NCBI RefSeq assembly: GCF_002210105.1
Contig: NZ_AQQU01000001.1
Span: 62,001 to 126,000 of the forward strand
Direction: 5' to 3'
DNA length: 64,000 bases
Origin: Oceanicola sp. 22II-s10i
GTDB lineage: Bacteria > Pseudomonadota > Alphaproteobacteria > Rhodobacterales > Rhodobacteraceae
The notes beneath the pieces were generated by a model. It worked only from the letters and a program-made list of their open reading frames with translations. It had not been told where the DNA came from and made no database searches. A program made the translations under genes and the position numbers. Position 1 is the first letter of the stretch. Each line of letters begins with the position of its first letter. Below, piece after piece: positions 1 through 64,000 of this stretch.

Positions 1-522
1 TTCGTCGAGCCGCGGCATGATCTCGACGAAGTTGCAGGGCCGGTGCCGGTAATCGAACTGCGCGGCGAGGATTTCGTCCCATGCGTCGCGACATGCGCCG
101 GGGCTGCCGGGCAGCGCGAAGAGGTAGGTGCCCCCCGCCACGCCGCCCGTCGCGCGGGACTGCACGGCGCTGGTGCCGATCTTGTTCATCGACACGATGG
201 TAAAGACCGTGGCGAAGGCCTCGATCTCCTTCTCGTAGACGTCGCGATGCGCCTCGACCGTCACGTCGCGCCCCGTCAGCCCGGTGCCGCCGGTGCTGAG
301 GATCGCGTCGATGCCGTCATCCGCGATCCAATCCCTGAGCTTCGCCGCGATCGTATCGCGCTCGTCCGGCAGGATGTCCCGCGCGGCCAGAACATGGCCC
401 GCGTCGGCGATCCGCTGCACCAGCGTGTCGCCCGACCGGTCGTCGCCCAGCGTGCGGGTGTCGGACACGGTCAGCACCGCGATCCGCACCGGGATGAAGG
501 GTTTCGTGTCGTCGATCGCCAT
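1..522 (-). CDS. moaB: Molybdenum cofactor biosynthesis protein B (partial, runs off left edge)
   Basis: MoaB/Mog-family protein that acts on molybdopterin during molybdenum-cofactor synthesis in the cytosol. The 174 visible codons start at ATG 522 and are open to the window edge; the family is about 180 residues, so only a few C-terminal residues are missing. Visible motifs are an N-terminal VLTVSDTR strand, the STGGTGLTGRDVT nucleotide/pterin-binding loop near residue 90, and FALPGSPGACRDAW near residue 145. It starts 10 bases after the stop of the LysE-type gene and is the last visible gene of the udg-led unit. Family identity is clear; whether it works as MoaB or Mog cannot be told from sequence. 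Confidence 0.93.
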   Translation of the reverse strand, partial: MAIDDTKPFIPVRIAVLTVSDTRTLGDDRSGDTLVQRIADAGHVLAARDILPDERDTIAAKLRDWIADDGIDAILSTGGTGLTGRDVTVEAHRDVYEKEIEAFATVFTIVSMNKIGTSAVQSRATGGVAGGTYLFALPGSPGACRDAWDEILAAQFDYRHRPCNFVEIMPRLDE

Positions 523-532
523 CTTCGCCTCC

Positions 533-1156
533 TCAGGCGCGTTCGGTCAGCGCCAGCCGCAGCGCCAGCGCCGCGAATATCCCCGCGCTGGCCCGGCCAA
601 GCCAACGCGACACGCTGTCCGAGGTCGCCATCCGCTTGCCGACACCGGCGGCAAAGGCGCCGGCCAGCCCGTTGATGATGAACCCGCCGATCGAGAGCAT
701 CAGCGCGAAGGTCAGGAACTGCGCCAGCACCTGCCCGCGTGCGATGTCCACGAACTGCGGCACGAAGGCCAGCGTGAACAGGATCACCTTGGGATTGGTC
801 AGGTTCACCAGCAGGCCGTCCCTGAACGCATGCCGTGCCCCCCGCGTGTCCACCGCGTCGGGCGCCTTCGCCCGCAACGAGGTCACGGCCAGCCACAGCA
901 GGTAGGCCACCCCGACCCAGCGGATCACGTCGAACAGCCCCGGATGCGCCGCCACCAGCGCGCCCAGCCCCAGCCCCGCCACGAGCCCGTGGATGAACGC
1001 CCCGAGCGCGATGCCACCGCTCGCCGCCCAAGCCGGGCCCGGCCCGCGCCTGAGGCCCTGCCCCACGCAGAACATCATGTCCGCGCCGGGGGTGAGGTTC
1101 AGGGCAAGCCCCGCGGGCAGGAAGGCAAGCAGGACGATCGGATCGACGGGCAGCAT
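533..1156 (-). CDS. LysE/RhtB family amino-acid exporter
   Basis: Inner-membrane exporter of the LysE/RhtB family, 207 residues, which matches the usual 200-215. I chose ATG 1156: the reading frame is open further upstream, but that part (residue run PIRPAPRWRG) is not membrane-like. Visible features are the N-terminal segment with the family motif LNLTPGADMMF near residue 20, five to six hydrophobic helices, and the NLTNPKVILFTLAF motif near residue 118. It lies between a secreted unknown protein (7-base gap) and moaB (10-base gap). The substrate is unknown; family members export lysine, homoserine, threonine or related amino acids. Confidence 0.92.
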   Translation of the reverse strand: MLPVDPIVLLAFLPAGLALNLTPGADMMFCVGQGLRRGPGPAWAASGGIALGAFIHGLVAGLGLGALVAAHPGLFDVIRWVGVAYLLWLAVTSLRAKAPDAVDTRGARHAFRDGLLVNLTNPKVILFTLAFVPQFVDIARGQVLAQFLTFALMLSIGGFIINGLAGAFAAGVGKRMATSDSVSRWLGRASAGIFAALALRLALTERA

Positions 1157-1163
1157 CGGGGCC

Positions 1164-1742
1164 TCAGAAACAGGGGGTGGGCACGGGCAGGCGCGGCACC
1201 TCGTGCATCGCGGACTGGAATTGCTGGAATGTCGGGCCGGAGGCCTGCCGCGCCAGCGAGGCGCCGGTCGGATCGGCACCGGGATCGCCGGGACAGGCCA
1301 TGCCCTCGCGATACCGCTCGACAGCCCGCGCCACCAGCGCCCCGGCCCGTTCGGCGATCTGGTCCTCGGGCACCGGCGGCACCGCGTTCACGCCGACGAA
1401 GCGCGCGGAACGCAGCAAAGCCAGTTCCAGCCGTTCCACCGCATCGGGCTCCAGCATCCCCTCGCAGAGACGGGCCCCCGCGACGAGATCCACCAGAACG
1501 CCCAGCATGCACCCGGCCGAGCCCACGGGACTTTCGTCCATCGCGCTGTAGCGGACCCCGCCTGCGCCGTCCGGCATCTCGATGATCCGCACCGGCCCCT
1601 GGGGCAGCACCAGCATCCGCTTGCCGTCGCCCAGATCCTCGACCTCTGCCTCGTGCGCGGCCATCACCGCCGCGTAGTCGATGTCGAACGCCGCCCCCGG
1701 CCCCGCGATGCAGCACAGCAAGACCGCGACAGGCGCCCTCAT
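1164..1742 (-). CDS. Secreted/periplasmic protein of unknown function
   Basis: A 192-residue protein starting at ATG 1742, whose ATGA overlaps the stop of the upstream uracil-DNA glycosylase gene; this overlap fixes the start. Residues 1-18 (MRAPVAVLLCCIAGPGAA) form a plausible Sec signal peptide, so the mature protein is probably periplasmic. No catalytic motif is recognisable. The mature part is acidic and has a few cysteines (near residues 78 and 93 and close to the C terminus, which ends PTPCF). It is tightly coupled to the glycosylase and the exporter, but that context does not suggest a job. I do not recognise the family. Confidence 0.75.
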   Translation of the reverse strand: MRAPVAVLLCCIAGPGAAFDIDYAAVMAAHEAEVEDLGDGKRMLVLPQGPVRIIEMPDGAGGVRYSAMDESPVGSAGCMLGVLVDLVAGARLCEGMLEPDAVERLELALLRSARFVGVNAVPPVPEDQIAERAGALVARAVERYREGMACPGDPGADPTGASLARQASGPTFQQFQSAMHEVPRLPVPTPCF

Positions 1743-2530
1743 CCGCCCAGCCTCGCCTTCAGGCTCAGCAGATCGGCCCATGCCTCGCGCTTGGCCAACG
1801 GCTGCCGCAGCAGGTAGGCCGGATGGGTCATCGGCAGCGCCGGCTTGCCATAGGCCTCGGCCCAGTTGCCCCGCAGTTTCAGGATCCCCCGCTGCCCCAG
1901 CCCCGCCTGGCACGAGATGTTGCCCATCAGGATGATGACATCCGGGTCCACCAGCGCCACGTGCCGTTGCACGAAGGGCAGCATCATGGCGATTTCGCCC
2001 GGCTCCGGGTCGCGGTTCTGCGGCGGCCGCCACGGCATCACGTTGGTGATGTAGACCGCGCGTTCGGGCTCCTGCGCCTCGCGGTCCAGCCCGATCGCGG
2101 CCAGCATCCGGTCCAGCAACTGCCCGGCGCGCCCGACGAAGGGCCGACCGATCCGGTCCTCGTCCCGCCCCGGCGCCTCGCCGATGATCATCACCCGCGC
2201 CGCCGGATTGCCGTCCGAGAACACGAGGGTCTTCGCCCCCAGCTTCAGCTCGCAATGCTCGTAAGCGGCCAGCGCAGCCTTCAGCCCCTCGCGGTCCTTT
2301 GCCGCGCCTGCAACAGCCCGCGCCACCTCGACCGCATCGACCTCGTTCCGCTCGCGAACCGGCTCCGCCACCTGCGCCGCAGCCGCGCGTGCCGCCTTGC
2401 CCGGACGATCCTGCACCTTGGCCAGTGCAAAGCGGTCCACAGGCGCATCCAGAATCGCCTCGGTCGCGCCGAGTTCCACTTGCCATTCCAGCAGTGCCTT
2501 CGCCCTGTGCCAGTCGAGTGCCGATTCCAT
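1739..2530 (-). CDS. Uracil-DNA glycosylase, family 4-like, without the Fe-S cysteines
   Basis: Removes uracil from DNA as the first step of base-excision repair. The 263-residue protein has an N-terminal extension of about 90 residues, the catalytic/water-activating loop GEAPGRDEDRIG at residues 117-128 followed by PFVGRAG, a VYITNVMPWRPP strand near 165, and the uracil-binding HPAYLLR loop near 237. Family 4 enzymes normally carry four cysteines that hold a 4Fe-4S cluster. Only two cysteines occur here (in EHCELK and NISCQAG), and the third cluster position reads PWRPP instead of KCRPP. The enzyme is therefore probably cluster-free, as I believe some alphaproteobacterial relatives are. It is the first gene of the unit running to moaB. 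Confidence 0.9.
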   Translation of the reverse strand: MESALDWHRAKALLEWQVELGATEAILDAPVDRFALAKVQDRPGKAARAAAAQVAEPVRERNEVDAVEVARAVAGAAKDREGLKAALAAYEHCELKLGAKTLVFSDGNPAARVMIIGEAPGRDEDRIGRPFVGRAGQLLDRMLAAIGLDREAQEPERAVYITNVMPWRPPQNRDPEPGEIAMMLPFVQRHVALVDPDVIILMGNISCQAGLGQRGILKLRGNWAEAYGKPALPMTHPAYLLRQPLAKREAWADLLSLKARLGG

Positions 2531-2687
2531 CGCTCCACCCTACAGCCCCGCGCGACCGCCGGAAACCGTGACGGGTTCCATGCTTCATCTCGCCCGGATC
2601 ACTCATGCGGCTTCGGGGCCATGGGCCACGGGGGCCGCAGCACACATGCCTGCGACGCAGGACCCGACCGGGGCCTGCCGACCTTCG

Positions 2688-3677
2688 TCAGGCCGGTGCC
2701 ACTTCGGCCAACGCGTGACAGGCGGCCTGACCGGCCGGCGTCGGCCTGGGCAGAGGGATCTCCTGCCGGCAGCGGTCGAACGCCAACGGACAGCGCGGGT
2801 GAAAAGCGCAGCCGGGCGGCGGTGAAATCGGATTGGGGATCTCGCCCTCGACCGGGCGGCGGCGACGTCCCGACAGGGCGAGATCCGGGACCGCATCCAG
2901 CAGCATCCGCGTGTAGGGATGCTGCGGCTCCGAAAACAGCCGCCGCCCCTGCGCGACCTCGACCAGACGCCCGAGGTAGAGCACCCCGATGCGTGTCGCC
3001 ATGTGCCGCACCACGGAAAGGTCGTGACTGATCAACAGGTAGGTCAGGCCGAATTCGTCCTGCAGGTCGCGCATCAGGTTCAGGATCTGTGCCTGCACGG
3101 ACACGTCCAGCGCCGACGTCGGCTCGTCGCAGACGATGAACTCGGGTTTCGACGACAATGCACGCGCAATCGCGATCCGCTGCCGCTGTCCGCCCGAGAA
3201 TTCGTGCGGATACTTCATCACGTCCGAGGCCGACAGGCCCACGACCTCCAGCAGGCGCGCGGCTTCGGCGCGGGCATCGGTGGCATTCATCAGGCCGAAG
3301 GTGCGGATCGGCTCGGATATGATCTCGCCAACACGCCAGCGCGGATTGAGACTGGCGAAGGGATCCTGAAAGATCATCTGGAAACGACGGCGCAGGCTGC
3401 GCGGTACACCCGCCCCCGCGTCGATCCGCTGGCCGTCGAAGGTGATCGTGCCGGCAGACGGCGGCAGCAGGCCCACGACCATCTTGGCGATGGTCGACTT
3501 GCCCGAACCGCTCTCGCCGACCAGGGCAAAGGTCTCGCCCCGCGCGATCTCGAAACTGACATCGGCATTGGCGGTCAGGTATTGCTTCTCGTCGCGCTCG
3601 ATCACCCGGTTGAGCCAGGGTCTGGACACGTCGAAGCGGCGGGTCAGGCCCTCGATCTTCAGCAGCGGCTCAGGCAT
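2688..3677 (-). CDS. Peptide ABC transporter, ATP-binding subunit (DppF/OppF type)
   Basis: One of two ATPases that drive the peptide importer encoded by this operon. The 329 residues contain a Walker A GESGSGKST near residue 54, the Q-loop in FQDPFASLNPR, the signature FSGGQRQRIAIARAL near 163, Walker B FIVCDEPTSALDVS, and the H-loop ISHDLSVVRHM. The C terminus carries the oligopeptide-transporter extension (CAFHPRCPLAFDRC), in which the spaced cysteines may bind an Fe-S cluster in this subfamily. The start overlaps the upstream ATPase gene by 8 bases. It is the last gene of the operon; I saw no clear terminator after it. Confidence 0.95.
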   Translation of the reverse strand: MPEPLLKIEGLTRRFDVSRPWLNRVIERDEKQYLTANADVSFEIARGETFALVGESGSGKSTIAKMVVGLLPPSAGTITFDGQRIDAGAGVPRSLRRRFQMIFQDPFASLNPRWRVGEIISEPIRTFGLMNATDARAEAARLLEVVGLSASDVMKYPHEFSGGQRQRIAIARALSSKPEFIVCDEPTSALDVSVQAQILNLMRDLQDEFGLTYLLISHDLSVVRHMATRIGVLYLGRLVEVAQGRRLFSEPQHPYTRMLLDAVPDLALSGRRRRPVEGEIPNPISPPPGCAFHPRCPLAFDRCRQEIPLPRPTPAGQAACHALAEVAPA

Positions 3678-4677
3678 TGCGCATTCCTCCGGTCGCCACG
3701 GTGTCGTAGAGCCAGCAGGCGACCTCGCGTCCGTTCCCCCGATCCATCAGTTCGGGCCGGGTTTCCCGGCATGGCGCGAACGCCTTTTCGCAGCGCGGGT
3801 TGAAGGCGCAGCCCGGCGGGATGGCATGCAGCCGCGGCATCGCGCCGGGAATCTGGACCAGCCTGTCGCTTTCCTGAGTCAGCGTCGGGATGGAGCCCAT
3901 AAGCCCGGCCGTGTAGGGATGCAGCGCATCGGTGATGACCTCGCGGACCGGTCCGATTTCGGCCATCCGTCCCGCATAGAGCACCGCCACACGGTCGGCG
4001 GTTTCCGCGATGACGCCCATATCATGTGTAATCAGCATGACGGCCGCGCCCCGTTCGGCGCAGATGTCCTTGAGCACTTCGATGATCTGCGACTGGACAG
4101 AGACGTCCAGAGCAGTCGTCGGTTCATCCGCGATCACCAGCTCCGGTTCGGCGCAGAGGGCGAGAGCGATCACCACCCGTTGCCGCATCCCGCCCGAGAA
4201 ATGATGGGGATAGTCGTCGATCCGGCGCGCGGCGGCGGGGATGCCGACACGGTCCAGCAGGGCCACCGCGCGTTTTCGCGCCTCGGCTTCCGACACGTCC
4301 ATATGGGTGCGGATCGTTTCGATCAGCTGCTGCGCCACGGTGTAGAGCGGGTTCAGCGAGGTCAGCGGGTCCTGAAAGACCATACCGATCCGACGGCCCC
4401 GCACCTTGCGCATCGCCTCGGGGCGCAGATTGTCGATCCGTTCGCCCTTCAGACGGATTTCGCCGCCCGCTATGCGGCCCGGCGGTTCGATCAGGCCGAT
4501 GATCGAGGCTCCGGTGATCGACTTGCCCGCCCCGGATTCACCGACCATTCCCAGCACCTCGCCCGGCATGATGTCGAAACTCACCCTGTCCAGCGCGCGC
4601 AGTGTCCCGCGCCGGGTGGGGAATTCGACCACGAGATCGCGGACGGAAAGCAGCGGGTCGGTCATCGCACCGGTCAT
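3670..4677 (-). CDS. Peptide ABC transporter, ATP-binding subunit (DppD/OppD type)
   Basis: Second ATPase of the importer, 335 residues. Motifs in order: Walker A GESGAGKSIT near residue 48, Q-loop FQDPLTSLNPL, signature FSGGMRQRVVIALAL near 165, Walker B LVIADEPTTALDVS, H-loop ITHDMGVIAE, and the C-terminal oligopeptide extension CAFNPRCEKAFAPC. Two ATGs are possible, at 4677 and 4665. I prefer 4677 because a GAGAGG sequence lies 6 bases before it, while 4665 has no ribosome-binding site. Walker A ends in KSIT rather than the more usual KST/KSV, which is tolerated in the family. Confidence 0.95.
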   Translation of the reverse strand: MTGAMTDPLLSVRDLVVEFPTRRGTLRALDRVSFDIMPGEVLGMVGESGAGKSITGASIIGLIEPPGRIAGGEIRLKGERIDNLRPEAMRKVRGRRIGMVFQDPLTSLNPLYTVAQQLIETIRTHMDVSEAEARKRAVALLDRVGIPAAARRIDDYPHHFSGGMRQRVVIALALCAEPELVIADEPTTALDVSVQSQIIEVLKDICAERGAAVMLITHDMGVIAETADRVAVLYAGRMAEIGPVREVITDALHPYTAGLMGSIPTLTQESDRLVQIPGAMPRLHAIPPGCAFNPRCEKAFAPCRETRPELMDRGNGREVACWLYDTVATGGMRNA

Positions 4678-4689
4678 CTCTGGCCTCTC

Positions 4690-5640
4690 TTATCGCAGGC
4701 GGGGGTTCAGCGCGTCGCGCAACCAGTCACCCAGCAGATTGACCGACAGGGCCAGCGCCAGGAGGGTAATGGCGGGGAACAGGAGGATCCACCACTCGCC
4801 GGAAATCAGGAAGCCCTGCCCGACCCGGATCAGCGTCCCGAGACTGGGCTGCGTCGGTGGCACGCCGACGCCGAGGAAGGACAGGGTTGCCTCGGCGATG
4901 ATGGCCAGCGCGAGACTGATGGTGGCGATCACCAGGACGGGCCCCATCACGTTGGGCAGGATGTGGCGGAACATGATCTTGAGCGGATGCGCCCCGATCA
5001 CGCGGGCGGCCTGTACGTATTCCTTGTTCTTCTCGACCATGGACGCGCCCCGCACGACGCGGGCGAACTGCACCCAGTCCGACAGGCCGATAGCGACGAT
5101 CAGCACCCAGATGGCAAGCTGGTCGCGCAATGCATCCGGGATGAAGCCCCGCGCGATGCCGAAGACCAGAAGCGCGATCAGGATCGCCGGAAAGGCAAGC
5201 TGCACATCCGCGATGCGCATCAGGGCGCTGTCCACCCATCCGCCCCGCCACCCTGCGAACAGACCGATCGAGATCCCCATGACCATCGCGAAAAGCACCG
5301 CCATCGCGCCCACGAACAGCGAAGTGCGCGTGCCGTACATGATCGTCGACAGCATGTCGCGGCCCTGTCCGTCCGTACCAAGCAGGAAGACCTCGCCCGT
5401 GAAGGCGTTCGGCTCCATCGGCGGAGTGAAACCGTTCATGAGATTCAGGGCGGCCGGGTTGTAGGGATTCATCGGCGCGATCAGGGGCGCGAAGACGGAA
5501 CAGACCACGACGATCAGGACCACGACCGTCGCAACGATGGCCACTGGCGCGGTGCGGAACGCATAGGCCAGATCGCTGTCCCAGGCACGGTAAAGCCGAC
5601 CGGGGGTCTTGGGTTCGGAAACCGGGGTTTCAGGTGTCAT
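4690..5640 (-). CDS. Peptide ABC transporter, permease (DppC/OppC type)
   Basis: Inner-membrane permease of the peptide importer, 316 residues. It has an N-terminal cytoplasmic stretch, a first helix near residues 30-52 (IVATVVVLIVVVCSVFAPL), the OppC N-terminal region with LLGTDGQGRDMLS near 107, and a binding-protein-dependent transport domain with five more helices. The EAA loop is visible as EYVQAARVIGAHPLKIMFRHILP near residue 192. It lies 12 bases downstream of the partner permease gene and 12 bases before the DppD-type ATPase. Confidence 0.95.
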   Translation of the reverse strand: MTPETPVSEPKTPGRLYRAWDSDLAYAFRTAPVAIVATVVVLIVVVCSVFAPLIAPMNPYNPAALNLMNGFTPPMEPNAFTGEVFLLGTDGQGRDMLSTIMYGTRTSLFVGAMAVLFAMVMGISIGLFAGWRGGWVDSALMRIADVQLAFPAILIALLVFGIARGFIPDALRDQLAIWVLIVAIGLSDWVQFARVVRGASMVEKNKEYVQAARVIGAHPLKIMFRHILPNVMGPVLVIATISLALAIIAEATLSFLGVGVPPTQPSLGTLIRVGQGFLISGEWWILLFPAITLLALALSVNLLGDWLRDALNPRLR

Positions 5641-5652
5641 CTGGCGCTCCGA

Positions 5653-6639
5653 TCAGTGGCTTCGCGCGGCGCGGTCGACGCGCAGACGGGGATCGACCGC
5701 ATAGTAGAGAAGGTCGACGATCAGGTTGATGACCACGAATATCAGCGCGATCATCATCAGGTAGGCCGACATGACAGGCACATCGACGAACCGGACCGAG
5801 TTGATGAACAGCGCGCCGACTCCGGGCCAGTTGAAAACGGTCTCGGTGATGATGGCGAAGGCGATGATCGACCCGAGCTGCAGACCGGTGATCGTGATGA
5901 CCGGCACCAGCGTGTTCTTCAGTGCATGGCCGAAGTTGACCGCCCGCGCGGACAGGCCGCGGGCGCGGGCGAACTTGATGTAGTCGGTGCGCAGGACTTC
6001 CAGCAGTTCGGCCCGCACCAGCCGCATGATCAGGGTCATCTGGTAAAGTCCCAGCGTGATCGCCGGCAGGATCAGCGCCAGCCGCCCCGAGGTCGTCAGG
6101 AACCCGGTGGTCCACCAGTTGCCGATCTGAACCACCGCGCCACGCCCGTTCGACGGAAGCCAGCGCAGTTCGACCGCGAAGACCCAGATCAGCAGCACCC
6201 CGATCAGGAAGGTGGGCAGCGACACCCCGATAAGCGAGGCCGTCATGATTATGTTCGACAGGATGCCGCGCCGCCGGAGCGCCGTGTATACTCCGAGCCC
6301 CAGTCCGGTGACGAAGGCCAGCGTGGCCGATACCAGCGCCAGCTCCATCGTGGCAGGCAGACGCTGCAGGATCAGTTCGGCCACCGGCATCTGCAACCGG
6401 TAGGAGATCCCGAAATCCCCCTGTGCCGCATTGCCGAGAAAGCGCGCGAACTGGACGACGATCGGGTCATTCAGGCCAAGGCGGTCCCGCAGCTCCTCGC
6501 GGTCCGAGATCGAAGCCTCCTGCCCCAGCATCGAGTAGATCGGGTCACCGACGAAGCGGAACAGGGCAAAGGACACCGCGGCGACGGCGATCATGACGAT
6601 GACCGACTGCAACAGGCGGCGGATGATGAATGCGATCAT
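5653..6639 (-). CDS. Peptide ABC transporter, permease (DppB/OppB type)
   Basis: First permease of the importer, 328 residues, starting at ATG 6639. The N terminus MIAFIIRRLLQSVIVMIAV is the typical DppB first helix and is followed by a large periplasmic loop with an FVGDPIYSMLG segment. The EAA-loop equivalent DYIKFARARGLSARAVNFGHALKN lies near residue 214, and five to six transmembrane helices can be seen. The gene is separated from the upstream binding-protein gene by 161 bases that contain a GC-rich stem-loop, which probably sets the permease and ATPase genes at a lower expression level. Confidence 0.95.
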   Translation of the reverse strand: MIAFIIRRLLQSVIVMIAVAAVSFALFRFVGDPIYSMLGQEASISDREELRDRLGLNDPIVVQFARFLGNAAQGDFGISYRLQMPVAELILQRLPATMELALVSATLAFVTGLGLGVYTALRRRGILSNIIMTASLIGVSLPTFLIGVLLIWVFAVELRWLPSNGRGAVVQIGNWWTTGFLTTSGRLALILPAITLGLYQMTLIMRLVRAELLEVLRTDYIKFARARGLSARAVNFGHALKNTLVPVITITGLQLGSIIAFAIITETVFNWPGVGALFINSVRFVDVPVMSAYLMMIALIFVVINLIVDLLYYAVDPRLRVDRAARSH

Positions 6640-6750
6640 GGGTCTGTCCCGTCATGGAGCGCGCGTGGCGGGGCTTTCGGCGGCGGGCCGGCCGGCTGAG
6701 GGATCGGCACGGTGTGCACGATCTGCCGGAGAGGCTGCCACCAAGGCAAA

Positions 6751-6781
6751 CGCCCGGCCAGCCATTTCGGCCAGCCGGGCG
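6751..6781 (-). terminator. GC-rich stem-loop between binding-protein and permease genes
   Basis: An 8-bp perfect outer stem (CGCCCGGC with GCCGGGCG) encloses a short inner GCC/GGC stem around a loop containing ATTTC. It lies 20 bases after the stop of the binding-protein gene in its direction of transcription and is followed by only a weak T-rich stretch (GTTTGCCTT). I read it as an mRNA-stabilising or partial-termination hairpin that favours the binding-protein message, as is common in ABC importer operons, not as a full operon end. Confidence 0.6.
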
Positions 6782-6800
6782 CAGGTCGTTCGGGGTCGGG

Positions 6801-8378
6801 TCAGTCGACCGTGACGGTCCACATCGTGGGCGAGTTCTCGGGATGGACCTCGATGTTGAAGCCGTCCTTCACCGCATATGCGAGCAGCTGGTTGTGCACG
6901 TTCAGGAAGACGCGGTCCTCCATCACGGTATTCCAGATCTCACCGATTACGGCATTGCGCTCATCCAGATCGGTCATCGTGGCGATCTGTTCGATCTTGG
7001 CATCGACTTCGGGGTTCGAGTACCGGCCGCCGTTGTAGGCACCGTAAGATCCTTCGCGGGTGTGCACGAGGAAGTTGAACACGTAAGCGGAATCGAAGGT
7101 CGGCACGCCCCAGCCCAGCAGGTAGAAGTCGGTTTCCCACTTCTCGATCAGCGGGAAGTGCAGCGACCGCGACTGCGCGTTCAGCGACACGGTGATGCCG
7201 ATGCGACCCAGCATCCCGACCACGGCCTGACAGATTGCCTCGTCGTTCAGATACCGGTCGTTCGGGCAGTCGAGCTGCACCGAAAACCCGTCCGGGTAGA
7301 CCGACTTGACCAGTTCCGCCGCGCGATCGACATCGGGCGCGTCATAGGCGTTCATCTCTTCCGTCCAGCCGTTCACGAAGGGCGGCAGCGGCGCGGCCGA
7401 CGGCTGCGACTGGCCCCGCATGACGACCTGACGGATCGCGTCGCGGTCCAGTGCCAGTGCCATGGCTTCGCGGACCTCGGGATGCGAGAAGGGGTTGTCA
7501 TCGACATTGGACGACCGGAGCTTCTCGGAGGTCATGTCGTAGGCGAAGAAGATATTGCGGTTCTCGGGACCCGTCACGACCTTCACGCCATCGCTTTGCT
7601 CCAGCCGCGCGATGTCCTGCACCGGCACGTCCTGAACGAAGTCGACTTCGCCCGACAGCAGCGCGGCGATGCGCGTCGCGGCCTCGGGGATCGGCTGATA
7701 GATCACCTCGGTGATCTCGGGGGCGTCGCCCCAGTAGCCGCTGTGGGCCTCGAGAACGGTCCGCACTTCGGGATCACGCGAGACCAGTTGGTAGGGTCCG
7801 GTTCCGTTGGTGTTGCGCACGGCAAAGTTTTCCTCGCCCGCGGCGAAGTTCTGCGGCGCCACCACATCGTTCGCCTCGGCCCAGTCCTTGTCGACGATGA
7901 AGAAGTTCGTGAGGTTGTTCGGGTAGAGCGGCGAGGGGCCGGACATCTTCACGTGAACCGTGTAGTCGTCGATGGCTTCGGCACCGGTCACATCTGCATG
8001 GATCGCCCGGAAGCCCGAGCTTTCGTGCAGGACGCGCTCGTAGGAAAAGACGACGTCTTCGGCAGTGAAGGCCGCGCCATCCTGGAAGGTCACGCCTTCA
8101 CGCAGTTTCAGCACCCAGACAGACGGGTCGTCGGGATGGATTTCCCAGCTGGTGGCGAGGTTCGGCTCAAGCGTGCCGTCGACACTGCGCGAAACCAGCG
8201 TGCTGTAGATGTGGCGCAGAAGGGCCAGCGTCGGCCCCTCGTTCTGGCTGTGCGGGTCGAGGGTCAGCGCATCGGCCACGCGGGCCCAGCGGATCGTCTC
8301 GGCCGAAACACTTCCGGCGGCCAGGGCCAGCGCGAGTGCCGAAGCGGTCAGCTTCAGCGCGGAGGGAAGCTTGGTCAT
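6801..8378 (-). CDS. Peptide ABC transporter, periplasmic substrate-binding protein (SBP family 5)
   Basis: Captures the ligand in the periplasm for the importer. The 525-residue protein starts with a clear Sec signal peptide, cut probably after AAGSVSA near residue 26, so the mature chain begins ETIRWARV. Family 5 hallmarks follow: LDPHSQNEGPTLALLRHIYSTL near 42-61, GTLEPNLATSW, LREGVTFQDGAAFTAEDVVFSYERV near 110-134, and the late YANAPDV-like dialysis-cleft region. It is the first gene of the operon. The ligand is probably a peptide, but family members also bind nickel, opines, glutathione and sugars, so the substrate is an inference. Confidence 0.95.
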   Translation of the reverse strand: MTKLPSALKLTASALALALAAGSVSAETIRWARVADALTLDPHSQNEGPTLALLRHIYSTLVSRSVDGTLEPNLATSWEIHPDDPSVWVLKLREGVTFQDGAAFTAEDVVFSYERVLHESSGFRAIHADVTGAEAIDDYTVHVKMSGPSPLYPNNLTNFFIVDKDWAEANDVVAPQNFAAGEENFAVRNTNGTGPYQLVSRDPEVRTVLEAHSGYWGDAPEITEVIYQPIPEAATRIAALLSGEVDFVQDVPVQDIARLEQSDGVKVVTGPENRNIFFAYDMTSEKLRSSNVDDNPFSHPEVREAMALALDRDAIRQVVMRGQSQPSAAPLPPFVNGWTEEMNAYDAPDVDRAAELVKSVYPDGFSVQLDCPNDRYLNDEAICQAVVGMLGRIGITVSLNAQSRSLHFPLIEKWETDFYLLGWGVPTFDSAYVFNFLVHTREGSYGAYNGGRYSNPEVDAKIEQIATMTDLDERNAVIGEIWNTVMEDRVFLNVHNQLLAYAVKDGFNIEVHPENSPTMWTVTVD

Positions 8379-8439
8379 GGTCGTCTCCTGTTGGAATTCT
8401 TGCCATTTTTGTCAGGCAACGGCGGGAGGAGACAGAGAT

Positions 8440-8455
8440 TTGACCAACAAGTCAA
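8440..8455. promoter_or_regulatory. Inverted repeat upstream of the peptide importer operon
   Basis: Perfect 5-bp arms TTGAC and GTCAA separated by six bases (CAACAA), centred about 70 bases before the start of the binding-protein gene. On the minus strand the right arm reads TTGACT and could also serve as a -35 element. The symmetry is what one expects of an operator for a dimeric regulator such as a GntR-type protein, but no regulator gene is adjacent. Confidence 0.35.
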
Positions 8456-8580
8456 TTCAGGCCCGAGGTCACGGAACCATCACAAATCCGTGACCCGAAC
8501 GGACCGTCCGGCGACGGCTTTGTCCGGACCCGTGTAAGGTCGAAAACGGCGGGCGGTTCCGACGCATCCGCATCCCCCGC

Positions 8581-8609
8581 TTGTCCCGCGCGCCCCCGCT
8601 TTCTATAAG
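8581..8609 (+). promoter_or_regulatory. Candidate sigma-70 promoter of pyrB
   Basis: A -35 element TTGTCC (8581-8586) and a -10 element TATAAG (8604-8609) are 17 bases apart. Transcription would begin near 8616, giving a 5' leader of about 20 bases with a ribosome-binding site (CAGGAG, 8622-8627) before ATG 8637. Such a short leader leaves no room for an attenuator of the enterobacterial pyrBI kind. Confidence 0.5.
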
Positions 8610-8636
8610 CCGGAACGGAACAGCAGGAGCGCGGAC

Positions 8637-9584
8637 ATGGCCTTCACGCAGACCCACCTTCTGGGGATCGAACCGCTCGCCCCGGCCGAGATCACCGCGC
8701 TGCTCAACCTCGCCGACGACTACGTCGCGCTCAGCCGTTCCGCCAACAAGCATTCCGACGCTCTGGCGGGCCTCACGCAGATCAACATGTTCTTCGAGAA
8801 CTCGACCCGCACGCAGGCCAGTTTCGAACTGGCGGGGCGGCGGCTCGGGGCGGATGTGATGAATATGGCGATGCAGATGTCCTCGGTGAAGAAGGGCGAG
8901 ACCCTGATCGACACCGCGCTGACCCTGAACGCGATGCAGCCCGACCTGCTGGTCGTCCGCCATCCGCAGTCCGGCGCCGTCGACCTGCTGGCGCAGAAGG
9001 TGAACTGCGCCGTGCTCAACGCGGGCGACGGGCGGCACGAGCATCCGACGCAGGCGCTGCTCGACGCGCTGACGATCCGGCGGCGCAAGGGGCGCCTGCA
9101 CCGGCTGTCGATCGCGATCTGCGGCGACATCGCCCATTCCCGCGTGGCGCGGTCCAACCTGATCCTGCTGGGCAAGATGGAAAACCGCATCCGCCTGATC
9201 GGTCCGCCGACGCTTATGCCCTCCGGCATCGCCGATTTCGGCTGCGAGGTCTACGAGGACATGGCCGAGGGGCTGAAGGACGTGGACGTCGTCATGATGC
9301 TGCGGCTCCAGAAGGAGCGGATGGACGGCGGCTTCATCCCGTCCGAGCGCGAGTATTACCACCGCTACGGCCTGGACGCCGAAAAGCTGGCGCATGCCAA
9401 GCCCGACGCCATCGTCATGCACCCCGGCCCGATGAACCGCGGGGTCGAGATCGACGGCACCATCGCCGACGACATCAACCGCTCGGTCATCCAGGAACAG
9501 GTCGAGATGGGCGTCGCCGTCCGCATGGCCGCGATGGACCTGCTGGCCCGCAACCTGCGCGCCCGGCGGAGCGCGGCTGCGTGA
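8637..9584 (+). CDS. pyrB: Aspartate carbamoyltransferase catalytic subunit
   Basis: Condenses carbamoyl phosphate with aspartate to carbamoyl aspartate, the committed step of pyrimidine synthesis. The 315 residues match the family length. The carbamoyl-phosphate motif [11 protein letters not shown] lies near residue 54, the HPTQALLD motif near 137, [11 protein letters not shown] near 160, and the 240s-loop region [12 protein letters not shown] near 260. A GTGA overlap couples it to the next gene. No pyrI regulatory subunit is present; instead a dihydroorotase homologue sits in the operon, the arrangement of dodecameric class A ATCases. Confidence 0.97.
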
Positions 9585-10129
9585 GCCGCGACCTCTCCGG
9601 CCAGGCCACCGGCGACGGCTGGGAGGGCATACTCGACCCGGACGAGGTGATCCTCTGGCAGGGCCGTCCCGATGCCACGGTCCGTGTCGGCGGCGCGCAG
9701 ATCTTCGGGATGATCTTCGGCCTGTTCTTTGCCGGGTTCGCCGCCGTGTGGATGATGCTCGCCTCGACGGCCGGCGGGTATTTCTGGATGTTCGGCCTGC
9801 TGCATTTCTTCGTCGGCCTGTCTGTCGCCTTCGGCTCGATCGTCGGCCCGCCGTGGCGGCGGCGGCATACGTGGTACACGCTGACCGACCGCCGGGCCTT
9901 CATCGCCACGGACATGCCGCTGTGGGGTCGCAAGCTGAAAGCCTATCCCATCGACACCCACACGCCCCTCTCGATAGACGAGGACGGCGACCTTGCGACC
10001 GTGAACTTCGCCCACGAATATCGCCAGAACAAGAACGGCTCGCGCCGGGTCGACATCGGTTTCGAACGCATTCCCGACGGGCGCGTTGTGCTTGCGAAGA
10101 TGCGCGAGATACAGGAGGACGCGGCATGA
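9581..10129 (+). CDS. Membrane protein with PH-like domain, unknown function
   Basis: A 182-residue protein with a GTG start at 9581 inside a GTGA overlap with the pyrB stop, which decides the start. The N-terminal 38 residues are soluble and contain [15 protein letters not shown], typical of bacterial PH-like proteins. Two transmembrane helices follow near residues 40-62 and 66-88, and a soluble domain contains [13 protein letters not shown], also typical of bacterial PH domains. It lies between pyrB and the dihydroorotase homologue, an arrangement I associate with Rhodobacterales pyrB operons. Its role is unknown; the link to pyrimidine synthesis may be only positional. Confidence 0.8.
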
Positions 10130-10686
10130 GCGAACGGATCGAGATACCGGCAGGGGGCGGACAGATCGTCCACGTCTTCGGGCTGGACCTGACGGGGCCC
10201 GAGGCGGAAGCCTTCGTGCGCAAACCGACGACCGAGAACGGGGCGGGATGGCCGCTGAAGGTCGCCCTTGGCGCGCGGCAGCTGGAGCCCGCGCATATCG
10301 AACACATCCGCGTCGGCGACCTCGCCGGGATCGGCCTGACCGGCTACCTGACCGAGGGGCTGGGCCTCGACCCCGAAGCGGTGGAAGCCGGGCGCGACAG
10401 GCTCGACGCCCTGCGCGGCGAGGTGGTGATCCTGCGCCCCGCGGCCTTCGGCGGCGAGGCGCAGACGCTTACGGTCGAGCCGCCGCTGATCCACGCGGGC
10501 GGATACCCGGAACTGAAGGGCGCGACGACGATGGAGCCGCTGCGCTCGCCCTCGGCCGAGGGACACCTGTCCCAGCCCGCCGCCCCCTCGACACCGACAC
10601 CGCGGGCTGTGAAATGGATGGCGGCGATTGCCGCGGCCATCGTCGTCATCGGCCTGCTGATCGCCCTGACCGGAGGATTTCGTTGA
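10126..10686 (+). CDS. Tail-anchored protein of unknown function in the pyrB operon
   Basis: A 186-residue protein whose ATG at 10126 overlaps the previous stop (ATGA). Residues 1-150 form a soluble domain without a recognised motif. Around residues 145-160 is a proline/alanine/threonine-rich linker, and residues 163-183 form one transmembrane helix (VKWMAAIAAAIVVIGLLIAL), ending GGFR. This looks like a tail-anchored protein with its soluble domain in the cytosol. The next gene starts inside its stop codon. I do not recognise the family. Confidence 0.75.
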   Translation: MSERIEIPAGGGQIVHVFGLDLTGPEAEAFVRKPTTENGAGWPLKVALGARQLEPAHIEHIRVGDLAGIGLTGYLTEGLGLDPEAVEAGRDRLDALRGEVVILRPAAFGGEAQTLTVEPPLIHAGGYPELKGATTMEPLRSPSAEGHLSQPAAPSTPTPRAVKWMAAIAAAIVVIGLLIALTGGFR

Positions 10687-11972
10687 GCCTGATCTTCAAG
10701 AACGCCCGCCTCATCGACCCCGAGACGGGCACCGAGACCCACGGCAGCCTGACCGTCCGCGACGGGCGGATCGTGGACACCGGCGCCGAGGCGCACGCGC
10801 AAGGGGGCGACGAAGTGCTGGACTGCGGCGGGCTGTGCCTCGCGCCCGGCCTCGTCGACATCGGCGTCAAGGTCTGCGAACCGGGTGAGCGGCACAAGGA
10901 AAGCTTCCGCAGCGCCGGTCAGGCGGCGGCGGCGGGCGGCGTGACGACGATGGTCACGCGCCCCGACACCCTGCCGTCCATCGACACCCCCGAGACGCTG
11001 GAATTCGTCGCCCGCCGCGCGCGCGAGGCGACGGCGGTCCGTGTCCTGCCCATGGCCGCCCTGACCAAGGGCCGCGAGGGGCGCGAGATGACCGAGATCG
11101 GCTTCCTGCTCGACGCGGGCGCGGTGGCCTTCACCGACTGCGACCGGGTCGTCGCCGACACCAAGGTCTTCTCCCGCGCGCTGACCTATGCCCGTTCGCT
11201 CGGGGCGCTGGTCATCGCCCATGTGCAGGACCCGAGCCTGTCGCATGGCGCCGCCGCGACGTCGGGCAAGTTCGCCTCTCTGCGCGGCCTGCCCGCCGTG
11301 TCGGCGATGGCCGAGCGCATGGCGCTCGACCGCGACATGGCGCTGATCGAAATGACCGGCGCGCGGTACCATGCCGACCAGATCACCACCGCCCGCGCCC
11401 TGCCCGCGCTGGAACGCGCCAAGCGCAACGGGCTGGACGTGACAGCCGGCGTGTCGATCCACCACCTGACGCTGAACGAGATCGACGTCGCCGACTACCG
11501 CACCTTCTTCAAGGTCAAGCCGCCGCTCAGGTCCGAGGATGACCGCCGCGCCGTGGTCGAGGCCGTGGCGACCGGGCTGATCGACATCATAACCTCGATG
11601 CACACCCCGCAGGACGAGGAAAGCAAGCGCCTTCCGTTCGAGGAAGCGGCCTCGGGCGCGGTCGGGCTGGAAACGCTTCTGCCCGCGGCGCTCAGGCTCT
11701 ATCATGCGGGCGACATGGACCTTCCCACGCTGATCCGCGCGATGACCCTGAACCCGGCCCGCCGCCTCGGCCTGCCGCAGGGGCGGCTGTCGGCCGGTGC
11801 GCCCGCCGACCTCGTGCTGTTCGACCCCGACGCGCCCTTCGTGCTGGACCGCGAGACGCTGCGCTCGAAGTCCAAGAACACCCCCTTCGACGGCGCCCGG
11901 ATGCAGGGCCGCGTGCGCGGCACATGGGTCGCCGGGCAACGCATCTACGACGCGGAGACCTCCAATGCCTGA
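10683..11972 (+). CDS. Dihydroorotase-like protein, probably catalytically inactive (PyrC'/PyrX type)
   Basis: A 429-residue class I dihydroorotase homologue. It starts at TTG 10683, overlapping the previous stop, with GGAGG seven bases upstream. Family landmarks are present (FEEAASGAVGLETLLPAAL, NPARRLGLPQGRLSAGAPADL). The metal-binding signature PGLVDxHxHLREPG reads PGLVDIGVKVCEPG at residues 55-68: both histidines are replaced (Gly61, Lys63) and the substrate arginine is Cys65. The catalytic aspartate of TDHAPH is Met306 in TSMHTPQ. His180 and His260 remain. In Pseudomonas a comparable dead homologue is needed to assemble active ATCase. By that parallel this is probably a structural partner of PyrB, with a true dihydroorotase elsewhere. 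Confidence 0.88.
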   Translation: MSLIFKNARLIDPETGTETHGSLTVRDGRIVDTGAEAHAQGGDEVLDCGGLCLAPGLVDIGVKVCEPGERHKESFRSAGQAAAAGGVTTMVTRPDTLPSIDTPETLEFVARRAREATAVRVLPMAALTKGREGREMTEIGFLLDAGAVAFTDCDRVVADTKVFSRALTYARSLGALVIAHVQDPSLSHGAAATSGKFASLRGLPAVSAMAERMALDRDMALIEMTGARYHADQITTARALPALERAKRNGLDVTAGVSIHHLTLNEIDVADYRTFFKVKPPLRSEDDRRAVVEAVATGLIDIITSMHTPQDEESKRLPFEEAASGAVGLETLLPAALRLYHAGDMDLPTLIRAMTLNPARRLGLPQGRLSAGAPADLVLFDPDAPFVLDRETLRSKSKNTPFDGARMQGRVRGTWVAGQRIYDAETSNA

Positions 11973-12570
11973 GTTCGTCACCGGCACCACCGCGCTGATC
12001 CTCTGGGCCGTCTTCGGCTACCTGATCGGGTCGATCCCCTTCGGCATCCTGCTGACGCGGATGATGGGCCTCGGCGACCTACGGCAGATCGGGTCGGGCA
12101 ACATCGGCGCGACAAACGTCCTGCGCACCGGCAACAAGCGCGCCGCCGCCGCGACGCTGCTGCTGGACGGCGCCAAGGGGGCCGTCGCCGTGCTGATCGC
12201 CCGCGCCATGGCCGCCGAGGACGCGGCACAGGTGGCGGGCCTGATGGCCTTCCTCGGGCACTGCTACCCCGTCTGGCTGCGCTTCAGGGGCGGCAAGGGC
12301 GTGGCGACTTTCCTGGGCGTGCTGCTGGCGCTGGCATGGCCGGTCGGCCTCGCCATCTGCGCGACGTGGCTGCTGACCGCGGTGATGAAACGGATCTCGT
12401 CGCTGGCCGCGCTGGTCGGCGCGGCAACGTCGAGTGCCTGGGCCATGTTCCTCGGCCAGGGCGAGGTGTTCTTCCTCTGCGTGATCCTGACGCTGATCGT
12501 CTTCTGGCGGCACCGCGCCAATATCGTCCGCATCAACCGGGGCACGGAACCGAAGATCGGCAGCAAGTAA
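11965..12570 (+). CDS. plsY: Glycerol-3-phosphate acyltransferase
   Basis: Transfers the acyl group from acyl phosphate to glycerol 3-phosphate, the first step of phospholipid synthesis, in the inner membrane. The 201 residues have about five transmembrane helices and the three PlsY motifs: IGSIPFGILL with QIGSGNIGATNVLR near residues 35-48, LDGAKGAVAV near 70, and WLRFRGGKGVATFLG near 105-118. ATG 11965 overlaps the end of the previous gene by 8 bases, so it is translated in the pyrB operon. Grouping pyrimidine and phospholipid genes here is positional; no shared step is implied. Confidence 0.95.
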   Translation: MPEFVTGTTALILWAVFGYLIGSIPFGILLTRMMGLGDLRQIGSGNIGATNVLRTGNKRAAAATLLLDGAKGAVAVLIARAMAAEDAAQVAGLMAFLGHCYPVWLRFRGGKGVATFLGVLLALAWPVGLAICATWLLTAVMKRISSLAALVGAATSSAWAMFLGQGEVFFLCVILTLIVFWRHRANIVRINRGTEPKIGSK

Positions 12571-12585
12571 ACCGGCGTGAGCCTG

Positions 12586-12635
12586 CGCAGGTCCGTTGTG
12601 CGCCCGCGCACCGGCGGAAGCGGCGCGGACCTGCG
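12586..12635 (+). terminator. Long GC-rich hairpin after plsY
   Basis: Perfect 10-bp arms CGCAGGTCCG (12586-12595) and CGGACCTGCG (12626-12635) enclose 30 GC-rich bases that can pair further. It begins 15 bases after the plsY stop and ends 37 bases before the next gene. There is no T-run, so it may be a factor-dependent or weak terminator, or an mRNA 3'-end stabiliser. Confidence 0.4.
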
Positions 12636-12672
12636 TTGAACCGGGGACTTACCAGGAAAGAAAGGTCCCCCG

Positions 12673-13383
12673 ATGCAATCCTCCCTCGATCGCCGCACGC
12701 TCCTGCGTGCCCTTGCCGCCGCGCCCTTCGTCACCACCGGCATCGGCGTTTTCGGCAGCGCGGCCCGCGCGCAGGCCTCGGGCGCGGGGCTGATCGCGCC
12801 CAATGTCTGCATGCTCACCCCGGAAACCACCGAGGGGCCCTACTACTTCGACCCCGAACTGGTCCGTGCCGACATCCGCGAGGATCGCGAGGGCGAACCG
12901 CTGCGGATGCGACTGCAGGTCGTCACCGCCGACTGCACCCCGATCGAGGGCGCGCGGGTGGACGTCTGGCATTGCGACGCGCGCGGCAACTATTCCGGCT
13001 ACGCCCGGCAGGGCAGCGACCGGACGAACGACACGACGGGCGAGACGTTCCTGCGCGGCACCCAGTTCACCGACGTGCAGGGGATCGCGGGGTTCGACAC
13101 GATCTATCCCGGCTGGTATCGCGGCCGGACGACCCACATTCATTACATGGTCTACCTCGACGACCGGGAGGTCCTGACCAGCCAGGTCTTCTTTCCCGAC
13201 GCCCTGTCCGCCTACCTGTTCCAGTCCGTCGTGCCGTACAATGACCGCCCCGGCGATCAGGACACGACGAACCGCAACGACCGTATCGCGCAACGCGCGG
13301 GCGACGGGGCCTTCGCGGCGGTCAGGGAACAGTCGGACGGCTACGACGCGGCGCTTGTCGTCGGTGTGAACGCCGGCGGCTGA
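12673..13383 (+). CDS. Exported intradiol ring-cleavage dioxygenase-like protein
   Basis: Resembles the protocatechuate 3,4-dioxygenase/catechol 1,2-dioxygenase fold. The 236 residues begin with a signal peptide containing DRRTLLRAL, close to a Tat motif but with one arginine pair only, cut probably after SAARAQA near residue 35. The conserved entry TPETTEGPYYFDPEL follows near 48-62. Potential Fe(III) ligands are a tyrosine in GNYSGY near 115, a tyrosine in YPGWYRG near 148, and HIH near 155-157. It is a single-chain secreted form rather than a PcaG/PcaH pair. The substrate is unknown. Known genes for aromatic degradation are not nearby. Confidence 0.88.
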   Translation: MQSSLDRRTLLRALAAAPFVTTGIGVFGSAARAQASGAGLIAPNVCMLTPETTEGPYYFDPELVRADIREDREGEPLRMRLQVVTADCTPIEGARVDVWHCDARGNYSGYARQGSDRTNDTTGETFLRGTQFTDVQGIAGFDTIYPGWYRGRTTHIHYMVYLDDREVLTSQVFFPDALSAYLFQSVVPYNDRPGDQDTTNRNDRIAQRAGDGAFAAVREQSDGYDAALVVGVNAGG

Positions 13384-13469
13384 GCCCGGTGATCGGGCCG
13401 GGGTGACGGGACAAGGGGCCGGGCAATGGCCTAAGCTCCCGCCACCAGCACAGGGAAAGGGCGCAACCG

Positions 13470-14177
13470 ATGGCCGACTACACGCTCCATTACTGGCCGA
13501 TCCAGTTCCGTGGCCAGTTCGTCCGCAGCGTCCTAGCCGCCACCGGCAGCACGTGGACCGAGGCCGGGATCGACGCGACCGCCGACCTGCGCCTCCGGGA
13601 TCCGTCGGATCAGCCCGTGCCGCACATGGGGCCGCCGGTGCTGACGGATCACGCGACGGGCCTCAGCCTGTCGCAGATGCCCGCTATCCTCGGCTACCTC
13701 GGGCGCAGGCACGGCTTGCTCTCCGGAAAAGCGGACAAGATCGCACTGACCGACAAGATCATCGGCGATGCGAACGACGTGCTCTACGACATGACCCGCT
13801 ACAACGGGGCACAAAGGTGGACCGACGAGGCATGGAAGGACTTCCAGCCCCGTCTCGACCGGTGGATGCGGATCTTCGAGGCGACCGGACGCAGCAACGG
13901 CCTGACCGACGCCGGGGGCCACATGCTCGGAACGCCGGAGCCCGGTATCGCGGATTACACGGTGGCGACGCTCTGGGGCGCGATGACCACGATCCTCACG
14001 CCGCTGCGGCCCCGGCTGGACCAGCAGGCCCCCGCAATTGCAGCGCTCTGCGACCGGATCGCCGCCCGCCCCGAACAGCAAGCTCTGCAGCGTGACAGCG
14101 ACCGGGACTTCGGCCCGGTCTGGTGCGGCGGGCAGATCGAGGCGTCGCTGCGCGACGTCCTCGGGATGGATCAGTAG
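13470..14177 (+). CDS. Glutathione S-transferase family protein
   Basis: A 235-residue GST-fold protein: thioredoxin-like N-terminal domain (MADYTLHYWPIQFRGQFVRSV, with PPVLTD and SLSQMPAILGYLG as the glutathione gamma-glutamyl contact region near 55-80), then an all-helical domain. The 3' end overlaps the converging glutamate-cysteine ligase gene by 7 bases. The two products are linked in principle, since the ligase makes the glutathione precursor, but they are on opposite strands and not co-transcribed. The specific substrate is unknown. Confidence 0.9.
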   Translation: MADYTLHYWPIQFRGQFVRSVLAATGSTWTEAGIDATADLRLRDPSDQPVPHMGPPVLTDHATGLSLSQMPAILGYLGRRHGLLSGKADKIALTDKIIGDANDVLYDMTRYNGAQRWTDEAWKDFQPRLDRWMRIFEATGRSNGLTDAGGHMLGTPEPGIADYTVATLWGAMTTILTPLRPRLDQQAPAIAALCDRIAARPEQQALQRDSDRDFGPVWCGGQIEASLRDVLGMDQ

Positions 14178-15541
14178 GAATATTCGCCGTAGATCCGGCT
14201 CAGGTCGCCGCCCCAGTCGCCGTCGTATTTCTCGATCAGCTCGTCGGCGGGGACCTTCCCGGATTCCACGCTTTCCTTCAGCGCGTTCAGGAAATGCGTC
14301 TCGTCCGGCACCAGCCCGCCCGCGCCGGGCCGCGCCCGCGCCTTGAGGCCCGCGTCGGACAGGGCCACGACCTCGCGCGCCAGGTCCAGCATGTCGATCT
14401 TGCCGACCTTCGCCTGCAGCGCCTGTTCCGACGCCGCCACGCGCAGCGCCTCACGGGTCTCGGCATCCCAGCCCTTCACCAGGTTCCACGCGGCATCGAG
14501 CGAGGACTGGTCGTACATCAGCCCCACCCAGAACGCGGGCAGCGCGCAGAGCCGCCGCCACGGACCGCCGTCCGCGCCGCGCATCTCCATGTATTTCTTG
14601 ATCCGCGCCTCGGGGAACAGGGTGGTCAGGTGATCCGCCCAGTCCGACAGCGTCGGCGTCTCGCCCGGCAGGGCAGGCAGTTCGCCCTTGAGGAAGTCGC
14701 GGAACGACTGGCCGAGCGCGTCGATGTATTTCCCGTCGCGATAGACGAAGTACATCGGCACATCGAGCGCGTACTGCACCCAGCGTTCGAACCCGAAGCC
14801 CTCATCGAAGACGAACGGCACCATGCCGGTCCGCGCGTCGTCGAGGCTGCGCCAGACGCGGCTGCGGTAGCTCTTGAAGCCGTTCTTCTGCCCGTCGAGG
14901 AACGGTGAGTTGGCGAACAGCGCCGTGGCGACCGGCTGCAGCGCGATGGCGACGCGCATCTTCTGCACCATGTCCGCCTCGGACGAGAAGTCGAGGTTCA
15001 CCTGCACCGTGCAGGTCCGCCGCATCATGATCCGGCCGGTCGTCCCGACCTGCTGCATGTAGCTGTCCATCAGCTTGTAGCGGCCCTTGGGCATCAGCGG
15101 CATGTCGTCATGCGACCAGACCGGCGCGGCGCCCAGCCCGATGAAGCCCACGCCCACCTTGTCCGCGATGTCCTTGACGTCGCGCAGGTGCTCGTTCACC
15201 TCGTCGCAGGTCTGGTGGATGTTCTCCAGCGGCGCGCCCGACAGCTCCAGCTGCCCGCCCGGCTCCAGCGAGACGTTGGCGCCGTCCTTGGTCAGCCCGA
15301 TGAGGTTCCCGCCCTCTTCGATCGGCGTCCAGCCGTGACCGTCGCGCAGACCTTCCAGCACCGCCTTGATCGACCGGGGGCCGTCATAGGGAATCGGCTT
15401 GAGCGTGTCCTTGCAGTAGCCGAACTTCTCGTGCTCGGTCCCGATGCGCCATTCGTCCTTGGGCTTGCAGCCCGAGGCCATGTATTCGGCCAATTGCTCA
15501 TGCCGCTCGATCGGCCCGCCGCCGGACTGGGGAATGGACAT
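14171..15541 (-). CDS. gshA: Glutamate-cysteine ligase (plant/alphaproteobacterial type)
   Basis: Joins glutamate and cysteine with ATP, the first step of glutathione synthesis. The 456 residues match the plant-type class found in alphaproteobacteria. Conserved segments include EWRIGTEHEKFGY near residue 30, SLEPGGQLELSGAPL near 91, RTCTVQVNLDFSSEADM near 175, and the C-terminal EMRGADGG-PWRRLCALPAFWVGL near 320. It lies 60 bases downstream of the rsmE-led unit, the usual neighbourhood in this order, so it may be transcribed with it. Confidence 0.95.
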   Translation of the reverse strand: MSIPQSGGGPIERHEQLAEYMASGCKPKDEWRIGTEHEKFGYCKDTLKPIPYDGPRSIKAVLEGLRDGHGWTPIEEGGNLIGLTKDGANVSLEPGGQLELSGAPLENIHQTCDEVNEHLRDVKDIADKVGVGFIGLGAAPVWSHDDMPLMPKGRYKLMDSYMQQVGTTGRIMMRRTCTVQVNLDFSSEADMVQKMRVAIALQPVATALFANSPFLDGQKNGFKSYRSRVWRSLDDARTGMVPFVFDEGFGFERWVQYALDVPMYFVYRDGKYIDALGQSFRDFLKGELPALPGETPTLSDWADHLTTLFPEARIKKYMEMRGADGGPWRRLCALPAFWVGLMYDQSSLDAAWNLVKGWDAETREALRVAASEQALQAKVGKIDMLDLAREVVALSDAGLKARARPGAGGLVPDETHFLNALKESVESGKVPADELIEKYDGDWGGDLSRIYGEYSY

Positions 15542-15601
15542 GCGACGGCCTCCGGGTCTGTTCGCTTGAGTGGGAAGAAGTGACCGGGTTGCGGGAAAGT
15601 G

Positions 15602-16114
15602 TCAATGCAGACGCAGCGATGGTTTCTTCCAGATCTCGATGGGCCGCGTTTCGACCGCGTGAAGGGCAGCCAGCATCGACCGCGTGTCGAAAGACGGCAG
15701 CGCGGCAAAGGCGTCGAACAGCGCCTCGGCCCCCTCGGCCGTCGCCGGGATATCCAGATCGGCGCGCCCGGCCTGCCGCAGCCGCCAGACCGGCGGGTTG
15801 GTGGACCGGTCGAGCGTGATCTCCTCGATCTCGGACAGCGCCGCGACACCACCGTTCCACGGGCCGAAATAGGCGATCTGCCCCTCGTCCACGCGCACGA
15901 CGCCCGGCCCGTCGCGGCCCAGCCGGAACCGTCCGCGCTGCAGCCCCGCCGCCACCAGCCCGCCGCCGATGGCCGCGATGACCCAGCCCAGCCAGTGCAG
16001 CAGGCCATGGGTCGACAGCGCCCACCACAGGCCGATCAGCCCGATGGCCGCGCCGGTCAGCGCCTCGCGCCAGCGGAAGAGGCCGGCGGCGATCTCGGGA
16101 CGGACGAAGCTCAT
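15602..16114 (-). CDS. Small membrane protein of unknown function
   Basis: A 170-residue protein starting at ATG 16114 in an ATGA overlap with the GNAT stop. Two hydrophobic helices lie near residues 18-36 and 40-60 (ALTGAAIGLIGLWWAL; WLGWVIAAIGGGLVAAGL). The C-terminal domain of about 105 residues is soluble and looks beta-rich, with VVRVDEGQIAYFGPWNGG and an ALSEIEEITLDR strand, reminiscent of bacterial PH-like domains. It sits between the GNAT gene and gshA. No family assignment beyond that; the PH-like reading is an inference. Confidence 0.75.
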   Translation of the reverse strand: MSFVRPEIAAGLFRWREALTGAAIGLIGLWWALSTHGLLHWLGWVIAAIGGGLVAAGLQRGRFRLGRDGPGVVRVDEGQIAYFGPWNGGVAALSEIEEITLDRSTNPPVWRLRQAGRADLDIPATAEGAEALFDAFAALPSFDTRSMLAALHAVETRPIEIWKKPSLRLH

Positions 16115-16968
16115 GCGGGTATCCTCACCGGCGGGTCGAACAGGGTCAGCGTGTAGGACCCTATCCGGCGGAATCCGATTGCGACATAGGCTTTCGCCGC
16201 CATGTCGCTCGCCGCGAACAGGACCGCGCGCCGGATGCCGTTCCGCCGCTTCTCGTCCAGCATCCCGGCCACCGCCCGGCGGGCGAGGCCCCGCCCGCGC
16301 AGTTCGGGCGGGGTGAAGACGCCGCCGATCTGCACCACGTCGCCAGCCGCTGCGTTGATGCCGGCCATCGACACGACCTCTCCGTCGCGGACCAGCAGGC
16401 GATAGGAATCGGTTCGGAATACGCGGTCGATGTCGGCGGTCGCGATGCGTTCGACACTCATCGGGTTGGTGCCGAGAATCTCCAGATGATAGGCCATCCG
16501 CCAGCGGATCATCAGCGCGCGATGGCTCTCCTCCGGGCGCAGGACCTCGAAGCCCGCCATGTCCGGCAGCACCATATCCTCTAGCGGCAGCACGAAATGC
16601 GGCTCGTCCCGGTCCAGCGCGCAACCCTGACGCGCCAGTCCCAGCATGTCGAAACCGGCCCGCGCCGCCCCGGCCTCGCCGGTCACGCCGAAGGCACGGC
16701 GGCCGGCCATATGCGGGGCCACGGCCGCCCAGTGGCGGGGATCGTTGTCGGGCAGAACGGGCAGGATCATCCCCTCCGCGGTGATCGCGATGCAGGCCGT
16801 CACTGGCTCACCGTCGATCCAAGCGTAAATCGAACGCGCCGGATTTTCAGCGCCGTCCCGCGCCAGACCCTCGGTATCGAGGTTCGACAGGGCGAACATG
16901 GCGATGTCCGCGTGATCCATCAGAAATGCCCTCAGCGCCGGAACATCCTCCGGCTCCGCGCGGCGCAT
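16111..16968 (-). CDS. GNAT family N-acetyltransferase
   Basis: A 285-residue acetyltransferase-fold protein. The C-terminal half carries the acetyl-CoA site: VVQIGGVFTPPELRGRGLARRAVAG near residues 220-243 (the R-G-x-G-x-A loop) followed by RRAVLFAASDMAAKAYVAIGFRRIG. The N-terminal half is a degenerate second GNAT-like repeat, as in several large bacterial members. The start ATG 16968 shares a base with the rsmE stop (TGATG). The acetyl acceptor is unknown. Confidence 0.88.
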   Translation of the reverse strand: MRRAEPEDVPALRAFLMDHADIAMFALSNLDTEGLARDGAENPARSIYAWIDGEPVTACIAITAEGMILPVLPDNDPRHWAAVAPHMAGRRAFGVTGEAGAARAGFDMLGLARQGCALDRDEPHFVLPLEDMVLPDMAGFEVLRPEESHRALMIRWRMAYHLEILGTNPMSVERIATADIDRVFRTDSYRLLVRDGEVVSMAGINAAAGDVVQIGGVFTPPELRGRGLARRAVAGMLDEKRRNGIRRAVLFAASDMAAKAYVAIGFRRIGSYTLTLFDPPVRIPA

Positions 16969-17714
16969 CACCAGTCCCCCAGCACGGATTGCCAGAGCGT
17001 GATCGCCGCCACCGCCGCCGTATCCGCCCGCAGGATGCGCGGGCCGAGCGCCACCGCCACCGCGCCGTCGCGCCCGCGCAGCATCCGACGCTCGCTCTCG
17101 GAAAAGCCCCCCTCCGGCCCGATCAGCACGGCCCAGGGCTCGCCCTTGGCCTCCGCCCGCAACCGCTCCAGCGCCGGGGCCTCGCCCGCCATCGCCTCGT
17201 CGCAGAACAGCAGGCGCCGCCCCGCCAGCCGGGCCGACAGCACACGGTCCAGCCGCCCCAGATCCTCGACCTCGGGCACATAGGTGGCGCCGCACTGTTC
17301 CGCCGCCTCGACCGCATGGGCCTGCAGCCGGTCCCTTCGGATGCGTTCGGAATTGGTGAACCCGGTCTGCACCGGCAGCAGCCGCGCGACGCCCAGCTCC
17401 ACCGCCTTTTCGACGATGAAGTCCGTCCGGGTCTTCTTGACCGGCGCGAACAGCAGCCACAGGTCCGGCGGCATCGCCTGCGGGGCCGTCTGCTCCACGC
17501 AGGCCAGCGCACCGCCCCGTTTGCCCGCCTCGGCCACCTCGGCCCGCCATTCCCCGTCGCGCCCGTTGAACAGCGCCACGGCGTCGCCCGGCCCCATCCG
17601 CATCACGCCAAAGAGATAATGCGCCTGATCACGTTCCAGTGGAACGGTTTGCGCCGCACCGAGCGGGTGGTCTACATGGAGGCGGACACGAGGCGAGACG
17701 CGGGGTTCGTTCAT
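16968..17714 (-). CDS. rsmE: 16S rRNA (uracil-1498-N3)-methyltransferase
   Basis: SAM-dependent SPOUT-class enzyme that methylates U1498 of 16S rRNA. The 248 residues contain the N-terminal PUA-like segment and the C-terminal knot motifs AVLIGPEGGFSESE near residue 196 and ALGPRILRADTAAVAA near 220, which are diagnostic. It is the first gene of the unit rsmE, GNAT, membrane protein and probably gshA. The start codon is only 12 bases from the start of the divergent ubiA gene. Confidence 0.95.
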   Translation of the reverse strand: MNEPRVSPRVRLHVDHPLGAAQTVPLERDQAHYLFGVMRMGPGDAVALFNGRDGEWRAEVAEAGKRGGALACVEQTAPQAMPPDLWLLFAPVKKTRTDFIVEKAVELGVARLLPVQTGFTNSERIRRDRLQAHAVEAAEQCGATYVPEVEDLGRLDRVLSARLAGRRLLFCDEAMAGEAPALERLRAEAKGEPWAVLIGPEGGFSESERRMLRGRDGAVAVALGPRILRADTAAVAAITLWQSVLGDW

Positions 17715-17726
17715 GGGGCGCAGTCT

Positions 17727-18689
17727 ATGACGCAGGCAGAGCACACGCCAGAGGGACAGGTGGCCGACGCGGTGCGCGGCAACTGGGTCGACCGCAGCGC
17801 GCCCGCATGGTCGCGGCCCTATCTGCGCCTGTCGCGGGCGGACCGCCCGATCGGCACATGGCTGCTGCTGCTGCCCTGCTGGTGGGGCCTGCTGCTGGCG
17901 ATGCTCTCGGACGGTCAGGCCCGGTGGGAAGACCTGTGGATCGCCATCGGCTGCGGCGCGGGCGCATGGCTGATGCGCGGCGCGGGCTGCACGTGGAACG
18001 ACATCACCGACCGCGACATCGACGGCTCCGTCGAGCGCACCCGCTCGCGGCCCATCCCCTCGGGCGCGGTCAGCGTGACCGGGGCGCTGGTCTGGATGGC
18101 GGCGCAGGCGCTGATCGCGCTCTGCATCCTGCTGACCTTCGACCGGGCCGCGATCGCCATGGGCGTCCTGTCGCTGCTGCCGGTCGCGATCTATCCCTTC
18201 GCCAAGCGGTTCACCTACTGGCCGCAGATCTTCCTCGGCCTCGCCTTCAACTGGGGCGCGATGCTGGCATGGACCGCGCATACCGGCTCGCTCGACTGGC
18301 CGCCGGTCGTGCTCTACGTCGCGGGGATCGCGTGGACGCTGTTCTACGACACGATCTATGCCCACCAGGACCGCGAGGACGACGCGCTGATCGGCGTGAA
18401 ATCCACCGCGCGCCTGTTCGGTGCCGACACGCCGATGTGGCTGCGCCGCTTCCTCGTCGCCACCGTAGGCCTGATGGGGCTGGCCGTGCTCGGCGCGGCG
18501 ATCGGCCGTGTCAACCCGCTTGCGCTCGTCGTGGCCCTCGGCGGGCCCTGGACGCTTGGCTGGCACATGACCTGGCAGCTGCAACGGTTCGATATGGACA
18601 ACGGGGACAGGCTGTTGGCGCTGTTCCGGTCCAATCGCGACGCTGCCCTGCTGGTTGTGCCGTTTTTCGCCGGTGCGCTGCTGCTCTGA
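17727..18689 (+). CDS. ubiA: 4-hydroxybenzoate octaprenyltransferase
   Basis: Attaches the polyprenyl tail to 4-hydroxybenzoate in ubiquinone synthesis, in the inner membrane. The 320 residues have 8-9 transmembrane helices and both aspartate-rich motifs: NDITDRDIDGSVERTRSRP near residues 90-108 and DTIYAHQDREDDALIGVKS near 206-224. I use ATG 17727; an in-frame ATG at 17676 would extend the protein into the rsmE coding region and is less likely. With 12 bases between the two divergent starts, at least one promoter must lie inside the neighbouring gene. Confidence 0.95.
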   Translation: MTQAEHTPEGQVADAVRGNWVDRSAPAWSRPYLRLSRADRPIGTWLLLLPCWWGLLLAMLSDGQARWEDLWIAIGCGAGAWLMRGAGCTWNDITDRDIDGSVERTRSRPIPSGAVSVTGALVWMAAQALIALCILLTFDRAAIAMGVLSLLPVAIYPFAKRFTYWPQIFLGLAFNWGAMLAWTAHTGSLDWPPVVLYVAGIAWTLFYDTIYAHQDREDDALIGVKSTARLFGADTPMWLRRFLVATVGLMGLAVLGAAIGRVNPLALVVALGGPWTLGWHMTWQLQRFDMDNGDRLLALFRSNRDAALLVVPFFAGALLL

Positions 18690-18754
18690 TTGCACAAAGC
18701 CCCTTCGCCCCGTAATCCTCTTCCACCCGAAGACAACGCCGGAACCAAGACCCT

Positions 18755-20665
18755 ATGCGCCTGTCCTCCATCGCGATCCTCGCCGCCGCCTTCCTGTTCG
18801 CCGCCGTATCCAGCCTCGTGGCGGCCGCCTTTGCCGTCACCACGGTCGAGGCGACGACGGAGCGCGAGGTGCGCACGGCGCTCGACCTGTCCGAAATGGA
18901 CTGGGCCGAGGTGCAGTCGGACGGGCTTCAGCTGCACCTGACCGGCACCGCGCCGTCCGAGGCGCTGCGATTCAAGGCGCTGACCGTCGCGGGCGGCATC
19001 ATCGACGCCAGCCGCGTGATCGACGGGATGGAGGTGAAGCCCGCCGAAGCCATCGCACCGCCGCGCTTCTCGGTCGAGATCCTGCGCAACGACGAGGCGC
19101 TGTCGCTGATCGGCCTGATCCCGACCGCCACCAACCGCGACCGCCTGATCCAGCAGCTGAACCGGATCGAAGGCGTGTCCGATGTGGCCGACCTGCTGGA
19201 AACCGCGGACCATCCGGTGCCGCAGGGGTGGGAGCCCGCGGTCGCCTACGCGGTCCGGGCCCTGAACATCGTCCCGCATTCCAAGATCTCGGTCCAGGCG
19301 GGCCGCGTCGCGATCACCGCCATGTCCGACAGCCCCGAACAGCGCAACCGCATGGAAGCGCGGCTCAAGGACTCGGCCCCGGCGGACCTGCTGCTGCACC
19401 TTGCCATCTCGGCCCCGCGCCCGGTCATCACGCCGTTCACCCTGCGCTTCCTGATCGAGGACGGCGCGGCACGGTTCGACGCCTGCTCCGCCGACACCGA
19501 GGCCGCGCGGACTGCGATCTTTGCCGCCGCCCGTGCCGCCGGGTTGACCGGACAGCCGCGCTGCACCATCGGCCTGGGCGTGCCCTCGCCGGAATGGAGC
19601 AAGGCCGCCGCACAGGCCATCGCCGCGCTGGCGCGGCTCGAGGCGGGATCGGTCACCTTCTCGGACGCCGACATCACCCTGATCGCCGCCGAGGGCACCG
19701 AACAGGACCGCTTCGACACCGTCGTGGGCGAGCTGGAGAACAGCCTGCCCGACGTCTTCGCGCTGCACGCCGTGCTTCCCGAGGTTCAGGAAGTCACGGC
19801 CGAGGGCCCGCCGGAGTTCACCGTCACGCTCAGCCCCGAGGGGCTCGTGCAGATGCGCGGCCGCCTGAACGACGAGATGACCCGCGCCGCCGCCGAGAGC
19901 TATGCCCGCGCCCGCTTCGGCTCCGCCGCGCTGCACAACAGCGCCCGCATCGACGACACTCTGCCCAAGACCTGGCCGGTCCGCGTTCTCGCCGGGCTCG
20001 AGGCGCTGTCGAAGCTGTCCAACGGCGCGGCCGTCATCACGCCCGACAGCGTCAGCGTCACCGGAAACACCGGCAACCAGACCGCCAGCGACGAGATCAC
20101 CGGACTTCTGTCCGCCAAGCTGGGCGAGGCCGAGGATTTCCGCGTCGAGGTGGTCTATCAGGAGAAACTGGACCCACAGGCCGCCCTGCCCGAGCCCGAG
20201 GAATGCATTGCCGAACTGGCCGCGATCCAGGAGGTGAGCAAGATCAACTTCGAACCCGGCTCGGCCAAGATCGACGCCGCCTCGATGGCGATCATGGACG
20301 ACATCGCCGAAGTGCTGAACGCCTGCGGCCAGATCCGGATGGAAGTCGGCGGCCACACCGACAGCCAGGGCCGCGAGTCGATGAACCAGCAATTGTCGCA
20401 GGCCCGCGCACAGACCGTCCTGAACGAACTGCGCCTGCGCCGCGTCCTGACCTCTTCGTTCTCGGCCAAGGGCTATGGCGAAGACAATCCCATTGCCGAC
20501 AACAGCACCGAAGCGGGCCGCGAGGCGAACCGCCGGATCGAGTTCACGCTGATGACCGTGGACGCCACCGAAGACAATACGACCCTTGAAAGCCTCGCCC
20601 GTTCGGCGCAAGAAGACACCGCATCGAACGACGGGGAGGTCAAGGCAGAGGATGAACAGAACTGA
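18755..20665 (+). CDS. OmpA/BON-domain cell-envelope protein
   Basis: A 636-residue envelope protein. An N-terminal hydrophobic segment near residues 6-30 is an uncleaved anchor or signal peptide. A long middle region holds at least two BON-like repeats (LIGLIPTATNRDRLIQQLNRIEG near 120; QMRGRLNDEMTRAAAESYARARFG near 385). The C-terminal OmpA-like peptidoglycan-binding domain spans about 505-610 (FEPGSAKIDAASMAIMDDIA, VGGHTDSQGRESMNQQLSQARA, GYGEDNPIADNSTEAGREANRRIEF). Its likely role is to tether the envelope to peptidoglycan. It overlaps the next small gene by 14 bases. Confidence 0.92.
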   Translation: MRLSSIAILAAAFLFAAVSSLVAAAFAVTTVEATTEREVRTALDLSEMDWAEVQSDGLQLHLTGTAPSEALRFKALTVAGGIIDASRVIDGMEVKPAEAIAPPRFSVEILRNDEALSLIGLIPTATNRDRLIQQLNRIEGVSDVADLLETADHPVPQGWEPAVAYAVRALNIVPHSKISVQAGRVAITAMSDSPEQRNRMEARLKDSAPADLLLHLAISAPRPVITPFTLRFLIEDGAARFDACSADTEAARTAIFAAARAAGLTGQPRCTIGLGVPSPEWSKAAAQAIAALARLEAGSVTFSDADITLIAAEGTEQDRFDTVVGELENSLPDVFALHAVLPEVQEVTAEGPPEFTVTLSPEGLVQMRGRLNDEMTRAAAESYARARFGSAALHNSARIDDTLPKTWPVRVLAGLEALSKLSNGAAVITPDSVSVTGNTGNQTASDEITGLLSAKLGEAEDFRVEVVYQEKLDPQAALPEPEECIAELAAIQEVSKINFEPGSAKIDAASMAIMDDIAEVLNACGQIRMEVGGHTDSQGRESMNQQLSQARAQTVLNELRLRRVLTSSFSAKGYGEDNPIADNSTEAGREANRRIEFTLMTVDATEDNTTLESLARSAQEDTASNDGEVKAEDEQN

Positions 20666-20981
20666 ATTCATCATCGCTACGGCGGTCATCCTCTTCGTCG
20701 CGTTCTGCCTCGGCTGGTTCGCCTACTGGCTGATCCACCGTTTCACCCGCGTGTCCAAATCCGACATGGGCGAGCTCGAGAAGATGGCGCAGGAGCTGCA
20801 CGAAGCCGAAGAGGCCCGCGATCAGGCGATCACCTACCTGCAGCAGCGCGAGGCCGAACTGATGAACCAGCTCAGCCAGAGCGAGGCGGAACTGCGCGCC
20901 GCCATGGACGGCCTGCGCGAAGCCCGGCACGAGGCCGAGGAACTGCGCGCCTACATCGAACGCGCGCACGCGGCGCAGTAA
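20652..20981 (+). CDS. Small membrane-anchored coiled-coil protein
   Basis: A 109-residue protein starting at ATG 20652 inside the end of the OmpA/BON gene, with AGAGG upstream. Residues 6-27 form one transmembrane helix (FIIATAVILFVAFCLGWFAYWL). Residues 38-107 are a nearly continuous charged helix rich in Glu, Ala, Arg and Leu, likely a coiled coil. The overlap suggests translational coupling with the OmpA-like protein and a shared envelope role; I do not recognise the family. Confidence 0.82.
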   Translation: MNRTEFIIATAVILFVAFCLGWFAYWLIHRFTRVSKSDMGELEKMAQELHEAEEARDQAITYLQQREAELMNQLSQSEAELRAAMDGLREARHEAEELRAYIERAHAAQ

Positions 20982-20993
20982 CCCGCGCGGCCG

Positions 20994-22505
20994 TCAGTAT
21001 TTCGAAATGACGATGTCCTGATCGCTGGCCGAACCGCCGTCGCGGTCGCCCAGCCATCTGAGGTTCCTGAGGATCTGCAGCGCCCGTTCGGCGGACATCG
21101 TCTTGGTCGACACGGCCTGCGTGACCGTCGACAGCGCCCCGATCCCGATCTTGCCGAGCGCGCTGCCCGCCTTGTCGCCGGTCGAGGACTTTTCGCGGTT
21201 CCGTGCGAGGATGGCGACCGCGGGGCGGTCGCCGCCCCGGATGTCGAACATGACGTCCTGAAACCCACCGTTGATGCGGTCGAACAGGGCCATCCAGTGA
21301 TCAAAGCCGGTCTCGCCACGGTGAAAGGCCAGCCCGATCTGCAGCTCGATCGCCTGCCGTTCGCGCCGCCAGCGATAGTCCTGCGCGATCTCGAACGCCT
21401 CGGCCCAGACCCGGTCCCAGTCCAGCGTATCGGCCAGGTCGTAATAGGGCGTCGGCGCGATCTCGACGAAGGCGTCAGCGATGGTGGCCTCGTCGCTGCG
21501 GGTGATCCGCGCGACCGCCTCGGACAGCAGGGCCTGCGTGAAGTCCGAGGACTTGCCGCCGGAATAATAGCTGAACGCATGGGCCGCCTGCTGGCTGTTG
21601 CCCGATGCCGCGTAGCCCGAGTTCATGGCGAAGCGGCCAAACGCCTCGACCGTGGCGCGCACGTCCTCGCGCGCTTCCCTCTGGATCACCTGCCACATGC
21701 CCATGACATCGTTGCGCAGCAGGCCCTGCGCCTCGGCCCGGTTGAAGAACGCCTGAAACGCCTTGGTCTCATCGGGATGCGCCTCGATCAGCGCGGGGCT
21801 TTCGAACACCGCCTGACGGACCAGATCGACCCGGCTTTCCATCACGCTGCGATAGGTCGCCTCGCCGTCCGGGCCCCATGCGGATACGCCCCGCGCCGCG
21901 ACCGGCTGGTTCAGGCCGTCGAGCACCCGGCAGACCGACAGCGCCATGCCGTCGGCGCGGTCCTGCGGCAGCCCGTAGAGGTCGGTGATCGCCCCTGACA
22001 GGTCCAGCGCAAAGCCCGGCGTCCGCGCGCCCGGCCCGATCTGCGCGCCCAGCAACCCGGTCAGTTCGCGCCGGATACGCTGCTGTTCCGCCTCGGTCGC
22101 CCCCGGCAGCTCGGGCAGCCACTGGATGCGGCGCCCGGTTTCCAGCCGCCAGATCAGCGAGGCCAGCAGGTTGTCGGCTGCGTTGCCATGCTTGGGGCGC
22201 GAGAAGACGGGGCGGAACGGATAATGCGCGAACCGCGGCGAGGTGGAGCCGGGTTCGCGGCGGAACACCTCGGACGGTCGGGCGGCAAAGACCTCGGTGA
22301 ACACTGTGACGAACAGCGGCGAGGAGGTCATCCACGCCTCGGGCACCGCGATCTGGCGTTCGAACAGGATGGCCAGCAGGACCTGAAAGCGGATCGCGTG
22401 CAGCAGGCGGAGTTCGAACGGGCGGTCGTTCAGATCCTCGGCGACGAAGTTGAACCCTGTGATGCCATCGTCGAACAGGTCGGAATAGATGGAGGTCGTC
22501 GTCAT
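20994..22505 (-). CDS. Protein of unknown function (503 residues)
   Basis: A soluble 503-residue protein with no signal peptide, no convincing transmembrane helix and no motif that I recognise. The codon use fits the neighbours, so this is a genuine gene. Notable stretches are an N-terminal hydrophobic helix RLLHAIRFQVLLAILFERQ near residues 33-51, a helical middle, and a basic linker NREKSSTGDKAGSALGKIG near 440, with a C-terminal ILRNLRWLGDRDGG segment. It converges on the coiled-coil gene (12-base gap) and is preceded by a small membrane-protein gene 18 bases upstream, possibly co-transcribed. The function is unknown. Confidence 0.8.
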   Translation of the reverse strand: MTTTSIYSDLFDDGITGFNFVAEDLNDRPFELRLLHAIRFQVLLAILFERQIAVPEAWMTSSPLFVTVFTEVFAARPSEVFRREPGSTSPRFAHYPFRPVFSRPKHGNAADNLLASLIWRLETGRRIQWLPELPGATEAEQQRIRRELTGLLGAQIGPGARTPGFALDLSGAITDLYGLPQDRADGMALSVCRVLDGLNQPVAARGVSAWGPDGEATYRSVMESRVDLVRQAVFESPALIEAHPDETKAFQAFFNRAEAQGLLRNDVMGMWQVIQREAREDVRATVEAFGRFAMNSGYAASGNSQQAAHAFSYYSGGKSSDFTQALLSEAVARITRSDEATIADAFVEIAPTPYYDLADTLDWDRVWAEAFEIAQDYRWRRERQAIELQIGLAFHRGETGFDHWMALFDRINGGFQDVMFDIRGGDRPAVAILARNREKSSTGDKAGSALGKIGIGALSTVTQAVSTKTMSAERALQILRNLRWLGDRDGGSASDQDIVISKY

Positions 22506-22523
22506 CCCCCGCTCCGCGTCATC

Positions 22524-22808
22524 TCAGTAGAAAATCGAGATCACCCGACCGGCCATCTCGTAGAATGCATGCGGGATCATCCGGACAGTCTCGGGCAGGG
22601 CATCGGTCAGGAACGCCATCGCACCGTCGACCGAGCCGGGCACGCCCCCAGCAACCGTGAACGCAACCCAGAGCACCAGCGCGGCCCCGCCCCCCAGCAC
22701 GCAGAGGGCGACGAGGGGAAACCGCCGGTCCGACAGCGCCGCGATGAGCGAAGGCACCGACAGGCACATCAGCGTGGTGCCGATCGCAAGGTTTGCGTCA
22801 ACGTCCAA
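22524..22808 (-). CDS. Small inner-membrane protein of unknown function
   Basis: A 94-residue protein with two clear transmembrane helices near residues 7-26 (AIGTTLMCLSVPSLIAALS) and 33-55 (LVALCVLGGGAALVLWVAF) and an amphipathic C-terminal tail. It lies 38 bases downstream of pyruvate kinase on the same strand. Similar short proteins next to pyk occur, as far as I recall, in other Rhodobacterales, but no function is known. Confidence 0.7.
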   Translation of the reverse strand: MDVDANLAIGTTLMCLSVPSLIAALSDRRFPLVALCVLGGGAALVLWVAFTVAGGVPGSVDGAMAFLTDALPETVRMIPHAFYEMAGRVISIFY

Positions 22809-22846
22809 TTTCAGCCCCCGGTTGAATGGCGTTCAGCCCGGGGACA

Positions 22847-24292
22847 TTAGCCCGGATCGGTCGCGAATATCAAACGCTCGTTACAGGGGGCCACGCGCAG
22901 GATGTTCGTGGTGCCGGTCTGGTTGAAGGGCACGCCCGCCGTGACGACGATCTGGTGCTCTTCGGTCGCGAAGCCGCCGGTGCGTGCGGCGCGGGCCGCG
23001 TTGACCACCGCCTGTTTGAAGCGTTCGAGCTCCGCCGTCATCACGCAGTTGGTGCCCCAGCTCAGGCACAGGCGGCGTGCGGTGCCGCGCCGGGCGGTCA
23101 TCGCGATGATCGGCACGCGCGGGCGTTCGCGGGCGACGCGCAGCGCGGTGGTGCCGCTGTCGGTGTAGCAGCAGATCGCCTTGATGTCGGTCGTCTCGGC
23201 GATCTCGCGGGCGGCGGCGACGATGCCGTCGGCCACGGTGCCCTTGATGTTGCGGCGGCTCGCCTCGATGATGTCGCGATAGAGCGGATCGCCCTCGACC
23301 GAACGGGCGACGTTGTCCATCGTGCGCACGGCCTCGACCGGATAGGACCCGGCGGCGCTTTCGGCCGAGAGCATGACCGCATCGGTGCCCTCGTAGATCG
23401 CGGCGGCGACGTCCGACACCTCGGCACGGGTCGGCATCGGGCTTTCGATCATGCTTTCCAGCATCTGGGTCGCGACGATCACCGGTTTGGCGGCGTTGCG
23501 GCACTTGCGCACGAGGCTCTTCTGGATCGGCGGCACCGCGTGCACGGGCAGTTCGACACCCAGATCGCCCCGCGCCACCATGATCCCGTCCGAGGCATTG
23601 AGGATGTCGTCGAACGCCTTGACCGCCGCCGGTTTCTCGATCTTGGAGAGGATCGCGGCCCGGCCGCCCGCGAGCGTCCGCGCCTCCTCCACATCCGCCG
23701 GGCGCTGGACGAAGGACAGCGCCAGCCAGTCCACGCCAAGCTGGCAGACGAATTCCAGATCGGCCCGGTCCTTGTCCGACAGCGCCGCCAGCGGCAGCAC
23801 CACGTCGGGCACGTTCACGCCCTTGCGGTTGGAAATCGTGCCGCCGGTCGTCACCTCGCAGTCGGCGAAATCGGGACCGCAGGCCGTCACCTTCATCCGG
23901 ATCTTGCCGTCGTTCACCAGCAGCTGCGACCCGACCTCAAGCGCGTCGAAGATTTCCTTGTGCGGCAGCGTCACGCGGGTCGCATCACCCTCGGCCTCGG
24001 CCAGATCGAAGCGGAACGCCTGCCCCTCGCTCAGCACTTCCTCACCCTTGGCGAAAGTGCCGACGCGCAGCTTGGGCCCCTGAAGGTCGGCGAGGATGGC
24101 GATCGGGCTGTCCAGCTCGCGCTCGATCTTGCGGATGATGCTGTGGCGTTCGCGGATCTCGTCGTGGCTGCCGTGGCTCATGTTCAGGCGGAACACGTCC
24201 GCCCCGGCCTCGTGCAGCGCGCGGATGGTCGCATAATCGCTCGACGCGGGCCCGAGGGTCGCGACGATCTTAGTGTTTCTCAGACGTCTCAT
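22847..24292 (-). CDS. pyk: Pyruvate kinase
   Basis: Converts phosphoenolpyruvate and ADP to pyruvate and ATP. The 481 residues match the family. Visible sites are TKIVATLGPASSD near residue 6, FRLNMSHGSHDEIRERH near 35, the catalytic lysine and metal ligands in ILSKIEKPAAV and MVARGDLGVELPV near 215-250, ATQMLESMIESPMPTRAEVSD near 275, and the C-terminal allosteric domain with ICCYTDSGTTALRVARERP. The gene is divergent from N-formylglutamate amidohydrolase with 123 bases between them. Confidence 0.97.
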   Translation of the reverse strand: MRRLRNTKIVATLGPASSDYATIRALHEAGADVFRLNMSHGSHDEIRERHSIIRKIERELDSPIAILADLQGPKLRVGTFAKGEEVLSEGQAFRFDLAEAEGDATRVTLPHKEIFDALEVGSQLLVNDGKIRMKVTACGPDFADCEVTTGGTISNRKGVNVPDVVLPLAALSDKDRADLEFVCQLGVDWLALSFVQRPADVEEARTLAGGRAAILSKIEKPAAVKAFDDILNASDGIMVARGDLGVELPVHAVPPIQKSLVRKCRNAAKPVIVATQMLESMIESPMPTRAEVSDVAAAIYEGTDAVMLSAESAAGSYPVEAVRTMDNVARSVEGDPLYRDIIEASRRNIKGTVADGIVAAAREIAETTDIKAICCYTDSGTTALRVARERPRVPIIAMTARRGTARRLCLSWGTNCVMTAELERFKQAVVNAARAARTGGFATEEHQIVVTAGVPFNQTGTTNILRVAPCNERLIFATDPG

Positions 24293-24415
24293 TCTGCTCT
24301 CGTCCTGCCCGTATCCCCTGCCCCCCGACCTTGTGCGGGGGTGTCCGCCGCAGTATTGCGCTTTTCCAATTGGGCAACAACCACGCCAGAGCTATCCCGC
24401 GCGGACAACAGGCTG

Positions 24416-25156
24416 ATGACATACGAAGCTTACGAAATTCTGGGCAGGGACCGCCCGTCGCGCTGGCTGGTGACCTGCGATCACGCGGCGAACACGGTCC
24501 CGGACTTCGTCGGCGGCGGAGACCTCGGCCTGCCGGCCGAGGACATGGCCCGCCACATCGCCTATGACGTCGGCGCGGCCGGGGTGACGGCGGAACTGGC
24601 CAAGGCGCTGGACGGGCCCGCGATCCTGTCGAACTTCTCGCGCCTCGTGATCGACCCGAACCGGGGCGAGGACGATCCGACCCTGCTGATGAAGCTCTAC
24701 GACGGCTCCATCATCCCCGCGAACCGCCACGCCGGGCGCGAGGAACTGGAGCGGCGGCTGGAGGCCTGCTACCGGCCCTACCACGGCGCGCTGGCGGCGC
24801 TGGCGGCGCGGCGGACGGATACCGTGCTGGTGTCGGTGCATTCGTTCACGCCGCAGCTGCGCGGCAAGCCGAAACGGCCCTGGCAGATCGGGGTGCTCTA
24901 CGCGGCGGACGACCGGCTGGCGCGGGTGCTGATGGAAAGGCTGCGGCAGGAGCCGGACCTGACGGTGGGGGACAACGAGCCCTACACCGGGCACCTGCCG
25001 GGGGACGCGGTCGACCGGCACGCCCTGCGGCACGGGCGGCCGAACGTGCTGATCGAGTTGCGGAACGATCTGATCGGGACCCCGGAGGACCAGAAGGCAT
25101 GGGCCCTGCGCCTCGCGCCGATGCTGAAAGAGGCGCTGGCGGGAGCGAAGCTGTAG
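24416..25156 (+). CDS. N-formylglutamate amidohydrolase family protein
   Basis: Hydrolyses N-formylglutamate or a similar N-acyl amino acid. The 246-residue sequence shows LVTCDHAANTVP near residue 18 (metal-binding Asp-His), YDVGAAGVTAELAKAL near 50, SRLVIDPNRG near 75, a histidine in VSVHSFTPQLRGKPRPW-like context near 140, and VLIELRNDLIGTPED near 205 (metal-binding Glu). I use ATG 24416; the frame is open far upstream but over the antisense of pyk. No histidine-degradation genes are adjacent, so the physiological substrate is uncertain. Confidence 0.9.
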   Translation: MTYEAYEILGRDRPSRWLVTCDHAANTVPDFVGGGDLGLPAEDMARHIAYDVGAAGVTAELAKALDGPAILSNFSRLVIDPNRGEDDPTLLMKLYDGSIIPANRHAGREELERRLEACYRPYHGALAALAARRTDTVLVSVHSFTPQLRGKPKRPWQIGVLYAADDRLARVLMERLRQEPDLTVGDNEPYTGHLPGDAVDRHALRHGRPNVLIELRNDLIGTPEDQKAWALRLAPMLKEALAGAKL

Positions 25157-25382
25157 GTCGGGCGAGAGCGCCCCAAAACGCAATCGCAACGGGGGAAGGC
25201 CTGCCCGTGGGTGGGCGCCCCGACGGCTGATCGGCGTGCTTTATCCCGGGCACGAACCTCCTCTGCCCAAGGTCAGCGCGCGGGTGACACAGCGCCTGTT
25301 CGGGAAAAGGGTCCCATGTCTGACCTTTCATTGCCCCGACGAGGCGCTTACCTTCACGCCAAACCACCGAAAGGGCTCCACC

Positions 25383-25709
25383 ATGACCCAGATCGACGCA
25401 CAGACCCAGATCGAACTCGAAGCCGCCGCCTTCCGCGCACTGCGCGAGCACCTGATGGAAAAGCGCACCGACGTTCAGAACATCGACCTGATGAACCTCG
25501 CCGGCTTCTGTCGCAACTGCCTCAGCCGCTGGTATCAGGAGGCCGCCAACGCCCGCGGCATCGAGATGTCCAAGGACGAGGCGCGCGAGATCTACTACGG
25601 CATGCCCTACGACGACTGGAAGGCGCAGAGCCAGACCGAGGCCGACGACGCCAAGAAAGCCGCCTTCGAGCAGTCCTATCGCGAAAACGTGGGCGACGAC
25701 CGGGGCTGA
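25383..25709 (+). CDS. DUF1244 family protein
   Basis: A 108-residue soluble protein of the DUF1244 family, common in alpha- and gammaproteobacteria. The diagnostic core is LMNLAGFCRNCLSRWYQEAA near residues 37-56, with a CxxC pair, followed by GIEMSKDEAREIYYGMPYDDWKAQ near 60-83. ATG 25383 is preceded by AAGGG. The family structure is helical and its function is not known. The cysteine pair could bind metal, but this is not established. Confidence 0.92.
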   Translation: MTQIDAQTQIELEAAAFRALREHLMEKRTDVQNIDLMNLAGFCRNCLSRWYQEAANARGIEMSKDEAREIYYGMPYDDWKAQSQTEADDAKKAAFEQSYRENVGDDRG

Positions 25710-25761
25710 TCCCGGCGCGAGCCCCCTTGCCAAACACGCGGGCGCTTGGCAGGAACACAGC

Positions 25762-26424
25762 ATGAACACCCATGCCTTCACCTTCTGCGGGGCCGAGCTG
25801 GCCGCCCTCGGCTCCGGCGCGCTCTGGTGGGCAGGGGAAAGGACGCTGATCGTCTCGGACCTGCACATGGGCAAATCCGAACGCACCGCAAGGCGCGGCG
25901 GCACCCAGTTACCGCCCTACGAGACGCAGGAGACGCTGTCGCGCCTCGACGCGGATATAGAGGCGACGCGGCCCGACCAGGTGATCTGCCTCGGCGACAG
26001 CTTCGACGACGCGGCGGCGGCGGATGCGCTGACCGAGGACGAGGTACTGTGGCTGATGCGCCTTCAGGCCGGTCGGGGATGGGTGTGGATCGAGGGCAAT
26101 CACGATCCCGGCCCCGTCGGCCTCGGCGGTCAGCACCTGGCGGAACTGGAGGCGGGACCGCTGGTGTTCCGCCACATCGCCACCCCGGCGGGGCGGGCCG
26201 AAATCAGCGGCCATTACCACCCCAAGGCGACCCTGTCCGCCCGTGGGCGCGGGATCACCCGTCCCTGCTTCCTGATCGACGGCGCGCGCCTGATCCTGCC
26301 GGCCTACGGCGCCTATACCGGCGGCCTGCGCTGCACCGATCCGGCGCTTGCCACGCTGATGCAGCCCGGCGCGCTGGCGATCCTGACCGGCCCGACCCCC
26401 CGCGCGATCCCGATGCCGCGCTAG
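25762..26424 (+). CDS. PdeM-like metallophosphoesterase
   Basis: A 220-residue calcineurin-like phosphoesterase of the type annotated as ligase-associated DNA-damage-response endonuclease PdeM. Metal-binding motifs are visible in order: VSDLHMGKS near residue 34, CLGDSFDD near 76, WIEGNHDPG near 113, and SGHYHPK near 151. Many family members sit beside a DNA ligase, an Lhr-like helicase and an exonuclease; here the neighbours are DUF1244 and a thioesterase, so it stands alone. The DNA-repair role is therefore an inference from the family. Confidence 0.88.
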   Translation: MNTHAFTFCGAELAALGSGALWWAGERTLIVSDLHMGKSERTARRGGTQLPPYETQETLSRLDADIEATRPDQVICLGDSFDDAAAADALTEDEVLWLMRLQAGRGWVWIEGNHDPGPVGLGGQHLAELEAGPLVFRHIATPAGRAEISGHYHPKATLSARGRGITRPCFLIDGARLILPAYGAYTGGLRCTDPALATLMQPGALAILTGPTPRAIPMPR

Positions 26425-26465
26425 GCCCCTTGTCGCCCGTGCACCGGCGCGGCAATGTCGCGCGC

Positions 26466-26885
26466 ATGACAGATCCGCTCTTCGCCCGTGTGCAATCCAG
26501 TTTCGACCGTTCCTCCATGCTCGCCACCCTCGGCGCGCGGCTGACCCGTGTCGAACCGGGTCTGGTCGAGATCCGTGCCCCCATCCTGCCGGGATCCCGT
26601 CAGCAGCAGGGCTTTGCCCATGCGGGTTTGAGCTTCACCATCGGCGACACGGCGGCAGGCTATGCCGCGCTGACACAGGCCGTGCCGGGACACGAGATCC
26701 TGACGGTCGAGATCAAGATCAACCTGCTCGCCCCCGGCATGGGCGACGAACTCGTCGCGACCGGGCGGGTGGAACGGGCCGGACGGCGCGTTTCGGTCGT
26801 GACGGCAGAGGTCGTTGCACTGACCGGTGGCACATCCAAAACCGTCGCGCTGTTGCAAGGCACCATGATGCCGGTCCCGGCCTGA
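26466..26885 (+). CDS. PaaI-family thioesterase
   Basis: A 139-residue hotdog-fold thioesterase. The catalytic helix region reads GFAHAGLSFTIGDTAAGYAAL near residues 48-68, where the GxxHAG...D pattern marks the PaaI subgroup, and the strand TVEIKINLLAPGMGDEL near 79-95 completes the active site. ATG 26466 starts 41 bases after the phosphoesterase gene. The acyl-CoA substrate is unknown. The gene ends three bases before the convergent LytTR pseudogene. Confidence 0.9.
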   Translation: MTDPLFARVQSSFDRSSMLATLGARLTRVEPGLVEIRAPILPGSRQQQGFAHAGLSFTIGDTAAGYAALTQAVPGHEILTVEIKINLLAPGMGDELVATGRVERAGRRVSVVTAEVVALTGGTSKTVALLQGTMMPVPA

Positions 26886-26888
26886 GGC

Positions 26889-27718
26889 TCAGAACAGCCC
26901 GGCCGCGCGCGCGGCGGCGCGGTAGGACCGGCTGACCGGCACCTCCACCCCGTCGGCCATCGCCAGGAAATCGCGCCCGTCCCGCCTGACATGCCGCGTG
27001 ACGCCCGCCCGCGCAATCCAGTGCGACCGGTGCACGCGCAGCCCCTCGACCCCGTCCAGCTCGCCCTCTGCATCCGCCAGGCGCATCAGGATCAGGCCTT
27101 GCCCGGCGGATGTCACGACACAGAGGTAATGATCCTGCGCCTCGACCCGCACCGGTCGGCCACGCTTGTCCAGCGGCAGGCGGCGCAGGAAACGATCACC
27201 CGGCGGCGCACCCGGCTCGGTTGCTGGCGCATGGACCCGGCCATCGGCCAGCCAGGCCGTCACCGCGACCGCGCCTTCCACCAGCGCGACGATCCCGGTC
27301 AGGATCGCGAAATGTGCCATGTCATCCCAGGCACCGAGCATCAGCGCATTCAGCGCCACAACCCCGCCCGCGATCACCGGCCAGGACACGACCCGCAGCG
27401 CCTCGGCCCGCGCCCCCTGCAAATCCAGACGCCGCCGCAGTTGCCCCCGCCCCCGCGCCGCGCCGCGCCGATGGACCATGCGGCGACCAGCGCCCAGTAG
27501 GTCCAGCGTCCTTCAGCGCTCAACGACTCGTAGGTGCCGAACGGCCCGGTCACCCCGCAGGCCAGCGTGATCACCGCCCAGAGCACAAGCGGCGCGACGA
27601 GGCCCTGTCGCTCACGAAGCGCGGATGACAGGCGGGTCTCGGGGACGGTCACTGGCGAAGGCTCCGGGTCGCTGACGGAACCGCGATTGTCGCGGTCCGG
27701 GCCTGTCTCGCACGTCAT
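26889..27718 (-). pseudogene. LytTR-family membrane regulator, broken by a one-base frameshift
   Basis: Two overlapping frames together encode one protein. The first (from ATG 27718) supplies two transmembrane helices (LVAPLVLWAVITLACGVTGPFG and WTYWALVAAWSIGAA). The second, open from 27479 to 26889, supplies two more helices (VVSWPVIAGGVVALNALML and FAILTGIVALVEGAVAVTAWL) and a C-terminal LytTR DNA-binding domain (VEAQDHYLCVV, GLRVHRSHWIA, LAMADGVEVPVSRSYR). The switch falls in the G-rich run on the minus strand at about 27440-27460 (GGGGGCGGGGG). One extra G would fuse the frames. A sequencing or assembly indel is as likely as a real mutation. Internal starts could still make the DNA-binding half. 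Confidence 0.8.
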
Positions 27719-27747
27719 GGACGAGACAGACAAGTCAGGAGACGACC

Positions 27748-28146
27748 ATGAGCCTCGCCCCCCTTCTGCACGCCAGCCCGGTGATACAGATCCACGCCTT
27801 TTCCGCCATCCTTCTCGTGCCGCTGACCGTCCTGTTGCTGGCGGCGCGCAAGGGCACGCCCCTGCACCGCGTCAGCGGCCGCATCTGGGCGGGCGGCATG
27901 GCGCTGGTGGCCCTGTCGAGCTTCGGCATCCATACGATCCGGATGGTCGGCCCGTTCAGCCCGATCCACCTGCTTTCGATCTTTACGCTGGCGTCGCTGG
28001 CAGTCGCGGTGTTGGCAGCGCGGCGCGGTCACGTCCGGCAGCACCGCCGCGCGATGCGGATGCTGGTGTTCGGCGCACTGCTCGGCGCGGGTGCGTTCAC
28101 CGTCCTGCCCGGCCGCCTGATGTTCGAGGTGGTGGCGGGCGGCTGA
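27748..28146 (+). CDS. DUF2306 family membrane protein
   Basis: A 132-residue inner-membrane protein with four helices (about residues 14-33, 45-62, 72-92, 102-122). The DUF2306-like features are HAFSAILLVPLTVLLLAARKGTPLHRVSGRIW near the N terminus (split by a conserved HRxxGR turn) and QHRRAMRMLVFGALL. ATG 27748 has CAGGAG seven bases upstream. It is divergent from the broken LytTR regulator. LytTR membrane regulators and such small membrane proteins may be linked, but the sequence does not show it. Confidence 0.85.
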   Translation: MSLAPLLHASPVIQIHAFSAILLVPLTVLLLAARKGTPLHRVSGRIWAGGMALVALSSFGIHTIRMVGPFSPIHLLSIFTLASLAVAVLAARRGHVRQHRRAMRMLVFGALLGAGAFTVLPGRLMFEVVAGG

Positions 28147-28185
28147 ACCCGCCCCAGGCATGCTCCAGCGATCGGGGCCCCCTGT

Positions 28186-29085
28186 TCAGGCCGTCAGTCC
28201 CTCCGGCTCCGGCAGGCCGTTGACGCGGCAGGCGGCGGTGACGGTGTTGGCCAGCAGGCAGGCGATGGTGAGAGGGCCGACGCCGCCCGGCACCGGGGTG
28301 ATCGCGCCCGCGACCTCCTTGGCGGTGTCGAAATCCACGTCCCCGACCAGCCGCGTCTTGCCTTCGCCCCGCTCGGGCGCCGGGATGCGGTTGATGCCCA
28401 CGTCGATCACCGTCGCACCCGGCTTGATCCAGTCGCCGGGCACCATCTGCGCGCGGCCGACGGCGGCCACGACGATGTCGGCGCGGCGGACGGTTGCGGC
28501 CAGGTCCTTCGTCCGGGAATGCGCGATCGTCACCGTGCAGCTGTCCCGCAGCAGCAGCTGCGCCATCGGCTTGCCGACGAGGTTGGAGCGCCCGATCACC
28601 ACCGCGTCGAGCCCGGACAGCGACCCCAGCGTATCACGCAGCAGCATCAGGCAGCCGAGCGGGGTGCAGGACACCATCGCGTTCTGGCCCGAGGCGAGCA
28701 GCCCGGCATTGATGACCGACAGCCCGTCGACATCCTTGGCCGGGTCGATCCGAGCCACGATGTCGCGTTCGGACAGGTGATCCGGCACCGGGAACTGGAC
28801 GAGGATGCCGTTGACCGCCGGATCGGCGTTCAGCCGGTCGATCAGGGCGTAGAGATCGGCCTCGGACACATCGGCGGGCAGCTTGTGTTCGAAGCTGGCC
28901 ATCCCGACCTCGCGGGTCGCGATGCCCTTGTTGCGGACATAGACCTCGCTCGCCGGGTCCTCGCCGACCAGCACGACGGCGAGGCCGGGGTGGATGCCCT
29001 TGTCCTTGAGCGCGCTCACATGCGCCGCGACCTTTTCGCGGATCGTCGCCGCGAATGCCTTGCCGTCCAGTATCTTGGCCGTCAT
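28186..29085 (-). CDS. folD: Bifunctional methylene-THF dehydrogenase / methenyl-THF cyclohydrolase
   Basis: Interconverts 5,10-methylene-, methenyl- and 10-formyl-tetrahydrofolate with NADP. The 299-residue protein has the FolD signatures [14 protein letters not shown] near residue 50 (catalytic Lys in YxxxK), [11 protein letters not shown] near 98, and [11 protein letters not shown]-type region (here [11 protein letters not shown]) followed by [17 protein letters not shown] near 165. The C-terminal [18 protein letters not shown] segment is intact. ATG 29085 begins 7 bases after the secreted-protein gene. It shares a unit with formate-THF ligase, which makes metabolic sense. Confidence 0.97.
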
Positions 29086-29092
29086 CTGATCC

Positions 29093-29662
29093 TCATTCCT
29101 GACGTGCGAGGACACGCGCCTGAACGGCATTCATTGCCGCCGTCACGCCCCGCAGGGAAAATTCCGCCGTGCCGTCGCCGGCGCCGGCCGGTGAATACTC
29201 CACGACCAGCCGGTTGCCGGCCTTCATCCGTTCGACCAGCCTGCCCGCAAGATCCGGGTCGCGCAGGCTCAGCGTGTCGGCCGCATTGGCCGCATCGAGC
29301 GCGCCGGGCGTCCAGAGGCCTGCCGGAACCTCCTCGGCCACGCCGTCGAACACGAAGCGCAGGGCGGTCACGTCGCCCGCGGGCAGGTCGCGGTCCATCA
29401 CCTCGACCGCCCAGTCGGGACTGTTGTCGATCCGGTGCACCGCGATCCGCCTGTCGAAGAACGCCGCCGAGCCCGGATCCTTGGCCGAGGCCACCACCCG
29501 GCAGGGTCCCGCGCCCGCATCGGCGCAGACCGCCAGCCAGTCGCCGTGATAGGCGCGCAGCTCGCCGTACTGGTGCTGAAACCATTCGCCCGCCGTGGCG
29601 GTCCCGGCAAGCAGCCAGATCGTGGCCAGCGCCGCCCCTGTCCGGTTCAGCACGCCGATCAT
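29093..29662 (-). CDS. Periplasmic protein of unknown function (IalB/DUF1176-like features)
   Basis: A 189-residue protein with a Sec signal peptide (residues 1-24, ending GTATA) and a mature start [18 protein letters not shown]. The mature domain has two cysteines near residues 46 and 53 that may form a disulfide, and ends with [17 protein letters not shown], which recalls the invasion-associated locus B or DUF1176 C terminus. That similarity is weak and I do not assign a family firmly. It is embedded by an ATGA overlap and a 7-base gap between chorismate mutase and folD. Confidence 0.75.
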
Positions 29663-29973
29663 CCGTCAACGCCCCCGGTCCCGAGAACCTTTTCCTCGCG
29701 CGCGATGAAGCCTTCGATCATCACCCGCCACATCGCCTCGGCCATGTCCGGGTCCATCCCCGCCGCCGCCGCCCTGTCGCGGACCGAGGCGATGACCGCC
29801 GCGTAGCGCCCCGGCGCCGCCGCGCTGACTCCGGTCGCGTGCTTGATCACCGCGACGCGGTCCACATGCGCCGTTCGCTCGCCGAGAAGGCGCAGGACCT
29901 CGCTGTCGATGGCGTCGATCTGGGCCCTCAGCCCGTCCAGCGTGTCGATCTCGTCGGGATGTCTGCGCGTCAT
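29659..29973 (-). CDS. AroQ-type chorismate mutase
   Basis: A 104-residue all-helical chorismate mutase that converts chorismate to prephenate. Typical residues are LRAQIDAIDSEVLRLLGERTAHVDRVAVIKHATG near the N terminus (catalytic Arg and Lys in RxQIDxID and VAVIK), YAAVIASVRDRAAAAGMDP, and the final helix MWRVMIEGFIAREEK. It is a free-standing mutase rather than a PheA fusion, like PchB/monofunctional AroQ. It lies 31 bases after fhs and overlaps the next gene by 4 bases; no aromatic biosynthesis gene is adjacent. Confidence 0.92.
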   Translation of the reverse strand: MTRRHPDEIDTLDGLRAQIDAIDSEVLRLLGERTAHVDRVAVIKHATGVSAAAPGRYAAVIASVRDRAAAAGMDPDMAEAMWRVMIEGFIAREEKVLGTGGVDG

Positions 29974-30004
29974 GTCCCTGCCCTCGTCCCGGCCCCAGGC
30001 GGGC

Positions 30005-31681
30005 TCAGAACAGCCCCTCGATCTGTCCGGCGTCGTTTAGCATGATCGCCTCGGCGGACGGAACCCGCGGCAGGCCCGGCATGGTCATGATTTCCCCGCA
30101 AATCACCACGATGAACCCGGCCCCCGCCGACAGCCGCACCTCGCGGATCGGCAGGTTGTGCCCGACGGGGGCGCCGCGCAGGTTCGGGTCGGTCGAAAAG
30201 GAATACTGCGTCTTGGCCATGCAGACCGGCAGGCCGCCATATCCTGCCTCTTCCCATGCCTTCAGCTGGTCGCGGATCTTCTTGTCCGCCATCACGTCCT
30301 CCGCGCGGTAGATCCGCTGCGCGATAGTCTCGATCTTCTTGAAGAGCGGCATGTCGTCCGGATAGAGCGGCGCGAACTGGCTGACGCCGCTCTCGGCGAT
30401 CTCGGCCACCCGGCGGGCGAGGTCCTCGATCCCGGCCGAACCTTCGGCCCAGTGGCGGCACAGGATCGCCTCGGCGCCCTGCTCTGCGACATAGGCCCTC
30501 ACGGCCTCGATCTCGGCCTCCGTGTCGCCGTGGAAATGGTTGATCCCCACGACCACCGGCACGCCGAACTGCTTGAGGTTCGCGATGTGCCGCCCGAGGT
30601 TCGGACAGCCCGCTTCGACCGCCTTGACGTTCTCGGCCCCCAGGTCGCCGCGCGCCACGCCGCCGTTCATCTTCATCGCGCGGACGGTCGCGACCAGCAC
30701 CACGCAGTCGGGCGCGAGGCCGGCCTTGCGGCACTTGATGTTCATGAACTTCTCGGCCCCGAGGTCCGCGCCGAAGCCCGCCTCGGTCACCACGAAATCC
30801 GCGCATTTCAGGGCGGTGGTGGTGGCGATGACGGAATTGCAGCCGTGCGCGATGTTGGCGAAGGGGCCGCCGTGGACGAAGGCCGGGTTGTTTTCCAGCG
30901 TCTGGACGAGGTTCGGCTGCATCGCGTCCTTCAGCAGCACCGTCATCGCGCCGTCGGCCTTGAGGTCGCGGCAGTAGACCGGCGTCCGGTCGCGGCGGTA
31001 GGCGACGATGATGTCGCCGAGGCGCTGCTGCAGGTCCCCGAGCGATGTGGCGAGGCAGAGGATCGCCATGACCTCGGACGCGACCGTGATGTCGAAGCCG
31101 GTCTGCCGGGGAAAGCCGTTGGACACGCCGCCGAGCGAGGTGACGATGTCGCGCAGCGCGCGGTCGTTCATGTCCATGACGCGCCGCCAGACCACGCGGC
31201 GTTCGTCGATCTGAAGCTCGTTGCCCCAGTAGATGTGGTTGTCGATCATCGCCGACAGCAGGTTGTGGGCGCTGGTGATCGCGTGGAAATCGCCGGTGAA
31301 GTGGAGGTTCATATCCTCCATCGGCACCACCTGCGCATAGCCGCCGCCCGCCGCCCCGCCCTTCATGCCGAAGCAGGGGCCGAGGCTGGCCTCGCGGATG
31401 CAGATCGCGGCCTTCTTGCCGATCCGGTTCAGCCCGTCGCCGAGGCCCACGGTGGTGGTCGTCTTGCCCTCGCCCGCGGGCGTCGGGTTGATCGCGGTGA
31501 CGAGGATCAGCTTGCCGTTCGGGCGGTCCTGCACGCTGTCGATGAAGCCCTGCCCGACCTTGGCCTTGTCGTGGCCGTAGGGCAGCAGCTGGTTCAGCGG
31601 AATGCCGAGTTTCGCACCGATCTCCTGAATGGGTTTCTTGTCCGCCTCGCGGGCGATCTCGATATCGGATTTGAAGCTCAT
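30005..31681 (-). CDS. fhs: Formate-tetrahydrofolate ligase
   Basis: Makes 10-formyl-THF from formate, THF and ATP. The 558 residues match the family. Visible sites are the nucleotide loop [18 protein letters not shown] near residue 67, [24 protein letters not shown] near 108-131, [17 protein letters not shown] near 198, and [16 protein letters not shown] near 302. First gene of a unit with chorismate mutase, a secreted protein and folD. With FolD it forms a formate-to-methylene-THF route, a common arrangement for C1 recycling in marine Rhodobacterales. Confidence 0.97.
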
Positions 31682-31831
31682 GGCCGTGGACCCTTGCGGC
31701 TATGCGTGTTCTGCACCGGTCTTACCCGTGCCTGCGAGCGGGATGCGCGGCGATTCCGACCTTATGGTGGATGATTTCGGCAGATCGGGTTTCGCATCCG
31801 AAACCTGTGTCCCCATGCCGGGAATTGGGGC

Positions 31832-31882
31832 GCGATGGAACATTTACCCAATATTAGGGGTTTGTCCCGCAACGATGGAACA
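31832..31882. repeat. Ten-base direct repeat in the fhs/small-protein intergenic region
   Basis: CGATGGAACA occurs at 31832-31841 and again at 31873-31882, 41 bases apart, which is close to four helical turns. The copies lie 22 bases and more before the small TTG-started gene and 151 bases upstream of fhs. Spaced direct repeats on one DNA face can be regulator sites, but no known consensus matches. Confidence 0.4.
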
Positions 31883-31903
31883 GTCCAACCAAGGAGCGAG
31901 ACG

Positions 31904-31978
31904 TTGAAAGCTGCCGCAATCACCATCCACGCCTCTTTCGCCCTCAGCCTGATCCTCTTCGCAGCGATCGTGGCCTGA
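31904..31978 (+). CDS. Putative 24-residue hydrophobic mini-protein
   Basis: A TTG start at 31904 follows an excellent ribosome-binding site (AAGGAG at 31891-31896, seven bases before the start codon). The 24 codons translate to a peptide beginning MKAAAITIHASFALS and ending LILFAAIVA, that is, one short hydrophobic helix with a positive N-terminal residue, as expected of a single-pass small membrane protein. It ends with TGA at 31976-31978, four bases before the convergent MOSC gene. Evidence is the Shine-Dalgarno spacing and the helix character. It is not proven to be translated. Confidence 0.5.
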   Translation: MKAAAITIHASFALSLILFAAIVA

Positions 31979-31982
31979 CGCG

Positions 31983-32588
31983 TCAGACGGCCATGCCACG
32001 GGCAAGGCCGATGTCCGACCAGGCTGGCTGGTCGGGAATGAACAGGCGAAGGGTGTCGCCCACGGTCAGGCGCCCTTCGCGTTCCACCCAGGCGGTCACG
32101 CCGCGCCTGCCTTCGGCGGCCTGCTTGAACGCCTTGCCGAACCCCGGCCTGTGATCCTCGATCACCCGCGCGGGCAGTTGGCAAGGGCGGTTTTCCATAT
32201 CCACTGTCAGCGTGCATCCCCCCGGCCCCTGCAGACGCGAGGACGGCGGCAGATGAGTGAAATCCGGGATCCCCCGCACCAGCATCGTCATGCCCAGCCA
32301 CGCCGGGTCGATCCGGTCGAGGCCCATTTTCCCGGCGATGGCCTGAAGTTCCTCTTCCGACAGGATGCTCAGCTGCCGCACGTTGCGGATCGGCGTGTCG
32401 CGGGGATAGAGCCCCAGCACCCGGCTGCAGGACGGCCGTGTCTCGCCGCCATGCGCTTCGTTGGCAGGACCGGCAAAGCTCAGGTCCAGCGATTGCAGCG
32501 GCGCCGAGGCCAGCGCGGCGTCGCGATCGGCGACGGTGCCGAGCCAGACGATTTCGGCGGTGTAGTCTGTCTTTTTCAGTGCGGGCAT
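31983..32588 (-). CDS. MOSC domain protein
   Basis: A 201-residue protein with a C-terminal MOSC (MOCO sulfurase C-terminal) domain: ENRPCQLPARVIE near residue 135, where the conserved cysteine is visible, and GRRGVTAWVEREGRLTVGDTLRLF near 160-183. Such domains carry sulfur to metal cofactors in cytosolic enzymes. The N-terminal part is an unfamiliar beta-rich segment. A ribosome-binding site of AGAGCG type precedes ATG 32588. It lies 34 bases downstream of the trans-aconitate methyltransferase gene. The partner enzyme is unknown. Confidence 0.88.
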   Translation of the reverse strand: MPALKKTDYTAEIVWLGTVADRDAALASAPLQSLDLSFAGPANEAHGGETRPSCSRVLGLYPRDTPIRNVRQLSILSEEELQAIAGKMGLDRIDPAWLGMTMLVRGIPDFTHLPPSSRLQGPGGCTLTVDMENRPCQLPARVIEDHRPGFGKAFKQAAEGRRGVTAWVEREGRLTVGDTLRLFIPDQPAWSDIGLARGMAV

Positions 32589-32622
32589 GGCGCTCTCTCG
32601 GGGGACGCCATCGGCGGCCGGG

Positions 32623-33399
32623 TCAGGATTTTTCCAGTTTGAAGAAAAGCCGCCGGAAGGGGAAGATCACCGAACCGTCCGGCTGGCGCGGATAGGCTTT
32701 CTCCATGACCTCGTCGTAGAGCTTTTCGATCATCACCGTCTCGCCCTCGTCCAGCCGGTCCAGCACCGGGCGCGCGAAGGTGGAGGATGTGAAGTGCCGG
32801 ACCGGATGGCCTTCGTCCGAGGCGGGCAGCCGCTGGAAGTACTCGGTTTCCCACAGGTCGACCGCTCCGAACGGCGCGAGCGTGTGGAAATACTCCCCCC
32901 GCTCCATCACGCCGGGGATCGTCTCGGGCTTGACGCGGCCGGGGAAATGTTCGCCCACGAGGTCCAGCCAGATGCGGTGCGACGGGGCGCGGTTCTGGTT
33001 CGGGACCTGCACCGCCAGCGTGCCACCGGGGCGCAGGTAGCGGACAAGCTGTTCCAGAACCGACTCGTGATCGTCCAGCCAGTGCAGCGCCGCGTTGGAG
33101 AAGATCAGCGCGAAATTGTCCTCGGGCGACCAGTTCGCGATATCCGCCTTTTCCAGCGTGTCGTAGGCCCCGGTCTCGTCCGCCTTCTTCAGCATGGCGG
33201 TCGAGCTGTCCATTCCGGTCAACTCACGGTCGGGGAACCGCGTCTTGAGCATCGGACCGACGACGCCCGTCCCGCAGCCCAGATCGCAGACCGGCCCGTC
33301 CGGCAGTGTGCCGACCTGCGCCAGCAGGTCCAGCGCGGGGCGCAGGCGCAGACCGGCGAAGCGGCTGTAGAGTTCCGGGTTCCAGTCCGTGCGGGACAT
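32623..33399 (-). CDS. tam: Trans-aconitate 2-methyltransferase homologue
   Basis: SAM-dependent methyltransferase that detoxifies trans-aconitate by esterification. The 258 residues match Tam. Motif I reads VCDLGCGTGVVGPML near residue 38, followed by TGMDSSTAMLKKA near 61, the NWSPEDNFALIFSNAALHWL region near 88-107, and LRPGGTLAVQVPNQNRAPSHRIW near 121-143, diagnostic of Tam relatives. I use ATG 33399 and reject an earlier ATG (33441) because upstream codons lie in the intergenic spacer. Substrate assignment rests on family similarity. Confidence 0.9.
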   Translation of the reverse strand: MSRTDWNPELYSRFAGLRLRPALDLLAQVGTLPDGPVCDLGCGTGVVGPMLKTRFPDRELTGMDSSTAMLKKADETGAYDTLEKADIANWSPEDNFALIFSNAALHWLDDHESVLEQLVRYLRPGGTLAVQVPNQNRAPSHRIWLDLVGEHFPGRVKPETIPGVMERGEYFHTLAPFGAVDLWETEYFQRLPASDEGHPVRHFTSSTFARPVLDRLDEGETVMIEKLYDEVMEKAYPRQPDGSVIFPFRRLFFKLEKS

Positions 33400-33462
33400 A
33401 CGATGCCTCCCCCTGCAAGCATTGCATACGTCGGCACACAAACATGGCCGATGGCAAAAGGA

Positions 33463-33487
33463 AAGGGCCGGGAAGCTCCCGGCCCTT
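33463..33487 (-). terminator. Rho-independent terminator of the ftsH unit
   Basis: A perfect 11-bp stem (AAGGGCCGGGA with TCCCGGCCCTT) around a three-base loop lies 18 bases after the ftsH stop. On the minus strand it is followed by TTCCTTTTGCC, a T-rich tail. This closes the long tol-pal/tilS/ftsH transcript. Confidence 0.85.
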
Positions 33488-33504
33488 GATCCGATGACGT
33501 GGCG

Positions 33505-35421
<1,917 letters not shown>

Positions 35422-35501
35422 GGAAGCCTCTCCTCACATGCACGATCCCCCGGAGCTATCACAGGGGCTGTGAACATTAAATAAGTTTCACCCGCCGACG
35501 T

Positions 35502-36776
35502 TCAATGAGACAGGAACGCCGCATAGAACGCTTCGGAGCCGCGTGACAGTTCCGCCGTCCAGCCCCCCGACAGTCCGGCCAGCGGCGCGGCGATCAGCCC
35601 GTCGCCCCGCCAGACGGCGGGCGAGGCCAGCAGGCTTGTCCGCGGCATCCCAGTGTCCCGCCAGTCGGGGCAACTGGCAAGACCGGCCTCACCGAGCGCG
35701 CGGATCTCGGCACCTTCCGGCCAGGGTCCGGTGAGCAGCCAGCGCCTGTCCCACGCAGCACCCGGCGCGGCGGTGGCGCCGGACACCGCCTGAAATTCCC
35801 GCGTGGCCCGCACCTCGCCCCGCGCGACCGTGAACAGGCAGCCGCCCAGTGTCATGCCATGGCCACTGCGCAGCGCTTCGATCAGCAGCAGCATCGCGCG
35901 GCGCCGGGGCGGATAGGGATGGCCCGCGATCCAGCCGATGGCGTTGACGAGGATCCGGCGCAGGATCTCGGGCTGCATGCGCCGCAGGTCCCGCATGGCG
36001 ATGACCACGTCGCCGCATTCGACCCTGGCGATGTCATGCGCTTCGTTGAAGGCGTACCAGTCCAGCGTCTCGCGGATCGAGGACAGGTTCTGCCCCACGG
36101 TGCAGAGCGTCGGCACGTCCAGCCCCAGCGGTTCGAGCGCCGACAGCGCCTGGCGGATGCGCACCCGCTCGAAATCGGTGTTCTCGTTCGACGGGTCGTC
36201 GATCCAGGCCATCCCCCGCCGTTCAAGATAGCCGCGCAGATCGGACCGGCGCAGGCTCAGCATGGGTCGAACCACCGCGATCCCGTCAAAGCGCCGTGTC
36301 GTCGCCATGCCGGACAACCCGTCCACGCCCGAGGCACGGGCCAGCCGCATCAGGAAAGTCTCGGCCTGATCGTCCGCCGTATGACCAAGCGCGATCGCCC
36401 CGATCCCGTGTTCACAGGCCCATTCCCCGATCAGCCGATAGCGCGCCCGGCGCGCGGCGTCCTGCAGGTTGCCCTGCCCGTCCCATCCCCGCCACCGCAG
36501 GACATGATGCTTCAGTCCAAGCGCGCCCGCCGAACGTCCGACCGCCTCGGCCTCGGCGGCGGCTTCGGGTCTCAGGCCGTGGTCGACCGTTACGACGTGA
36601 AGTTCGGGACGGCAGGGGTGGTCACCGAAATACTCCGCCATCAGCGCCATCAGCGCCGTGGAGTCGCTGCCCCCCGAGACGGCGAGGCCGATGCGTTCCG
36701 GTGGGGTCGGAAGGAAATGTCCGGCCACCACTTCGCGCAGCAGCCGGTCCGCGACCGCCTGGTCGCCTTCGGTCAC
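35502..36776 (-). CDS. tilS: tRNA(Ile)-lysidine synthetase
   Basis: Attaches lysine to C34 of the AUA-decoding tRNA-Ile with ATP, an essential step. The 424 residues carry the PP-loop SGGSDSTALMALMAEY near residue 30, VDHGLRPEAAAEA near 63, LGHTADDQAETFLMRLARASG near 118-138, and a C-terminal domain. ATGA couples its start to the end of cpoB. Spacing to ftsH is 80 bases. Confidence 0.95.
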   Translation of the reverse strand: MTEGDQAVADRLLREVVAGHFLPTPPERIGLAVSGGSDSTALMALMAEYFGDHPCRPELHVVTVDHGLRPEAAAEAEAVGRSAGALGLKHHVLRWRGWDGQGNLQDAARRARYRLIGEWACEHGIGAIALGHTADDQAETFLMRLARASGVDGLSGMATTRRFDGIAVVRPMLSLRRSDLRGYLERRGMAWIDDPSNENTDFERVRIRQALSALEPLGLDVPTLCTVGQNLSSIRETLDWYAFNEAHDIARVECGDVVIAMRDLRRMQPEILRRILVNAIGWIAGHPYPPRRRAMLLLIEALRSGHGMTLGGCLFTVARGEVRATREFQAVSGATAAPGAAWDRRWLLTGPWPEGAEIRALGEAGLASCPDWRDTGMPRTSLLASPAVWRGDGLIAAPLAGLSGGWTAELSRGSEAFYAAFLSH

Positions 36777-37603
36777 TGACAGGCCCGTGCCTGCATCTCG
36801 GTCTGCGCCTGCCCGGCAAAGGGCGAAGACGGGAACCGTGCCGGCACTTCGCGCAGCGTTACGCAGGCTTCCTGCACCTGATCCAGTGCGCCCAGCATCC
36901 GCCCGACATTATAGAGCGCCTCGGCCGCGTGCGGCCCGTTCGGCGCGCCCGAGAAGGCGGCGAGGTAGCTGCGGGCGGCCTGGCTGATCTCGCCCAGGGC
37001 TTCCAGCGCCTTGCCGCGCCCGATCTGTGCCTGCGCCTCGAGCGGGGAACCGGGATAGCTTTCCCCGAACGCGGCAAAGAGATCCGCCGCCGACCGGTTG
37101 TCGCCTGCGGCCAGCGCGTCCTGCGCCCGCTTGAAATCGGACTCTTCGCTGATCGCCAGTTCGGTTTCCGGCGGCTTGACCGGATCGGCCGGCGCGGCGG
37201 CCACCGGACCCGGTGTCACGCCGCCCAGCGTCGGGGTGTCGCCCAATTTGGACACGTCGCCGCCTTCAAGCTCCACCAGCCGGAATTCCAGATCCCCGAT
37301 CCGGTTGGTCCCGTCCGAGACGACGCTGTTGATCGTGTGTTCCAGCGTTTCCGTCTTGGAGGTCAGCCGCTGAACCTCGGCCTCGATCGCATCCAGCCGC
37401 TGCAGCGCCGAGCCGCCCGTCGCAACGGTGCCCGCACCGCCGGTGGTGGAGAGCTCGCGCTTGAGCTTCTGGATCTCGACGAAGAGAACCGACAGTTCCT
37501 GCCGGATGTCGGCGAGGGTCTCATCGCTCGCCTGCGCCCTCGCGCCCGGCACGGAAAGGCCGCTGCCGATCACCAGGCTCAGGATAAAGACGAATGCGCG
37601 CAT
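36773..37603 (-). CDS. cpoB: Tol-Pal system protein CpoB (YbgF)
   Basis: Periplasmic partner of TolA and PBP1B that coordinates envelope constriction. The 276 residues have a signal peptide (cut near AQA at residue 25), an N-terminal coiled coil near 28-110 (LQRLDAIEAEVQRLTSKTETLE), a proline/alanine linker, and C-terminal tetratricopeptide repeats (FKRAQDALAAGDNRSAADLFAAF, EALYNVGRMLGALDQ) from about 155. Last of the tol-pal genes, immediately before tilS, which is conserved synteny. Confidence 0.93.
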   Translation of the reverse strand: MRAFVFILSLVIGSGLSVPGARAQASDETLADIRQELSVLFVEIQKLKRELSTTGGAGTVATGGSALQRLDAIEAEVQRLTSKTETLEHTINSVVSDGTNRIGDLEFRLVELEGGDVSKLGDTPTLGGVTPGPVAAAPADPVKPPETELAISEESDFKRAQDALAAGDNRSAADLFAAFGESYPGSPLEAQAQIGRGKALEALGEISQAARSYLAAFSGAPNGPHAAEALYNVGRMLGALDQVQEACVTLREVPARFPSSPFAGQAQTEMQARACQ

Positions 37604-37632
37604 GAAATGGCCCCCCAGCGGGTTGTGTCAGG

Positions 37633-38160
37633 TCAGCTCGTCAGACCGCCTGCCGCGATGACCGTCACCGCGCGACGGTTCTTGGCATAGCAGGCCTCTT
37701 CGGAGCAGATTTCAATCGGGCGCTCCTTGCCGTAGCTCACGGTCTTGAGCCGGGTGCCGGCGACGCCCTTGGACAGCAGGTATTCCCGCACCGTGTTCGC
37801 GCGCCGCGCGCCGAGGGCGAGGTTGTATTCCCGCGTGCCCTGTTCGTCCGCGTGGCCTTCGATCGTGGCCTGGTAGTCGGTGTTGGTCAGCAGCCACTGG
37901 GCCTGCCCGTCCAGCGTGGCCCGGCCTTCGTCGGTCAGGGTCGACTGGTCGACGAGGAACAGCACGCGGTCACCGACGGCCTGCTGGAAATAGGCGGGCG
38001 AGGCCGGGTCGTTGGCGCTGCCGGGCACGACGCCCGCGCCGGCGCCGCTGCCGGCACCTCCGGCGCCAGCGCCGGCATTGTCGAACCTGTCCTTGTTGGA
38101 GCAGGCGGAAAGGGCGAGCGCGGCGATCAGCAGGATGGCCGCGCGGTTCAGAATGCTCAT
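37633..38160 (-). CDS. pal: Peptidoglycan-associated lipoprotein Pal
   Basis: Outer-membrane lipoprotein that binds peptidoglycan and the TolB protein. The 175 residues begin with a lipoprotein signal ending LSAC (lipidated Cys20), followed by a low-complexity Gly/Ala linker (GAGAGGAGSGAGAGVV), and an OmpA-like domain with IEGHADEQGTREYNLALGARRA near 108-129 and TVSYGKERPIEIC near 147, which holds the peptidoglycan-binding Asp/Arg residues. It lies between tolB and cpoB. Confidence 0.97.
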   Translation of the reverse strand: MSILNRAAILLIAALALSACSNKDRFDNAGAGAGGAGSGAGAGVVPGSANDPASPAYFQQAVGDRVLFLVDQSTLTDEGRATLDGQAQWLLTNTDYQATIEGHADEQGTREYNLALGARRANTVREYLLSKGVAGTRLKTVSYGKERPIEICSEEACYAKNRRAVTVIAAGGLTS

Positions 38161-38244
38161 GTCTCGTGCCTCGTTCTGGCGGATAGAGTTGTTATCGTTG
38201 GTTCGGGTCTTACCACAGGGCTTTCGCGAAAGGAACGCATGGCC

Positions 38245-39570
38245 CTAGTTCTGCAATGGCGACCACGCCGGGTCCGAGGCGCCGCCATCGGTGCGGACGC
38301 GTTTCAGGTTCCGGCCGGTGATGTCGACGGAGTAGAGCGACGACGCCCCCTGCGCGCCCTGCGTTTCGCGGGTGAACATGATGACGCGCCCGTTCGGCGA
38401 CCACGTCGGCCCCTCGTCGAGGAAGCTGGCGGTCAGCAGACGTTCCTCGGACCCGTCGGTGCGCATGACACCGATGTGGAACCGGCCCTTGGACTGTTTG
38501 GTAAAGGCGATCAGGTCGCCGCGCGGGCTCCAGACCGGGGTGCCGTAGCGGCCCTGACCGAAGGAGATGCGCGTCGCCTCGCCGCCGCTTGCGGACATGA
38601 CATAGACCTGCGGCGTGCCGGAGCGGTCGCTTTCGAACACGATGCGGCTGCCGTCGGGCGAAAAGCTGGGCGCGGTCTCGATCGAGGGCGCGTTGGTCAA
38701 CCGGGTCGACTGGCCCGAGGCGACGTTCATCATGTAGAGGTCGGTGTTGCCGCCCTGCTCCATCGAATAGACCACCGTCTGCCCGTTCGGACCAAAGCGC
38801 GGCGAGAAGGCCATGTTGCCGCCCTGCGTCGGCAGCACCCGCCGCCCCACGCTGGCGACGTCGAGCACGAAGATCTGCGGGCGTCCGGTTTCGTAGCTGG
38901 TGTAGAGCACCCGGTCGCCCGAGGGCGAGAACCGGGGCGCGAGCACGATGGACGCGCTGTCGGTCAGAAACTGCAGGTTCGCGCCGTCGTAATCCATGAT
39001 CGCGAGGCGCTTGCGGCGGTTGTCCTTGGGGCCCGTCTCGGACACGTAGACGACGCGGCTGTCGAAATAGCCGCCCTCGCCCGTGATCCGCGAATAGACC
39101 GCGTCGGCCACCTTGTGCGCCATGCGCCGCCAGCCCGCCTCGGTTCCGCTGAACTGCAGTCCCGAGCCAAGCTCCTGCCCCGCAAAGACGTCATAGAGCC
39201 GGAACTTGACCGTCAGCCGCCCGCCACCGTCCATGGACACCGCGCCGGTGATCAGCGCCTGCGCGTTGATCGCTTTCCAGTCGGCATACTGGACCGGGCT
39301 GGAAAAGCTGCTGACCTGGCTGATGTGGGCCGAGGCCGGGATTTCCCGGAACAGTCCCGTGCCGGTCAGATCCTCGGACACGACCCGCGCGATCTGCGCC
39401 GCCATCGACGCGGCCGCCGCGTTCTCGGGGACGAAGTTCGGGACGGCGAACGGCAGGGGTTCGATCACGCCTTCGGTGATCTCGATCCTGAGCGGACCAC
39501 CCTGGGCCAGTGCCGCGAGCGGGGCGATGGTAGCGAAAGCCGCGAGGGCGAGCGTCAAGAGGTGTCTCAT
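38245..39570 (-). CDS. tolB: Tol-Pal system beta-propeller protein TolB
   Basis: Periplasmic beta-propeller that shuttles between Pal and TolA. The 441 residues include a signal peptide (ATG 39570, cleavage after ALAQG near residue 23), an N-terminal alpha/beta domain ([20 protein letters not shown]), and six WD-like repeats from about 180, each with the (S/G)PDGxxI motif as in [14 protein letters not shown] and [16 protein letters not shown] joins its start to the tolA stop. Confidence 0.97.
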
Positions 39571-40790
39571 TTGATCCGCATCTTCTCGGGGTTGAAGGTC
39601 ATGACGATTTCCCGCCAGTGATCGAACTTTTCGGTCGGCAGGCCGTAGCCGGTCGCGCCGCAACGGATGATCGCGCGGCGGGCCGCCTCGAACGCCTGAC
39701 GGGCCGAGGCGTCGCTGCCGCCCGAGGACGACACCATCCTGATGCTGCCAGACACGGGCCGCGCGTCCTCCGTCATGGTCACAGATACTTCCACGGTAAC
39801 GCGAAGCGCGTCAGAAGAAAGGCTACCGGTGTTCCAGCAGTTCGAAACCGCGACGCGAAGCGCCTCTTTTTCGGACCCGGTCATCGGCCGACCAGCAGGT
39901 GCGGTCGGTGCCGGATTGGACGTCTCGCCCCCGCCGAGCGCCTTTTCCAGCGCGGCGTTGATGGCTTTTTCGTCGTTCTTCGGCGCCGGTTTCGGATCGG
40001 GCTTCTTTTCCGCCGCCGGTTTCGGGGCGGGCTTGGGTTCGGCCGCAGGCTTCGGATCGGGTTTCTTCTCGGCGGCCGGCTTCAGCTCGGGCTTCGGTTC
40101 TGGCTTCGGCTCGGGCTCTGCCGCCGCGACGCGGACCGCCGGGCGGGCCTGCGGACGCTTGGACACGCTCGGCGCCAGCGTCTTGGGCTTCTCGGCCTCG
40201 GTCACGATCTCGGTCGTCGCTTCCTCAGGCGCGGTGGCTTCCTTTTCCTCGCGCTGTTCCTCGGCGGGCGCCTCCTCGGTCGCCGGCTCGCGCACGACCT
40301 CGTCGACCTTCACGTCCTGCTCGGGCCGCTCCACCGGGCGCGGAGCGACACGGGGCACGTCGCGGGGCGCGGGCTCCGGCGTGGGTTCGGGCTGAACCGC
40401 GGCGATATCCTCGCTCGGCGGCGTGATGTCGGGTGCACGGTCGGTGACCTCGGCGGGCTGCGGCGGGATCGGGTCCGGCTGAGCGGGCGTCGGATCCGGC
40501 TGTGCGGTCTCGGTCGGCGCGGGCTCGGCCTGTTCGGGCTGGCTGTCGGTCGTGTCGGACACCTCGGGCGGCGGCGTGCCCTCGTCGGGCGGCGGCGACG
40601 GCTCTTCGACCCCCGTCGCGGCCTCGGGCGGCTGCTGCGCGGACATCATCGCCGCGAATTCCTCGTTCGAGACCAGCGCGACCTCGGTCACCTCGATCTC
40701 GGGCGACGGCGGCACGGCGAAGGAGCCGAACAGCATCCAGCCGATCAGCCCCGCATGGGCGGCCCCGGATATGACGTGCCCGACATGCAA
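39567..40790 (-). CDS. tolA: Tol-Pal system protein TolA (cell-envelope energy transducer)
   Basis: Spans the periplasm and transmits proton-motive force from TolQR to Pal/TolB. The 407 residues begin at TTG with [22 protein letters not shown], one membrane helix near 8-26. A long low-complexity region (about residues 60-300), rich in Pro, Glu, Ala and Lys with [11 protein letters not shown] and repeated KPDPKPA/KPAPKPA units, forms an extended arm. The C-terminal domain has a cysteine pair ([18 protein letters not shown]) and is TonB/TolA-like. Confidence 0.93.
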
Positions 40791-40799
40791 AATGCGCCC

Positions 40800-41294
40800 C
40801 TAGTTCCCCGACGGCTGCGCGCCGGTGCCATCAAGCGCCGGGCCGCCGTTGTCGGTCACGAGGCCGATATTGGTGAAGCCACCACGGTTCAGCGCGCCCA
40901 TGACGACCGCCACCTCGGAATAAGGGACCGAGCCGTCCGCCCGCAGGTAGACGCGGTCGCCTTCACGCTCCGCCGCGATGGCGCGCAGCTTGGCGATCAG
41001 TTCGTCCGGCGCGACCTCGGTGGTCTGCAGCGTGATGGTCCCCTCGGCGGTCACCGTCACGGTCAAAGGCTCTTCCTGGTCCGAAGGCAGCGAACGGGCA
41101 GCCGTTTTGGGCAGCTGCACCGGAACGCCCACGACCATCAGCGGGGCGGCGACCATGAAGATGATCAGCAGCACCAGCATCACGTCCACGAAAGGCGTGA
41201 CGTTGATCTCGGCCATGGGACGGGCACGGCCGCCACGGCGGCGGCCCCGGCGGTGGTTGTCCCCGCCTTCCTTCTGTATCGCGGCGGCCCCCAT
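40800..41294 (-). CDS. tolR: Tol-Pal system protein TolR
   Basis: Inner-membrane partner of TolQ in the proton-driven motor. The 164 residues have a basic N terminus (RRGRRRGGRARPMAEINVTPFVD), a single transmembrane helix near 37-56 with the conserved Asp in VDVMLVLLIIFMVAAPLM (residue about 37), and a periplasmic ExbD/TolR domain (VPVQLPKTAARSLPS). It is one base downstream of tolQ and 9 bases before tolA. Confidence 0.96.
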   Translation of the reverse strand: MGAAAIQKEGGDNHRRGRRRGGRARPMAEINVTPFVDVMLVLLIIFMVAAPLMVVGVPVQLPKTAARSLPSDQEEPLTVTVTAEGTITLQTTEVAPDELIAKLRAIAAEREGDRVYLRADGSVPYSEVAVVMGALNRGGFTNIGLVTDNGGPALDGTGAQPSGN

Positions 41295-41295
41295 A

Positions 41296-41994
41296 TCAGG
41301 CGGCGTCCAGTTGCCGGCTGAGGATGGTCGAGAATTCGTCCGCGAAGGCTTCGTAGTTGCCGACGATACGGTCCGCGTCGGTCGACAGCTTGTTGTAGAA
41401 GATCACCGCCGGAATGGCCGCGACCAGCCCCAGTGCGGTGGCCAGCAGCGCCTCGGCGATACCGGGGGCCACGACGGCAAGGTTGGTGTTCTGCTGTTCG
41501 GCAATGCCGATGAAGGCGTGCATGATGCCCCAGACCGTCCCGAACAGGCCGACGAACGGCGCGGTGGAGCCGACGGTGGCCAGCACCGGCAGGCCACTCT
41601 GCAGCCGTTCGGATTCCTTGGCGATCGCGACGTCCATGCTGCGGTCGATCCGCGCCTGCGCCCCGGCGATCAACGCGCCGTCGTCGCGGTGCGACCGGCG
41701 CCATTCGGTCATGCCGCTGGCGAAGATGCGCTGTGACCGGCCCCTCGGATCGGCGCCGATCTGGTCATAGAGCTCGTCCAGCGGCTCGCCCGACCAGAAC
41801 TCCCGGTCGAACCGCGCCGCCTCGCGCCGGGCGGACCGGTAGGCGATGATTTTCTGGATGATGATCGACCACGACCAGAAGCTCGCGAAGATCAGCATGA
41901 TCATCACGATCTTCACGGTGAAGGTCGATTGCGCGAATAGCGCCCACATGGAGAAATCCATCCCCTGTCCGAGGGCGAGACTTTCTGTTTCCAT
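41296..41994 (-). CDS. tolQ: Tol-Pal system protein TolQ
   Basis: Three-helix motor protein of the Tol-Pal system (MotA/TolQ/ExbB family). The 232 residues start at ATG 41994. Helices lie near residues 16-38 (VKIVMIMLIFASFWSWSIII), 134-156 and 168-190, with the family motif VATVGSTAPFVGLFGTVWGIMHAF near 134. The upstream region holds a candidate promoter. The gene is the head of the unit tolQ, tolR, tolA, tolB, pal, cpoB, tilS, ftsH. Confidence 0.97.
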   Translation of the reverse strand: METESLALGQGMDFSMWALFAQSTFTVKIVMIMLIFASFWSWSIIIQKIIAYRSARREAARFDREFWSGEPLDELYDQIGADPRGRSQRIFASGMTEWRRSHRDDGALIAGAQARIDRSMDVAIAKESERLQSGLPVLATVGSTAPFVGLFGTVWGIMHAFIGIAEQQNTNLAVVAPGIAEALLATALGLVAAIPAVIFYNKLSTDADRIVGNYEAFADEFSTILSRQLDAA

Positions 41995-42058
41995 TCTGCC
42001 TGCTCGTTGCTGTCGGCCCGCCTTGATGGCGTCTTTATTCGGCCCGATTGCGCAGGAA

Positions 42059-42086
42059 AATACAGTAAAGCAATTGCAAACGCCAA
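42059..42086 (-). promoter_or_regulatory. Candidate sigma-70 promoter of the tolQ unit
   Basis: On the minus strand TTGGCG (42086-42081) and TGTATT (42064-42059) are 16 bases apart, in an A+T-richer island within a GC-rich region. Transcription would begin about 60 bases before tolQ ATG 41994. The ybgC gene ends at 42120 just upstream, so tol transcripts may also come from read-through. Confidence 0.4.
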
Positions 42087-42119
42087 CACATTGCCGCGAG
42101 TGACTTCGCGGTGATGCTT

Positions 42120-42509
42120 TCAGTGCATCAGCAGGCGGATATTTGCCGGAAGCCTCACGGGATGACCGGTTTCTGACAGAGCGACGAGTGTAACGTGAGC
42201 GGTGAACAGCACTTCGCCGTCGCGCAGGACGTCCTGTTTCAGCACGATCCGCGCCCCGGTCACCGCTTCGGTCGTGGTGTGGACGGTCAGCTGATCGTCG
42301 AACCGGGCGGGCGAGATATAGTCGGCCTCGACCCGGCGGACGGCGAACACGATGCCGTCCTCGGCCTTCATCCTGACCTGGTCGATGCCCAGCGTCCGGA
42401 CCCATTCGCTGCGGGCCCGTTCGATGAACTTCAGGTAGTTCGCATAGTAGACGATCCCGGCCAGATCGGTGTCCTCGTAGTAGACCCGCAGGTCGAACCG
42501 GTGCTCCAT
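42120..42509 (-). CDS. ybgC: YbgC-type acyl-CoA thioesterase (tol-pal-associated)
   Basis: A 129-residue hotdog-fold thioesterase. The YbgC signature YYEDTDLAGIVYYANYLKFIERARSEW at residues 9-35 includes the catalytic Asp in the ED-TDLAG loop. It hydrolyses acyl-CoA or acyl-ACP in the cytosol and is usually the first gene of the tol-pal locus, as here. Its function in the Tol system is unknown. It lies 11 bases after the 209-residue unknown gene. Confidence 0.95.
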   Translation of the reverse strand: MEHRFDLRVYYEDTDLAGIVYYANYLKFIERARSEWVRTLGIDQVRMKAEDGIVFAVRRVEADYISPARFDDQLTVHTTTEAVTGARIVLKQDVLRDGEVLFTAHVTLVALSETGHPVRLPANIRLLMH

Positions 42510-42520
42510 CCTCGTCCCCT

Positions 42521-43150
42521 TCAGTGTCCCGTCAGCCCCATCCGGGCCGAGAGCCTCAGCGCGTGGCTGGCGTCGTCCGCGGCCACCGGCATCACCGGTT
42601 CATAGGCCGCGCGCATCAAAGCCGCGACGTCCGGATGCAGCAGCGCGTCGCCCCCGCCCTGCGGCACCGCCAGCGGGCTGCGGTCGCGGAACGCCCCCGG
42701 CCCCCAGAGCAGCAGCGCCTTGACCGCCTGCTCCAGCCCGAGATCGGCGGCGGGCTGGTCGGCCAGCCCCCCGGCCATCCGCAGGAACACGAAGGCCGCC
42801 TTGATCCCGCCCGCCTCGTCAAAGCGGAAGGTCCGGTACTGCAGCGCGCCGCCCTGTTCCAGCCGGGGCAGCAGGTCGTGCAGATCGGGGATCATCCGGT
42901 CGAGGTTGTCGAGCGCGGCAAGATCCTGCCAGTCCCGCAGGAAAAAGATCATCAGGTTCGCGCCCAGTTCGGCATCCGTCTCGGCCATCCTGTGACCGGC
43001 GGCAAAGACCGTCGCCTCGATCGCCGCCTTCAGCACGCCGAGCGTCTGCTGTTCGACGCCGAAGATCACCGGCACGACGGGCCGGGACCAGCGGGCGAAA
43101 CGGTAGCCTTCGGGCGTGGTGAACAGGCTCTCGATCTCGTCAGGCGTCAT
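42521..43150 (-). CDS. Protein of unknown function between MazG-like gene and ybgC
   Basis: A 209-residue soluble, mostly helical protein that starts at ATG 43150, overlapping the upstream gene end by 11 bases. Notable segments are RFARWSRPVVPVIFGVEQQT near residues 18-37, DAELGANLMIFFLRDWQDLAALDNLDRMI near 59-87, and a C-terminal ALRLSARMGLTGH. I do not recognise a catalytic motif. Placed between ruvB/MazG-like and ybgC genes, it is probably co-transcribed with them; the context does not reveal a role. Confidence 0.8.
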   Translation of the reverse strand: MTPDEIESLFTTPEGYRFARWSRPVVPVIFGVEQQTLGVLKAAIEATVFAAGHRMAETDAELGANLMIFFLRDWQDLAALDNLDRMIPDLHDLLPRLEQGGALQYRTFRFDEAGGIKAAFVFLRMAGGLADQPAADLGLEQAVKALLLWGPGAFRDRSPLAVPQGGGDALLHPDVAALMRAAYEPVMPVAADDASHALRLSARMGLTGH

Positions 43151-43450
43151 CGCGCGGCTCCAGGTAGCGGCCCCATTTCCGTTCGAACGCGGTGTCCAGA
43201 TCGACGCCGAACCGGTCGCAATAGACCAGCAGGAAGCCGAAGAGATCGGCAAGTTCGTCCTCCAGCGCCTGCCGCGCGTCACCATCTCCGCCCCGCGACA
43301 GCCCGTGCAGGCGCAGATGCGCACCGACCGCCTCGCCCGCCTCCTCGGCGATCTTGCCGATGTAGAAGGCCGGGTCGTCCGCGATGCCAAAGCTGTCGCG
43401 GTAAATGGCATTGACCCGCGCGGCGCGGGCCTGAAGCGCGCTGAGGTCGG

Positions 43451-43454
<4 letters not shown>
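43140..43454 (-). CDS. MazG-like nucleotide pyrophosphohydrolase-type protein
   Basis: A 104-residue protein of the all-alpha NTP-pyrophosphohydrolase fold. The metal-binding helix pattern reads [16 protein letters not shown] near residues 35-50 (E-E-x-x-E) and [21 protein letters not shown] near 62-82 (E-D-E-x-x-D), as in MazG and MazG-like enzymes that remove non-canonical NTPs. It overlaps ruvB by 4 bases. The link to DNA repair is plausible (nucleotide-pool cleansing next to ruvCAB) but is an inference. Confidence 0.82.
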
Positions 43455-44479
<1,025 letters not shown>

Positions 44480-44540
44480 CGCCGCGCCCCCAGCGAGGCG
44501 CGCGCGTCAGGGCGCGATGAGCGGTCGGGTCCGGTCATTC

Positions 44541-45212
44541 CTATCCTTTCGGCGCCAGCAGGCGCAGCGCGGCGCGGATCAGGGCGGGGGTGTCGGCCTC
44601 GGGCGTCGCGCCCGCCGCCTCCGCCACGGCCGAAGCCGCCTCACCCGGCGCATAGCCGAGGTTGGTCAGCGCCGACAAGGCCTCGGCCTGTGCCGCGCCG
44701 CTGCCCTGCGCCCTGGCCGGTGCCGGACGGGGGGTCGCGACAGGGTCCGCATCGTCGATCACCGCGTCCGGCGCCGAGGCGGCCGCGCCGCGACCGGACA
44801 TCGCCATGACCGCGGGGGCCTTGTCCTTCAGCTCGATCACCACCCGCTGCGCCGTCTTGGGCCCGATCCCCTTGGCCGCCTTCACCGCGTTCCAGTCACC
44901 GAGCGCGATCGCCCGGCTGACGCCCTCCGGCCCGAGCGCACCGAGTATGGCGAGCGAGGCCTTCGCCCCCACGCCCTGCACCGTCATCAGCAGCCGATGC
45001 CATTCCTTCTCGACCAGGGTCGGAAAACCGAAGAGCTGCAGGACATCCTCGCGCACCAGCAGGTCGGTATAGAGCGCCACGGCCTCGCCGACGCCGGGCA
45101 GTGACGCCAGTACCCGGTCCGAGCAATAGACCAGATACCCGACCCCCTTCACGTCGATCAGAACGTGATCGTCCGCGCGATAGTCGATCCGGCCGGAAAT
45201 CTTGCCGATCAT
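44541..45212 (-). CDS. ruvA: Holliday junction DNA helicase RuvA subunit
   Basis: Binds the four-way junction and loads RuvB. The 223 residues begin [12 protein letters not shown], have the HhH region [18 protein letters not shown] near 79-96 and [17 protein letters not shown] near 115-131, an unusually long Ala/Pro-rich linker near 135-170, and the C-terminal domain III ([23 protein letters not shown]) that contacts RuvB. ATG 45212 overlaps the ruvC stop by 4 bases. Confidence 0.96.
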
Positions 45213-45709
45213 GCCCGCACCTTCGCCTGCGCGATGGCCCGGCCCGTCCCGAGGTGGAGCGCGTGGCAGATGGCGATGGCCAGCGCATCCGCCGCGTCCG
45301 GGCCCGCGATCTCGGCCCCCGGCAGTTGCAGACGGACCATGTGCAGCACCTGCTGCTTCTGCGCGTGGCCGACACCGACCACCGACTTCTTGACCGTGTT
45401 CGGCGCATATTCCCCAACCGCCAGCCCCGCCGCCGCCGGCACCAGCAGCGCGATGCCCCGTGCCTGCCCCAGCTTCAGCGTGCCCGCACCGTCGCGGTTG
45501 ACGAAGACCTGTTCCACCGCCGCCGCGTCGGGCTGATAAGCCGCGACCACCTCGGTCAGCTGGCGGTGCAGGGACAGCAGGCGTTCGGCCAGCGTGTCGC
45601 CGTCGCCCTGGCAGATTCCGTTTCCGATATGGGAAATCCGGCTGCCGTCGACGCGAATCACGCCCCAGCCAAGATTGCGCAAACCGGGGTCGATCCCCAA
45701 AACCCGCAT
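45209..45709 (-). CDS. ruvC: Crossover junction endodeoxyribonuclease RuvC
   Basis: Resolves Holliday junctions. The 166 residues start [18 protein letters not shown] (catalytic Asp7), have [10 protein letters not shown] near 63-72 (catalytic Glu), [16 protein letters not shown] near 105, and [16 protein letters not shown] near 137-152 (catalytic Asp pair). The order ruvC-ruvA-ruvB with overlaps is the alphaproteobacterial arrangement. The frame is open upstream of ATG 45709, but that part does not resemble RuvC. Confidence 0.97.
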
Positions 45710-46053
45710 TGCCAGCCCCTTCTGCCCGTCCCGGATGGCTCCGGTGTGTCTTTGATGCGACGCTAGCACGAAACGGGAACATCCGCCAAGGACAAAGACC
45801 CGGTGCCCCGCGCAAGCAGAAAATTCGACATTCGGGTGACACTCGCGACATCCGCAGTCTGAAAACGTCATTTCCGACGCCGTTAGCGACAGCCAATTCG
45901 GCAGATTTATGACGTATTTTCATGCCCTTACGGAACTTCTGAGTCATGCAGAAAACGCATGCGGCCTATGCAAATCGCGCTGCTTGTTTTGTGTGCAGTT
46001 TGAGAATACCTGCCGCGCCATCAAGACAAACACCGCGAACAAGGATTTGCACA
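45710..46053 (+). other. 344-base intergenic region between ruvC and the DUF1127 gene
   Basis: The longest stretch without a gene. It is less GC-rich than its flanks, particularly at 45900-46050. It must carry the promoters of ruvC (minus) and of the DUF1127 gene (plus). A TTGTTT at 45984-45989 and an AATACC at 46005-46010 are too close for a good sigma-70 promoter. A 132-codon frame from 45909 has cysteine-rich but non-protein-like sequence and runs over the DUF1127 gene in another frame; I do not accept it. I see no structured RNA. Confidence 0.6.
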
Positions 46054-46260
46054 ATGGCTGCACAATACATCTCGGGCACGCAGGCCGCTTCTGCTGTCCT
46101 CTATGGCCGCATCGGCCGGTTCATCTCGAACGCCATCATCACCGTCGCCGACTGGAACGACGCGCGGGTGACCCGCAACGCGCTGTCGCGCCTGACGGAT
46201 CGCGAACTGGACGACATCGGCCTGTGCCGGGGCGACATCGACGACGTCACCGCCCGCTGA
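46054..46260 (+). CDS. DUF1127 small protein
   Basis: A 68-residue basic protein with the DUF1127 core TRNALSRLTDRELDDIGLCRGDIDDVTAR at its C terminus, broken here as RLTDRELDDIGL followed by CRGDIDDV. The N-terminal half (SAVLYGRIGRFISNAI) is amphipathic. I use ATG 46054 with AAGGA 11 bases upstream and reject an earlier ATG at 45946. DUF1127 proteins bind RNA or regulate phosphate and stress responses in Agrobacterium and Rhodobacter. A clean terminator follows. Confidence 0.9.
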   Translation: MAAQYISGTQAASAVLYGRIGRFISNAIITVADWNDARVTRNALSRLTDRELDDIGLCRGDIDDVTAR

Positions 46261-46305
46261 GTCATCGGACCCTCCGGGGCCATTGCTGCCGCAGCCCCGG
46301 AAAGT

Positions 46306-46337
46306 AAAAAGCCGCACCCGAAAGGGCGCGGCTTTTT
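46306..46337 (+). terminator. Rho-independent terminator with GAAA tetraloop
   Basis: Outer arms AAAAAGCCGC (46306-46315) and GCGGCTTTTT (46328-46337), an A-C mismatch, then an inner CCC/GGG stem closed by a GAAA tetraloop. It lies 45 bases after the DUF1127 stop and the run of T lies at the plus-strand 3' side. The A-run on the other arm means it could also act in reverse for the convergent 46360-46710 gene. Confidence 0.9.
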
Positions 46338-46359
46338 CTTTTGGGGGATGACAGCTGCG

Positions 46360-46710
46360 TCAGCTGACGAAGGGCGCGATGAAATCCGTCATCATGCGGG
46401 TCACCGGGTCGATCTGCATCAGCGTCGCGCCGATCTTCTCGACGGTCTCGCCCTGCGCCAGCGATGCCAGCTTGGCCGCATAGCCTGCCTCGCCCATCCG
46501 GATCAGCAGGAAAACCTTGTACCCGATCACGCCGGCCAGCAGGCCGATGACGTATTTCATCGGGACCCGCTTGCGCAGCGGTTTGCGGTCCGGGACGAGG
46601 TCGATCAGACCGTCCTTGCGGACCTTGGGATGATAGCCGCCCTCCAGCGACCGCGCCCTGCGGTCGATGAATTTCAGGCGGTCCTGAAAGCTTTTCATAG
46701 CCACGCTCAT
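46360..46710 (-). CDS. Small membrane protein of unknown function
   Basis: A 116-residue protein with a basic N-terminal half (KSFQDRLKFIDRRARSLEGG; RKPLRKRVPMK), one transmembrane helix near residues 52-70 (YVIGLLAGVIGYKVFLLI), and a C-terminal tail of about 45 residues. A CxxC or other motif is absent. It is upstream of the DUF1127 terminator and convergent with it. I do not recognise the family; the helix and codon pattern support a real gene. Confidence 0.72.
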   Translation of the reverse strand: MSVAMKSFQDRLKFIDRRARSLEGGYHPKVRKDGLIDLVPDRKPLRKRVPMKYVIGLLAGVIGYKVFLLIRMGEAGYAAKLASLAQGETVEKIGATLMQIDPVTRMMTDFIAPFVS

Positions 46711-46733
46711 TGCACTGCCTCGATCAGAAATTT

Positions 46734-46750
46734 GACGTTTGGGTAACGTC
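46734..46750. promoter_or_regulatory. Inverted repeat upstream of the small membrane-protein gene
   Basis: Perfect 6-bp arms GACGTT and AACGTC around TGGGT, 24 bases before ATG 46710 and 55 bases beyond the prmA 3' end. Its position is that of an operator for the gene starting at 46710. No matching regulator is recognisable and the repeat could be chance. Confidence 0.3.
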
Positions 46751-46804
46751 GAAATAAGGCAATTTCGTGGCTGCGCGGATTTCCGCCGTCCGAATGAGGC
46801 TTAT

Positions 46805-47677
46805 TTACAAGGACTTCTGCAGAGTCAGCGTCGTCCAGTCGCCGATCCGTTCACAATGCGCCTGCTTCAATCCGCATTGTTCGTAGGCCCGCAACACCTC
46901 CTCGGCCTGCTCGTTCAGAAGGCCCGACAGAATCGCGTAACCGCCCCGCGACAGGTGGCCCGAGACATCGGGTGCGAGGTCGATCAGGGGCGCCTTGAGG
47001 ATGTTGGCGAGGATCAGGTCATACGGCGCCGCCGCCGCGATGGCGGGATGGCCAAAGCCCGTCGCCTCGACACAGGTCACCCGTCCGGCCATGCCGTTGG
47101 CGGCGAGGTTCGCATCGGCCACCTCGACCGCGACCGGGTCGATGTCGCCCGCGACCGGCGTGATGTCCCAGACCCGTGCGGCGGCCATGGCCAGCACCGC
47201 CGTCCCGCAGCCGATGTCGGCGACGGCGACCGGGTTCAGCCCCTCGGTCGCCAGCCGGTCGATGGCCCTCAGACAGCCCTGCGTGGTGCCGTGGTGGCCG
47301 GTGCCGAAGGCCATCGCCGCCTCGATCAGCAGGGGGATCTTGTCGCCGGGCACCTTGTCCGCGTCATGGCTGCCGTAGACGAAAAACCGTCCGGCGACGA
47401 CCGGCGACAGCTCCCGCTTCACATGCGCGACCCAGTCGGTTTCCGGCAGTTCCGATACGGTGAAATCCTTGGCCCCGTGCACCATGGCCAGCAGCGCCAG
47501 TCCGGCCTCGTCCGGCGCCTCGGTGAAGTAGCCGCCGACCTCCCACAACCCGCTGTCGTCCTCGATCTCGAAGACGCCGACACCGGTCGGTTCCGGGATC
47601 AGGGTTTCCAGCGCCTCGCCGAGGGCTTCGGCGGAGGCCTTGCCGGGAAGGGTGGTCAGGGCGGTGTAGGTGGGCAT
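46805..47677 (-). CDS. prmA: Ribosomal protein L11 methyltransferase
   Basis: Trimethylates L11 using SAM. The 290 residues consist of an N-terminal substrate-recognition domain (about residues 1-95), and a Rossmann methyltransferase domain with AFGTGHHGTTQGCLRAID near 131-148, motif I AVADIGCGTAVLAMAAARV near 161-179, and YDLILANILKAPLIDLAP near 235. The family usually has LDLGCGSGxL for motif I; ADIGCGTAVL is a conservative variant. It is 49 bases downstream of the MATE gene. Confidence 0.93.
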   Translation of the reverse strand: MPTYTALTTLPGKASAEALGEALETLIPEPTGVGVFEIEDDSGLWEVGGYFTEAPDEAGLALLAMVHGAKDFTVSELPETDWVAHVKRELSPVVAGRFFVYGSHDADKVPGDKIPLLIEAAMAFGTGHHGTTQGCLRAIDRLATEGLNPVAVADIGCGTAVLAMAAARVWDITPVAGDIDPVAVEVADANLAANGMAGRVTCVEATGFGHPAIAAAAPYDLILANILKAPLIDLAPDVSGHLSRGGYAILSGLLNEQAEEVLRAYEQCGLKQAHCERIGDWTTLTLQKSL

Positions 47678-47726
47678 CGGCGGTCTCCTTGCGGTGCGTT
47701 GCGCTTAGGTCCCGCCGGGACCTGCG

Positions 47727-49100
47727 TCAAGCGCCGGTCTTGGGCCGGTCGCGCAGGCCCTTCACGTAGCGCCAGCCGATCCATGCGCCGATGGTGCCCG
47801 CAAGGATCGCCGCGCCCGCCTGCCCCATCAGCACCCCGTTCGCGCCATAGGCCGCGCCCAGCCCGAAGGCCAGCGGCCAGGTCAGCAGCCCGTCGCGGAT
47901 CCAGTTGGCGATGGTCGCGCTGATCGGCCGCCCGAGGTTGTTGAACGCGGCGTTCGCCACGTAGAGCGCACCGGTGAAGGCCAGCGCGGGCGCCATGTAG
48001 AAGGTGAAGAAGTGCATCACCTCGGCCCCTTCCGGCGACAGGCCGAACCCGCGCGCCAGCGGGCCGGACATCGACGCCAGCGCGATCCACGCCACCAGCG
48101 TGTAGCCGATGCAGTAGATCAGCGCGTCCTTGTAGGCCTGCGCCACCCGGTCCAACTGTCCCCCGCCGTAGTTCTGGCCGAGGATGCCGCCGATGGCCCC
48201 GGACAGCGCGAAAATGCCCCCGAACACCAGCACCGTCAGCCGCAGGACCACGCCGAGCGCCGCCGTCGCGCTGTCACCGAAATCGGCCATCGCGCGCATC
48301 AGGACCCAGTTGCCGAAGGGGGTCGAGCACTGGGTGAAGATCGCGGGGATCGCGATGACGACCCACAGGCGGAAGATCAGACGGAAGTCCTCCCACCTCG
48401 GGCGGGCGGCCATGCCGTGGTGAATGACGAGGAAGTAGAACCCCAGCACCGTCATCACCCCCCGCGTGATGATGACCGAGATCGCGGCCCCCTGCACGCC
48501 TAGGCCGAGGTAGAGGATGTTGAACGGATCGACCACCAGCGCCACCAGCGCCGCGGTGCCCGTGACCATCGTGGAACGTACCGCGTCACCGGTCGCGCGG
48601 ACCACGGCGGACATGGTCATCCCGGCCACCATCAGCGGCATCCCGAACAGCGAGACGGACAGGAAATCCGCCGCCAGTTCCCGCGCCTCTCCGTTCGCGC
48701 CGCTGATCGCCAGCAGGTCGTAGCGGGTGAACCACAGCAGCGTCGAGAAGGCGACCTGGGCCCCGACCCCCGACAGGATCCCCACCGTCGCGATGCGCCG
48801 GGCGCGGTCGATCTCCCCCGCCCCGAGCGCGCGGGCGTAGATCGCGATGGTCGCGATCATCATGCCGACGTTCATCGAAGCCGGGAAGAACTGGATCGCG
48901 AAGGCGAAGCCGATGGCCGAGACCCAGACCTCGTTGTTGTACTGGCTGACCCAGAACATCGCGAGGAAGTCGATCAGGAACAGGAACGACAGGCCAAGCG
49001 ATCCCGCGATCGACATGACCACGACGTGCCGCATCGTGGACCCGGTCAGGAACCGGGCCTTGGGGGGCGTCCGGGCGTCCTGATCACTCCGCAGCGACAC
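47727..49100 (-). CDS. MATE family multidrug/metabolite efflux transporter
   Basis: A 457-residue inner-membrane antiporter with 12 predicted helices in two related halves, typical of MATE proteins. Helices are visible near 25-50 (HVVVMSIAGSLGLSFLFLIDFL), 120-140, 165-185 and onward; GxLGQNYGGGQ near 310 and RATGDAVRSTM near 185 match the family. ATG 49100 overlaps the upstream MFS gene by 17 bases, so the two exporters are translated together. The exported compound is unknown. Confidence 0.93.
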   Translation of the reverse strand: MSLRSDQDARTPPKARFLTGSTMRHVVVMSIAGSLGLSFLFLIDFLAMFWVSQYNNEVWVSAIGFAFAIQFFPASMNVGMMIATIAIYARALGAGEIDRARRIATVGILSGVGAQVAFSTLLWFTRYDLLAISGANGEARELAADFLSVSLFGMPLMVAGMTMSAVVRATGDAVRSTMVTGTAALVALVVDPFNILYLGLGVQGAAISVIITRGVMTVLGFYFLVIHHGMAARPRWEDFRLIFRLWVVIAIPAIFTQCSTPFGNWVLMRAMADFGDSATAALGVVLRLTVLVFGGIFALSGAIGGILGQNYGGGQLDRVAQAYKDALIYCIGYTLVAWIALASMSGPLARGFGLSPEGAEVMHFFTFYMAPALAFTGALYVANAAFNNLGRPISATIANWIRDGLLTWPLAFGLGAAYGANGVLMGQAGAAILAGTIGAWIGWRYVKGLRDRPKTGA

Positions 49101-50319
49101 GGAAATTGAACCGCTGGATGCGGGTCTCGTTGCCGGGTTCGGGGTGGCGCGGGATCAGCGTGGCCAGCAGGAACGATCCGCTGGCCATGCAGGCGGCCAG
49201 CACGAAGACCGAGGCGGGCGAGGCCAGCCACAGATAGCCGAGGGCCGCAGGCAGGAAGACCGCCGCAATATGGTTGATCGTGAAGGCCACCGCCGCCGTC
49301 GGGGCGATGTCACCGGGATCCGCGATCTTCTGGAAGTAGGTCTTGAGCGCCAGCGCCATCGCGAACAGCAGGTTGTCTATGATATAGAGCACCGAGGCCA
49401 GCAGCACGCCCCAGCCGAACATGTAGATGCCGCCGTAGAGCGTGAAGACGGTCACCAGCCCCGCATATTCGAACAGCAGCGTCCGCTGTTCCCCGAACCG
49501 CCCGACAGCGCGGCCGATCAGGGGTGCGAAGACCATGTTGCAGACCAGCGTGATCAGGAACAGCGCCGTCACTTCGTGCACGTCGTAGCCGAACCGCTCG
49601 ACCATCATGAAGCCGGCGAAGACCACGAAGATCTGCCGCCGCGCGCCCGCCATGAACTGCAGCAGGTAGTAGAGCCAGTAGCGGCGGCGCAGGACGAATT
49701 TCTTGACCTGCGGATTGGGCGCCTCGAACTGCGGAAAGGCGAACATCGCGAAGAGGGCAACGCAGAACGTGAAGCCGCCCGCCAGCATGTAGACGATGTT
49801 GTAGGTCAGCCCCAGCGGTTCCCAGAGCAGCACGATCAGCCCGTAGGAGGCCAGCGTCGCCGCCGATCCGGTCGCCACGAAGAGGCCAAGCTTGCGCGGC
49901 GCCTCTTCCTTGGTCAGCCACTGGAGCTGAAGCGACTGGTTCACCGTCTCGTAGTAGTGGAAGCCGATCGAACTGAGCAGCGTGATCGTCAGGATGCCGC
50001 CCAGGGTCGGGAACCACGCCGTCACCGCCGTGGCGGCACCCAGCATCGCCAGCGACACGAGACCGAGCACCTGTTCACGCACGAAGATGATGATCGCGAT
50101 GACGCCGATGGCGAGGAAGCCGGGAATCTCGCGCACCGTGTGCAGCCAGCCGATGTCCGAACCGTTGAAGTTCGCCACGTCGATGACGAAGTTGTTCAGC
50201 AGCGCCGACCACGTCGCAAAGGCCACGGGCATGGCTGCGGCCATGAGGAACAGCAGCGCCTGCGGCCGCCGCCAGCGTGGCAGGGAGTGGGCGTCGGAAA
50301 GGCGAGTCGTGCGCGTCAT
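49084..50319 (-). CDS. Major facilitator superfamily transporter
   Basis: A 411-residue transporter of the MFS fold with about 12 helices. I use ATG 50319 and reject a start further upstream. Markers are RREIPGFLAIGVI near 68-80, GRAVGRFGEQRTLLFEY near 270-286 (loop 8/9 motif A-like repeat), and the final helices FVLAACMASGSFLLATLI. The 17-base overlap with the MATE gene indicates one transcript. Substrate unknown. Confidence 0.9.
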   Translation of the reverse strand: MTRTTRLSDAHSLPRWRRPQALLFLMAAAMPVAFATWSALLNNFVIDVANFNGSDIGWLHTVREIPGFLAIGVIAIIIFVREQVLGLVSLAMLGAATAVTAWFPTLGGILTITLLSSIGFHYYETVNQSLQLQWLTKEEAPRKLGLFVATGSAATLASYGLIVLLWEPLGLTYNIVYMLAGGFTFCVALFAMFAFPQFEAPNPQVKKFVLRRRYWLYYLLQFMAGARRQIFVVFAGFMMVERFGYDVHEVTALFLITLVCNMVFAPLIGRAVGRFGEQRTLLFEYAGLVTVFTLYGGIYMFGWGVLLASVLYIIDNLLFAMALALKTYFQKIADPGDIAPTAAVAFTINHIAAVFLPAALGYLWLASPASVFVLAACMASGSFLLATLIPRHPEPGNETRIQRFNFRVAAE

Positions 50320-50469
50320 GGGGATCCCCTTACGCCCTTCCCAAGGGGTTGGCGAGGTAACGCGTGACGATTTCATGTAAATGCAGCGCAGCCCCGGATG
50401 CGCGGGATTGCACAGTGCAGGGGCGCATTTGCCCTTGGCCTTTTCCCGCGCGGGCGGCAGAGGATCCGC

Positions 50470-51366
50470 ATGATCGCGCCCCGCCCCGCCCCCTCTCTGG
50501 CCATCCAGCTGATGCTTCTGGCGACCGCCTGCATCGCGATGACGACTTTGCTGGCCAAGGCCATCGGCGCGGGGCATCTCGGCCCGTCGCTGCATCCGCT
50601 TCAGGTGTCGAACGGGCGGTTCATATTCGCCTTCATCGCGATCTCCTCCATCGCCCTCGCGCGGCGTCTGCGGGTCCAGAGCCCGGCCTGGCGGGCACAT
50701 GCGCTCAGGACGTTCTTCGGCTGGGGCGGCGTCAGCCTGATGTTCGCGGCGGCGGCGTTCCTGCCGCTGTCGGACGCGACCGCGATCAGCTTCCTGAACC
50801 CGGTCTTCGCCATGGTCCTCGCGATCCCGATCCTCGGCGAGAAGGTCGGCCCGATCCGCTGGGGCGCGGCGGCCATCGCCCTGATCGGCGCGCTGGTCCT
50901 GCTGCGCCCGACGCCCGAGGCGTTCCGTCCGGCGGCCTTCCTCGCCCTTGGCGCCGCCCTGATGATGGGGGCCGAGGTGATCGCGGTGAAGTTCCTGTCG
51001 GGCCGGGAACGTCCCCTGCAGATCCTGCTGATCAACAACGGCCTCGGCGTGGTGATCTCGTCACTCGCCGTCCTGCCGTTCTGGCAGATGCCGACGCCCG
51101 CCCAGTGGGCCGCGCTTGCGGGGATCGGACTTGTGATGGCGACCGCACAATACTGCTACATCAACGCGGTCGCGCGGGCCGAGGCGAGCTTCGTCATCCC
51201 CTTCTCCTACGCCACGCTCCTGTTCGCGGCGCTTTACGACGCTCTGATCTTCGGCGTGCTGCCCGACGCGGTCTCGTGGACCGGCGCGGCGATCATCGTG
51301 GCGGGCGGCATCGCGCTGGCATGGCGCGAGGCGGTCCTGCGCAGGCGGGGTGTCCCGGTCGCCTGA
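50470..51366 (+). CDS. EamA/DMT family transporter
   Basis: A 298-residue drug/metabolite transporter with ten helices in two EamA repeats. The first repeat ends near GAAAIALIGALVLLRPTPEAF (about 135-155) and the second with WTGAAIIVAGGIALAWREAVL near 270-290. The duplicated PxxxxxxAxxFLxExx pattern appears as LNPVFAMVLAIPILGEKV near 108-125. ATG 50470 follows a GGCAGAGG sequence. Substrate unknown; relatives export amino acids or metabolites. Confidence 0.92.
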   Translation: MIAPRPAPSLAIQLMLLATACIAMTTLLAKAIGAGHLGPSLHPLQVSNGRFIFAFIAISSIALARRLRVQSPAWRAHALRTFFGWGGVSLMFAAAAFLPLSDATAISFLNPVFAMVLAIPILGEKVGPIRWGAAAIALIGALVLLRPTPEAFRPAAFLALGAALMMGAEVIAVKFLSGRERPLQILLINNGLGVVISSLAVLPFWQMPTPAQWAALAGIGLVMATAQYCYINAVARAEASFVIPFSYATLLFAALYDALIFGVLPDAVSWTGAAIIVAGGIALAWREAVLRRRGVPVA

Positions 51367-51419
51367 TCGGCAAGCGGTAGCCGGGGCCGAATCATTCGCT
51401 TGTCTCTGCCGCTCGTATG

Positions 51420-51440
51420 CCTAGAATGGGGCGCTCTAGG
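51420..51440. promoter_or_regulatory. Inverted repeat in the gcrA upstream region
   Basis: Arms CCTAGA (51420-51425) and TCTAGG (51435-51440) are perfect complements around a nine-base spacer, 59 bases before ATG 51499. CTAG tetranucleotides are rare in such GC-rich genomes, which makes two in 21 bases noteworthy. A single GANTC (51388-51392) lies 28 bases upstream, a site for CcrM methylation that GcrA-dependent promoters use in Caulobacter. Confidence 0.4.
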
Positions 51441-51498
51441 AATTCCGGGGCGGGCCAGACGGTGCCGCCCCTCTGCCATAAGCCATCAGGAAGATCTC

Positions 51499-52089
51499 AT
51501 GTCTTGGACCGATGAACGCGTCGAACTGCTCAAGAAGATGTGGAGCGAGGGCCAGTCGGCCTCCCAGATCGCGAAAGAGCTTGGCGGCGTGACCCGGAAC
51601 GCGGTGATCGGCAAGGTGCATCGTCTGGGCCTGTCGAACCGCTCCGGCGGGGCCGCCACGACGACCGCGCCCGAGAAGAAGGTCGAGGAAAAGCCCAAGG
51701 CCCCGGCCAATGCCGCCGCACGCCCCGCGCCGAAACCCGCCGCAGCCGCGCCCCGTCCGGCGGAAGAGCCGGAAGAGGAAACCGCCGCCGCCGCGCCCAG
51801 CCCGGCGCGCAAGGCGATCATCCCCGCGGGTCAGCCCCTGCCGCCGCAGCCGTCCGCGAACGAGATCAGCCCCGAGGCGCTGGCCAAGGTCAGCGAGATC
51901 GAGAAGAAGGCCAAGAAGCTGACGCTGATGGAACTGACCGAGCGGACCTGCAAATGGCCGGTCGGCGATCCGGCCACGCCGGACTTCTGGTTCTGCGGCC
52001 TGCCCGTCCAGGCGGGCAAGCCCTATTGCGAGGCCCATGTCGGCGTCGCGTTCCAGCCGATGTCCTCGCGCCGTGACCGGCGGCGCTGA
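51499..52089 (+). CDS. gcrA: GcrA cell-cycle regulator
   Basis: Methylation-sensing transcription factor that works with RNA polymerase and CcrM in alphaproteobacterial cell-cycle control. The 196 residues have the N-terminal helix-turn-helix MSWTDERVELLKKMW...SQIAKELGGVTRNAVIGKVHRLGLSNR, a Pro/Ala/Lys-rich linker of about residues 58-130, and the C-terminal domain TCKWPVGDPATPDFWFCGLP with WPxG-D-x-FWFCG near 157-171, then CEAHVGVAFQP. ATG 51499 has GGAAGA upstream. The next gene on the other strand ends 7 bases after it. Confidence 0.96.
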   Translation: MSWTDERVELLKKMWSEGQSASQIAKELGGVTRNAVIGKVHRLGLSNRSGGAATTTAPEKKVEEKPKAPANAAARPAPKPAAAAPRPAEEPEEETAAAAPSPARKAIIPAGQPLPPQPSANEISPEALAKVSEIEKKAKKLTLMELTERTCKWPVGDPATPDFWFCGLPVQAGKPYCEAHVGVAFQPMSSRRDRRR

Positions 52090-52095
52090 GGCGCA

Positions 52096-52353
52096 TTACA
52101 GGATCATCCGGATCGGCGGTGAGATCTTGTCGCGCGCTATGATTGCCTGACGGCGGTAGTGCTCGCGCGTCTCGCGCGGGATGCTCAGGTCATCCAGCCG
52201 GTCCGCCGTCATCTCGCGCAGTCGCCGCTCCTCGCGATACCGGCGGTCGGCATTGGCCAGCCGGTTCAGCAGCCGCAGCCAGAGCGGCGTCTTGCGGGTA
52301 TCCACGGCAGCGGTGGCCGGGGCGAAGCGGGTGATCTGGGATGTGTGGGTCAT
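52096..52353 (-). CDS. DUF1127-like small protein
   Basis: An 85-residue basic protein with an N-terminal disordered stretch, then WLRLLNRLANADRRYREERR and MTADRLDDLSIPRETREHYRRQ. The core LREMTADRLDDLSIPRE corresponds to the LSxLTDxxLxDIGI pattern of DUF1127 proteins. It converges on gcrA (6 bases between stops) and is divergent from the regulator at 52496. Function is not known; DUF1127 members are RNA-binding regulators in relatives. Confidence 0.82.
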   Translation of the reverse strand: MTHTSQITRFAPATAAVDTRKTPLWLRLLNRLANADRRYREERRLREMTADRLDDLSIPRETREHYRRQAIIARDKISPPIRMIL

Positions 52354-52495
52354 GTCCGTGTCCTCCGTGTTGGGTGACCCCAGATTGCGCCCCTGCCGTC
52401 AGGCCAGCGTAATTCCGGTGGTGAAAAGCCGCGCCCGGCGTGCAATATCTCCGTCAAATACGGTCCCGCGAACGTAAAAACGGAGCGCAGACGCA

Positions 52496-54118
52496 TTGAA
52501 GCCACCCGCGCTGAGACTCAGGCTGAACGGTATGCTGTCGGTGCGCGACGGCGAGGGTCGTGCGGTCGAGGGTCTTTCGCGCAGGGCGCAGGCGATGCTG
52601 GCCTACCTTTCGACCCAGCCGGACATGCAGGCGGAACGCGGGCTGCTGGCCGATCTGCTGTGGTCCGACCGGGCCGAGGCGCAGGCCCGCGCCTCGTTGC
52701 GGCAGGAGCTTTCGGTCATGCGCCGGATACTGCCGGAGGGCCTGATGACTGCCTCGCGGCAGAGCGTCTCGCTCGATCCCGCGCGCATCGTCGTTGAACC
52801 GGGACCGGGCACTCTGCTCGAAGGGTTCGACCTGCCGTCCGAGGCGTTCGAGGACTGGCTGCGCACGATGCGCAATGCCGATGTGCCACAGCCCGCCGCC
52901 GCGCCACCCGCCATCCCCGCCTCAAACACGCCCACGCTGGCCGTGATGCCCTTCGAGGAGCTCGGCGCGCCCGAGGCGGACATGTTCGCCGACGGCGTGG
53001 TCGAAGAAATCACCTCGGCCCTGTCCCGCAACCGCGACTTCGACACCATCGCCCGCCAGTCGGCGTTCGCCCTGCGCGGCCTTGCCCTGCCGGTCCCCGA
53101 GATCGCGGCGAAGCTCGGCGCAGACTACGTGGTCGAAGGCAGTGTCCGTAGGTCGGGCGACCGTGTGCGCATCTCGGTCCAGCTGATCCGAGGCGCGGAC
53201 GGCCACACCATATGGAGCGAGCGGCTGGACGACCGGCAGGACGACCTGTTCGACCTTCAGGACCGGGTCGCCGCGCTGGTGGCCGGGCAGGTCTCGCCGC
53301 ACCTGCGCTCGGCCGAGATCGCGCGGATCGGGCGTGTCCGGGCCGAGGATCGCACCGCCTACGAACTGACGCTCTCCGCCCTGCCGCTGTTCTGGGCCAG
53401 CCGCAAGGACAGCATCGAGGCCGCGATCCGCATCCTCGACCAAGCCATCGCACGGGAACCGACGCACGCCCCCGCACTGGCCTACAAGGCGTGGGCGGTC
53501 GCCCATATGCCCACCTACATGTGGTCCGACGATCCGCTTGGCGATCACGAACGCGCTCTGGAACTGGCCGAAACCGCCGCGCTGCATGCCGAGGACCATC
53601 CGCCGACGCTGGTCGCCATCGGGGCCACCTTCGCCTTCAGCTCGACCGACGCCGCGATCGGGAACCATTTCATCGACCGCGCGCTGGAAATCGACCCGAA
53701 CAATGCATGGGGCTGGCTGCGGCGTGGCTGGTCGCACGTGGCGGCGGGGCGCGGACCCGAAGTGCTGCCGCCGCTCGACCGGGCGGATCAACTCAGCCCG
53801 CTCGACCCGTTCCGCTTCAGTTCGCTCGTCGCGCGCGGGTCGGCCTATCGCATCATGGGCGACTACGACACCGCGCTGGCCTATCACCGTCAGGCGATGC
53901 GAGAGAACCCGCAGGCGCCGTGGATCAGGCGCACGATGCTGCTGACCCTGCTCGGCGCGGACCGGATGGATGAGGCGCGGGCCGAGGTGCAGCTCCTGTT
54001 GCAGAGCTACCCCGGCCTGACGCTGACGCGGTTCCAGCAGAGCTTTCCCCGCACCTTCTGGGAGGGGAACGAGCAGCACGCCGACCGGATCCGCATGATC
54101 GGACTGGCCGAGGATTGA
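52496..54118 (+). CDS. Winged-helix / TolB-like / TPR regulator of unknown signal
   Basis: A 540-residue protein often annotated as adenylate cyclase-like, but it has no cyclase domain. Residues 1-90 resemble an OmpR/SARP-type winged helix (LRLNGMLSVRDGEGRAV, LRRAQAMLAYLSTQP, QARASLRQELSVMRRIL). About 145-275 is the TolB-N-like domain (LAVMPFEELGAPEADMFADGVVEEITSALSR; YVVEGSVRRSGDRVRISVQLI). From about 300 on are tetratricopeptide repeats (ALEIDPNNAWGWLRRGW). It starts at TTG 52496, the only plausible start, with CGGAGCG upstream. Probably a sensor-coupled transcription factor. Confidence 0.85.
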   Translation: MKPPALRLRLNGMLSVRDGEGRAVEGLSRRAQAMLAYLSTQPDMQAERGLLADLLWSDRAEAQARASLRQELSVMRRILPEGLMTASRQSVSLDPARIVVEPGPGTLLEGFDLPSEAFEDWLRTMRNADVPQPAAAPPAIPASNTPTLAVMPFEELGAPEADMFADGVVEEITSALSRNRDFDTIARQSAFALRGLALPVPEIAAKLGADYVVEGSVRRSGDRVRISVQLIRGADGHTIWSERLDDRQDDLFDLQDRVAALVAGQVSPHLRSAEIARIGRVRAEDRTAYELTLSALPLFWASRKDSIEAAIRILDQAIAREPTHAPALAYKAWAVAHMPTYMWSDDPLGDHERALELAETAALHAEDHPPTLVAIGATFAFSSTDAAIGNHFIDRALEIDPNNAWGWLRRGWSHVAAGRGPEVLPPLDRADQLSPLDPFRFSSLVARGSAYRIMGDYDTALAYHRQAMRENPQAPWIRRTMLLTLLGADRMDEARAEVQLLLQSYPGLTLTRFQQSFPRTFWEGNEQHADRIRMIGLAED

Positions 54119-54121
54119 TCC

Positions 54122-56077
54122 TCAGTTTCCGCCCAGCAGTTTGCCCAGCCCCTTCAGCGCCTCCTGCTCCAGCTTGCGCCGGATCGCGTCCTCGGTGCTT
54201 TCGCCCTCCTGCTTGGTCACCCCCAGCGTCTCGGTCACTTTCTTCTCGACCTCCTGCCGCGCCTTGGCCTCCAGCGCCTTCTTCTCCTCGTCGAGGTTCA
54301 GCTGGATCGCCTTTTCGAGGTCCGGCAGGATGCGCGGCGCGGCCCACGGGCCCTTGATGCGGATCGGGATCGCCACGCCCCGCCCGTCGCGGGCCTTGAG
54401 CGAGATCGGCGTGAACAGGTAGTCGATGTCGCGCGCACCGATGCCGACGCGGCCCTCGCCCCTGGCCTGGATCGAGGCGAGCTTCATGTCCAGATCACGG
54501 TTCACGAGGTTTCCGCCCTCGATGGTCCAGGATGCGGTGAGGCTGTCGAAGATCGTCGTCCCCCCCGCGCCCTGCCCCGTGCGGAACAGCTGATCGAGGT
54601 CGATCCCGAGGATGCGGCCCTGCCCGGTCTTCAGGTTGCCGCTGCCCGACAGGCTGTTCATCAGCGCGGCCATCGAATTGCCGGATGCGAGGAACTTCAG
54701 CTGTCCGTCCGCGCTGCCGGTCAGGCGGTCGACCCCGGCCATGTCGGTCAGCAGGCGCTGCAGGTCGACGCCCGCGACGTTCACCGTCCCGCCGGTGGAA
54801 AAGCCGCTGCGGTTGTTCAGCACGACCTCGCCGCCGATCTGGCCGCCGAAGATCGACAGGCTGCGGATCGCGGTCGCCGCGCGGGCATTGTCGATGGTGG
54901 TCAGCGTGCTGACGGACGTCGGCTTGAGCCCGCCAAGGTCGATGCTGTCCGCGGTCAGACCGATTTCGCCGTTGATCGCCGAAAGCGCCGACAGGTCGAT
55001 CGGATCGCGCGACCAGCCGTCCGAGGCGCCACCCGACCCGCCGCCACCACCGCCGGAGCCCCCGAGCGCCGTCAGGTCCAGCGCCCCGGCGGCGACGTTC
55101 GCCTTGACGTAGGGCTTGCCCGCCAGCGTCACGTTGGCGTTGAACGCCAGCGTGTTCATGTCCAGCGTCGCCTTGCCGTCCGAAAACGCGAGGCTGTCGC
55201 CCTTGTAGTTCAGATCGCCCGACACCTTCGCGCTGCGCCCCAGCCCGCGTGGCAGGTCCACCGGTCCGGCGCCGAGCGCGTTGGTGAACTTCGCCGTCTC
55301 GCCCAGATCGGCGCTGACCTTGCCCTGCGCCGCGCCCGCCGTGCTGACCTGCCCGTCGAACCGCGCCGTGCCGCCGGGGGCGGTCAGGTCGAAGGCCACG
55401 CCGGTCATCTTGCCGTCGAGCAGCGGGTCCATCGCGGCGAGGCTGCCCTTGACCCGCACCGGCTCGCCCGCCGGGCGGATGGTGACGTCGAAGGCCACCG
55501 GCCCCGACCGTTCCGGCCAGTCGAGCGCGATGTCCACGTCCTGAAAGCTCTGCCGCGTGCCCGCCCCGGCGTCGATGATCGTCAGCCGGGCGTTCTGGAT
55601 GCGGGCCTTGTCCAGCCGCACGTCACGGGCGGACATGCCGCCCGACTGCGCCGCCGTGTCGCTGCCGCCCGTGCCCGCGGACGTCCCGCCGCCGGAACCG
55701 AAATCCCAGTTCGCGCGCCCGTCCCTGGCCTTTTCCAGCAGGATCTCGGGCCGGATCGCCTCAAGTTCCGTGATCCGGACCGCACCGCCCCAGAGCGCCG
55801 CCGTCTCGACCCCGATCTTCAGCCCGGCGGCCCTGAACATTGGCCCCTTGTCGGACCAGTCGGCATTCGCGACCTCGACCGCGCCGGTCGTCACGCCCAG
55901 AACGGGCCAGTAGGTCACCTTGGTCTCGCCCGAGAAGGTCACCGCCCGCCCGGTCTGTGCGCGGATCTGGTCCGCGGCGATCCGCGCGATGCGGTCGCCG
56001 GGCAGAAAGAACACCGCCCCGGCCATGATGACAACGACCGCCACGACGGCGATCACGATCCAACGGATCAGGCGCAT
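54122..56077 (-). CDS. AsmA family envelope protein
   Basis: A 651-residue inner-membrane-anchored protein of the AsmA/YhdP class, bridge-like proteins thought to affect lipid transfer and outer-membrane biogenesis. One N-terminal helix near residues 6-26 ([20 protein letters not shown]) is followed by a long periplasmic beta-rich region. A low-complexity glycine-rich loop occurs near 347-360. A C-terminal AsmA-like core ([24 protein letters not shown] near 525-550) and a charged coiled-coil end ([11 protein letters not shown]) complete it. It is head-to-head with rimO, 103 bases apart. Confidence 0.92.
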
Positions 56078-56145
56078 GTCGCACCCCCTTTTTGACTGCT
56101 CACCTCAATTCTACCTTACCAGAATCCCCGCACAAGCGCGCCCCG

Positions 56146-56174
56146 TTTCCGTGCCGCGCGACTCGCGCTATAGG
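56146..56174 (+). promoter_or_regulatory. Candidate promoter giving a leaderless rimO transcript
   Basis: TTTCCG (56146-56151) and TATAGG (56169-56174) are 17 bases apart. The distance from the -10 to ATG 56181 is only six bases, so transcription would start at or next to the start codon. There is no ribosome-binding site. The -35 matches the consensus only in part. Confidence 0.35.
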
Positions 56175-56180
56175 GCGCGT

Positions 56181-57545
<1,365 letters not shown>

Positions 57546-57563
57546 CACCCACCGGAAAAAATT

Positions 57564-57597
57564 GCGCCGGTGCAGGGCACCCCCCCTGCACCGGCGC
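57564..57597 (+). terminator. Rho-independent-type terminator after rimO
   Basis: A perfect 14-bp stem (arms GCGCCGGTGCAGGG and CCCTGCACCGGCGC) around a six-base loop lies 18 bases after the rimO stop. It is followed by TCTTGCTTCG, a weak T-rich tail. The stem is long enough to terminate plus-strand transcription. Confidence 0.85.
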
Positions 57598-57677
57598 TCT
57601 TGCTTCGACCCACGGACGTCCCTCTCGGCGCGGAGGCTCCCCAGTCCCGCACCACGCCCAAACCGGGTCCAGCAAAC

Positions 57678-57938
57678 TCAGCTGCGCATCATCGCCTCCA
57701 GCACGTCGCGGTTGCGACAGTAGTCGGGCGGGGCGGCAGCGGTGTGATGTTCGACCTGCCAGCCGGCGCAAGTTTCAGGGCGGGCGCAGTTGGCACAGCG
57801 CATCAGCGCGCCACGATAGGCCGCGACCCCGGCTTCGGAACCGTTGTCGGCGCGGACATCAACGCCCATGCGGTCGGCCATCCCGTTGAACAGGCGTCCC
57901 GCCCGGTCGAGGCGCTGGAAGTAGCTCAGGAATCCCAT
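57678..57938 (-). CDS. DUF6455 family four-cysteine protein (second copy)
   Basis: An 86-residue protein of the DUF6455 family. The core is MRCANCARPETCAGW near residues 46-60, a C-x2-C-x5-C array, with a fourth cysteine 16 residues later in PDYCRNRDVLEAM. The N-terminal half is helical (SYFQRLDRAGRLFNGMADRM). It starts at ATG 57938, 13 bases inside the upstream paralogue. The cysteine spacing suggests metal or Fe-S binding, but no binding has been shown. Both copies sit behind an FNR-type box. Confidence 0.85.
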   Translation of the reverse strand: MGFLSYFQRLDRAGRLFNGMADRMGVDVRADNGSEAGVAAYRGALMRCANCARPETCAGWQVEHHTAAAPPDYCRNRDVLEAMMRS

Positions 57939-58210
57939 TCGTCCTGCTCCGTGCTCAGGGTGGCAAACAACGCCTTGTTCTCGCAGCCCTGGGGCGCAGG
58001 GCGCGGACCGGCCGCGGCAAGTTCGCCCTCGGCCAGCCAGCGGCTGCAGTCCTCGGTGCACTGGCATCCCCGGCAGCGGGTGACGGTCGCGGCCCATTCC
58101 GCGTCGGCCAGCGCGCCGCGCTGGTGTGCGGCGTCGAGATCGACACCGGTCGCCCGCGCCATGCGCCGGACCAGTTGCAGATGTGTGCTGACGTCGCCAA
58201 GCGTGTTCAT
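57926..58210 (-). CDS. DUF6455 family four-cysteine protein (first copy)
   Basis: A 94-residue DUF6455 paralogue of the next gene. Core: TRCRGCQCTEDCSRWL near residues 44-59, C-x2-C-x5-C with one extra cysteine inside, and a fourth cysteine 20 residues later in PQGCENKALFAT. The N-terminal helix is QLVRRMARATGVDLDAAHQRG. ATG 58210 has GCAGGAGG upstream. It is the first gene after the FNR-type box, and a -10 candidate (TAGATC on the minus strand, 58242-58237) puts the box at about -41.5 from the predicted transcription start. Confidence 0.85.
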   Translation of the reverse strand: MNTLGDVSTHLQLVRRMARATGVDLDAAHQRGALADAEWAATVTRCRGCQCTEDCSRWLAEGELAAAGPRPAPQGCENKALFATLSTEQDEWDS

Positions 58211-58264
58211 CGCGCCCTCCTGCAGAGTTCGCCGATGATCTACGCCGCCCGAGTCGGGCGCGCC

Positions 58265-58278
58265 TTGATTTCGATCAA
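58265..58278. promoter_or_regulatory. FNR/FnrL-type box upstream of the DUF6455 pair
   Basis: TTGATTTCGATCAA matches the FNR/FnrL consensus TTGAT-N4-ATCAA at all ten fixed bases. On the minus strand the -10 candidate TAGATC (58242-58237) would place the start near 58230 and the box centre (58271.5) near -41.5, the standard position for class II activation by FNR/CRP-family proteins. It lies between the 3' end of the M48 protease gene (58282) and ATG 58210. Confidence 0.75.
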
Positions 58279-58281
58279 GCC

Positions 58282-59010
58282 TTACCCGGAGGCAAGCGCG
58301 CGGCGGACGGTGTCCATCCGGTTGGCGTTCGGCGGGTGCGTGCCGAGGAACCGGTCGCCGGGATCGGGGATGCGCGTGAAATAGAGCGCGCCCCGGATCG
58401 CGTCATAGCCCGCGGCCCGCGCGATCCGCGCACCGAGCGCGTCGGCCTCCAGCTCGTAATCCTTGGAATAGGTCCGCGCGCCGACCGACGCGCCGATCTG
58501 CGTCGCCATCTCGACCCCCGCGCCGCCCGCGCCCGCGATCGAGGCCAGAACGCCGAACACCTGCGCCCCCGCCGTCGCGTTGGTGCGCTGGCGGTTCAGG
58601 TGTGCCCGGATGTGATGCGCCGCCTCGTGCGACATGATGAAGGCCATCTCGTCCTCGTTCTGGACGTCGGCGATCAGCGGCAGGGTGAAGGCCAGCACCG
58701 GGCGACCCGATCCGTCGAGCGTCTGAAAGGCGTTCGACGGCTGGCCGGGCCGGTCGTCGACGACGATCAGGAAATCGCAGTTCAGGCCCGGCGACAGGCG
58801 GCGGCATTCGCCTTCGGCCACCGGCTCCACCGTGCGGACCACGTTGACGAAGCGGCGCGCCGCCGCCGACGCTTCGGCCTCGGTCATCTGGCCGCTGCTG
58901 TCGTAGGCCGCCGGGGACGGCGCCGGGCGCGGGGCCGGGCCGGGTGCGCCCGCCGCGCAGGCGGACAGCGCCGCCATTGCCAAAAGGGCAAACAGGGGTT
59001 TCATCGCCAT
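58282..59010 (-). CDS. M48 family metalloprotease, lipoprotein
   Basis: A 242-residue zinc protease anchored to the membrane. Its lipoprotein signal ends LSAC (lipidated Cys18), then a Pro/Ala-rich linker. The catalytic HEAAH sits near residues 128-132 (FIMSHEAAHHIRAHL) and the third zinc ligand is the Glu in YELEADALGARIARAAG near 182-200. The C terminus has the typical THPPNANRMDTVRR. Family members (BepA/LoiP-like) degrade or repair misfolded outer-membrane proteins. Role in this organism is inferred. Confidence 0.93.
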   Translation of the reverse strand: MAMKPLFALLAMAALSACAAGAPGPAPRPAPSPAAYDSSGQMTEAEASAAARRFVNVVRTVEPVAEGECRRLSPGLNCDFLIVVDDRPGQPSNAFQTLDGSGRPVLAFTLPLIADVQNEDEMAFIMSHEAAHHIRAHLNRQRTNATAGAQVFGVLASIAGAGGAGVEMATQIGASVGARTYSKDYELEADALGARIARAAGYDAIRGALYFTRIPDPGDRFLGTHPPNANRMDTVRRALASG

Positions 59011-59123
59011 GTCGCTGCCTCGTCTTGCTGCCGGACCCTAGATGCACCACCGCCGGAGGTTAGGCCAGCCTGCGCACGGGGGAACCACGCGGAATTGAAG
59101 TCCGCATTTGCCGAAATAATCGT

Positions 59124-59151
59124 TTGCTTTGCAACCGCCCGCGCATATCAA
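59124..59151 (+). promoter_or_regulatory. Candidate promoter giving a leaderless transcript for the 84-residue protein
   Basis: TTGCTT (59124-59129) and TATCAA (59146-59151) are 16 bases apart. ATG 59158 is six bases after the -10, so the mRNA would start at the start codon or one base from it. No ribosome-binding site precedes the ATG. Confidence 0.35.
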
Positions 59152-59157
59152 CATCAT

Positions 59158-59412
59158 ATGTTCACCATCGAGCACGAGTTCGACTGCACCGTTATCACCC
59201 TCGTCGACGACGGGCGCGCGCCGCTTCAGGAAGACGTCGCAGTCTGCGCCTTTGCCGAATGCGTCACGGTCGAGCAATACGATGCCCGGACGGACGAGAT
59301 GATGAAAATCACGCTCTCCATGGCACAGCTGCGCGACCTCGCCGCCGCGCTGAACCTGCCCGAGGGCACCTATGTCTTTCCGCCCAAGGGATCGCGCCCG
59401 GACAAGGTCTGA
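59158..59412 (+). CDS. Conserved small protein of unknown function
   Basis: An 84-residue acidic soluble protein starting MFTIEHEFDCTVITLVDDGR. It has two cysteines (residues 10 and 30-35 region, in CAFAEC), a KITLSMAQLRDLAAALNLPEGTYVF segment near 50-74 and no motif. I recall close homologues in many Rhodobacterales as unannotated proteins. A good promoter but no ribosome-binding site suggests leaderless translation. It lies between the M48 lipoprotein gene (divergent) and DUF167 (convergent). Confidence 0.75.
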   Translation: MFTIEHEFDCTVITLVDDGRAPLQEDVAVCAFAECVTVEQYDARTDEMMKITLSMAQLRDLAAALNLPEGTYVFPPKGSRPDKV

Positions 59413-59425
59413 GACGTCGCGCCGG

Positions 59426-59683
59426 TCATCCGATCCGAAAGGTCTTGTCCCGCGCCGTCTGGCCACGCACCAGCACCAGCCGCCCCTTGGCGATGCCCAG
59501 CGCCTTGGCCAGCAGTTTCTGCACCTCGGCATTGGCCTTTCCGTTCTCGGGGACCGCCGTCACCAGCACCGCGATGGCATCGCCGTCCCGCCGGATCGTG
59601 TTCCGGCTGGCGCGCGGGGTGACGCGCACGGTGATCTCGGCCCCGTCGCGGGCGAGGTCTGACAGGTCGGGCAGGTCCTTCAC
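59426..59683 (-). CDS. DUF167 (YggU) family protein
   Basis: An 85-residue protein of the DUF167 family. The core is ITVRVTPRASRNTIRRDGDAIAVLVTAVPENGKANAEVQKLLAKALGIAKGRL, of which VTPRASRNTI, VPENGKANAE and LLAKALG are recognised. I place the start at GTG 59683 because no in-frame ATG lies near; an ATG at 59720 is in another frame. The start is therefore uncertain by a few codons. The family is small and conserved, its function not known. Confidence 0.82.
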   Translation of the reverse strand: MKDLPDLSDLARDGAEITVRVTPRASRNTIRRDGDAIAVLVTAVPENGKANAEVQKLLAKALGIAKGRLVLVRGQTARDKTFRIG

Positions 59684-59767
59684 CGGACCGATGTCGCGCA
59701 GGGGGTTGTCATTGGCGCCATGCTCCGATCCTCTGGCGCCAAAGGCAAGCACGACGGGAGGGTTCGC

Positions 59768-60874
59768 ATGGCGACCGGCTTTTTCTGGGATGAGCGGTGT
59801 TTCTGGCACGCGGGCGGCAACTATGCCCTGACGCTGCCCGTTGGCGGATACGTCCAGCCGCTGGCGGCGGGCGGCCTGCCGGAAAGCCCCGAGACCAAGC
59901 GGCGGCTCAAGAACCTGATGGACGTCACCGGCCTGACCCGCGCCATCGACTCGCGCAGCGCGCCCGAGGCCACGCGCGAGGAACTGTTGCGCATTCACCC
60001 GGCTGACTACCTCGACCGGTTCAAGGCGATGTCCGATGCGGGCGGCGGCGAACTCGGGCTGCGCACCCCCTTCGCGAAGGGCGGGTTCGAGATCACCGCC
60101 CTGTCGGCGGGGCTGACCCGCTGGGCGATGGACGCGGTGCTGCGGGGCGAGCTGCAGAACGCCTATGCCCTGTCGCGGCCGCCGGGACACCACTGCCTGC
60201 CGGACTGGCCGAACGGGTTCTGCCTGATGAACAACATCGGGATCGGGATCGAGGCGGCCAAGGCCGACGGGCTGGCGCCGCGGGTCGCCGTCGTGGACTG
60301 GGACGTACACCACGGCAACGGGACCGAGCACATCTTCTACGGTCGCGACGACGTGCTGACGATCTCGATCCATCAGGAAAAGAACTATCCGCTGGACACC
60401 GGCGACATCGCGGATCGCGGCGAGGGGGCGGGCGAGGGGTTCAACATGAACATCCCGCTGCCGCCGGGCGTCGGTCACGTGGGCTATCTGGAGGTGATCG
60501 ACCGCATCGTCCTGCCCGCGCTCGACCGCTACAAGCCGGACCTGATCGTGGTCGCCTGCGGCTTCGACGCCTCGGCCTTCGATCCGCTGGCCCGGATGCT
60601 CTGCACGGCCGAGACCTATGTCGAGATGACACGCCGGATGATGGAAGCGGCGGATCGGCTGTGCGGCGGACGGCTGGTGATGGTGCACGAGGGCGGCTAT
60701 TCCGAAGCCTACGTGCCGTTCTGCGGCCATGCCGTGATCGCGACGCTGGCCGGGTCCGACATCGGCGCGCCCGATCCGATGGCCGAAACGCTCCGCCTGC
60801 GGCAGCCGAACGCGGCGTTCGACACGTTCATCAGCGGTCAGATCGGAGAGATGGCGTCGGCCCTTCTCGGCTGA
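59768..60874 (+). CDS. Class II histone-deacetylase family hydrolase (acetylpolyamine amidohydrolase-like)
   Basis: A zinc hydrolase of the arginase/deacetylase fold, 368 residues. Catalytic motifs are RPPGHHCLPDWPNGFCLMNN near 141-160 (His-His pair) and VVDWDVHHGNGTEHIFY near 177-193 (zinc Asp and His), with the second zinc ligand in VACGFDASAFDP near 264. The C-terminal LVMVHEGGYSEAYVP carries the catalytic Tyr. I use ATG 59768 because GCGC-rich start ATG 59720 precedes only noncoding-like residues. In bacteria such enzymes deacetylate polyamines or other amides. Confidence 0.93.
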   Translation: MATGFFWDERCFWHAGGNYALTLPVGGYVQPLAAGGLPESPETKRRLKNLMDVTGLTRAIDSRSAPEATREELLRIHPADYLDRFKAMSDAGGGELGLRTPFAKGGFEITALSAGLTRWAMDAVLRGELQNAYALSRPPGHHCLPDWPNGFCLMNNIGIGIEAAKADGLAPRVAVVDWDVHHGNGTEHIFYGRDDVLTISIHQEKNYPLDTGDIADRGEGAGEGFNMNIPLPPGVGHVGYLEVIDRIVLPALDRYKPDLIVVACGFDASAFDPLARMLCTAETYVEMTRRMMEAADRLCGGRLVMVHEGGYSEAYVPFCGHAVIATLAGSDIGAPDPMAETLRLRQPNAAFDTFISGQIGEMASALLG

Positions 60875-60893
60875 CACCCCGGAGGGCGGCGCC

Positions 60894-61481
60894 TCACTCG
60901 GCCCCGGTGATCCGGGACCGGGACTGGCGCAGCCCGTCGGCATAGCCTTCGCCGTCTCCGAACTCCATGAACCCGGCGTAGTGCCGGTGCCGTCCCTTCA
61001 GCCGCATCGAGTGCTTGATCGGACACCAGTAGGCCTCGGTCCGCGCCGCGATCTCGCCGATATAGGCGATCAGGCCGTTCACGTAGCCGCAGTAGATGCA
61101 GTTCAGTTTCTGGATGCCGTTGAGATAGGCCAGCTGGTGGCGGTCCAGCCGGATGTAGTCCCGCCGCCGGACCTTGGGGATGCCGTAGGCCGGAAAGCAG
61201 ATCGCCTGATAGAGCGTGACCCAGAGGTCCGCGATGGCGAAGGGCACGATCAGCGAATAGATCACCGGCGCGGTCAGCAGGTGGCGCGGCGGGGCGTTGG
61301 CGACAAAGGTCGCGATCCGCTGTCTCAGTTCCGCATGACGGGCGCGGGCGCGGGCCTCGAAGACCACGCGCCCGTTTTCGACCCGCCAGCGAAGGTCCTC
61401 GCGCCGCTGCGCGATCGCCTCTTCCAGTTCGTCCTGCAGCGCCTCGATCCGGGCGCGCAGCGTTTCGATCCGTGTCGTCAT
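60894..61481 (-). CDS. Conserved membrane protein with CxxC and Cys-Pro motifs, unknown function
   Basis: A 195-residue protein with an N-terminal coiled coil (residues 2-55, TTRIETLRARIEALQDELEEAI), two helices near 68-90 (LTAPVIYSLIVPFAIADLWV) and 95-115, and a C-terminal soluble domain. The core LNGIQKLNCIYCGYVNG near 115-135 holds a CxxC pair, and YWCPIKHSMRL near 150 another Cys next to Pro, with HRHYAGF nearby. These could bind metal. I recall similar sequences in other bacteria but know no function. Confidence 0.75.
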   Translation of the reverse strand: MTTRIETLRARIEALQDELEEAIAQRREDLRWRVENGRVVFEARARARHAELRQRIATFVANAPPRHLLTAPVIYSLIVPFAIADLWVTLYQAICFPAYGIPKVRRRDYIRLDRHQLAYLNGIQKLNCIYCGYVNGLIAYIGEIAARTEAYWCPIKHSMRLKGRHRHYAGFMEFGDGEGYADGLRQSRSRITGAE

Positions 61482-61568
61482 GGCCGCCTCCTGCCGGAGG
61501 TCACAGCCTCCGCCCCGCGATGCTAGATCGCGGGGGGCCGCCGGACAACGCGGGAAACCGTCACCTCG

Positions 61569-61997
61569 TCAGGCGATCTCGACCAGTTCGATGGCAAAGG
61601 TCAGATCCTTGCCCGCCAGCGGGTGGTTCGCGTCCAGCGTCACCTCGGTCGGCGTGATCTCGGTCACCGTCACCGGCACGACCTGCCCCTGCGGCGTCTG
61701 CACCTGAAGCTGGAGGCCCGGCTGCAGTTCGATATTGTCGGGGATCTGGTCGCGCGGCACCACCTGCGAGGCTTCTTCCTGACGCGGGCCATAGGCTTCG
61801 GCGCAGGGGACCTCGACCGTCTTCTGGTCGCCCACGGTCATGCCGGGTATCGCCTGGTCGAGGCCGGGGATGATCTGACCCGACCCCACGGTGAATTCCA
61901 GCGGCTCGCGCCCTGCGGAACTGTCGAAGGTCGTCCCGTCCTGCAGGGTGCCGGTGTAATGAATGCGCACGGTGTCGCCGGTCTTGGCCTCTGTCAT
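61569..61997 (-). CDS. FKBP-type peptidyl-prolyl isomerase (SlyD-like)
   Basis: A 142-residue cytosolic isomerase that helps protein folding. Starts at ATG 61997, with VRIHYTGTLQDGTTFDSSAGREPLEFTVG near residues 10-38 and the FKBP core, an IF-domain insert (PCAEAYGPRQEEASQVV) near 64-80, and NHPLAGKDLTFAIELVEI at the C terminus, which is the SlyD-type ending. The C-terminal histidine-rich metal tail of enterobacterial SlyD is absent. It lies 87 bases downstream of the membrane protein gene. Confidence 0.92.
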   Translation of the reverse strand: MTEAKTGDTVRIHYTGTLQDGTTFDSSAGREPLEFTVGSGQIIPGLDQAIPGMTVGDQKTVEVPCAEAYGPRQEEASQVVPRDQIPDNIELQPGLQLQVQTPQGQVVPVTVTEITPTEVTLDANHPLAGKDLTFAIELVEIA

Positions 61998-62163
61998 GGC
62001 CGCTCCTTTTGATTGGGATAATTGGGGATGAATGTGCCGGGGCCGAACTCTACGGGTTCCCGGATCGCTGCCCTCCAACTTAGGGGATGACCCGCCGCGA
62101 TGCAAACCACCCCTTCCGGTGGGGCCCGCGCCGTGGCAGGGTCACGCGGCGAAAGGGGGGTCC

Positions 62164-62850
62164 ATGCCCGTCACCACCTGCATATTCGACGCTTACGGCA
62201 CGTTGTTCGACGTGGCCGCCGCCGCCCGCGCCGCCGCCTCTGAACCGGGTCGCGACCGGCTGGCCGGGTGCTGGCAGGCGCTGGCCGAGGACTGGCGGAT
62301 CAAGCAGCTGTCCTATTCGTGGCTGCGCGCCGTGGCGGGCGATCACACCGATTTCTGGCAGGTCACGCAGGACGCGCTGGACTGGTCGCTTGAGGCGCAT
62401 GGCCTCGACGGCGACGCGGACCTGCGGGCGCGGCTGCTGGCGCTCTATCGCGAGCTGGAGGCCTATCCCGAGGTGCCCGCGATGCTGTCGGCGCTGAAGG
62501 CGCGCGGGCTGGTGACGGCGATCCTGTCGAACGGATCGCCGGGCATGCTGTCCGACGCGGTGGCCTCGGCTGGCATCGGAGAGGTGCTGGACGACTGCCT
62601 GTCGGTGGAAAGCGTGGGCGTCTTCAAACCCGCCCGCGCGGTCTACGACCTCGTCGGCCAGCGCTTCGGCACCGCGCCGGATCAGGTGCTGTTCGTGTCG
62701 TCCAACGGCTGGGACGCGGCGGCGGGCGCGGCCTATGGCTTTGTCACCGCATGGGTGAACCGGCGCGGCGATCCGGTCGACCGCCTGCCCGGCCGCCCGC
62801 AGCACATCCTCACCGACCTTGCCGCCCTGCCCGATCTGGAGATCTACTGA
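62164..62850 (+). CDS. Type II haloacid dehalogenase (HAD superfamily)
   Basis: A 228-residue L-2-haloacid-dehalogenase-like protein. Motif I is TCIFDAYGTLFDV at residues 5-17 (nucleophilic Asp9), motif II LSNGSPGML near 121-129, motif III the Lys in VGVFKPARAVYDLV near 155, and motif IV FVSSNGWDAAAGAAYGF near 177-193. Ser and Asn in SSNxxD favour haloacid dehalogenase over other HAD families. Its stop overlaps the alpha/beta hydrolase start (TGATG). The substrate is not established. Confidence 0.93.
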   Translation: MPVTTCIFDAYGTLFDVAAAARAAASEPGRDRLAGCWQALAEDWRIKQLSYSWLRAVAGDHTDFWQVTQDALDWSLEAHGLDGDADLRARLLALYRELEAYPEVPAMLSALKARGLVTAILSNGSPGMLSDAVASAGIGEVLDDCLSVESVGVFKPARAVYDLVGQRFGTAPDQVLFVSSNGWDAAAGAAYGFVTAWVNRRGDPVDRLPGRPQHILTDLAALPDLEIY

Positions 62851-63677
62851 TGCCGCATTTCACAGCGCCCGACGGGCTGTCGCTCTGGTACGAGGAGGCA
62901 GGCGAGGGCCTGCCGCTGCTGTGCCTGTCGGGCCTGACCCGCAACGCGCGCGACTTCGATTACGTCGCGCCGCATCTGCCGGGCGTGCGGATGATCCGCA
63001 TGGACTATCGCGGACGCGGCAAGTCGGACTGGGCCGATCCCAAGACCTATGACGTAAAGGTCGAACTGGCCGATGCGCTCGCGCTGCTGGACCTGCTGGG
63101 CATCGAGAAGGCCGCCGTGCTGGGCACCTCGCGCGGGGGGCTGATCGGGATGCTGATGGCGGCGACCGCCAAGGACCGGATGCTGGGCCTCGCCCTGAAC
63201 GACGTCGGCGCGGTCGTGGACGGGCGCGGGCTGGAGGTGATCCGGGGCTATGTCGGCAAGCACCCGCCGCAGAAAACGGTCGAGGACGCCGCGCAAGCCC
63301 GGATGGAGATGAACGCGCAGAGCTTTCCCGGCGTCCCGCTGGAGCGCTGGCGCAAGGAAGTCATGAATACCTCGGTCGAGACCCCCGAGGGGCTGCGCCT
63401 GAACTACGACCCGCGTCTGGCCGAGGCGCTCGGCGATGGCGAGGCGGCGGCGACCACAGTCGACCTCTGGCCGCTGTTCGAGGCGGTGGCCCCCCTGCCC
63501 TGCGCGGTGATCCATGGCGAGAACTCGGACCTGCTGAGCTTTGACACGGTCGAGGAGATGGCCCGCCGCCACCCCGACCTGATCGTCGCCCATGTCCCCG
63601 ACCGGGCGCATATCCCCTTCCTTGACGAACCCGAGGCGCTGACCGCGCTGACCCTCTGGCTGGAGCGTATCCGATGA
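62850..63677 (+). CDS. Alpha/beta hydrolase
   Basis: A 275-residue alpha/beta-hydrolase-fold enzyme. Oxyanion region LCLSGLTRNARDF near residue 26-38, nucleophile elbow LGTSRGGLIGM near 90-100 (Ser92), acid in the strand around IHGENSDLLS near 218, and a C-terminal histidine in VPDRAHIPFLDEPEAL near 245. The substrate is unknown; an ester, amide or haloalkane is possible. The gene is flanked by overlaps with the dehalogenase (TGATG) and a threonine dehydratase homologue (4 bases, ATGA), so it is one operon. Confidence 0.92.
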   Translation: MPHFTAPDGLSLWYEEAGEGLPLLCLSGLTRNARDFDYVAPHLPGVRMIRMDYRGRGKSDWADPKTYDVKVELADALALLDLLGIEKAAVLGTSRGGLIGMLMAATAKDRMLGLALNDVGAVVDGRGLEVIRGYVGKHPPQKTVEDAAQARMEMNAQSFPGVPLERWRKEVMNTSVETPEGLRLNYDPRLAEALGDGEAAATTVDLWPLFEAVAPLPCAVIHGENSDLLSFDTVEEMARRHPDLIVAHVPDRAHIPFLDEPEALTALTLWLERIR

Positions 63678-64000
63678 AGGACCTCACCCATTTCGCCATT
63701 TCCCCCGCCGACATCGACGCCGCCGTCGGCCGCCTGTCGGGCCACATCCGCCGGACGCCGCTGCTGTCCTCGCCGTTCCTGGACGAGATCGCGGGCCGCC
63801 GGGTTTTCGTGAAGCCCGAATGCCTGCAGCACACCGGCAGCTTCAAGGCGCGTGGCGGCTGGTCGGCGATTTCTGCGCTGGACCCCGAGGTGCGGGCGCG
63901 GGGCGTCATCGCCTTCTCGTCCGGCAACCACGCGCAGGGCGTCGCATGGGCGGCGAAGATGCACGGCGTGCCGTCGGTCATCATCATGCCCGCCGACGCC
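63674..64000 (+). CDS. Threonine/serine dehydratase homologue (partial, runs off right edge)
   Basis: PLP-dependent fold-type II lyase, 109 codons visible from ATG 63674. The PLP lysine is in LQHTGSFKARGGW near residues 50-62 (Lys in SFKARG), followed by SSGNHAQGVAWAA near 80-92. Family is ilvA/tdcB-like; the missing C terminus would decide between threonine ammonia-lyase and serine racemase. It starts inside the stop of the hydrolase gene (ATGA). Confidence 0.93.
   Translation, partial: MKDLTHFAISPADIDAAVGRLSGHIRRTPLLSSPFLDEIAGRRVFVKPECLQHTGSFKARGGWSAISALDPEVRARGVIAFSSGNHAQGVAWAAKMHGVPSVIIMPADA

Follow-up and report, generated by a model that had tools for sequence, protein, structure and literature searches.

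The stretch of DNA analysed here (64,000 nucleotides, referred to as the window) carries two small DUF6455 genes on its minus strand. Gene B (57926–58210) encodes 94 amino acids of the type that we call beta, with conserved cysteines C46, C49, C55 and C76 and an extra C51. Gene A (57678–57938) encodes 86 amino acids of the alpha type, with conserved C48, C51, C57 and C74. The start codon of gene A falls within the 3′ end of gene B, leading to an overlap of 13 bases (57926–57938, minus strand), and gene A ends at 57678. An AGGAGG stretch resembling a ribosome site precedes the start of gene B at 58210.

Upstream of the pair, on the same strand, lies an FNR/FixK-type box, TTGATCGAAATCAA (58265–58278), which is conserved in relatives and matches TTGATNNNNATCAA exactly at all fixed bases. 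An M48 peptidase gene (58282–59010) ends with its stop codon 3 bases ahead of the box, which is followed immediately 3′ by GG (58263–58264, minus strand), the second G of which is nearly invariant among relatives. The −10-like hexamer TAGATC (58237–58242, minus strand) is found 22 bases 3′ of the box, its TA being conserved and its last base often C in the genus. If the T at 58242 is taken as −12, transcription is predicted to start at 58230 (minus strand) and the box is centred at −41.5. At the other end of the pair a 14-pair hairpin with a T run (57564–57597, minus strand), a terminator-like feature by consensus match only, likely marks the end of the operon, and a convergent rimO-like gene lies beyond it. 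A first-pass annotation of this DNA had described the overlapping genes, a C-x2-C-x5-C array with a fourth cysteine in both proteins, the exact box and its place near −41.5 as judged from TAGATC. The coordinates, the overlap, the cysteines and the box were all found as described, and our arithmetic on the predicted start position agrees.

The box in the window and in its own genome

The pattern TTGATNNNNATCAA is matched exactly at a single place in the 64 kb window, which is the box. The whole genome of 5.1 Mb holds 4 exact matches compared to 0 for the reversed pattern, and a search for the half-sites TTGAY and RTCAA returned 21 places compared to 3 for the reversed pattern. We inspected the surroundings of 12 of these 21 places, and five of the 12 boxes lie at or beside genes that could be named by profile: coxB and tldD (box L002), ctaD (L004, scoring under the cut-off because the gene is cut by the end of the stretch), hemN and fnrL (L184), and ccoN/usp with two boxes, of which L185 was the one scanned. 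Counterparts of hemN/fnrL, usp/ccoN, tldD/coxB and ctaD belong to the predicted FNR core regulon of alphaproteobacteria (PMC2908626). The gene faced by box L003 gave no family match in the profile scan.

Two observations on related sites were made along the way. Among the inspected places, three TTGACAGCTGTCAA palindromes occur within 1.3 kb on contig C2 of the same genome (about 106767–108033; L188–L190), and by eye a repB-like plasmid partition gene is nearby. They look like partition or replication sites and are almost certainly not FNR boxes. The window itself contains a second FNR-like site, TTGATGTTCATGAA, at 30735–30748 with one mismatch.

Conservation of the box among relatives

To describe conservation we counted mismatches over the 10 fixed bases of the box and regarded it as kept if at most two were changed. 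The Pfam family PF20056 (DUF6455) was detected in 24 of the 60 genomes of the near-relatives search, own genome included, and in 174 of 295 genomes of the family (294 genera). All 17 genomes of the genus that possess the genes have the box, 16 times exact and once with one mismatch, and the near-relatives search also gave 7 genomes from elsewhere in the family, each with a best match of 0–2 mismatches in the 450 bases upstream of the DUF6455 match (7/7). The box was likewise kept with up to two mismatches at 29 out of 29 further family loci, which are the best-scoring new loci of the profile search and not a random draw. Another 40 family loci, chosen by us from the places in the 295-genome survey and thus not random either (30 of them from lower in the ranking), all carry it (3 exact, 32 with one and 5 with two mismatches). 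Among public genomes the best 80 of 152 loci gave 80 out of 80, comprising 81 gene clusters that all have the box (12 exact, 52 with one and 17 with two mismatches). The genus, family and public-genome sets overlap (for example, L007 equals L086), so that these counts are not additive. The occurrence of the same box before DUF6455 genes of relatives had been named in advance as a check that could refute the regulatory reading, and the reading came through it.

Across relatives the fixed bases of the box are largely retained and the flanks variable. Where fixed bases are changed, the changes mostly take the form of TTGAC or GTCAA half-sites, and TGA and TCA are unaltered in 111 promoters, the clusters having been preselected for at most two mismatches. 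The reversed pattern was never better than 3 mismatches at the 81 public-genome clusters. As a further control we used 836 other predicted genes at 62 public loci: 33 match the box with at most two mismatches within 200 bases and 10 with at most one, while the reversed pattern matches 3 with at most two. Individual distances from box to gene may be off by some codons, as start codons were assigned by script. With this in mind, the DUF6455 pair of Dinoroseobacter shibae DFL 12 (G080; chromosome 2,781,771–2,782,372, minus strand) has a one-mismatch box that lies 53 bases before the first gene, and genome G273 has a two-mismatch box before DUF6455.

One of the public loci, L086 (JAFKDC010000028.1), is titled Enemella evansiae, an actinobacterium, and carries a DUF6455 locus of the Rhodobacteraceae type. 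It is the same as G023, a genome placed in the window's family by the genome search, and the title may be wrong.

DUF6455 outside the family and on plasmids

PF20056 is contained in 14 of 289 genomes drawn from the class, 11 of them outside the family. In five of these 11 (G354, G379, G406, G435 and G545) at least one match is preceded, at no more than about 450 bases, by a box that has at most one mismatch. In G379 the box precedes both matches; in G545 it is found only before the weaker match, which scores under the cut-off, and the better match is without a box. G515 and G505 have two-mismatch boxes, the match in G505 being under the family cut-off, and in G372, G440, G475 and G477 nothing better than three mismatches was present within about 450 bases (the match in G475 is also under the family cut-off). 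In three distant outside-family members (L152–L154) the cysteine domain appears by eye to be preceded by an extended N-terminal region that has a DLG-like motif; their boxes show 1, 2 and 1 mismatches and lie about 300–340 bases before the matched part.

Plasmid copies offer a view of the genes in other surroundings. In two of the four matches on Mesorhizobium plasmids, which are those we examined, DUF6455 lies between a usp and a CBS gene, in one of them together with mgtA, and close to fixJ and a PAS kinase (fixLJ). The M. ciceri plasmid in addition has a Crp/Fnr gene, pseudoazurin and nnrS downstream. Both loci have an exact box 51–52 bases before DUF6455, and the usp and CBS genes also have boxes with at most one mismatch. 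Exact boxes are likewise present at both examined Thioclava plasmid copies, out of five. A Pseudosulfitobacter plasmid copy (L181, CP069018.1) has no box before DUF6455; there the gene adjoins a VOC-family gene in an aromatic-degradation region, possibly a case of reuse under different control.

These loci bear on the simplest alternative, in which the box arose by chance or belongs to the 3′ end of M48, and oxygen does not control the DUF6455 genes at all. The box does follow the M48 stop codon closely, and as an M48 gene lies upstream in 55 of 62 loci synteny could carry the box sequence along. Yet the fixed bases hold where the flanks vary, and exact boxes stand before DUF6455 in Thioclava and Mesorhizobium, where M48 is not directly upstream, for which reason we rejected the box as a part of the M48 gene end. 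A chance origin was rejected on the reversed-pattern control and on the 33 matches among 836 other genes, and the alternative as a whole appears highly improbable to us. The recurrence of M48 upstream and of the rimO-like gene downstream (18 of 62 loci) looks like old synteny, and a function derived from these neighbours was rejected on that ground.

Promoter geometry

When the 81 public-genome clusters were aligned on the box, positions 23, 24 and 28 after it were C/T in 84%, A in 83% and T in 82%. This resembles a −10 element, at the offset for which the box centre would be −41.5. The A and the T are found together at that one offset in 64/80 public, 24/40 and 15/29 family and 7/17 genus loci, which increases to 74/80, 31/40, 27/29 and 8/17 if one base of variation to either side is allowed. 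The best alternative offset reached 7/80, 5/40, 3/29 and 4/17. In the genus of the window the T and A of the −10 element occur at 94% each, but where the final T of the hexamer would stand C is more frequent, TAGATC being an example; the full pattern is weak there for this reason. A generic sigma-70 scan of 57540–58400 found no promoter. As the −10-like pattern recurs at constant spacing from the box, the predicted class II geometry can be regarded as conserved.

The G two bases past the box is present in 79/80, 36/40, 29/29 and 17/17 loci of the same sets. In the own genome, GG also comes directly after three of the 11 other boxes (L182, L184 and L192), on one or the other strand, and the conserved G may therefore not be special to DUF6455.

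Candidate regulators

The genome of the window encodes FnrL (NF045989, 463 bits against a cut-off of 300) and a second FNR-like regulator (L163) without the N-terminal cysteines. FnrL was detected in 257 of the 295 family genomes, in 171 of 174 with DUF6455 compared to 86 of 121 without (Fisher p about 3e-12, kinship ignored). For the 260 good genomes the numbers are 155 of 156 and 74 of 104 (p about 1e-12, kinship again ignored); the two lists were compared by eye. The three genomes with DUF6455 in which FnrL was not detected are G143, G159 and G211, of which G159 is rated complete. A one-mismatch box is retained in G159 (L205) and G143 (L042).

FNR, FixK and Dnr have one common target sequence (PMC2908626), and the box by itself does not name its regulator for this reason. 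The conserved box with its −10 spacing, the presence of FnrL and its co-occurrence with DUF6455 nevertheless make control of the pair by an FNR/FixK-type regulator at the class II position well supported at the level of sequence. The regulator of the Mesorhizobium genes must be different from FnrL and, to judge from the neighbourhood, would be FixK-like.

It has to be asked whether FnrL is the main regulator in the window's lineage. Control could instead be mainly of the Dnr/NnrR or FixK type, responding to NO or through FixL, with the proteins serving denitrification or NO tolerance. The shared target sequence, the second regulator L163, the DUF6455 genomes without detected FnrL, and nnrS and pseudoazurin close by in M. 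ciceri are in agreement with such a scheme. The strong co-occurrence of DUF6455 with FnrL (kinship ignored) and the near-consensus boxes at core targets of the FnrL type in the own genome argue against it, and we regard it as unlikely. FnrL is our preferred regulator for the pair.

Protein family, cysteines and predicted fold

Both window proteins are full-length members of DUF6455 (PF20056), with 75.1 and 89.8 bits against a cut-off of 23.7. It is the only Pfam family above its cut-off for the two proteins, and neither matched NCBIfam or PHROGs. We describe the family by a pattern of our own, C-x2-C-x5-C followed after 16–23 residues by a fourth cysteine and then x-N. This pattern is kept in the two window proteins and in 76 of 80 HMM-found matches, which in places include several genes per genome. 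The failures are L029, L156, L157 and L158; L156 and L157 are under the Pfam cut-off, and L158 has H for N. The invariant cysteines in our alignment A4 are no independent evidence, because its proteins were chosen by that same pattern.

The 81 public-genome clusters contain one gene in 32, two in 21 and three in 28 cases. By eye the paralogues could be sorted into alpha, beta and gamma, commonly in that order, which a rough pattern recovered at 22 of 80 loci; in the window beta precedes alpha. Proteins A and B share 30% identity over 74 residues. This organization of tandem operons with one, two or three paralogues suggests that mixed complexes may be formed.

AlphaFold2 gave confident five-helix models for B (pLDDT 94.1, pTM 0.85) and A (pLDDT 92.2, pTM 0.82). 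Placed by sequence position, C46 of B would end helix 3, C49 lie in the turn, C55 early in helix 4 and C76 just before helix 5. With Foldseek neither A nor B had a PDB match below E 7, which is not proof of a new fold. For B, none of 14 re-aligned PDB chains reached a Z of 2 or more, and a viral structure library gave no match below E 2. We gave up deriving a function from these fold searches. By sequence, the highest-ranking PDB entry is a zinc finger that aligns with the first three cysteines (E 0.0095), followed by thioredoxin reductases from E 0.02; together with the empty NCBIfam and PHROGs results this led us to give up a function from sequence matches as well.

Potential metal binding and function

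Since nearly every examined relative with the genes keeps the box, the genes very probably belong to the low-oxygen response, as far as sequence conservation can tell. A hint towards their function arises from the cysteines, whose potential to bind a metal is suggested by their conservation and by spacing shared with known proteins. The [4Fe-4S] ligands of E. coli FNR are Cys-20, 23, 29 and 122 (PMC4601167). The N-terminal domain of RseC, with a conserved CX2CX5C, holds an oxygen-sensitive [4Fe-4S] cluster after reconstitution (PMC11729352). As the spacing in DUF6455 equals that of the FNR ligands and of the RseC motif, we favour by analogy the idea that these proteins are oxygen-labile Fe-S effectors.

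We propose the following mechanism, to which we assign a probability of about 0.55 as a whole. When oxygen falls, FnrL, or a FixK- or Dnr-type relative in other lineages, would bind the box centred at −41.5 and, from this class II position, activate RNA polymerase. Genes B and A, which overlap, would be co-transcribed up to the hairpin at 57564–57597, and the products would be small, probably cytosolic five-helix proteins. Their four conserved cysteines would most likely hold a [4Fe-4S] cluster that is probably labile in air or to NO. Because of this probable lability the proteins could serve as effectors or adaptors that are labile to oxygen or NO, and the paralogues may combine into mixed complexes. 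Such a role would also be the simplest to assume for small proteins frequently encoded as two or three co-expressed paralogues.

The same low-oxygen control could apply to proteins with a structural zinc, which as small adaptors would bind a partner or a nucleic acid and sense nothing. Four-cysteine zinc sites are common, the best PDB sequence match is to a zinc finger, and the fold is small and confidently predicted. The motif C-x2-C-x5-C is moreover not exclusive to [4Fe-4S] clusters, as it is also met in papers on zinc and [2Fe-2S] proteins. What speaks for iron–sulfur instead is the ligand spacing of FNR and the RseC motif, and the expected expression at low oxygen, where Fe-S clusters survive. 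We consider the zinc reading possible, though not probable.

It is more doubtful that the proteins deal with iron, haem or Fe-S clusters, be it as a carrier or scaffold for clusters or as a reserve of iron. Such a role would fit the cysteine array and FNR control, and hemN is another target of the box in the own genome. At the examined loci, however, no genes for Fe-S or haem assembly stand near DUF6455; the neighbours are M48 and rimO-like genes or, in Mesorhizobium, fixLJ, usp and CBS, and they indicate no pathway. We also found no similarity in sequence or fold to known carriers or scaffolds. Of the first-pass proposal that oxygen-dependent control fits a role in Fe-S or haem handling, the part on FNR/FixK-type class II control is well supported by conservation and the presence of FnrL, whereas the handling role found no direct support.

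Going beyond the preferred mechanism, DUF6455 might be an overlooked class of small effectors, distinct in fold, with a [4Fe-4S] cluster that is labile to oxygen or NO. The family would rank among the most consistent FNR/FixK targets in alphaproteobacteria and relay an oxygen or NO signal post-transcriptionally through complexes of two or three paralogues (alpha, beta and gamma) that are expressed together. We offer this as a speculation and regard it as unlikely.

Within the searched literature a single paper names DUF6455, in a table that lists the genes of Azospirillum on which ethylene has an effect. Two FnrL studies in R. capsulatus and R. sphaeroides report hypothetical proteins among the bound and activated targets (PMC4634722, PMC4263372), and the FnrL regulon of D. 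shibae is given as 69 transcription units (PMC5398030). Some of these targets may be DUF6455 genes, so that published tables may already hold this regulation without the name of the family. The pair would be a new regulon member, and its mode of control is already known in kind. FNR regulons have so far been described chiefly by genes of respiration, haem and photosynthesis; as practically all of the examined relatives in the family keep the box before DUF6455, a low-oxygen function seems to be missing from this picture. The claim can be checked quickly, as D. shibae has DUF6455 genes and both fnrL and dnr mutants and expression data are published for it.

Comparison with known systems

Neither FNR nor WhiB was matched as a homologous family in sequence or fold (Pfam, Foldseek against the PDB); the resemblances are described as analogies. 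With the [4Fe-4S] site of E. coli FNR, DUF6455 has in common C-x2-C-x5-C and one distant cysteine; it differs in that its fourth cysteine is much nearer and that we found no DNA-binding domain. The N-terminal domain of RseC has the same three-cysteine spacing, but RseC is a membrane protein of the SoxR-reducing system, and homology was not detected. WhiB-like proteins of actinomycetes have the exact C-x2-C-x5-C spacing with a cysteine order different from that of DUF6455. They are also small and cytosolic with four conserved cysteines, which hold a [4Fe-4S] cluster, and they differ from DUF6455 in giving no fold match. The closest agreement is on the side of regulation. The locus is like the FnrL regulon of Rhodobacteraceae in its box sequence, its predicted −41.5 position, the presence of FnrL and the company of core targets in the genome (hemN, fnrL, usp/ccoN, tldD/coxB and ctaD), and it is set apart from that regulon by its target family, DUF6455, and by the conserved G two bases past the box.
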